From a virus: a stretch of 20,918 nucleotides of DNA. Below are positions 1 through 20,918 of this stretch, in pieces; the first letter of the stretch is position 1, and each line of letters starts with the position of its first letter. The position numbers were made by a program, and so were the translations under genes. The DNA lies in IMG/VR virus record IMGVR_UViG_3300036792_000129, positions 1 to 20,918 of that record; one strand, given 5' to 3'. The notes beneath the pieces are model-generated. The model searched no databases. It had not been told where the DNA came from and saw only the letters and a program-made list of their open reading frames with translations.

Positions 1-1
1 G

Positions 2-2995
2 GCGCGGCACCCCGACCTCGGCGCGCACCAGCACATCCGCGACGCGGCAGCGGCACTGGACCGCCGCCAGCCGGAGGCGGCCAACCGCCACCTGACCGCC
101 GCGATCGGCAACATGACACCGCAGTCGCTGCGCCGCCACGGCCTGCTCACCGACGAGCACCACGACTCGGCGAAGCGCTCGATGGACGCGGTCCACCGGC
201 ACATGCTGCTGGTCAAGGACATCACCGACCTGCAGTCGCGCAACGACTCCCTGCCGCGCAACCAGCTGGACGAGCCGCAGTTCCCGAAGGAGCCGGCCGA
301 CGACAACCTGGACGAAAAGCCGACCTCGAAGATGCCCGCCGAGAAGGCCATGAACGCCCCTGGCAGGATGAACGCCGGGCGGCCGGACCCCAACGTGGCC
401 AAGCCGCAGCAGGTCACCGAGTGGAAGGTCACCAAGCAGATCGCGGCGGCCAACAGCAGCGGCGACCTCACCACCGCCATCGAGCTGGTTGGCCCCAAGG
501 GGTGGAGTCACGGCTGGATCAAGGCCGCCGGGCAGGTGCTCAAGGGCGCGGCAGACGAGAAGCTGCCCGGCGAAGAGGACACCGCCGCGAACTACGACAG
601 GCCTGGCAAGACCCAGCACGGCGGCCTCTACGGGCACATGGCGAGCAGCCACCCAGGGGTGCCGCCGTCTCCCACCGCGCACATGGCTGCCCACGCGTCG
701 GGCGCGGCTGCCCACAGCCACCCGGCCAACGTCTACAAGCGGGCCCCTGGCAACAAGATCATCCCCGGCGGTGCCGAGGACTTCGACATCGCAGCGGCCG
801 GGTTCGCGAACGAGCTGGTCCTGTCTGCGCAGACCGGCACTCTCGCCACGGTGCCGCACCCGTTCGGCAAGCCCGGCGGGCCGGGTCTCTGGAATGTAAA
901 GGGGATGCAGTTGCCGCCCTACGTGCAGAACATCGCGCACGCGCTGCTGCGCACCGGCCGGGCCAAGGACGAGAGCGAGGCCATCGCGATGGCCCGCGCC
1001 GCGACCAAGCGCTGGGAGCACGGCAAGAACACCAGGCCCGAGGTGCGCGCCGCGTCCACGGCCTCGGACGCCGACTGGCGGGCCAAGCAGGCACGCGCTC
1101 ACGCGCACGCGAACGACGGTGCCGCGATCACCCTGGCTTTGCATTTCAACCCGATGGAGAAGCGCGACGCCAAAGGGGAGTGGACGCAGGGTGACATCAA
1201 CAAGGCCGCCGACGACATTTACAAGCTCAGCGACAAGATCATGAACCGCGACAGCAGCACGTTCTACAACGACCAGCCGCTGGGCAAGACGCCGCTGCCG
1301 CGCAGCCGCCGTCTCGACTACCAGGGCAAGGAGACGGACCTGCGGACCGGCCTGGCGATGGCGGCGAGCGACATGAAGAAGGGGAACGCGAACCGGGCGG
1401 CGGAGCACCTGAACAGGGTGGCGGACGCCGTTGACGCGATCGGGAACACCGTCCCCGCTGGCAACATCTCGTCGCACGAGGTCAGCCACCTGCGGGAGAC
1501 AGCCGCCAAGCTGCGCACCGCCCGCGTGCCCGACCCCGAGTACGTCAGCGCGATGGAGAGGGGGCAGGGCAACCTGGTCCGCGCTGCCCGGAGCGGAAGC
1601 GGCATGCGTAATGCCGACAAGTACGGGGCCACCAACTGGAACGCTCAGGGATACGCCAACGACGCAGTCGCGACGGTCCGCCGGGCGATTGAACTCGGGC
1701 ACAGCGCCGCGTACCTGACCGAGCGGCGCGGCCGGGGCGGGCAGTGGTCCAGCGGCGCTGACATCCCGTCCTCGGACAAGGCGCTGGTCAAGAAGAACAG
1801 GGCGGCCGAGGCGGCGGCGGCGCGCGGCACGATGAAGGCCGCTCCCGGCTCGAAGGCGCATGCGCAGGAGCTGCGCGGCCTGGCCAGCGAGATGGACTTG
1901 AACGCCGGGCGCAACTACCTCGCGCTGAAGGACAGCAAGGAGGGGCCGCCCAGCGCCGAGGTGGCCAGTCTGAAGGCCGGGACGGACCGGGAGGTCGCCC
2001 CCCAGTCGGACACGTCGCGGGCCCTGCGGCGCGCGGCGACGATGATCGAGCGGGGGCAGCCGTCCATGGCGCGGCTGCACGCCGACACCATCCGCAGCTC
2101 GGCCCCGTCGGAGGCGAAGCTCAACCCAGATCTGCAGGCGCGGCTGAGCGCGGCGGCCGACAAGCTCGCCGCGCTGCCCCGCAGCCAGGGCATGGCGGCG
2201 ATGCCCCCGGCGACCGCCGACTTCCAGGCCAGAACGGCGGCGGCCCGGCGGTACGCGGCGGCGACCGCGTCGCGCGGGTCGATGACCCTCCAGGCGTCCA
2301 ACGACTGGACCTCCGTCGAACGGCAGATCGCCCTGGCGGTCTCGGCGACACCGCGTGTCATCGCGCTGGTCGGCACGGCGGCGGGCGCGGCGCAGGACTC
2401 CCGCGTCCCGGCGGGGCAGCCAGGCGGCGGCACGTTCGGGCAGGGCAGCGGCGGATCCAGCTCCAGCACCACCAAGGCCACGAGCAGCAGCAGCGGCGCG
2501 AAGACGACCAAGAACAGCCAGTCCAAGGCCCCGGCTAAGGGCCCCGCCAAGGCACCGGCTAAGGCCCCGGCTAAGGCCCCGGCCAGCAGGGCACAGAAGA
2601 AGGCAGCGCTGCTCAAGCAGGCGGCCGGGTACCGCACCCAGGCGGACGCGCTGATCAAGCAGCGGGACGCCCTGCGCGCCGCCCTGGCCAGTGCCAGCGG
2701 CAAGACCACCAGCGGCCAGGCCGGGTCCACGACCACCGCCAAGGCCTCGACCACCAAGAGCACGGCTCCCGCGACCGCCGCGACGACCAAGAGCACCGCG
2801 AGTACGAGCACCACGGCGGCCAAGACCACGGCGGCGAGCACGACGACGGCGGCCAAGAAGACGACCACCACGGCGGCGGGCACGGCCAAGGCCACCGCCG
2901 CGCAGATGACCAGTCAGATCGCCCAGCTCAACACGCAGATCGTGGCGCTGCAGAACCAGTACCGCCAGGCTATTGCCCAGGCCGCGAAGCTGTGA
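2..2995 (+). CDS. Multidomain minor head / internal virion protein, 5' end cut by window edge
   Basis: The reading frame is open from the left edge, so the first ATG at 113 is probably not the true start; at least 997 residues are encoded. Visible modules in order: a helical hairpin module (about 32-115); a His/Pro/Gly-rich stretch (about 620-750); a helix-turn-helix-like segment LPPYVQNIAHALLRTG...AIAMARAATKRW (905-1060); a tag EKRDAKGEWTQG (1157-1192) opening a long helical region with two more hairpin modules (1337-1441 and 2021-2165); a second tag-like site RRGRGGQWSSG (about 1724-1756); a linker SRVPAGQPGGGTFG (2399-2440); then a Lys/Ala/Pro/Thr/Ser-rich tail ending in a coiled-coil-like helix. 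Proteins of this kind lie just after portal genes in actinobacterial phages and are often called minor capsid or MuF-like; I see no clear MuF catalytic signature. A role as an internal head or ejected protein is inferred from position and mosaic structure. The next gene starts 6 bp after its stop. Confidence 0.7.
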   Translation, partial: ARHPDLGAHQHIRDAAAALDRRQPEAANRHLTAAIGNMTPQSLRRHGLLTDEHHDSAKRSMDAVHRHMLLVKDITDLQSRNDSLPRNQLDEPQFPKEPADDNLDEKPTSKMPAEKAMNAPGRMNAGRPDPNVAKPQQVTEWKVTKQIAAANSSGDLTTAIELVGPKGWSHGWIKAAGQVLKGAADEKLPGEEDTAANYDRPGKTQHGGLYGHMASSHPGVPPSPTAHMAAHASGAAAHSHPANVYKRAPGNKIIPGGAEDFDIAAAGFANELVLSAQTGTLATVPHPFGKPGGPGLWNVKGMQLPPYVQNIAHALLRTGRAKDESEAIAMARAATKRWEHGKNTRPEVRAASTASDADWRAKQARAHAHANDGAAITLALHFNPMEKRDAKGEWTQGDINKAADDIYKLSDKIMNRDSSTFYNDQPLGKTPLPRSRRLDYQGKETDLRTGLAMAASDMKKGNANRAAEHLNRVADAVDAIGNTVPAGNISSHEVSHLRETAAKLRTARVPDPEYVSAMERGQGNLVRAARSGSGMRNADKYGATNWNAQGYANDAVATVRRAIELGHSAAYLTERRGRGGQWSSGADIPSSDKALVKKNRAAEAAAARGTMKAAPGSKAHAQELRGLASEMDLNAGRNYLALKDSKEGPPSAEVASLKAGTDREVAPQSDTSRALRRAATMIERGQPSMARLHADTIRSSAPSEAKLNPDLQARLSAAADKLAALPRSQGMAAMPPATADFQARTAAARRYAAATASRGSMTLQASNDWTSVERQIALAVSATPRVIALVGTAAGAAQDSRVPAGQPGGGTFGQGSGGSSSSTTKATSSSSGAKTTKNSQSKAPAKGPAKAPAKAPAKAPASRAQKKAALLKQAAGYRTQADALIKQRDALRAALASASGKTTSGQAGSTTTAKASTTKSTAPATAATTKSTASTSTTAAKTTAASTTTAAKKTTTTAAGTAKATAAQMTSQIAQLNTQIVALQNQYRQAIAQAAKL
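2525..2584 (+). repeat. Five 12-bp tandem units encoding K-A/G-P-A
   Basis: Five in-frame tandem units of the form AAG-GCN-CCG-GCN encode KAPAKGPAKAPAKAPAKAPA. One unit has Gly in place of Ala and synonymous changes distinguish some of the others. The segment sits in the basic low-complexity tail and resembles histone H1-like (AKPA) tails that bind DNA without sequence specificity. Confidence 0.85.
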
Positions 2996-3001
2996 GGTGC
3001 G

Positions 3002-5764
3002 ATGCTGGTATCACAGCAGCTCATAGAGCTGGGCTGGCGGTACAACCCGGCTGAGCTGCGCAACGAGCACGGCGAGTGGACCAAGCTCGGCGAGACGGTT
3101 GCCAGCGCGGGCAAGGACTACGAGCACCCCGACCACACCCGGCTGATTAACCAGCGCGGCAAGCCGCCGGACCCGGCCGACCACCCGTTCTTCAAGGCGC
3201 ACCCGGTCAGCCCGGAAAACATCATGGCGTCCTACGACCGTGCCCCGGCGGCCACCCGCCAGCAGGGCATGCGCTGGTACGCCGACGCGCACGTGATCGC
3301 CAAGGCCATCGCTCACGGCGACGCCGACAAGGGCGCAGGCGTCCTGGCGGCGTACAGCCCGCAGACCGGCTGGCCGTCCAACATGATGAACGCGGCACGG
3401 GCCCTGGAGCTGGGCCGCGCGATCGGCCCCGGCGAGGGCATGATCACCGGCTCGATGCAGGCCAACGCGCAGAAGGCAATGGACGGCAAGGCGGCTGACG
3501 TCGCCAACTCCAGCTCGAAGACCAGGGCCTTCGCCCGGCTGATCCGCAACGGCGGCGACATGCCGGACGAGACGCAGGGCGAAGTGGTGGTCGACCGGCA
3601 CGCGATGTCGGTGGCCATGGGCCAGCGGATCACCAAGAAGGAGAACGACGCCTCACCGATCGGCAACGACCGCTTCTACCAGCACGTGGCCGACCAGTAC
3701 CGCGAGGCGGCCAAGCGGATCTCCGAGCGCGACGGCACCCCGATATCACCGCACCAGCTGCAGGCCATCACCTGGCTGCAGCAGCAGGAGGAGAACGAGA
3801 ACGCGGACGCCGGGGTCGGCGGACCGCGCGAGGTCGGCCGCGCCACCATGATGCGCAACGCCTGGCTGCAGTGGGACGCCAAGGCGAAGACGGAGCAGAT
3901 ACCCACGCACGCGGGCACCACCATGCTGGACGCCGTGCCCAACCTGATCTCTCGCCAGGTGATGGAACTCGCCGTCTGGGAGCACGAGCCACGCGACAGC
4001 CGGGGCCGCTGGACTAAGTTCGGCGGGGTGGGCGAGGCCGTCAAGGTGATGGAGAAGGAGCGCGAGGGGTTCTCGGTTTCTCCCCGCACTGGGGAAGCGC
4101 CGGCCAGCGGGTACATGGTCGCGCTGGACGGGCACACGCACCGCTACCCGGCGGAGATCCTGGACGACCCGGCGAAGCTCCACAAGGCGATCGACGACAT
4201 GCTCATGAGCGAGCGCGAGTCGTTCCAGGGCAAGGACATGTACCTGGGCGGGTGGGTCGAAGACGGTAAACTATGGCTGGATCCGTCCCAGAACGTGCAG
4301 AACCGTGCAACGGCCGAGCAGCTGGGCAGGGCACGGGACCAGGTGGGGATCTTCGATCTCAACACCTTCAACACTATCAACACGGGAGGCAGCGGTGGCG
4401 GACGGATCATCGACCACGCCAACCCCGCAGAAGGTGCACGCGGCGGTCCCCGAGAACTACTGGGACCTGCCCGAGGAGGAGCGCCTGGCGGAGGCGGCGA
4501 AGATCGGCGACGCTATCCGATCGGGATTGCAGCGCAGCTCATCGACCTCGGCTGGGACGGCTGGCGGACCGAGCCGCGCGACCTGAAGGGCCGCTGGACG
4601 CGTCTGCCGGGCGAGGCGGTTGCCCGTGACGTGACCAGCGGCGAGGGGTACCCCGGCCAGTTCAACGACCAGATCCTCAGCCTGTGGCGGCACGAGACCA
4701 GCCCGGTCGCCAGGGGTGCGCTGAACCAGGCGAGCGCCGCCTACCAGGGCGGCGACCACAAGACGGCGGCAGCCCTGCTCAGGCAGGCCGGGCACGGCGA
4801 CCTGGCAGCCAAGATTGACAGCGGTGACACGGCCGACAAGAGCAGCCAGGCGGCTGTCCAGAGTCTCATGCACGCCGCTGCCGACTCCGTGCCCGGCATG
4901 TTCGGGCCGGACGAGCACCTGGACTGGGACGGCAAGCCGCCCACGCTGTTCGCCGACGTTACCCAGCCGAAGGTGCTGGCCGAGGTCGGCTGGAACGGGC
5001 ACGTCTCGATCGCGCAGAGCGTGGCCAGTGCCCTGGCCGAGGCGAAAAACGGCGGCTCGATCAGTGACACCAACGCGTTCACGGTGCCGCTGCACGAGAT
5101 GATCCACGCCGTGATCCCGACGGGCCAGCACCGTGCCAGCAACGGGGACAAGAAGGCGTACCAGAACTACGCCAACGCCCAGATCGAGGAAGGGTTCACC
5201 GAGCTGGGCACCGTCCAGCACGCGGCCGAGTTCTTCGACCAGGCCGGGGTCGGGGACCGGCGGGTGCTCGACCAGGGCAGCCTGGCCAGGCAGCAGCACC
5301 TGGCCGCGATTAACGGCCTGCCGTTCAAGCCCGACCTGACCGCCACCAAGACCATGGACGACCTGGCCGCCGAGGTCAACGACCCGGCGCGGATCAGGAA
5401 CGGAAATGTCTGGGGGCACTACAAGGTGCAGACGGCGCAGGCCTACAACTGGGTGTCGACCATCGCCCAGCTGCATACCGGCAAGAGCGAGAGCAGCCAG
5501 GCCACGCAGGACGAAATCCTCCGGCTGTCCGACGACGTGAACGCCGTGGGCACGGCGGCCAAGCCAAGAGTGATGGCCCAGCATGTCATCGCGGACATGG
5601 GACTGAGCGGGGCTACCAGGGAATCCGTGCTCAGCTCCACGGCGCAGACGATACTAGGTGAGTGGGCGTCGGGCGACGTACAGCAGACGGTGGCGCAGGC
5701 CAGGAAGGCGGCACTCCAGAGAGTGCAGGCGCTTCGCGTAGAGGCAGAAAGGGCGGCAGCATGA
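3002..5764 (+). CDS. Mosaic virion-locus protein: HhH-GPD-like and HExxH metallopeptidase-like modules
   Basis: 920 aa in one uninterrupted frame; the ATG follows a GAGGTG ribosome site. Module 1 opens with a QQLIELGW helix and the tag LRNEHGEWTKLG (residues 18-30), then a helical domain with YSPQTGW (118-124), K173 and VVVDRHAMSVA (about 195-205). These resemble the SaQT and VDTHV motifs of HhH-GPD DNA glycosylases, though no GPD hairpin is obvious. Module 2 starts with tag PRDSRGRWTKFGG (about 330-342) and ends near FDLNTFNTINTGGSGG (about 460). Module 3 starts with AQLIDLGWDGW and tag PRDLKGRWTRLPG (about 525-537) and carries HEMIH (698-702) followed by EEGFTE (729-734), a gluzincin-type zinc site pattern. 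The linker at about 465-505 is Gly/Arg/Pro-rich and appears to be an out-of-frame reading of a different gene. Position suggests an internal or minor head protein. Enzyme activities are inferred from motifs only. Confidence 0.7.
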   Translation: MLVSQQLIELGWRYNPAELRNEHGEWTKLGETVASAGKDYEHPDHTRLINQRGKPPDPADHPFFKAHPVSPENIMASYDRAPAATRQQGMRWYADAHVIAKAIAHGDADKGAGVLAAYSPQTGWPSNMMNAARALELGRAIGPGEGMITGSMQANAQKAMDGKAADVANSSSKTRAFARLIRNGGDMPDETQGEVVVDRHAMSVAMGQRITKKENDASPIGNDRFYQHVADQYREAAKRISERDGTPISPHQLQAITWLQQQEENENADAGVGGPREVGRATMMRNAWLQWDAKAKTEQIPTHAGTTMLDAVPNLISRQVMELAVWEHEPRDSRGRWTKFGGVGEAVKVMEKEREGFSVSPRTGEAPASGYMVALDGHTHRYPAEILDDPAKLHKAIDDMLMSERESFQGKDMYLGGWVEDGKLWLDPSQNVQNRATAEQLGRARDQVGIFDLNTFNTINTGGSGGGRIIDHANPAEGARGGPRELLGPARGGAPGGGGEDRRRYPIGIAAQLIDLGWDGWRTEPRDLKGRWTRLPGEAVARDVTSGEGYPGQFNDQILSLWRHETSPVARGALNQASAAYQGGDHKTAAALLRQAGHGDLAAKIDSGDTADKSSQAAVQSLMHAAADSVPGMFGPDEHLDWDGKPPTLFADVTQPKVLAEVGWNGHVSIAQSVASALAEAKNGGSISDTNAFTVPLHEMIHAVIPTGQHRASNGDKKAYQNYANAQIEEGFTELGTVQHAAEFFDQAGVGDRRVLDQGSLARQQHLAAINGLPFKPDLTATKTMDDLAAEVNDPARIRNGNVWGHYKVQTAQAYNWVSTIAQLHTGKSESSQATQDEILRLSDDVNAVGTAAKPRVMAQHVIADMGLSGATRESVLSSTAQTILGEWASGDVQQTVAQARKAALQRVQALRVEAERAAA
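4384..4397 (+). promoter_or_regulatory. Ribosome binding site and GTG for the embedded small ORF
   Basis: GGGAGG lies five bases before a GTG at 4395. This is as good a start signal as those of most genes here, although it lies inside the 920-aa frame. It supports independent initiation of the embedded reading frame. Confidence 0.45.
4395..4586 (+). CDS. Embedded small ORF in +1 frame, probable former or real small gene
   Basis: 63 aa from a GTG with a GGAGG ribosome site. The middle of the product, around VPENYWDLPEEERLAEAAKI, reads like a natural acidic helical protein. The reading of the same DNA in the long surrounding frame is low-complexity Gly/Arg/Pro. Over codons 4428-4511 all 28 third positions in this frame are G or C, against 10 of 28 in the surrounding frame, matching the codon habit of the rest of the window. 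After about 4515 the signal passes back to the surrounding frame. I do not recognise a family. It could be a true overlapping gene, a relic of a three-gene arrangement later fused, or a sign of a base error in the assembly. Confidence 0.5.
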   Translation: MADGSSTTPTPQKVHAAVPENYWDLPEEERLAEAAKIGDAIRSGLQRSSSTSAGTAGGPSRAT

Positions 5765-7017
5765 GCCTGGAGTACACGGCGGCCGGCGCGCAGGCGCGCT
5801 CGATCATGCGCTGGGCCTGGCAGGACCCGCAGGAGCGGGCGGTCGGCGCGCTGGAGCAGGTTCACGAGCTGGCGGCGGCGGCCACCGACCCGCAGGCCCT
5901 GGCGGAGATCCAGGACGCGGGCACCATGCTGTCCCGTCTCGTGTCCTCGGTCAACCCCCCTGCGGCCAGCGAAAACGCGCTAACGGCCCGTCTTTTGTCC
6001 AGTCAGATGTCCGGCCCGGTGACCATCGGCGAGCAGCTGGACCTGGCCGCCATCCACGGCAAGCACATCCCCGGCACGGCGTACACGTTCCGCCACGGCT
6101 GGATCCCGCTGATCGGCCCGCAGCTCAACGACAAGTACCCGAGCTGGATGGGCGCGCAGATCGAGGCCGACAAGAAGGCCAAGAAGGAAGCGGCCAAGGG
6201 CATCAAGGCGCAGCCCAAGCCGTCACCGCAGGCAGCGGGGCCGAGGCACAAGCCCGTCCCGGTGAAGGCCGGTGAACGTGAGCTGAAGCCCGAGCACCAG
6301 GCGCTGATCGCGAGGAACAAAGAGATCCACGCGAGGGCGGAACGGGCTGCCGCGCGGGCACTGCACCCTGCGACGCCCAGGGTTACGCGGGCGTCCAAAC
6401 TTCCGAGCCACGCCGCAGTCGAAGGCGAGACCCTGAAGGGCATCCACGAACCAGTGCATCAGCCGTCGACCGGCGCGGCGGCGGCGTCGGCCGCCGTATT
6501 CCAGGCAAACCCGCAGGCTACCGCCATCACTGAGAAGCGGGTCGACGCGGTAGCCGCCGCTAGGCAGGCTGCCGCGAACCCGCCTGACTTCAAGCCGGGC
6601 ACGGTGGGGCAGAAGCTTGTCCAGGACGACCCGGCCCTGGCCAGCCTGGCGGCACCCGGTGCCAGCATGGCGGCGCTCAAGGCGTATATCGACGCGCGAG
6701 TGGCGGCCGAAGTGGCGCGGCAAGTCGGCCAGATTACCGACGAGCAGAACAGGAATATCCAGGAAAAGCTGGCCGGAATGCACAAGAGCCAGCAAAGACT
6801 GATCCACTTCATGCGCAAGCAGGCGCAGGAAGGCATCGACAACGATAACAAGGTCGACCGCACCCAGCTGGTCATGTACAACCTATTCAACATGGCCGCC
6901 GTCGGCGTAGCTATAGGCGGGATCGCAGCCGGTGTCACCCCGATTGCGGCTGCCATAGCTGCGGGAATCGTCCCGATCGTCAATATCATCCACGACTACG
7001 TCCGGAGAACCGGCTGA
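5761..7017 (+). CDS. Putative internal virion protein with coiled coil and C-terminal membrane segment
   Basis: 418 aa. The ATG at 5761 overlaps the upstream stop (ATGA) and is preceded by a purine-rich AAAGGGCGG; longer readings in frame begin well inside the previous gene. The N-terminal 90 residues are helical and Ala-rich. A segment GTAYTFRHGWIPLIGP (about 105-120) resembles a motif found in other actinophage head proteins. A Lys/Pro-rich linker follows (about 138-180), then Ala-rich sequence, a coiled-coil-like helix (about 300-365, DARVAAEVARQVGQIT then HKSQQRLIHFMRK), and a hydrophobic Ala/Gly/Ile segment (about 377-410) before a short basic end. A soluble head protein would not need such an end. 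Delivery with the DNA and insertion into the host membrane is one inference; the membrane segment could instead pack against the portal. Family not recognised. Confidence 0.65.
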   Translation: MSLEYTAAGAQARSIMRWAWQDPQERAVGALEQVHELAAAATDPQALAEIQDAGTMLSRLVSSVNPPAASENALTARLLSSQMSGPVTIGEQLDLAAIHGKHIPGTAYTFRHGWIPLIGPQLNDKYPSWMGAQIEADKKAKKEAAKGIKAQPKPSPQAAGPRHKPVPVKAGERELKPEHQALIARNKEIHARAERAAARALHPATPRVTRASKLPSHAAVEGETLKGIHEPVHQPSTGAAAASAAVFQANPQATAITEKRVDAVAAARQAAANPPDFKPGTVGQKLVQDDPALASLAAPGASMAALKAYIDARVAAEVARQVGQITDEQNRNIQEKLAGMHKSQQRLIHFMRKQAQEGIDNDNKVDRTQLVMYNLFNMAAVGVAIGGIAAGVTPIAAAIAAGIVPIVNIIHDYVRRTG

Positions 7018-7148
7018 TGGCTACCCCTGAGCAGCGCGCGAGCGCGATCCAGATCATGATCGACGCCATGGTGCAGGCAGGCGTTTCTCAGGAAGATGCG
7101 GAAAAAGCGGCACCCTCTCTGATTGAGCAGGCAGAGAAAAACAGCTAG
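7017..7148 (+). CDS. Small helical hypothetical protein (43 aa)
   Basis: The start overlaps the previous stop as TGATG, suggesting translational coupling. The product is two short predicted helices (ASAIQIMIDAMVQAG and EDAEKAAPSLIEQAEK) separated by a turn, a shape like a small UBA-type bundle. It ends before the only sizeable gap in this part of the window. I do not recognise it; the tight coupling and sensible amphipathic composition are the reasons to accept it. Confidence 0.6.
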   Translation: MATPEQRASAIQIMIDAMVQAGVSQEDAEKAAPSLIEQAEKNS

Positions 7149-7237
7149 ACACGTTCTCTTATCTGGCAGGCAGGCAGATTTCAGCCGTACCATGACGCAC
7201 AGAAGCAGATTCTCCCTGTAGAAGGGCGTCCTTGAAA

Positions 7238-7945
7238 ATGGCTGATGCACGGTGCCCGCGCTGCGGGTACGCGTCTGATTCTGCCGACTTCGCCATTAGC
7301 GGTGGCACGTCTGGGACGTCTGATTCGTCCTCGGAGGCACTGCGCACCCCGGCGGCGGCACCCAACGGCAGTGGCACCGTCCCGCTGACCGTGCGCGGGG
7401 CAAGCTCGGGCAACCTGGGCCTGGCCAACTACGGCGGCCGGGTCGTCAACCTGGCGCGGCGGATGCCCGTCCAGCGGGCCGACGACATCATGGTGTCGCG
7501 CAGCCCGGACGGGTCGGCGGTCGTCCGCCACCGGCAGGGCGGGGCCGAGGTCGGGCTGATGCGCCGCAACGGCGACGGCACCTGGCAGGCTGCCGTGGAC
7601 GGCAGGGACCTGACCCCGCACCGCCAGCAGCGCAGCGCACTGATCGAGATGTTCGCCCAGTACAACCGCAGCGTCTCAGCCAGCCCCCTCGCCCCGCCCC
7701 CGGCGCAGACGCCGCTGATGGCGCAGTACGGCGTCCCGGCGATCCGCCTGGCGGCGGACGACGACACTGACAACGACGACAGCGCGAGCGCGGACACCAG
7801 CTCCGGCTCCAATGGCCTGACGCCGCGCGGCCAGGGCATCTACAAGAAGCTGGTCGCCAAGGGCGTCAAGCCCGCCGTGGCGATGGCGATGGCCAAGCGG
7901 GCACAGAACACCACGGCCGGGTCCTTCGGCTCGAAGGCGAGCTAG
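7238..7945 (+). CDS. Hypothetical head-region protein with C-terminal helical motif
   Basis: 235 aa from ATG 7238, chosen over an in-frame TTG at 7232 because GAAGGGCG at 7221-7228 is better spaced for the ATG. The N-terminus has one CPRC pair (CPRCGYASDSADF), too little for a full zinc site by itself. A Ser/Gly-rich linker leads to a probable small beta domain (about 60-140) with VGLMRRNGDGTWQAAVDG. Then comes an acidic linker and a C-terminal helical motif LTPRGQGIYKKLVAKGV followed by AVAMAMAKRAQ. That last motif resembles the one in the first gene (QNIAHALLRTG...AIAMARAATKRW) and is common in actinophage proteins near the protease and capsid genes. It lies 3 bp upstream of the protease gene. 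Function unknown; a head assembly role is inferred. Confidence 0.65.
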   Translation: MADARCPRCGYASDSADFAISGGTSGTSDSSSEALRTPAAAPNGSGTVPLTVRGASSGNLGLANYGGRVVNLARRMPVQRADDIMVSRSPDGSAVVRHRQGGAEVGLMRRNGDGTWQAAVDGRDLTPHRQQRSALIEMFAQYNRSVSASPLAPPPAQTPLMAQYGVPAIRLAADDDTDNDDSASADTSSGSNGLTPRGQGIYKKLVAKGVKPAVAMAMAKRAQNTTAGSFGSKAS

Positions 7946-7948
7946 CCC

Positions 7949-9169
7949 ATGCCGGCCGAACTCCGCACCCCCTTCAGCAAGGCCCCGGCCACCCAGGCAG
8001 CCCCTGGCATCTGGCGCAAGAAGGTACTGCCAGTCGGCCAGATCAAGTACCAGGACCGGGTGCTGACGTTCGACCCGGAGTACATCAAGGGCCTGGCCGA
8101 CTCGTTCAACAAGCGGGCCTACGACCAGGTGCCATTCCAGCTGGCCGACGCCAAGAACACGCACACCAACGACCCCGAGCGGTACCGGGGCCAGATTCTC
8201 GGCATGGACGCCCAGCCCGACGGCCTGTGGATCACGGTCAAGCCGACGCCCGAGGGCAACGAGCTGCTGGCCTCCAACCCACACCTCGGCGTCTCCGCGC
8301 GGATCGTGGAGGACTACGCCCGCGCCGACGGCCAGTACTTTCCGGCCGCCATCCAGCACGTCCTCGGCACCCTGGACCCACGCATCACCGGCCTGGGCCC
8401 GTGGGAAGCCGTAGAGATGTCCAACCAACCGGACATGATCATTGATCTGTCGGCGGAGACATTCGCCGGAGAGGAAGGCGGCAGCATCATGCCGGAACTG
8501 AGCGCAAGCCAGCAGGCGAAGCTGGCCAAGCTGCTGGAGCTGGACCCTGACCGGCTCAGCGCCCTGGTGGACGGTCTCGCGGACATCAACGCGGCCGGCG
8601 CTGAAGACCTCGGCTTCGACACGGGCTACGAGGACACCGACACCGACCCAGACGACGACGACATCGTCGCCGCGATCAACGCCATGACAGACGCCGAGTT
8701 CTCGCAGCTGGCGAGCGAGTACGACGTAGAGACGGGGGCGGAGGTGCCGCAGTACGCAGGCGCAGGCGCGTCGCTGTCCAACGACTACGGCCTGAACGAC
8801 ATCGAGCTGGCCAACTACCAGCTGGCGGAGACCCAGCGGCAGATGGCGGTCCTTCAGGGCGAGCACGACAAGCAGGCCTTCGAGAACGAGAAGCGCAAGC
8901 TGATCGGCCTCGGCGTACCGCCGATGATCACCGAGCTGGCCCGGCCGCTGCTCGAAGGCACCGGCCACGTCGTGGAGCTGGCCAACGGGCAGGGCCTGGA
9001 CGCGGGCCTGGTCATGCGCAAGGTGCTGACCGAGTTCGGCAGGATGTCCTCGATGCTGGACCTCGGGGCCGAGATGGGATCGTCGATGGACGAGCCGGAC
9101 ACCTCCCGCCATGCCGAGCAGAGCCGCGACGACATCATGTCCCGCTTCCGCTCGCAGACCGGCATCTGA
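7949..9169 (+). CDS. Prohead (capsid maturation) protease with scaffold-like C-terminal half
   Basis: 406 aa. The first 165 residues match the layout of HK97-type (S78-like) or Mu I-like prohead proteases: a beta strand start KKVLPVGQIKYQDR, a His in NTHTNDPERYRGQI (H72), a GLWITVKPTPEGNELL strand-helix, and Ser in HLGVSARIVEDY (S116), followed by LGTLDPRITGLGPW. H72 and S116 are the likely catalytic pair. From about residue 181 the protein becomes acidic and helical (DTDTDPDDDDIVAAI; a coiled coil at QLAETQRQMAVLQGEH), typical of a scaffold that fills the procapsid and is digested. The whole would assemble and then mature the capsid encoded two genes downstream. An internal start at 8489 may give a separate scaffold protein. 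Family assignment is by motif and gene order. Confidence 0.8.
   Translation: MPAELRTPFSKAPATQAAPGIWRKKVLPVGQIKYQDRVLTFDPEYIKGLADSFNKRAYDQVPFQLADAKNTHTNDPERYRGQILGMDAQPDGLWITVKPTPEGNELLASNPHLGVSARIVEDYARADGQYFPAAIQHVLGTLDPRITGLGPWEAVEMSNQPDMIIDLSAETFAGEEGGSIMPELSASQQAKLAKLLELDPDRLSALVDGLADINAAGAEDLGFDTGYEDTDTDPDDDDIVAAINAMTDAEFSQLASEYDVETGAEVPQYAGAGASLSNDYGLNDIELANYQLAETQRQMAVLQGEHDKQAFENEKRKLIGLGVPPMITELARPLLEGTGHVVELANGQGLDAGLVMRKVLTEFGRMSSMLDLGAEMGSSMDEPDTSRHAEQSRDDIMSRFRSQTGI
8468..8491 (+). promoter_or_regulatory. Internal ribosome binding site and ATG for a nested scaffold product
   Basis: GGAGAGGAAGG at 8468-8478 stands 10 bases before an in-frame ATG at 8489, exactly where the protease domain gives way to the scaffold-like part. 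It is a stronger start signal than that of the full-length gene. Confidence 0.5.
8489..9169 (+). CDS. Possible nested scaffolding protein (internal start)
   Basis: Initiation at the internal ATG would give a 226-aa protein beginning MPELSASQQAKLAKLLEL, identical to the C-terminal part of the protease polyprotein. It is acidic and mostly helical with one coiled-coil-like stretch and a short basic-containing end (SRDDIMSRFRSQTGI), as capsid-binding tails of scaffolds often have. Nested protease/scaffold pairs are established for lambda (C/Nu3) and Mu (I/Z). Here the claim rests on the ribosome site and the domain boundary. Confidence 0.45.
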   Translation: MPELSASQQAKLAKLLELDPDRLSALVDGLADINAAGAEDLGFDTGYEDTDTDPDDDDIVAAINAMTDAEFSQLASEYDVETGAEVPQYAGAGASLSNDYGLNDIELANYQLAETQRQMAVLQGEHDKQAFENEKRKLIGLGVPPMITELARPLLEGTGHVVELANGQGLDAGLVMRKVLTEFGRMSSMLDLGAEMGSSMDEPDTSRHAEQSRDDIMSRFRSQTGI

Positions 9170-9174
9170 TCTCC

Positions 9175-9396
9175 GTGGCGGCCAACGCGCTGTACCTGGT
9201 CACCAGCGCGGTGACGTACATGGGCGTTCGCATTGCCAAAGGAACGACCCTTGCACTGACTCCGGCCCAGGTGACCAGCATCGGCGCGGGCAATCTCCGG
9301 GCGGTCAACAACCCGGTGAATACCAACGGAAGTCACCCGGCCAGCGAAACCCACGACACAACCGGCGAAGCCGTCGGTGTGAGCAATTCGAGTTAG
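9175..9396 (+). CDS. Small conserved-type head protein (73 aa)
   Basis: GTG start 5 bp after the protease stop; no strong ribosome site, so it may depend on coupling. The product starts with a beta-like segment (ALYLVTSAVTYMGVRIAKG), then LALTPAQVTSIGAGNLRAV and a polar end HDTTGEAVGVSNSS. Small proteins of this pattern are familiar to me from actinophages just before a decoration protein, but their function is not established. It could cap or cement the capsid, or be a tail-completion peptide. Confidence 0.55.
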   Translation: MAANALYLVTSAVTYMGVRIAKGTTLALTPAQVTSIGAGNLRAVNNPVNTNGSHPASETHDTTGEAVGVSNSS

Positions 9397-9410
9397 GAGA
9401 CCTGACGTAA

Positions 9411-9905
9411 ATGTCGGCTTCAATCCCGCACTACAAAATGGGGCCTGCCAACTACCAGGTCGCCACTCTCATTTACGGTGGGCAGTTCGTCATGCCGAAC
9501 ACGGCGACGGCGGGCACCACGGACCTCACGGTCAAGCCAGCCACCGCAGCGGCCACCACGGTGCTCGGTGTGGCCGGCAACGACGGCAACGTGCTCACCG
9601 CGCAGACCGGCTCGCCCAACAGCTACGGCCAGCCGCTGATCGACATCTCCGTGCTCACCGACTACATCTCGGTCTACGCAGGCGGATACGACCTCTGGGT
9701 CTGGTACTCGGCCCAGGTCGCGCCGGGGCAGAAGCTGCTGGCGGCAGCCAACGGCACGGTCGGCCCGGCCGGTGCCGGGCCTGCGGCAGACCAGGTCGTC
9801 GGCGTCTGCACACACCCTGGCGGCGTGGCCTCGGCCATGCTGACCCAGGCCATCGGCGGCCAGGGCTCTGCGGTCTACTTCTTCGGCCGCGCTCGGGTCT
9901 TCTAA
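9411..9905 (+). CDS. Capsid decoration (cement)-like protein
   Basis: 164 aa, with AGGAG about ten bases before the ATG. The composition is that of a small beta-barrel protein rich in Gly, Ala, Val and Thr, with VLGVAGNDGN, then VLTDYISVYAGGYDLWVWYSA and APGQKLLAAANGTVGPA. The pattern of a VLGVAG strand followed by a GQ-L-A-A-NG-V turn resembles DUF2190-type or lambda gpD-like decoration proteins, normally encoded directly before the major capsid gene, as here. It would bind the outside of the expanded capsid. The assignment is by pattern and position. Confidence 0.6.
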   Translation: MSASIPHYKMGPANYQVATLIYGGQFVMPNTATAGTTDLTVKPATAAATTVLGVAGNDGNVLTAQTGSPNSYGQPLIDISVLTDYISVYAGGYDLWVWYSAQVAPGQKLLAAANGTVGPAGAGPAADQVVGVCTHPGGVASAMLTQAIGGQGSAVYFFGRARVF

Positions 9906-9926
9906 GAGAACGAAGGGACTGACCAA

Positions 9927-10838
9927 ATGCCAGTCGGCGCACGGGGTTATTCTGACGGCCCCAGAGTAACCGTCAATGAGTTGCTGAAAGACCCGCTGGT
10001 CATTCCCGCACTCATTCTCGACATCACCCAGAACGAGTTCATCATGGACACCGTTCTGCGAATGGGCGGGGCCGCGCCCAGCGGCGCTGTCCGCTACTCG
10101 GAGAGCACGCCGCTCTACGCGGACGACTTCCCCGAGATCAGGTCGGAATTCGGCGAGGTGCCCGTTGTGCCCACCTCGATCGGCAACCCGCGCGTGGTGT
10201 TCAGCCACGAGCGCGCGATGGCGATCATGGTGTCCGACGAGATGCGCCGCCGGCAGACCATCGACCCGGTGACGCGGCAGCTGCTGCAGGTCAAGAACAC
10301 CATGGTCTACAGCTGGAACACGGCGTTCTACAGCGCCGTGGTGGCCAACGCCTCCATCCAGACCCTGGCCGTGGCCAACGCGTGGTCCTCGGCGGCGGCG
10401 ACGATCCGCTCCGACATCGCCCAGGCCGAGTACCTGGTGGAGAACGCCAACGTCGTCTCCCCCAACGGCGTCACCCAGTGGCTCGGCTTCGATGCCGACA
10501 CCCTCATCATCAACCACGGCACCAAGAACACGCTGATCCAGTCCAGCACGTTCGCCGCGCCGTACATCGGTGACATCGCGTCCGAGAACCTGCTGTACAC
10601 GGGCCTGCTGCCGCAGAAGATCATGAACCTGGACGTGCTCGTCTCACGCCAGGTCCCCCCAGGCAACGCCATCGTCATGCAGCGCCAGCGCGCCGGCTTC
10701 TACGCCGACGAGCTGCCGTTCTTCGCGGGCCCGCTGTACCGCGACGAGCCGCGCAAGACCTGGCGTTCCGACACGCAGCGCAGCTCCGCCATCGGCCTTG
10801 ACCAGCCCCTGGCGATCTGCCTGCTCTCTGGAGTCTGA
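9927..10838 (+). CDS. Major capsid protein, HK97-fold type
   Basis: 303 aa, preceded by GAAGG at 9912-9916. An N-terminal segment RVTVNELLKDPLVIPALILD leads into an E-loop-like region (YSESTPLYADDFPEI), a spine-helix region (SHERAMAIMVSDEMRR...TRQLLQVKNTMVYSWN), and a later P-domain-like part with DTLIINHGTKNTLIQS and QVPPGNAIVMQRQRAGFYAD. This N-terminal signature and the closing DELPFFAGPLYRDEPRKTW are typical of actinophage capsid proteins of this length. It follows the protease/scaffold and decoration genes as expected. No long N-terminal delta domain is present, consistent with a scaffold supplied from the neighbouring gene. It would form the icosahedral shell. Confidence 0.8.
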   Translation: MPVGARGYSDGPRVTVNELLKDPLVIPALILDITQNEFIMDTVLRMGGAAPSGAVRYSESTPLYADDFPEIRSEFGEVPVVPTSIGNPRVVFSHERAMAIMVSDEMRRRQTIDPVTRQLLQVKNTMVYSWNTAFYSAVVANASIQTLAVANAWSSAAATIRSDIAQAEYLVENANVVSPNGVTQWLGFDADTLIINHGTKNTLIQSSTFAAPYIGDIASENLLYTGLLPQKIMNLDVLVSRQVPPGNAIVMQRQRAGFYADELPFFAGPLYRDEPRKTWRSDTQRSSAIGLDQPLAICLLSGV

Positions 10839-10839
10839 C

Positions 10840-11478
10840 GTGACGGAAACACAGGTGAAGCCGGAGGCGGCCACCGAGGTACGCGGCCTGACCGCAGCCG
10901 AGCTGAAGACGCTCGAAAAGCTGCTGCTCAAGGCCAACATCGGCAACATGCACGGCCCCGCCGTGCAGGTCGGCAAGCCGTACGTGGCGCTGACCTGGCT
11001 GTCGGTGCCCCGGCGCGAGCAGGCCGACCCCAAGGACCGGCAGACGGACCGTGTCGCCCCCGGCGAGACGATCTACCTCACCGACGACGAGGCGGCCAAG
11101 TTCCTGCGGCACGGCCCGCAGGACGGCCGGCGCGTCGCGGTGATCCGCGCCAAGAACGAGGTCGACCAGAACAACGTGCCGAAGCCGCACCCGTCGCTGC
11201 TGTCGGGCCTGCCGTTCCGCGCGTCGGCTCCGATCCCCGGCACCGACATGCCCCGACCCGACCCGGCGGGCGCGTCGCGGATCATCGAGAGCAACGTGCC
11301 TCCCGAGATGCAGGTCCCCCAGGAAGGGCGCGGCGGCACCCCGTCTATCCAGGACGCGATGGACATCGTCCCCGGCACCGGGGAGATCGCCCGGCAGGAG
11401 ATCAGGGCGGGCGCGGACCAGGATCTGATGGCTGCCGTCAAGAGCCAGGCAGGGCTGAACAAGCAGCCGAAGGAGTAG
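10840..11478 (+). CDS. Hypothetical protein after capsid gene, Pro-rich C-terminus
   Basis: 212 aa; a GTG two bases after the capsid stop (TGACGTG) is the natural start, and the readings beginning further upstream lie inside the capsid gene. After a short helix (TAAELKTLEKLLLKANI) comes a compact domain with KPYVALTWLSV, a hydrophilic turn, and ETIYLTDDEAAKFLRHG...RRVAVIRA. A Pro-rich, probably disordered stretch and a short helical end follow. The LTDDEAAKFLRHG piece resembles part of the small protein at 12810 (GDFIRHGTIVDLD...SELATEYG). Its place suggests a capsid-associated or head-completion protein, but I cannot name a family. Confidence 0.6.
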   Translation: MTETQVKPEAATEVRGLTAAELKTLEKLLLKANIGNMHGPAVQVGKPYVALTWLSVPRREQADPKDRQTDRVAPGETIYLTDDEAAKFLRHGPQDGRRVAVIRAKNEVDQNNVPKPHPSLLSGLPFRASAPIPGTDMPRPDPAGASRIIESNVPPEMQVPQEGRGGTPSIQDAMDIVPGTGEIARQEIRAGADQDLMAAVKSQAGLNKQPKE

Positions 11479-11481
11479 CAG

Positions 11482-11907
11482 ATGGTGTACATCGCGGGAA
11501 CGGGAGTACCCACAGCGGTCACGGTCACATGCCCGCGATGCCACGCTCTGCGCACCATGGTCAGCACCGGCCCCGAGCTGATCTACACGTGCGGCGGCTG
11601 CGAGTGGCCGATGACGTTCGGCGCTGGCACGGGCGGCCTGGCCACCAACGGCGCGACCACCCTGGCCAGCACCGCGCTGCCGTTCGCCTCCGGCGGCACC
11701 GTCTTCACCCTCGGCCAGGTGCTGTTCATCAGCGACGCGGCCAACAGCGAGATCGTGATCGTCAACGGGGTCTCCACCGGCACCAGCGTGCCGGTGGCCG
11801 ACTTCGACTTCACCCACGCCTCGGGCAAGACGGTGACCCTCGCGGTCGCGGTGCCGACGCTGGGCAACCTCGAAGTGGTACCCGCCAACCCAGGCTGGGG
11901 GTTCTAG
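11482..11907 (+). CDS. Zinc-ribbon protein with beta-rich C-terminal domain
   Basis: 141 aa, with AAGGAG shortly upstream of the ATG. C17, C20, C37 and C40 form a C-x2-C-x16-C-x2-C zinc ribbon (CPRC and CGGC). The remainder is beta-rich and low in charge: LPFASGGTVFTLGQVLFISD, then SEIVIVNGVSTGTSVPVADF and a closing SGKTVTLAVAVPTLG. A strand-rich fold with a small metal knob would suit a decoration or fibre-like protein on the head. Whether the ribbon binds nucleic acid or only stabilises the fold cannot be told. Stop and next start are adjacent (TAGATG). Confidence 0.6.
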   Translation: MVYIAGTGVPTAVTVTCPRCHALRTMVSTGPELIYTCGGCEWPMTFGAGTGGLATNGATTLASTALPFASGGTVFTLGQVLFISDAANSEIVIVNGVSTGTSVPVADFDFTHASGKTVTLAVAVPTLGNLEVVPANPGWGF

Positions 11908-12189
11908 ATGGCTGTCACGCTGAACAGGTTCATCGTCACCGCCGCCACGACGCTCCCGGCCGAGACGACCACCGTTACGGCGGGCGAGGTCGGCGGCGGC
12001 GGCGCGGGCACTTCCGGCACCCCGGCCAGCAGCTGGGGAACCACGCAGCTGTACTTCCCAAAGGGCTCTCAGGTGGTGCTTGACAACGGCACGCCTAGCC
12101 CGCTCTACACCATCCTCAACGGGCTGGGCGTGCTGCGCGCAGCCGTGGCAGGCACGGACGACGTCGGCCGCGAGGCCATCAGTAACTAG
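11908..12189 (+). CDS. Small hypothetical structural protein (93 aa)
   Basis: The ATG directly follows the previous stop codon, so translation is probably coupled. The product is Thr/Ala/Gly-rich: a strand-like start AVTLNRFIVTAATTLPAETT, a Gly/Ser-rich linker, then TTQLYFPKGSQVVLDNG and a helical LYTILNGLGVLRAAVAG. No family recognised. It belongs to the run of small beta-rich genes after the capsid gene. Confidence 0.55.
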   Translation: MAVTLNRFIVTAATTLPAETTTVTAGEVGGGGAGTSGTPASSWGTTQLYFPKGSQVVLDNGTPSPLYTILNGLGVLRAAVAGTDDVGREAISN

Positions 12190-12198
12190 GAGGCCAGC

Positions 12199-12807
12199 AT
12201 GGCTGTCACCGCACCGGCCGTCCCCGCCACTGGCGTGGCGGTCGCCAACCCCACCGGGCAGAACGTCGCCGTCTCGCTGCTCACCGGCACGGTGCAGAGC
12301 GTCCTGGTGTCCGCACCCAACCCGCCCGCGATCACCACCCCGGCGGTGCCCGCGACCACGGTCACCGCGACCAACAGCAACGCCTTCCCCGTCCAGGTGG
12401 TGATCGCGGCCAACGGCGCGACGATCTCCGCCGTCACGGTCAACGGCTCCGGCGTCGGCACGGCGGCGGGCACGTACGTGGTCCCGGCCGCCGGCACGAT
12501 CTCGATCTCGTACACCGTGGCCATCCCGACGTGGGTGTGGACCGCGCTGGTGGCGGGCGTGTCGGGCAACCCGATCGGCTCGCTGCCGCAGAACTACCCG
12601 CTGCCGCCCGGCTGCTCGATCACCCTGGTTTACACAGCCGCGCCAACCTGGTCCTGGTCCAACCCGATCGACGAGAGCTACACCCCCGGCTACTACTCCA
12701 GCAACAGCCAGGCTGAGGCCGCCGGGTGGTCCCCGTACACCGCGCTTCCGTACCCGCAGCACGCCACCCTGGCGCAGAGCGGCCTCGGGACGGGAGTGTC
12801 CAACTAG
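12199..12807 (+). CDS. Beta-rich decoration/fibre-like protein with internal duplication
   Basis: 202 aa behind TAGGAGG. Two tandem modules can be read: PAVPATGVAVANPTGQNVAV... (residues about 6-38) and PAVPATTVTATNSNAFPVQV... (about 47-80), the second running into VTVNGSGVGTAAGTYVVPAA and TISISYTVAIPTWVW. Modules with the start P-A-V-P-A-T and a V-V-N-G turn followed by VPAAGTI are common in small actinophage head-associated proteins and look like beta sandwiches. The C-terminal third is Tyr/Ser/Pro-rich with PTWSWSNPIDESYTPGYYSS. Likely exposed on the virion; role unproven. Confidence 0.6.
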   Translation: MAVTAPAVPATGVAVANPTGQNVAVSLLTGTVQSVLVSAPNPPAITTPAVPATTVTATNSNAFPVQVVIAANGATISAVTVNGSGVGTAAGTYVVPAAGTISISYTVAIPTWVWTALVAGVSGNPIGSLPQNYPLPPGCSITLVYTAAPTWSWSNPIDESYTPGYYSSNSQAEAAGWSPYTALPYPQHATLAQSGLGTGVSN

Positions 12808-12809
12808 CC

Positions 12810-12995
12810 ATGGCCGTCAAGCCGTACGTCGTCCAGGCCGACTGCACCGTGCGCGGGGACTTCATCCGCCACGGCACGATCGTCGACCTGGACATCGCCA
12901 GCGAACTGGCGACGGAGTACGGCACCGGCAACCTCGTGCCCCTGGCGGCTAACCAGACCGGAGACGACGCAGACCACTCGGAGACAGGAGACTGA
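12810..12995 (+). CDS. Small beta-domain head protein (61 aa)
   Basis: ATG two bases after the previous stop. The product begins AVKPYVVQADCTVRGDFIRH and continues GTIVDLDIASELATEYGTGN, then an acidic tail. The layout strand - RG turn - G-T-I-V-D-L-D - helix resembles the next protein (LVRGQVIDMPAGGALANA), so the two may be diverged copies of one fold. Small proteins of this pattern occur in pairs in actinophage head modules. Function unknown. Confidence 0.6.
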   Translation: MAVKPYVVQADCTVRGDFIRHGTIVDLDIASELATEYGTGNLVPLAANQTGDDADHSETGD

Positions 12996-12996
12996 C

Positions 12997-13293
12997 ATGG
13001 CGGCTAATCCGCAGATCGTCAACGCGGACATCGTCATCACCTACGACGGCGTGAAGGTGCCGCTGGTGCGCGGGCAGGTCATCGACATGCCCGCCGGCGG
13101 CGCGCTCGCCAACGCCCCGGCATTCATCTACACGGGGTACAACACGCTGTCCAGCTCGGGCACGCTGTCCAGCCACGTCACCGCGATGTCCGCCCAGCAG
13201 GCCACGCCGGTCAGCTCCGACTCGATCGCCCCGCCCAGTCTCGCCAACGCGACCGGCGGCGGCGGCCAGCCCTACGCGTGGGGACAGAACTGA
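12997..13293 (+). CDS. Small beta-domain head protein (98 aa), related in layout to the preceding one
   Basis: AGGAG about six bases before the ATG. It begins NPQIVNADIVITYDGVKVPL followed by VRGQVIDMPAGGALANA, matching strand for strand the preceding 61-aa protein, and ends in a Ser/Ala/Gly-rich tail with PPSLANATGGGGQ. Probably a paralogue with a longer flexible tail. A capsid-surface or head-completion role is inferred from neighbours only. Confidence 0.6.
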   Translation: MAANPQIVNADIVITYDGVKVPLVRGQVIDMPAGGALANAPAFIYTGYNTLSSSGTLSSHVTAMSAQQATPVSSDSIAPPSLANATGGGGQPYAWGQN

Positions 13294-13481
13294 TGGCCCC
13301 CGTCACGCCCCCGCCCGGCTGGCCGGCCCGCACGCACGGCTGGTGGATGATGCTGATCGCCGGAGTGCTGTTCGTCCTCGCCGCGTTCGCGGCGGGCGGC
13401 GACCCGCTCGGTGACATTCCCGCCTGGACCTGGGGTTTCGCCGGGTTCGCGGCCTGGGTGCTGTCGTGGGTGGTGCCGTAG
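13293..13481 (+). CDS. Two-helix membrane protein (62 aa)
   Basis: The start overlaps the previous stop (TGATG). Two hydrophobic helices are clear: about 17-35 (WWMMLIAGVLFVLAAFAAG) and about 43-61 (PAWTWGFAGFAAWVLSWVV), joined by the short loop GDPLGDI. The N-terminus is Pro-rich with one Arg and one His, and the protein ends directly after the second helix. This size and hairpin shape fit a holin-like or other small phage membrane protein. Head-tail modules seldom contain one, so a lysis, superinfection or ejection role is possible but unproven. Confidence 0.6.
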   Translation: MAPVTPPPGWPARTHGWWMMLIAGVLFVLAAFAAGGDPLGDIPAWTWGFAGFAAWVLSWVVP

Positions 13482-13484
13482 GCC

Positions 13485-14018
13485 ATGTCGACGCTGTACG
13501 CCACGACCGCAGACCTGATCACCGTGCTGGAAGGCACGGACTCGGGTGTCGGAACGCCGGCCGAGCTGAGCCAGGCCCAGCTCACGCTGGCCCTCGCCTC
13601 TGCCTCTAACCGGGTATCGGTGTTCTTCGGCTCGGTCATGGACGGCAGCAACCCGCAGGCCACCCCGCCCGACGTCTTCCACGACCTCACCCTGGACCTG
13701 GCCGCGTTCTTCGCCTGGCGAACGTACCTCAAGGGCAAGGCGATGCCCGCCAACCACCCGGCGTTCCTCGCCTACCAGGACGCCACGAAGATGCTCATGG
13801 ACGTCCGCGACGGGCTGCTGCGGCTGGACCCGGCACCGGCCGGGGGCATCAACCAGGAAGTCGGCACGGTCATCAACCGGATCCCCAACATCTTCAACGG
13901 CGACGACTCCAACACGCGACTCAACCCGTTCACCGGGACGCTGGAGGCAGACATCCCGCTCGGCTACTGGGGCCCGCGCGGAGCTGGACTGACCGACGGG
14001 CCGGTGTACCAGGGATGA
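13485..14018 (+). CDS. Head-tail connector, DUF1320/Gp36-like
   Basis: 177 aa. The first 110 residues have the features of this connector family: ATTADLITVLEGT at the start, a helix beginning LSQAQLTLALASASNRVSVF, VFHDLTLDLAAFFAWRTYLK, and a final helix AYQDATKMLMDVRDGLLRL. The family forms the ring between portal and tail. The remaining 70 residues are an extended Asn/Pro-rich tail (NRIPNIFNGDDSNTRL), longer than in typical members. The next gene overlaps the stop by ATGA. Family assignment from pattern, position and size. Confidence 0.65.
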   Translation: MSTLYATTADLITVLEGTDSGVGTPAELSQAQLTLALASASNRVSVFFGSVMDGSNPQATPPDVFHDLTLDLAAFFAWRTYLKGKAMPANHPAFLAYQDATKMLMDVRDGLLRLDPAPAGGINQEVGTVINRIPNIFNGDDSNTRLNPFTGTLEADIPLGYWGPRGAGLTDGPVYQG

Positions 14019-14539
14019 CAAGCACCTTCGCCGAGCGGGTCGCCGTGCTCAAGGAGATGGTCGGCACCGGCAAGATCACGTCGTCAGTCGTGGTCAACCA
14101 GGTGTACGCGCACTACCAGCACGAGCACCTGGAGTTCCACCACCCCAGGGGCGGCCGGGCCAAGTACCTCGAAGACCCGCTGTACCGGCACTACCGCGAC
14201 TACCTCGGCTGGTACGCGGACGAGGTGCTGCACGACGGCGGCATCCACGCGATGGAACGCGCCGCTGAGCACCTGAGTGACCAGGTGGAGACCAGCGCTC
14301 CGCGCGAGTGGGGTGACCTGAAGCTCTCAGGTCACCCCAGCGTCACCCGAGGCGAGCGCACGGTCTACGACCGTGCCCCCAAGGTGGGGCGCATCTCCGA
14401 GCAGGAGCTGAAGCTCAAGAGCCGCGCGCTGCTGCGGGCCCGCCTGGCGGCAGGCCTCACCGTCTACTTCATGAAGAACGGCAAGATCCACGTTATCCCC
14501 GGCAAGAACGAGCCGCACCCGCTGCGAGGCCGGCTATGA
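14015..14539 (+). CDS. Head-tail connector / neck protein
   Basis: 174 aa, started by an ATG overlapping the upstream stop. The N-terminal half is helical and rich in His, Tyr and charged residues (YAHYQHEHLEFHHP, YRHYRDYLGWYADEV). The C-terminal half contains the hairpin-coding stretch (WGDLKLSGHPSVTRGERT) and a helix LKSRALLRARLAAG followed by VYFMKNGKIHVIPGK. Its place between the connector and the tail-terminator-like gene suggests a head-tail stopper or a gp10-like neck protein. I cannot match a family with certainty. Confidence 0.55.
   Translation: MTSTFAERVAVLKEMVGTGKITSSVVVNQVYAHYQHEHLEFHHPRGGRAKYLEDPLYRHYRDYLGWYADEVLHDGGIHAMERAAEHLSDQVETSAPREWGDLKLSGHPSVTRGERTVYDRAPKVGRISEQELKLKSRALLRARLAAGLTVYFMKNGKIHVIPGKNEPHPLRGRL
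14309..14339 (+). repeat. Perfect 13-bp inverted repeat with 5-base loop
   Basis: TGGGGTGACCTGA (14309-14321) is the exact reverse complement of TCAGGTCACCCCA (14327-14339), with loop AGCTC. The structure lies wholly inside a coding region, has no run of T after it, and would form a very stable mRNA hairpin. See the finding for possible meanings. Confidence 0.9.
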
Positions 14540-14973
14540 CGTACCCGCAGCCCGCCCCCACGGTCTCCAAGAAGCAGGTCATCATCGACCTGCTGATCTC
14601 GCTCGGCTGGAACGTGACCCAGGAGACCGGGTACCCGCTGTTCCCCGGCCCGGAGATCCTGACATCCCCGGACAGAGCGGTCTTCGTCACGCCGACTACA
14701 GGACCCGGCTGGGTCACCGAGGAAGCCGCGATGGACTGCTGGGGCTTCCAGGCGCGGCTGCGCGGCCCGTTCGACGACCCGGTCACGGCTGAGCTGTTCG
14801 CCGAGCGGCTGGACGTGATGATCCTCAACGGCCCGTACAACGTCGTGATAGACGGTGTCCTGGTCAAGATGGTGACCCGCGCGAGCGGCCCGCCGTCCCC
14901 GCTCCCTCTCGACCCGGCTGACCGGCGCTTCGAGTACGTCTGCAGCTACTTGATAACAACAGGACTGGAGTGA
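14536..14973 (+). CDS. Tail terminator-like protein
   Basis: 145 aa; the ATG overlaps the upstream stop (ATGA). A first helix KKQVIIDLLISLGW, then strands around EILTSPDRAVFVTPTTG, WGFQARLRGPFDDPVTAELF and a helix ending LDVMIL, followed by VIDGVLVKMVTRASG and a last strand FEYVCSYLITTG. The size, the helix-strand order and a final strand ending at the C-terminus fit the DUF3168/gpU-like tail terminator group, and its place two genes after the connector and three before the tube-like gene fits too. It would cap the tail tube at the head-proximal end. Confidence 0.55.
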   Translation: MTYPQPAPTVSKKQVIIDLLISLGWNVTQETGYPLFPGPEILTSPDRAVFVTPTTGPGWVTEEAAMDCWGFQARLRGPFDDPVTAELFAERLDVMILNGPYNVVIDGVLVKMVTRASGPPSPLPLDPADRRFEYVCSYLITTGLE

Positions 14974-14976
14974 CCG

Positions 14977-15468
14977 ATGGCCGGACTGCTCACCACCCCC
15001 CTCGCACCCGTCAACATGAATTCCTCGCCGCTGACCGGCACGTTCTTCAGCGGAGCTGCCCCGACGGCGGGCATCGACCTGGTCGGCGCTGGCGGCAACG
15101 CGTTCGGCACGGCGTGGGGCTCCAACAACGTCGTGCTGGTGCCCAACACCGGCAACGTCTACCTCTGGTACTACTGCGGCGCGACCCTCGCGGGCATCGC
15201 CCAGGTGCTGGTCAACGACCCGATCGCCGGGCAGGTGCTGCCCGCGTCCACAGCGCAGACGATCGCGGCGACGTCCTGCGGCTGGCTGGGGCCGTTCAGC
15301 CCGGTGACATACAACATCGCCAACCTGAACCTGGTCCCGGCCAACATCGCGGGCACGCCCACGATCGCGAGCTGGCCAGCGGCGGCCCAGGGGTGCTACG
15401 CGGTGGCGTTCACGACCACCACCACGCTGTCCGTGCGCGCCTACACATTCTCCACCATCCAGCCGTGA
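14977..15468 (+). CDS. Beta-rich structural protein, possibly fibre-like
   Basis: 163 aa behind GGAG four bases from the stop-start junction. Strand-rich: NNVVLVPNTGNVYLWYYCGA, GIAQVLVNDPIAGQVLP, then SCGWLGPFSPVTYNIANLN and a final TTTTLSVRAYTFSTI. The block NTGNVYLWYYCGA...LGPFSPVTYN resembles small beta-sandwich proteins of actinophage heads and tails. Three Cys residues occur in the middle. A structural role is likely; whether head or tail cannot be decided. Confidence 0.5.
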   Translation: MAGLLTTPLAPVNMNSSPLTGTFFSGAAPTAGIDLVGAGGNAFGTAWGSNNVVLVPNTGNVYLWYYCGATLAGIAQVLVNDPIAGQVLPASTAQTIAATSCGWLGPFSPVTYNIANLNLVPANIAGTPTIASWPAAAQGCYAVAFTTTTTLSVRAYTFSTIQP

Positions 15469-15481
15469 GAGGATTCTGACC

Positions 15482-15835
15482 ATGGCAGACGACACCCAGG
15501 CAGGCAGCCAGGCAGGCACGCCGCAGCAGGCAGTTCCGCAGCCTGCCTCCGTGATCAGGCCTCCCGCCACGGCCGAGCAGGCGCGCCCAGCGCCACCCTC
15601 GGACGACTCAGACCCCCGCGCCAGGGCAGCCGCCCTGCGGCGCGAGGCCGCCGCGATCGAGGCCAGCCTTGGCGGCCCGGCCACGGTCAACGTGAAGGTC
15701 GGCCCGCCGCACTCCGAGCTGCACTTCGGCGGGATCTACGTGGGCAACGACTTCACCCCCGTGCCCATGAACCGCCTGGCTGCACTCCAGCAGGCGGCCG
15801 ACAGCGCGGGCGTGAACCTGATCACGGAAGGATAA
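15482..15835 (+). CDS. Hypothetical protein with Gln/Pro/Ala-rich N-terminus (117 aa)
   Basis: GAGAGGA shortly before the ATG. The first 40 residues are low-complexity Gln/Ala/Pro (AGTPQQAVPQPASVI), followed by a charged helix RARAAALRREAAAIEA, then a small beta part VNVKVGPPHSELHFGGIYVG and a closing helix RLAALQQAADSAGV. It lies directly upstream of the tube gene. Not recognised; a tail-assembly or tube-associated role is inferred from position. Confidence 0.55.
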   Translation: MADDTQAGSQAGTPQQAVPQPASVIRPPATAEQARPAPPSDDSDPRARAAALRREAAAIEASLGGPATVNVKVGPPHSELHFGGIYVGNDFTPVPMNRLAALQQAADSAGVNLITEG

Positions 15836-15841
15836 CTGGCT

Positions 15842-16459
15842 GTGCCATCGCTGCCTTACACCCCGCCGGCCTACACCACGACCAACGTGATCTACGGCGT
15901 GGGCCTGCTCTTTACCGCTCCCAACCCCTCGCTCGGGGTGGGTGCTTCGGTGCCGTCGGACGCCAACCTCGGCGTCGGGTCCGCCTGGCTGTCCGCCGGC
16001 TGGTCGTACGTCGGCGCGACCGAGGCGGGCGTCACGCTGACGTTCAACCCGACCACGCAGAACATCGCGATCGAGGAGCAGCCGACCCCGGTTGGCGTCG
16101 CGGTCAACACCGCCGACCTGCAGATCACCACCAACCTCTCGGAAGAGACGCTGACACACATCAACACCGCGTGGGGCAACGGCGGCGTTACGGCGGTCAC
16201 CGCTGCGGGCGCTGGCCAGCCCGGCAAGTCGGTGCTGACCCTGTCGACGAACTTCCAGACGCTGTCGTGCGCGCTCGTAGGCCAGAACCAGCTCGGCTTC
16301 GCCCGCGTGCTGTACATCCCGGTGGTCGTCTCCGCCGGCCAGGTGCAGACCGCGTTCCGCCGCGCCGCCCAGCAGCGGCTCTACCCGCTGACCCTCACCG
16401 CCATCTGCCCGTTCAACGCCATCAGCTGGACGGACCTGACAGCGGTCGCGACCTCATAG
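15842..16459 (+). CDS. Major tail (tube) protein
   Basis: 205 aa from a GTG with GGAAGG ten bases before it. The pattern is that of siphovirus tube proteins: an early WLSAGWSYVGATEAGVTLTF, then NIAIEEQPTPVGVAVNTADL, NLSEETLTHINTAWG, and a late QTAFRRAAQQRLYPLTLTAI with SWTDLTA. The (W/Y)xxVGxTEAGVTLTF and IAIEEQP sequences match the start of the tube-forming beta sandwich, and the following helix AAQQ(R)LYPLTL fits the closing strand. The gene stands directly before the chaperone pair, as usual. It would polymerise into the hollow tail tube. Confidence 0.75.
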   Translation: MPSLPYTPPAYTTTNVIYGVGLLFTAPNPSLGVGASVPSDANLGVGSAWLSAGWSYVGATEAGVTLTFNPTTQNIAIEEQPTPVGVAVNTADLQITTNLSEETLTHINTAWGNGGVTAVTAAGAGQPGKSVLTLSTNFQTLSCALVGQNQLGFARVLYIPVVVSAGQVQTAFRRAAQQRLYPLTLTAICPFNAISWTDLTAVATS

Positions 16460-16481
16460 GCGAAGGAAGGGGAACACGCAT

Positions 16482-16913
16482 ATGGGATTCAACTCTGGGA
16501 CCGTAGTCGAACCGCTCGACTACGACTTCACCTCCCACAAGGGCCGCAAGGGCGTCATCAAGGAGCCCAGCGACAAGCAGATCGCGGAGTACATGACCGG
16601 CATCAAGGTGCTGGTCAAGACCCTTCAGGAGAAGCTGCCCGAAGGCATGGTCGGTGCTACCGACCTCGCGATCACCGACCTGATGTCCGCCGTGGACGAC
16701 CTCGATCCCGAGGTCGTCATCAACTTCCACCAGGAGATGGCCGGGATGTTCTCCCGGCTCTGCTCCGGCGACCCGAGCAAGGACGAGCTGCTGGCGCTGC
16801 CCATCCGCATCCGCGTCGTCTTCTACGCCTGGCTGCAGCGGGAGGTGATGTCCCCGGAAGTCGTGCCCGGCGCTGGGAGCAATGTGACCAAGCTTCCCGC
16901 TCGCGCCGGGTAA
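16482..16913 (+). CDS. Tail assembly chaperone, first part (gpG-like)
   Basis: 143 aa, with GGAAGGGGAA in front of the ATG. A strand-rich start with YDFTSHKGRKGVIKEPSDK, a helix EYMTGIKVLVKTLQEKL, acidic helical sequence (DLAITDLMSAVDDLDPEVV, then NFHQEMAGMFSRL) and LPIRIRVVFYAWLQREVMS. Small acidic chaperones of this kind bind the tape measure and are found directly before it in siphoviruses, with a longer form made by -1 frameshifting. The codon pattern fits frame 0 up to the TAA at 16911. A 10-bp hairpin lies inside the gene (16695-16718). Confidence 0.7.
   Translation: MGFNSGTVVEPLDYDFTSHKGRKGVIKEPSDKQIAEYMTGIKVLVKTLQEKLPEGMVGATDLAITDLMSAVDDLDPEVVINFHQEMAGMFSRLCSGDPSKDELLALPIRIRVVFYAWLQREVMSPEVVPGAGSNVTKLPARAG
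16695..16718 (+). repeat. Perfect 10-bp inverted repeat with 4-base loop
   Basis: GACGACCTCG and CGAGGTCGTC flank ATCC within the chaperone gene. It encodes part of the acidic DDLDPEVV stretch. It is upstream, not downstream, of the expected frameshift window, so it is probably not the stimulatory structure, and a 10-bp stem in GC-rich coding DNA can occur by chance. Confidence 0.6.
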
Positions 16914-17197
16914 TCCTCTACGCGGTCAGACGCTGGCTCGGCTTCTCCAGGGACGAGTGGGACGACCTGCCCTGGGACCTCCAGATGACGTACCTGGACG
17001 GGCTCGACCAGGAGGAGGAGATCCCGTTCACGCGGAACAACGACGCGGGGCAGAAGTTCGGCGGCGGCGGCGAGGTGGCACCGGGGATGGAAGGCCCGAC
17101 GATCAGGACCGGCGTGGACGCCGGTACCAACGTGATCGACCTGGCGGCGATGCGAGCCGAACTGGAGGCAGACCCGAGGTCCAGGCGGCAGTGGTGA
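16913..17197 (+). CDS. Tail assembly chaperone extension, read in the -1 frame (gpGT-like)
   Basis: 94 codons in the -1 frame relative to the preceding gene, opening right at its stop: residues run from ILYAVRRWLGFSRDEWDD, LPWDLQMTYLDGLDQEEE to a Gly-rich and acidic end. Of the first 25 codons 24 end in G or C, so coding starts well before the first ATG at 16985 and a simple fresh start there is unlikely. Most likely it is joined to the first part by -1 frameshifting near 16880-16912, giving a protein of about 238 aa. I see no classic XXXYYYZ slippery heptamer. The tape measure gene begins 14 bp after its stop. Confidence 0.65.
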   Translation: MLYAVRRWLGFSRDEWDDLPWDLQMTYLDGLDQEEEIPFTRNNDAGQKFGGGGEVAPGMEGPTIRTGVDAGTNVIDLAAMRAELEADPRSRRQW

Positions 17198-17211
17198 AAG
17201 GGCGGTGAGAC

Positions 17212-20200
17212 GTGTTTGATGCCGGTGCTATCGAGGCACGTCTCACCATTGACCCGGCCCAGTTCAACCGGGACATGGACGCGGCCGAGGCCCGCGTCAA
17301 GCGGTTCGAGGACGGCGAGCACAAGGTCAAGGTCTCCGCCGTCTTCGACAACGCGAGCCTGAGCAAGGCCAAGAAGGCGTTCACGGACCTGGACAACCAG
17401 ATCAGCCGCGAAGCCATGAACAGGCTGCGCAGCAGCCCGCAGGGCTCCGTCCTGGGGGCACTGAACGCCCTGTTCTCCCCGCACCAGGTGTCCGGCGGCC
17501 CGACTGCTTCCCAGGCGGCGCAGCAGGGCCTGCTCGGCAAGATCGTCAGCTCCCCCGGCGGCGGCGGCGTGCCCGGCCCGGTCAACACACGGTCGCAGAA
17601 CACCGTCAGCCAGATCCTCGGTACCAACGGATCAGGCAATACCAACAGCACCAACACCGTCCGCACCAACGTCGTCGGCGCACCGGGAAACACGAACACC
17701 ACCGACCGGGTGACGGTCCTCGGCGCTCCCACGAACAACTCGATCACCACCAAGGACCGGGTAGACGTGACCGGCCTGCCCACCTCGGGCGGCAGCATCA
17801 CCACCAAGGTCAAGACGAAGCTGGACCCCGGTTCGGCAGCGGCGACGGAGGCAGCCGCCACGGCCAGCGGGGACAGGGCCGGGAAGGGCTGGGCCGGTTC
17901 GTTCCTGTCCAACGTCAAGGGCCTGTTCGGCGGCGGCGGCGGGAACGGGAGCCAGGCCGGCGCTGTCAGCAAACTGCTCACCGCTGGCGGGGACATCGGC
18001 ACCGGGGGGCAGAAGAACCTCGCGGCCGGGACGATCGGCGGGGCGCTGCCCGGCATCCTCGGCCTTGGCACCAAGGCGACGGGCATCGTCGGCCTGGGCG
18101 GGTCGCTGCTCGGCGCGGTTCCCGCGCTGCTCGGCGGCGTCTCCCCGCTGATCCCGGCGGCGGCCGGGGCGGGCGCGCTCGGCCTGCTGTTCGCGGGGGC
18201 CCAGAAGCAGATCAGCCCGGTATCCCAGGCGATCAGCGCGGCTAAGGCAGCCCAGGGGGCAGCTCAGACTCCGGCGCAGGCCACAGCCGCCAACCAGCAG
18301 CTAGCAGGGGCCAACGCGCAGCTCAAGGCGCTTTCTCCTGGGCTCCAGTCCATCTACCAGTCCGAGCAGCAGATCGGCAACTGGTGGCAGGCGTTCACCG
18401 GCAAGTTCGCGCCGATGTTCGCTGGGCCGCTGAAGCAGGTAGCGTCTCTGCTAACCGGGCTCACCGGGCCGCTGAACAGTTTTTTCAAGTCGGCGTTCAC
18501 CCTGGCTCAGCCGCTGATAGCGGGGATAGGCGACCTGGCCCGCCAGTGGCTCCCGCTGCTGGCCCAGGGCTTCCGGGCTGCCGCGCCCGTGATCCGCCCG
18601 CTGATCGACGGCATCGGGTCGCTGGTCACCGGCCTGCTGCCCGGTCTCAACACGCTGGTGAAAGCCTCGGCCCCGGCCGTGGCCGCGCTGGGTCATGTGT
18701 TCGGGGAGCTGGGCGGCAGCCTCGGTCAGATGCTCGCTATTTTCGCCCCGGTGCTGTCTCAGAGTTCGGTCATCCTCAAGGCGCTGTTCGACGTCATCAA
18801 CGCGCTGTTCCCGATCATCGGCCAGCTGGCCGCCATCTTCGCGACCGCCCTGGCCCCGGTGTTCGTGCAGTTCGCCGGGGTAGTCAAGGCGCTGCTGCCG
18901 TTCCTGACCCTGATCGGCAACGTGCTGGCCTCCCTGGCAGGAGCGGTGCTGTCCGACCTGGTGTCGGCGTTCGGCGCGCTAGCCCAGCTCCTGACAGGTA
19001 TCGCTCCGTCACTGACAGTGTTCGCCAAGGCACTCAGCAACGTGTTCAACGTGCTGGAGAACACGGGCGTGTTCGCGATCCTCGGCAACGCCGTAGAGAA
19101 CCTGGTCGGCCCCCTGGCAAAGCTGATCAACGCGCTGATCGCCGGGCTGGTGCCGGTTCTGCCGCCCATCATCAACTTCATCGGCCAGCTGTCGTCGCTG
19201 ATCGCGACCACTCTGTCCAACGCCATCGCGACGCTGCTGCCGCCGCTGACCAAGCTGGCCCTCAGCGTTCTCCAGGTGCTGGCGGCTGTGCTGCCCGTGA
19301 TCCTGCCGCTGCTGCTGACCCTCGCCGGGATATTCACCACCGCCGTGGTCGCCGTCATCTCCGGGGTAGCTACCGCCCTGGCTGACGTCATCAACGCCCT
19401 CCCGCCGTCCGTGCTCGATGCGATCGTGCTCGGGGTGACCGGGCTCGTGCTCGCGCTCAAGGGCATGGCAGCGGTGTCCGCCCTGTCCGGCGGCCTCGGC
19501 TTCCTGACCACCCTGCGGCTGCTGCCGTCGGTCGTCTCGGCGGCTGCCTCGTCGCTCGTCCGGCTCGGCGTCCAGTACGCGGTGACGGCGGCAGAGGCGG
19601 TCGCGGGGGCCGCCGTGCAGATAGCTAGCTGGGTCGCCACGGCGGCGGCGGCCACCGCCGCGTTCATCGCCGAGAACATCGCCATGCTCGGCATCGGGGT
19701 CGCCATCGCCGCCCTGATCGCCGCCATCGTCTACATGGCCACCCACTGGCAGCAGGTGTGGACGGACATCAAGAACTGGACAGACGACGCCTGGAAGTGG
19801 CTCAACACCAACATCTTCGACCCCATGGGCACCTTCTTCACCAAGACCCTGCCGGGCTGGTGGAGCACGGTGATCACCGCTCTGAAGGCAGTCTTCGTCA
19901 CCCCGTTCGAGTTGCAGTTCAAGGCCGCGTGGGACTGGGTGAACGCCAACGTCTGGACCCCGGTCCGCACGTTCTTCACCGTGACGCTCCCCGGCTACTG
20001 GGACTCGGCCATCGCCTTCCTCGGCAGCCACTTCGTGACGCCGTTCCAGAACGGGCTGAAGGCCGCCTACAACTGGGTGGTCACGAACGTCGCGACCCCG
20101 ATCGAGACGCTGTTCACCAAGACGATGCCGGGCTGGTTCAACACCGCCGTGTCCGCCATCAGCGGCTTCTGGGGCAGGATCGAGGGCGTTGTGATGACGC

Positions 20201-20918
20201 CGGTCAAGTTCGTAGTTGACAACGTGCTCGACCCGCTGATCAACCTGTTCGACGACGTGACCAACGCGGTCGGCCTCGGCAAGCCCATCCCCACGATCAA
20301 ACTGGCGGGCGGCGGGCGGCTGCCCGGCTTCGGCGGCGGCGACATCCTCCCGGCGCTGCTGGAGCCGGGCGAGGCCGTGGTGGACAAGGACACGACCCGG
20401 CAGTACGCCTGGCTGCTGAAGATGATCGGCGTCCCCGGATTCGCCGCTGGCGGCGTGGCGGGAGGCCCGACACCCGTGTCCGGCCGGGGCGGGGCACTGG
20501 GCGGCGTCAACCCGACCGGCGGCAACGTCCTGAGCGGTGTGATCAACAGCGCGGTCGACATGGCCAAGGCAATCGCGGCCATCGCCACCGGCAACCCGAC
20601 CGCCCTGGCCAACGCCGTCATCGGCATGTTCGGCGGGTCCAGCTCCGGCGGGATGGGCGGCGTGGTCGGCAAGGCGCTGCTCGGCCTGCCCGCCAAGCTG
20701 ATCGGCGACTTCGCGCACTGGATCATCGGCACCAGCAACATCGCCACCAGCCAGGCCGGCGGGGGCGCGTCGCTGCATCCCACAGGGGCCGGGGCGACCG
20801 TCCAGGCGCTCATGCAGTCCATGGCCGCGTCTGTCGGCTGGACCGGCGCGCAGTGGTCCGCGCTGAACAGCGTGGAGATGGCCGAGGCGGGCTACAACCT
20901 CACCGCGCAGAACCCCAC
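17212..20918 (+). CDS. Tape measure protein, 3' end cut by window edge
   Basis: GTG start after AAAGGGCGGTGAG; at least 1,235 residues with no stop before the edge. It begins with FDAGAIEARLTIDPAQFNRD and a charged helix (RDMDAAEARVKRFEDGEHKV), as do tape measures of the lambda-like kind. Next are Asn/Thr-rich beta-like repeats (about 17600-17820), a long hydrophobic helical region with repeated FAP/LLP motifs (about 18100-19740), three 46-residue Trp-rich repeats (from about 19780), a GGRLPGFGGGDILPALLEPG motif followed by EAVVDKD (common in tape measures), and at the edge WSALNSVEMAEAGYNLTAQN, the start of a lytic transglycosylase/goose-lysozyme-like domain; the Glu at 20884 is the likely acid. 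It sets tail length and probably helps DNA pass the cell wall. Confidence 0.85.
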   Translation, partial: MFDAGAIEARLTIDPAQFNRDMDAAEARVKRFEDGEHKVKVSAVFDNASLSKAKKAFTDLDNQISREAMNRLRSSPQGSVLGALNALFSPHQVSGGPTASQAAQQGLLGKIVSSPGGGGVPGPVNTRSQNTVSQILGTNGSGNTNSTNTVRTNVVGAPGNTNTTDRVTVLGAPTNNSITTKDRVDVTGLPTSGGSITTKVKTKLDPGSAAATEAAATASGDRAGKGWAGSFLSNVKGLFGGGGGNGSQAGAVSKLLTAGGDIGTGGQKNLAAGTIGGALPGILGLGTKATGIVGLGGSLLGAVPALLGGVSPLIPAAAGAGALGLLFAGAQKQISPVSQAISAAKAAQGAAQTPAQATAANQQLAGANAQLKALSPGLQSIYQSEQQIGNWWQAFTGKFAPMFAGPLKQVASLLTGLTGPLNSFFKSAFTLAQPLIAGIGDLARQWLPLLAQGFRAAAPVIRPLIDGIGSLVTGLLPGLNTLVKASAPAVAALGHVFGELGGSLGQMLAIFAPVLSQSSVILKALFDVINALFPIIGQLAAIFATALAPVFVQFAGVVKALLPFLTLIGNVLASLAGAVLSDLVSAFGALAQLLTGIAPSLTVFAKALSNVFNVLENTGVFAILGNAVENLVGPLAKLINALIAGLVPVLPPIINFIGQLSSLIATTLSNAIATLLPPLTKLALSVLQVLAAVLPVILPLLLTLAGIFTTAVVAVISGVATALADVINALPPSVLDAIVLGVTGLVLALKGMAAVSALSGGLGFLTTLRLLPSVVSAAASSLVRLGVQYAVTAAEAVAGAAVQIASWVATAAAATAAFIAENIAMLGIGVAIAALIAAIVYMATHWQQVWTDIKNWTDDAWKWLNTNIFDPMGTFFTKTLPGWWSTVITALKAVFVTPFELQFKAAWDWVNANVWTPVRTFFTVTLPGYWDSAIAFLGSHFVTPFQNGLKAAYNWVVTNVATPIETLFTKTMPGWFNTAVSAISGFWGRIEGVVMTPVKFVVDNVLDPLINLFDDVTNAVGLGKPIPTIKLAGGGRLPGFGGGDILPALLEPGEAVVDKDTTRQYAWLLKMIGVPGFAAGGVAGGPTPVSGRGGALGGVNPTGGNVLSGVINSAVDMAKAIAAIATGNPTALANAVIGMFGGSSSGGMGGVVGKALLGLPAKLIGDFAHWIIGTSNIATSQAGGGASLHPTGAGATVQALMQSMAASVGWTGAQWSALNSVEMAEAGYNLTAQNP
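19786..20250 (+). repeat. Three 46-residue (138-bp) tandem repeats plus a partial fourth in the tape measure
   Basis: The motif TFFTKTLPGWW (19831), TFFTVTLPGYW (19969) and TLFTKTMPGWF (20107) recurs at exactly 138 bp. A preceding Asn that opens N-I/V-x-x-P is also spaced at 19810, 19948 and 20086. A degenerate fourth unit with NVLDPLINLFDDV starts at 20221, one residue short of the period. The DNA is not identical between units, so the repeats are old. Confidence 0.85.

What the first reader, a model, noticed from the sequence alone, without database searches (positions are those of the whole stretch)
1157..4612. A short R-D-x-x-G-R/E-W-T tag recurs at module boundaries of two neighbouring proteins
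Six sites share a pattern: EKRDAKGEWTQG (1157), RRGRGGQWSSG (1724), SRVPAGQPGGGTFG (2399, weakest), LRNEHGEWTKLG (3056), PRDSRGRWTKFGG (3989) and PRDLKGRWTRLPG (4574). Most follow a short hydrophobic segment (QQLIELGW, RQVMELAVW, AQLIDLGW, ITLALHF) and precede a new domain. Similar RDxxGRWT and RVPAGxPGGGxF sequences are familiar in phage head-associated proteins, but I know of no described function. A repeated tag used at the start of unrelated cargo domains could be a packaging, scaffold-binding or protease-processing signal.
Basis: partly seen in the sequence, partly recalled or inferred. Interest (0 to 1): 0.72.

Follow-up and report, generated by a model that had tools for sequence, protein, structure and literature searches.

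The report
Repeated cargo tag in phage heads
A short two-part peptide is repeated in front of many unrelated enzyme-like domains that these uncultured, probably actinobacterial, phages encode beside their head genes; it most likely marks those domains for loading into the virus head and for trimming there by the head protease, as short peptides are known to do in phage T4.

Summary
Four exact R[DN]xxG[RE]WT sites occur in the window (0 in 200 shuffles), and a profile built without the window finds five sites at 19.5-47.3 bits against a shuffle maximum of 11.4. The sixth site (2399) carries a different second half.

The repeated unit is longer than reported: a short amphipathic helix ending [ILV]-[ED]-L-[AGS], a variable linker, then xR[DGN]xxG[RE]W. 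About 80 copies occur in 17 of 25 related virus records. All but two weak ones lie upstream of the capsid gene on its strand, and 396 actinobacterial genomes hold no credible copy. Tags precede several unrelated domain families, lie in low-confidence stretches outside folds, and are conserved as protein, not DNA. Several genes start with the tag, with the acidic residue at residues 8-10.

The phage encodes a prohead protease whose nearest solved fold is T4 gp21. The same h[ED]L[AS] motif, with D-L invariant, sits in that protease's linker.

Best reading: a capsid-cargo signal whose helical half resembles T4's capsid-targeting sequence and may be its protease site. Packaging and cleavage are inferred, not shown.

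The parts
1103..1186 (+). tag copy 1: AHANDGAAITLALHFNPMEKRDAKGEW
   Evidence: leave-window-out profile 25.9 bits
1670..1759 (+). tag copy 2: VRRAIELGHSAAYLTERRGRGGQWSSG
   Evidence: leave-window-out profile 19.5 bits
2312..2437 (+). variant: hydrophobic segment VERQIALAV.. followed by RVPAGQPGGGTF (different second half)
   Evidence: regex only; same kind of second half in L016, L018, L025, L067, L074; not matched by the tag profile
2996..3100 (+). tag copy 3 at the very N-terminus of ORF2 (MLVSQQLIELGW..RNEHGEWT); the acidic residue is residue 9
   Evidence: 46.9 bits; start codon with Shine-Dalgarno-like sequence
3944..4033 (+). tag copy 4: SRQVMELAVWEHEPRDSRGRWT
   Evidence: 47.3 bits
4523..4615 (+). 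tag copy 5: AAQLIDLGWDGWRTEPRDLKGRWT
   Evidence: 36.5 bits
6004..6111 (+). variant tag: TIGEQLDLAAIHGKHIPGTAYTFRHGWIPL in gene 5758-7017
   Evidence: same variant in 6 other loci
2..2995 (+). ORF1, multi-domain cargo protein, 5' end outside window; homologue follows portal and MuF-like genes in L083
3002..5764 (+). ORF2, cargo polyprotein with three tagged modules
3215..3781 (+). cargo module: DUF7178 (glycosylase-like)
   Evidence: Pfam E 9e-39; homologues annotated glycosylase in cultured phages; structural match to a DNA glycosylase not significant
4037..4402 (+). cargo module: domain homologous to a part of internal virion protein gp45 of Synechococcus phage Syn5
   Evidence: tblastn E 2e-12, 38% identity
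4616..5764 (+). cargo module with HEMIH...EE (zincin-like metallopeptidase motif)
   Evidence: sequence motif read directly; no Pfam match, so inferred
5758..7017 (+). cargo-region gene with variant tag and C-terminal hydrophobic segments
7949..9169 (+). prohead protease domain (residues 1-143) fused to a scaffold-like C-terminal region
   Evidence: AF2; Foldseek best match T4 gp21 5jbl, E 7.5e-5
8435..8458 (+). conserved IIDLSA site in the low-confidence linker after the protease domain (D166-L167 invariant in 49 sequences)
9927..10838 (+). major capsid protein (no h[ED]L[AGS] motif)
   Evidence: phrog_1650 E 6e-72

Best explanation
The repeat is a two-part signal on proteins carried inside the phage head. 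Part 1 is a ~10-residue amphipathic helix ending [AV]-[ILV]-[ED]-[LF]-[AGS]. It acts like the capsid-targeting sequence (CTS) of T4 internal proteins: it brings each cargo domain into the assembling core, and it contains the site at which the phage's own gp21-like prohead protease cuts. Where several tagged domains share one polypeptide, such cutting would release separate effectors. Part 2 (xR[D/G/N]xxG[R/E]W, or one of several alternatives) stays near the new N-terminus of the cargo and probably provides a second contact, with scaffold, capsid wall, portal or DNA. The cargo (ADP-ribosyltransferase, kinase-like, zeta-toxin-like, glycosylase-like, 2H phosphoesterase, hydrolase and peptidase-like domains) is then ejected into the host with the DNA. 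Shown here: the repeat, its confinement to the head cluster, the diversity of following domains, its position outside confidently predicted folds, the predicted protease fold, and the conserved motif in the protease linker. Inferred: packaging, cleavage, ejection and the role of part 2.
For: Copies confined to the head cluster: 78 of 80 in whole virus records are upstream of the capsid gene on its strand; in the one distant case (G023) they still lie next to portal and MuF-like genes, with a ~12 kb insertion before the protease. Absent from 396 actinobacterial genomes. Following domains fall into 21 similarity clusters and several unrelated Pfam families, with Alt-like ART among the PHROGs matches. 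One cargo domain is homologous to part of an annotated internal virion protein of Syn5. Tag plus domain moves as a unit: extra tagged cassettes lie between DUF7178 and the Syn5-like domain in L010 and L036. All three tags in an AF2 model lie in pLDDT<50 stretches. Protease fold nearest T4 gp21, then herpesvirus assemblins. Motif h[ED]L[AGS]: cargo region 7.4x expected, protease-scaffold 13.8x, capsid protein 0 with 8.9 expected. N-terminal tags place the acidic residue at positions 8-10. T4 precedent: the first 10 residues of IPIII suffice, residues 8 and 10 govern processing, gp21 itself has LIE-9 (PMC9026906). P1 precedent: 30 N-terminal residues of DarB suffice to target a reporter (PMC9024508). 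Cultured phages: all 14 records matching FNPxQPRDxxGRW at E<=10 match at the N-terminus of a gene labelled head or capsid maturation protease in most of them; Nocardia phage P3.1 has three neighbouring head-region genes starting with RDxxGR[FW].
Against: No virion proteomics or cleavage data were found for these phages. 28% of copies have D, not E, at the putative P1 position, and Asp there blocks processing in T4 (PMC9026906), so the cleavage rule would differ. Some h[ED]L motifs in the scaffold look structural (hairpin GHVVELANG). In the cluster H and Nocardia phages part 2 occurs without part 1, so the two halves may have separate roles. The E-values of the cultured matches are 0.5-4 each; only their consistency is telling. 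Motif enrichments count related sequences. Eight of 25 virus records lack the RxxxGxW form.
Confidence: 0.55

Rival explanations
1. Docking tag without proteolysis: the helix plus turn binds a scaffold, capsid or portal surface and stays attached; the [ED]L[AS] core is a binding determinant, not a scissile site.
For: Same confinement and position data; D is tolerated as well as E; part 2 alone occurs at N-termini in Nocardia P3.1; crassvirus cargo is bound to the portal in the head (PMC10172136).
Against: A gp21-like protease is encoded beside the cargo and the same motif is invariant in its own linker, where a cargo-docking site has no obvious use.
Confidence: 0.25
2. The tag is a flexible inter-domain linker or an ancient duplicated N-terminal piece that is kept for folding or solubility only.
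For: Low pLDDT, short, found at module borders.
Against: Invariant R and G and 68 of 72 W at defined spacing, occurrence at the very start of genes, and near-absence from tail and host proteins.
Confidence: 0.1
3. The tag is a signal acting after ejection, e.g. host-side targeting or toxin processing in the recipient cell.
For: Cargo families are effector-like; part 2 would remain on the mature protein.
Against: The first-half motif is shared with the protease-scaffold, which acts before ejection; the second half occurs on a head-region gene of cluster H phages.
Confidence: 0.06
4. The tag is a recombination joint: short similar DNA that lets domain cassettes be exchanged, with no role as protein.
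For: Cassettes do appear inserted or shuffled at tags.
Against: Within genomes, identical residues of different copies share codons no more often than codon usage predicts (0.486 against 0.503), so conservation is at the protein level.
Confidence: 0.04

Closest known systems
Phage T4 capsid-targeting sequence of internal proteins IPI-III and Alt (PMC9026906, PMC3012670)
   Same: ~10-residue N-terminal peptide on otherwise unrelated head cargo, including an ART; acidic residue at about position 10; gp21-type protease encoded by the same phage
   Different: Here the signal is also repeated inside polyproteins before each domain, has a second conserved half (RxxxGxW), often has D, and sits in phages of a different lineage; no experimental proof
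P1 DarB N-terminal packaging signal (PMC9024508)
   Same: N-terminal ~30 residues sufficient to direct a large cargo protein to the capsid
   Different: No sequence comparison was made; here up to five tags per protein
Phage-type polyvalent proteins (Iyer et al. 2017, PMC5512222)
   Same: Multi-domain effector-like proteins encoded with MuF/portal genes, with ART, 2H and metallopeptidase-like domains
   Different: No repeated tag before each domain appeared in the passages searched in that paper
phrog_12708 'head maturation protease' / cluster H gp10 and Nocardia P3.1 head-region genes
   Same: N-terminus MxFNPxQPRDxxGRW matches the second half of the tag
   Different: Lack the [ED]L[AS] helix; the 'protease' label of this basic protein rests on annotation only

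Membership tests
T4-like capsid-targeting sequence | Short peptide at the N-terminus of several unrelated proteins encoded with head genes | tested here: met
   Genes starting with the tag in window ORF2, L004, L005, L006, L015, L036, L065; unrelated following domains. That the products are inside heads is inferred
T4-like capsid-targeting sequence | Cleaved by a gp21-type prohead protease at an acidic residue after a short motif | not testable with these tools
   Protease of gp21-like predicted fold is present and an acidic residue is conserved (48 E, 20 D of 72), but P3 is mostly A/V and no cleavage data exist
T4-like capsid-targeting sequence | Sufficient to direct a foreign protein into heads | not testable with these tools
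   needs a reporter assay
T4-like capsid-targeting sequence | Sequence homology of the signal to the T4 CTS | not tested
   only an analogy of position and shape is claimed
Polyvalent proteins (phage type) | Several effector-like domains in one polypeptide | tested here: met
   ORF2 and relatives; families
Polyvalent proteins (phage type) | Encoded with portal/MuF/head genes | tested here: met
   L083 gene order terminase-portal-MuF-cargo by inspection of translations; L093 likewise
gp21/assemblin-type prohead protease (gene 7949-9169) | Protease fold | tested here: met
   Foldseek of the predicted model: E 7.5e-5 to 5jbl, next hits herpesvirus proteases
gp21/assemblin-type prohead protease (gene 7949-9169) | Catalytic Ser/His | tested here: inconclusive
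   S116, H72 and H137 are invariant in 49 sequences; geometry was not checked

The most novel reading that the evidence does not exclude
The phage makes its injected effectors as tagged polyproteins that are packaged and then cut, tag by tag, inside the prohead by a gp21-like protease, so that one gene delivers a set of separate, exchangeable effectors; the RxxxGxW half left on each piece serves as a common retention or ejection handle.
Probability: 0.3. Interest if true: 0.78.

Novelty: new variant of a known kind. Interest (0 to 1): 0.6.

Why it matters
Most cargo of phage heads cannot be recognised from sequence. A tag shared by unrelated injected domains would let virion-delivered effectors be predicted in uncultured phages, and would give a short, swappable address for loading proteins into heads. 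It also offers a direct test of whether phages process effector polyproteins inside the capsid.

Tried and rejected
Profile search over cultured relatives with the same capsid gene (Microcystis Mwe-JY05, Gordonia Ruthy, Streptomyces LazerLemon): no RxxxGxW tag, though they hold h[ED]L[AS] motifs. tblastn of the cargo proteins against phages: no match for ORF1, the third ORF2 module or gene 5758-7017. Pfam and PHROGs with tag peptides alone: only weak hits, of which phrog_12708 proved informative. A tag alignment could not seed a genome scan; a protease scan gave one actinobacterial MAG without the tag. The one bacterial genome hit (G234) is a low-complexity frame. Weak tape-measure matches (RDSKGRFT in L022, RNAKGQFT in L016) lack the helix and are treated as chance or a separate use. 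The DNA recombination-joint idea was rejected by the codon test. DUF7178 as a proven glycosylase: the structural match is not significant. Literature searches for the motif by name found nothing relevant, but motif strings are poorly searchable.

Full report
Setting. The window is a 20,918-base IMG/VR virus fragment. Read on the + strand it holds two long multi-domain proteins (ORF1 2-2995, 5' end missing; ORF2 3002-5764), gene 5758-7017, gene 7232-7945, a protease-scaffold gene 7949-9169, a small head gene 9411-9905, the major capsid protein 9927-10838 (phrog_1650, E 6e-72), connector genes and a long gene from 17212, which by size, position and comparison with the cultured relative is taken as the tape measure. 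In the relative L083, inspection of the translations gives the order terminase, portal, MuF-like protein, ORF1 homologue, a tagged single-domain gene, ORF2 homologue.

The observation. All six peptides exist where reported. Four fit R[DN]xxG[RE]WT exactly, against none in 200 shuffles. A profile trained only on other phages finds five of the six at 19.5-47.3 bits; the best of 40 shuffled windows reaches 11.4. The sixth, at 2399, has a different second half.

What the repeat is. From 80 virus contigs related by capsid protein, iterative profile building gave 72 copies. Column counts show a helix-like stretch ending [A/V]-[I/L/V]-[E 48, D 20 of 72]-[L 59]-[A 36, G 21], a linker of variable length, then E/Q-x-R (72 of 72)-[G/D/N]-x-x-G (72)-[E/R/K]-W (68). 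The variable spacing suggests two recognised elements, not one rigid unit. The first half also precedes other second halves: HIPGTAYTxRHGWIPL, RVPxGxxGGGxF, KPGGPGLx and others. So RDxxGRWT is one of several endings, and the helix with [ED]L[AGS] is the commoner element.

Where it occurs. A scan of 25 virus records (up to 131 kb) gave 80 matches in 17 records. Comparing their positions with the capsid gene as placed, all but two weak ones (12-17 bits, in the presumed tape measure) lie upstream of the capsid gene on its strand. In G023 they lie 19-25 kb away, but still beside portal and MuF-like genes, with an insertion of about 12 kb before the protease. In 396 actinobacterial genomes one weak match was found, in a low-complexity frame. 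These phages are related to one another, so the records are not independent.

What follows the tag. The segments after tags form 21 similarity clusters. Pfam recognises DUF7178, ADP-ribosyltransferase, Arr-like, PI3/4-kinase-like, zeta toxin, alpha/beta hydrolase, 2H phosphoesterase and acetyltransferase families; PHROGs adds an Alt-like ART and a minor head protein family. The second ORF2 module is homologous to part of the gene annotated internal virion protein in cyanophage Syn5 (E 2e-12). Mycobacterium phage Bonray carries relatives of the DUF7178 (judged by eye) and Syn5-like domains in two adjacent genes shortly after its capsid gene; these share a different N-terminal peptide, TAREQFEMLxPW, found nowhere else in 50 kb. 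This looks like the same arrangement with another tag. Tag plus domain behaves as a cassette: in L010 and L036 an extra tagged module lies between two modules that are adjacent in the window. Thirteen of 13 DUF7178 domains with upstream sequence have a tag ending 23-70 residues before them.

Structure. In an AF2 model of ORF2 residues 1-553 (16 sequences, mean pLDDT 71) all three tags fall in or at stretches below 50, with a short helix in the first half in two of them, while the domains between are mostly confident. The tag therefore does not look like part of those folds; low confidence from a shallow alignment is a caveat.

The protease. The gene at 7949 has a confident N-terminal domain whose best solved match is T4 gp21 (E 7.5e-5), followed by herpesvirus capsid proteases. 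After it comes a low-confidence linker holding IIDLSA, whose D and L are invariant in 49 sequences. The h[ED]L[AGS] motif is 7.4 times more frequent than expected in the cargo region and absent from the capsid protein, where 8.9 were expected. Part of the scaffold signal comes from conserved structural sites, and related sequences are counted more than once.

How it most likely works. In T4 the first ten residues of IPIII suffice for targeting, positions 4 and 7 matter for targeting and 8 and 10 for processing, and gp21 itself has a matching LIE site at residue 9 (PMC9026906). P1 DarB needs only 30 N-terminal residues (PMC9024508). In genes that start with the tag here, the acidic residue is at residues 8-10, e.g. 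MLVSQQLIE in ORF2. The simplest reading is a CTS-like signal with a site for the gp21-like protease, repeated before each cargo module, plus a second contact element. Against a close T4 match: P3 is mostly A or V, and D is frequent here whereas it blocks processing in T4.

Not a DNA element. Within genomes, identical residues of different tag copies share codons no more often than codon usage predicts (0.486 against 0.503), so the repeat is kept as protein.

Cultured relatives. A tblastn of an FNPNQPRDSHGRWT-type sequence against 50,697 phage records gave 14 records at E<=10, in Mycobacterium phages of the Konstantine/Predator kind and Nocardia phage P3.1; where the gene is named it is a capsid or head maturation protease, and the match is at its N-terminus. 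P3.1 has three genes starting with RDxxGR[FW] between portal and capsid genes. The individual E-values are weak, and the helix half is missing there.

Conclusion. The finding stands and is enlarged; the packaging idea is the best supported explanation, the processing idea is plausible, and neither is proven. Everything said about packaging, cleavage and ejection is inference from position, motif and precedent.

Noticed in passing
window 4395-4586 (+), frame +1 to ORF2; also L004 ~4330, L010 ~6140, L015 ~6073, L037 ~316: A small overlapping reading frame (..KVHVAVPxxYWDLPEEERLAEAxKIGxAIRxGLQ, 63% mean identity over 35 residues against 49% in the ORF2 frame) is conserved at the end of the Syn5-like module. 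A GTG preceded by GGAGG, built on rare GGA and GGT glycine codons of ORF2, recurs in the relatives read, so an overlapping small gene seems likelier than an assembly error; a programmed +1 frameshift is not excluded.
   Followed up: partly
L091 17432-20630 (Mycobacterium phage Bonray gp105, gp106): Two adjacent genes after the capsid gene share a different N-terminal peptide TAREQFEMLxPW and carry domains related to the window's cargo; only two copies in 50 kb.
   Followed up: partly
window 7949-9169: Prohead protease fused to a scaffold-like region, nearest T4 gp21 in predicted fold; its family's N-terminus also often reads A[VI]ELGNRxWRK, resembling the first half of the tag.
   Followed up: partly
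L096 4501-5271 and L097 4489-5196: Genes annotated capsid maturation protease in cluster H-type and Nocardia P3.1 phages are short, basic and show no obvious protease features; the label may be wrong.
   Followed up: no
L022 ~17105, L016 ~13932, L009 ~17909, L031 ~17362: RDSKGRFT-like peptides inside long genes downstream of the capsid gene, in Gly/Pro/Gln-rich context without the helix.
   Followed up: no
L092 (G023 44000-63000): About 12 kb of unrelated genes on both strands inserted between the cargo genes and the protease gene of one large phage.
   Followed up: no

Follow-up and report, generated by a model that had tools for sequence, protein, structure and literature searches.

Gene organization

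The window analysed here (the whole stretch of DNA, 20.9 kb long and taken from a virus record) very probably holds a conserved same-strand nested gene: a modular protein of 920 aa, encoded in the virion region, appears to be fused straight through a small gene that has itself remained intact. The long gene (3002..5764, + strand) is one open frame with the organization A1-A2-linker-C, fused through gene B (4395..4586, + strand), which encodes 63 aa in the +1 frame from a GTG start to its own stop. As far as sequence comparison can tell, this DNA specifies two distinct proteins, and it does so in a dozen or more related phages.

Module A1 (3002..3949, + strand) comprises an N-terminal tag (SQQLIELGW..RNEHGEW) and a DUF7178 domain (PF23802, E=1.8e-39; phrog_3842). 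Module A2 (3950..4394, + strand) consists of a tag of its own (VMELAVWEHEPRDSRGRW) and of the A2 domain, ending ..INTGGS (phrog_17808, E=2e-6). It is followed in the long frame by a linker (4394..4522, + strand; GGGRIIDHANPAEGARGG..GGGGEDRRRYPI), of which the first ~8 residues are constrained and the remainder relaxed, then by the tag of module C (4523..4597, + strand; GIAAQLIDLGWDGWRTEPRDLKGRW), which shares its first two thirds with the end of gene B, and finally by module C (4598..5761, + strand), which is metallopeptidase-like and carries a HEMIH motif. A Pfam search with module C gave nothing above the cut-off. This module has a stand-alone homologue in record L002 (5387-6433, 59% identity by tblastn), where the HEMIH metallopeptidase-like module forms a separate tagged gene (5189-6433, ~59% identical to C of the window).

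Gene B begins with GTG at 4395-4397, runs over 63 codons and terminates at 4584-4586, inside the tag of module C. An ORF in its frame could mechanically begin at 4305; the conserved start is the one at 4395. The Shine-Dalgarno sequence of gene B, GGAGG (4385..4389, + strand), is separated from the start codon by a 5-nt spacer and is kept in the window and in all 13 other close records. Read in the long frame, it is part of the Gly-rich codons for TGGSGGG, a flexible linker.

An earlier note on this DNA had pointed to this GTG, with GGAGG five bases upstream, and to a coding signature of the GTG frame inside the 920-aa gene. Both were recovered here: between 4428 and 4511, G or C occupied 28/28 third codon positions in the GTG frame against 10/28 in the 920-aa frame. 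Among 5,087 segments of 28 codons taken along the main gene frames of the window, only three displayed 28/28 G/C thirds in another frame, all of them here (4421-4427), and five had an own-frame GC3 count of at most 11. The restart of C, which the note had likened to the N-terminus of the same protein, does resemble it (IAAQLIDLGW..PRDLKGRW versus SQQLIELGW..LRNEHGEW), both being copies of a recurring tag.

Distribution of the arrangement among relatives

Queries of IMG/VR with the long protein, with A2 and with the B peptide yielded a close set of 13 records besides the window, of which about 11 are distinct (L001, L003, L004, L005, L017, L018, which equals L019, L020, L022, L026/L027, L028 and L034); L034 was the only relative added by a 40-locus DNA-pattern scan. 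All 13 displayed A2, then GGAGG-N5-GTG, then a +1-frame B of 46-63 aa with its own stop, and in all 13 the long frame was open through B into a further module. With the window included, GGAGG-N5-GTG was thus invariant (14/14 records). The B homologues, found at the same place, were 33-87% identical to B of the window, and indels within B were multiples of three. B is under selection for its protein sequence.

Since the +1 product, its start, its Shine-Dalgarno sequence and the open long frame recur in 13 other records, a base error is excluded and the observation is confirmed as real at the sequence level. The earlier note had left a choice between dual coding, fusion and base error: the first two hold and the third falls, the same layout being present in 13 records. 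Likewise, the relatives support its suggestion of three genes in the order A-B-C, A and C now sharing one frame that overlaps B.

One A2 and one B occurred side by side in 13/13 records, and L002 has neither. The module after B was variable, being metallopeptidase-like, transmembrane-like or MuF, and among the more distant relatives L103 displayed no C at all. In L099, a MuF head-protein domain (PF04233, E=1e-9) follows B in the A2 frame. No relative of B was found in collections of cultured phages or of plasmids. A scan of genome contigs with a B profile gave only two short matches, L069 and L070, which were taken as chance.

Constraint in the two frames

Substitutions were counted over pairs of related sequences, and the counts are non-independent. 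In the middle of the overlap, per-site rates in the close set were 0.098 for differences synonymous in B and nonsynonymous in the long frame, versus 0.048 for differences nonsynonymous in B and synonymous in the long frame. Per site, B-silent differences outnumbered the opposite class about twofold, so that constraint in mid-overlap is carried by B, with the long frame relaxed there. In the first codons of the overlap, no difference that was synonymous in B and nonsynonymous in the long frame occurred in the close set, and the long frame retained GGGRIIDH.

At the end of the overlap, the long frame encodes the first half of the C tag (GIAAQxIELGW). B-silent rates were overall not low there, so that evidence of constraint at this edge consists of the tag and of rare codons. 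The latter are retained in B at positions where the long frame depends on them. Codon TCA (6% of Ser) was retained under a conserved Ile of the long frame, and GGA TTG (7% of Gly and 2.4% of Leu, respectively) were retained in most records under GIA of the tag; L005 and L020, whose long frame is without GIAAQ at this place, displayed the preferred codons GGC CTG and GCC CTG instead. The Gly/Arg stretch, which the earlier note had regarded as junk-like, is indeed mostly unconstrained in its middle; yet it is a genuine linker, open in all close records, with about 8 constrained residues at its start and the C tag at its end.

We propose that ribosomes translating A1-A2 would continue in the long frame, read the DNA of B as a Gly/Arg/Pro-rich linker and fuse A2 to C, and that separate ribosomes would initiate at GTG 4395 via GGAGG and make the 63-aa B, terminating inside the tag of C. 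Both edges of the overlap hold sequence conserved in the two frames, B being the constrained product between them. Two products would in this manner be expressed from 4395-4586.

Start relocation and possible origin of the fusion

Three more distant relatives (L093, L094 and L103) have lost the old GTG. Their B starts at an upstream TTG, preceded by GGAGG-N8 in L094 and L103, and its body is conserved (B profile, E 1e-12 to 1e-9). That the start moves while the protein stays argues for separate initiation, not frameshifting. The alternative frame thus displayed both a conserved protein and an initiation signal of its own, either GGAGG-N5-GTG or the relocated TTG.

The end of A differed widely among distant relatives. 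In L100-L102, the stop of A comes immediately behind the A2 domain. At that place L100 and L102 have the start of an unrelated gene, in the same GGAGG-N5-GTG layout, and these genes, which gave no B match despite that layout, are not counted as B. A ends 17 codons into B in L097, inside B in L103 and just after B in L093, and extends ~40 further residues past B in L094-L096. In L098 and L099, A runs into further modules, with the B profile matching at the expected place (E 0.002 and 0.001, respectively). Remnants of the tag persist in L093 (GIAGQAIRVDL) and L094 (GITEQAARIDL), and their stops may for this reason be secondary, following loss of C.

The distribution of these ends (after A2, inside B or after B, or a run on into C) suggests stop-codon loss as the route to fusion. 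Most likely, the end of an ancestral A2 overlapped the start of a downstream gene B, and A2 then lost its stop codon and ran through the +1 frame of B into the following tagged module. In the A2 tree, which does not settle the number of fusion origins or the order of events, long branches meet and a single clade of fusion was not rejected (p-AU 0.08).

Alternative readings

It could be argued that B alone is genuinely made, that high GC3 keeps the long frame open across it by accident, and that A2 and C act as separate proteins, which we consider unlikely. When a phage is rich in GC, a frame that has its first codon positions at the third positions of another gene is open almost for free, so that an open frame alone is weak evidence; synonymous resamplings of B left the long frame open by chance in 28-68% of cases. 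The poor conservation of the mid-linker in the long frame and the occurrence of C as a gene standing alone in L002 also agree with such an accident. Yet there is not one stop codon in the long frame from 3002 to 5762, and ribosomes on A2, which has no stop, must therefore go on through the DNA of B. C, for its part, has no in-frame start ahead of its tag: ATG, GTG and TTG are all absent there from the close records (the first in the window is at 4631, after the tag), and in these records tagged C is consequently obtainable only fused to A2. Resampling predicted 0.4-1.2 stops per sequence where 0 were observed, and zero stops across 11 records corresponds to a naive joint P of about 2e-4, the relatives being non-independent. 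Even in L098, at 47% GC, the long frame stays stop-free through B (2.9 expected, P=0.033). Moreover, the long frame is conserved where the overlap starts and encodes the C tag where it ends, and the differing C modules, including MuF in L099, all sit in the frame of A2.

A double programmed frameshift, entering B by a +1 shift and leaving it for C by a -1 shift, would yield a single A2-B-C protein and would account for a B-frame sequence lying exactly between A2 and C. GGAGG can stimulate frameshifting, as in prfB, and the one present here is a possible stimulator. Such shifting is nevertheless very unlikely, as B has its own stop in every record, the conserved GGAGG-N5-GTG is spaced for initiation, B is kept where its start moves to the upstream TTG (L093/L094/L103), and the long frame reaches C without any shift. 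The aligned codons showed no conserved slippery run at either edge of the overlap, and with independent start, Shine-Dalgarno sequence and stop all conserved, programmed frameshifting was rejected. Two compensating indels, whether base errors or a recent pair of frameshifts, could have misframed part of an ordinary long protein and left a patch of 45 codons whose coding signature belongs to another frame. This is hardly conceivable when many metagenomes display the same patch in the same frame, with conserved start, Shine-Dalgarno sequence and stop and with internal indels in multiples of three, and the relatives rule it out. A further proposal accepts B as a protein and makes it an immunity or antidote protein for module C or for another effector in the long protein. 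This small helical protein does adjoin predicted effectors, namely zeta-toxin (L026), an ADP-ribosyltransferase-like module (L004, below cut-off) and HEMIH (window); yet it stays with A2 as C changes from metallopeptidase-like to transmembrane-like, to MuF or to none (L103). The A2-B pair being constant and co-occurrence with a given C not being observed, an antidote of C was rejected and is decidedly unlikely.

Modules and possible roles

The predicted model of the B product combines an extended N-terminal part with a single helix at 27-51 (mean pLDDT 73.5). B had no match in Pfam or PHROGs (best E 0.065 and 0.46, respectively). Because B follows A2 one-to-one while C changes, and because a helix is predicted in it, we think that it may serve the A2-bearing virion protein as a small helical partner, either accessory or in assembly.

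The A2 domain shares homology (37.8% identity, E~1e-12) with part of the internal virion proteins of Synechococcus phages P60 and Syn5. Its AlphaFold model had a mean pLDDT of 86.9, and a fold search against PDB gave no match at E<=0.001. The top PDB matches, to eIF4E, reached a TM of only about 0.3 and were not believed, nor was the single sequence match to a solved structure (E=0.22).

Genes downstream of the long gene have matches in phage families of scaffold, major head, head-tail connector and tape-measure proteins, a content that places the window in the head-gene region of a tailed phage. The long proteins resemble polyvalent proteins: they carry at least two distinct domains (DUF7178, A2 and C in the window, zeta-toxin in L026, MuF in L099) and are encoded together with tailed-phage virion genes, upstream of those for scaffold, major head, connector and tape measure. 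The long protein might be packaged or injected, as hinted by the presence of A2 in cyanophage internal virion proteins and alongside MuF in L099. The zeta-toxin domain in the long A2-bearing protein of L026 (2236-7551) and the ADP-ribosyltransferase-like modules, below the Pfam cut-off, in that of L004 (3379-7593) were observed as well, suggesting effectors that would act on the bacterial host.

A tag of ~25 aa, xxQxIELGW..R[DGN]xxG[RE]W, begins every module of these head-region proteins, with up to five copies per protein, and is possibly a packaging or processing signal. It was recorded in the window (113-2995 and 3002-5764), in L004 (3379-7593) and in L034.

Comparison with known systems

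Gene E of phiX174 lies within gene D as an internal same-strand overlap (PMC8227390). Like B, it codes for a small protein, has its own start and is contained entirely in another gene, read in a shifted frame. The overlap of B differs in that it falls in the linker that joins two modules of a fused protein, and relatives suggest that B is a neighbour overrun by stop-loss fusion, not a new gene born inside an old one. Unidirectional overlaps in prokaryotes arise by 3' elongation after stop-codon loss (PMC3887535), and effects of GC content and phase on prokaryotic gene overlaps have been described (PMC2542354). Here too, the upstream gene extends into the downstream one in another frame; those overlaps are terminal, whereas the present extension crosses the downstream gene from end to end and joins a third module, an arrangement conserved across divergent phages.

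Phage polyvalent proteins are large multi-domain proteins, encoded among tailed-phage virion genes, with enzymatic or effector modules and links to MuF (PMC5512222). The proteins described here are distinguished by a ~25-aa tag on each module and by the nested gene; the word 'overlapping' is absent from the text of that paper (PMC5512222). The internal virion proteins of P60 and Syn5 likewise have the A2 domain in mid-protein. B was looked for in their loci and not found, and no tags were seen in Syn5 gp45. Nested genes and terminal stop-loss overlaps are thus already known, and fusion through an intact gene to a third module is unusual: a limited literature search found no precedent for such a conserved fusion through an entire gene.

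The series of relatives suggests that nested genes need not come from overprinting: read-through fusion can make one out of a neighbouring gene. We tentatively put forward 'leapfrog fusion', possible but somewhat doubtful as a general route in high-GC phages, in which stop loss would fuse a gene to the gene after next, the alternative frame of the intervening gene would serve as linker and that gene would stay intact and essential. If true, multi-module virion proteins could generally arise in this way in high-GC phages, where the alternative frame is nearly stop-free, and nested genes could appear without de novo gene birth. B offers a nested gene whose origin can be traced, through the positions at which A ends in relatives. 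Gene callers that forbid nested overlaps would miss this deeply conserved gene. The finding also flags a family of tagged, modular virion-region proteins.

Further observations

A diverged A2-like domain was found at the C-terminus of a Bixzunavirus protein, Mycobacterium phage Ngannou gp102 (L072, 1607-2908). A 70-aa gene follows it and overlaps its stop by one base, with no resemblance to B seen. A second flavour of the tag, QLDL..HIPGTP[YF]..HGW, is present in the gene following the long gene in the window (about 6020-6110) and at the start of the C module in L026/L027. The upstream protein of the window, 960 aa long, has a long Ser/Thr/Ala/Lys-rich low-complexity C-terminal tail (2470-2900), preceded by the motif SRVPAGQPGGGTFG.
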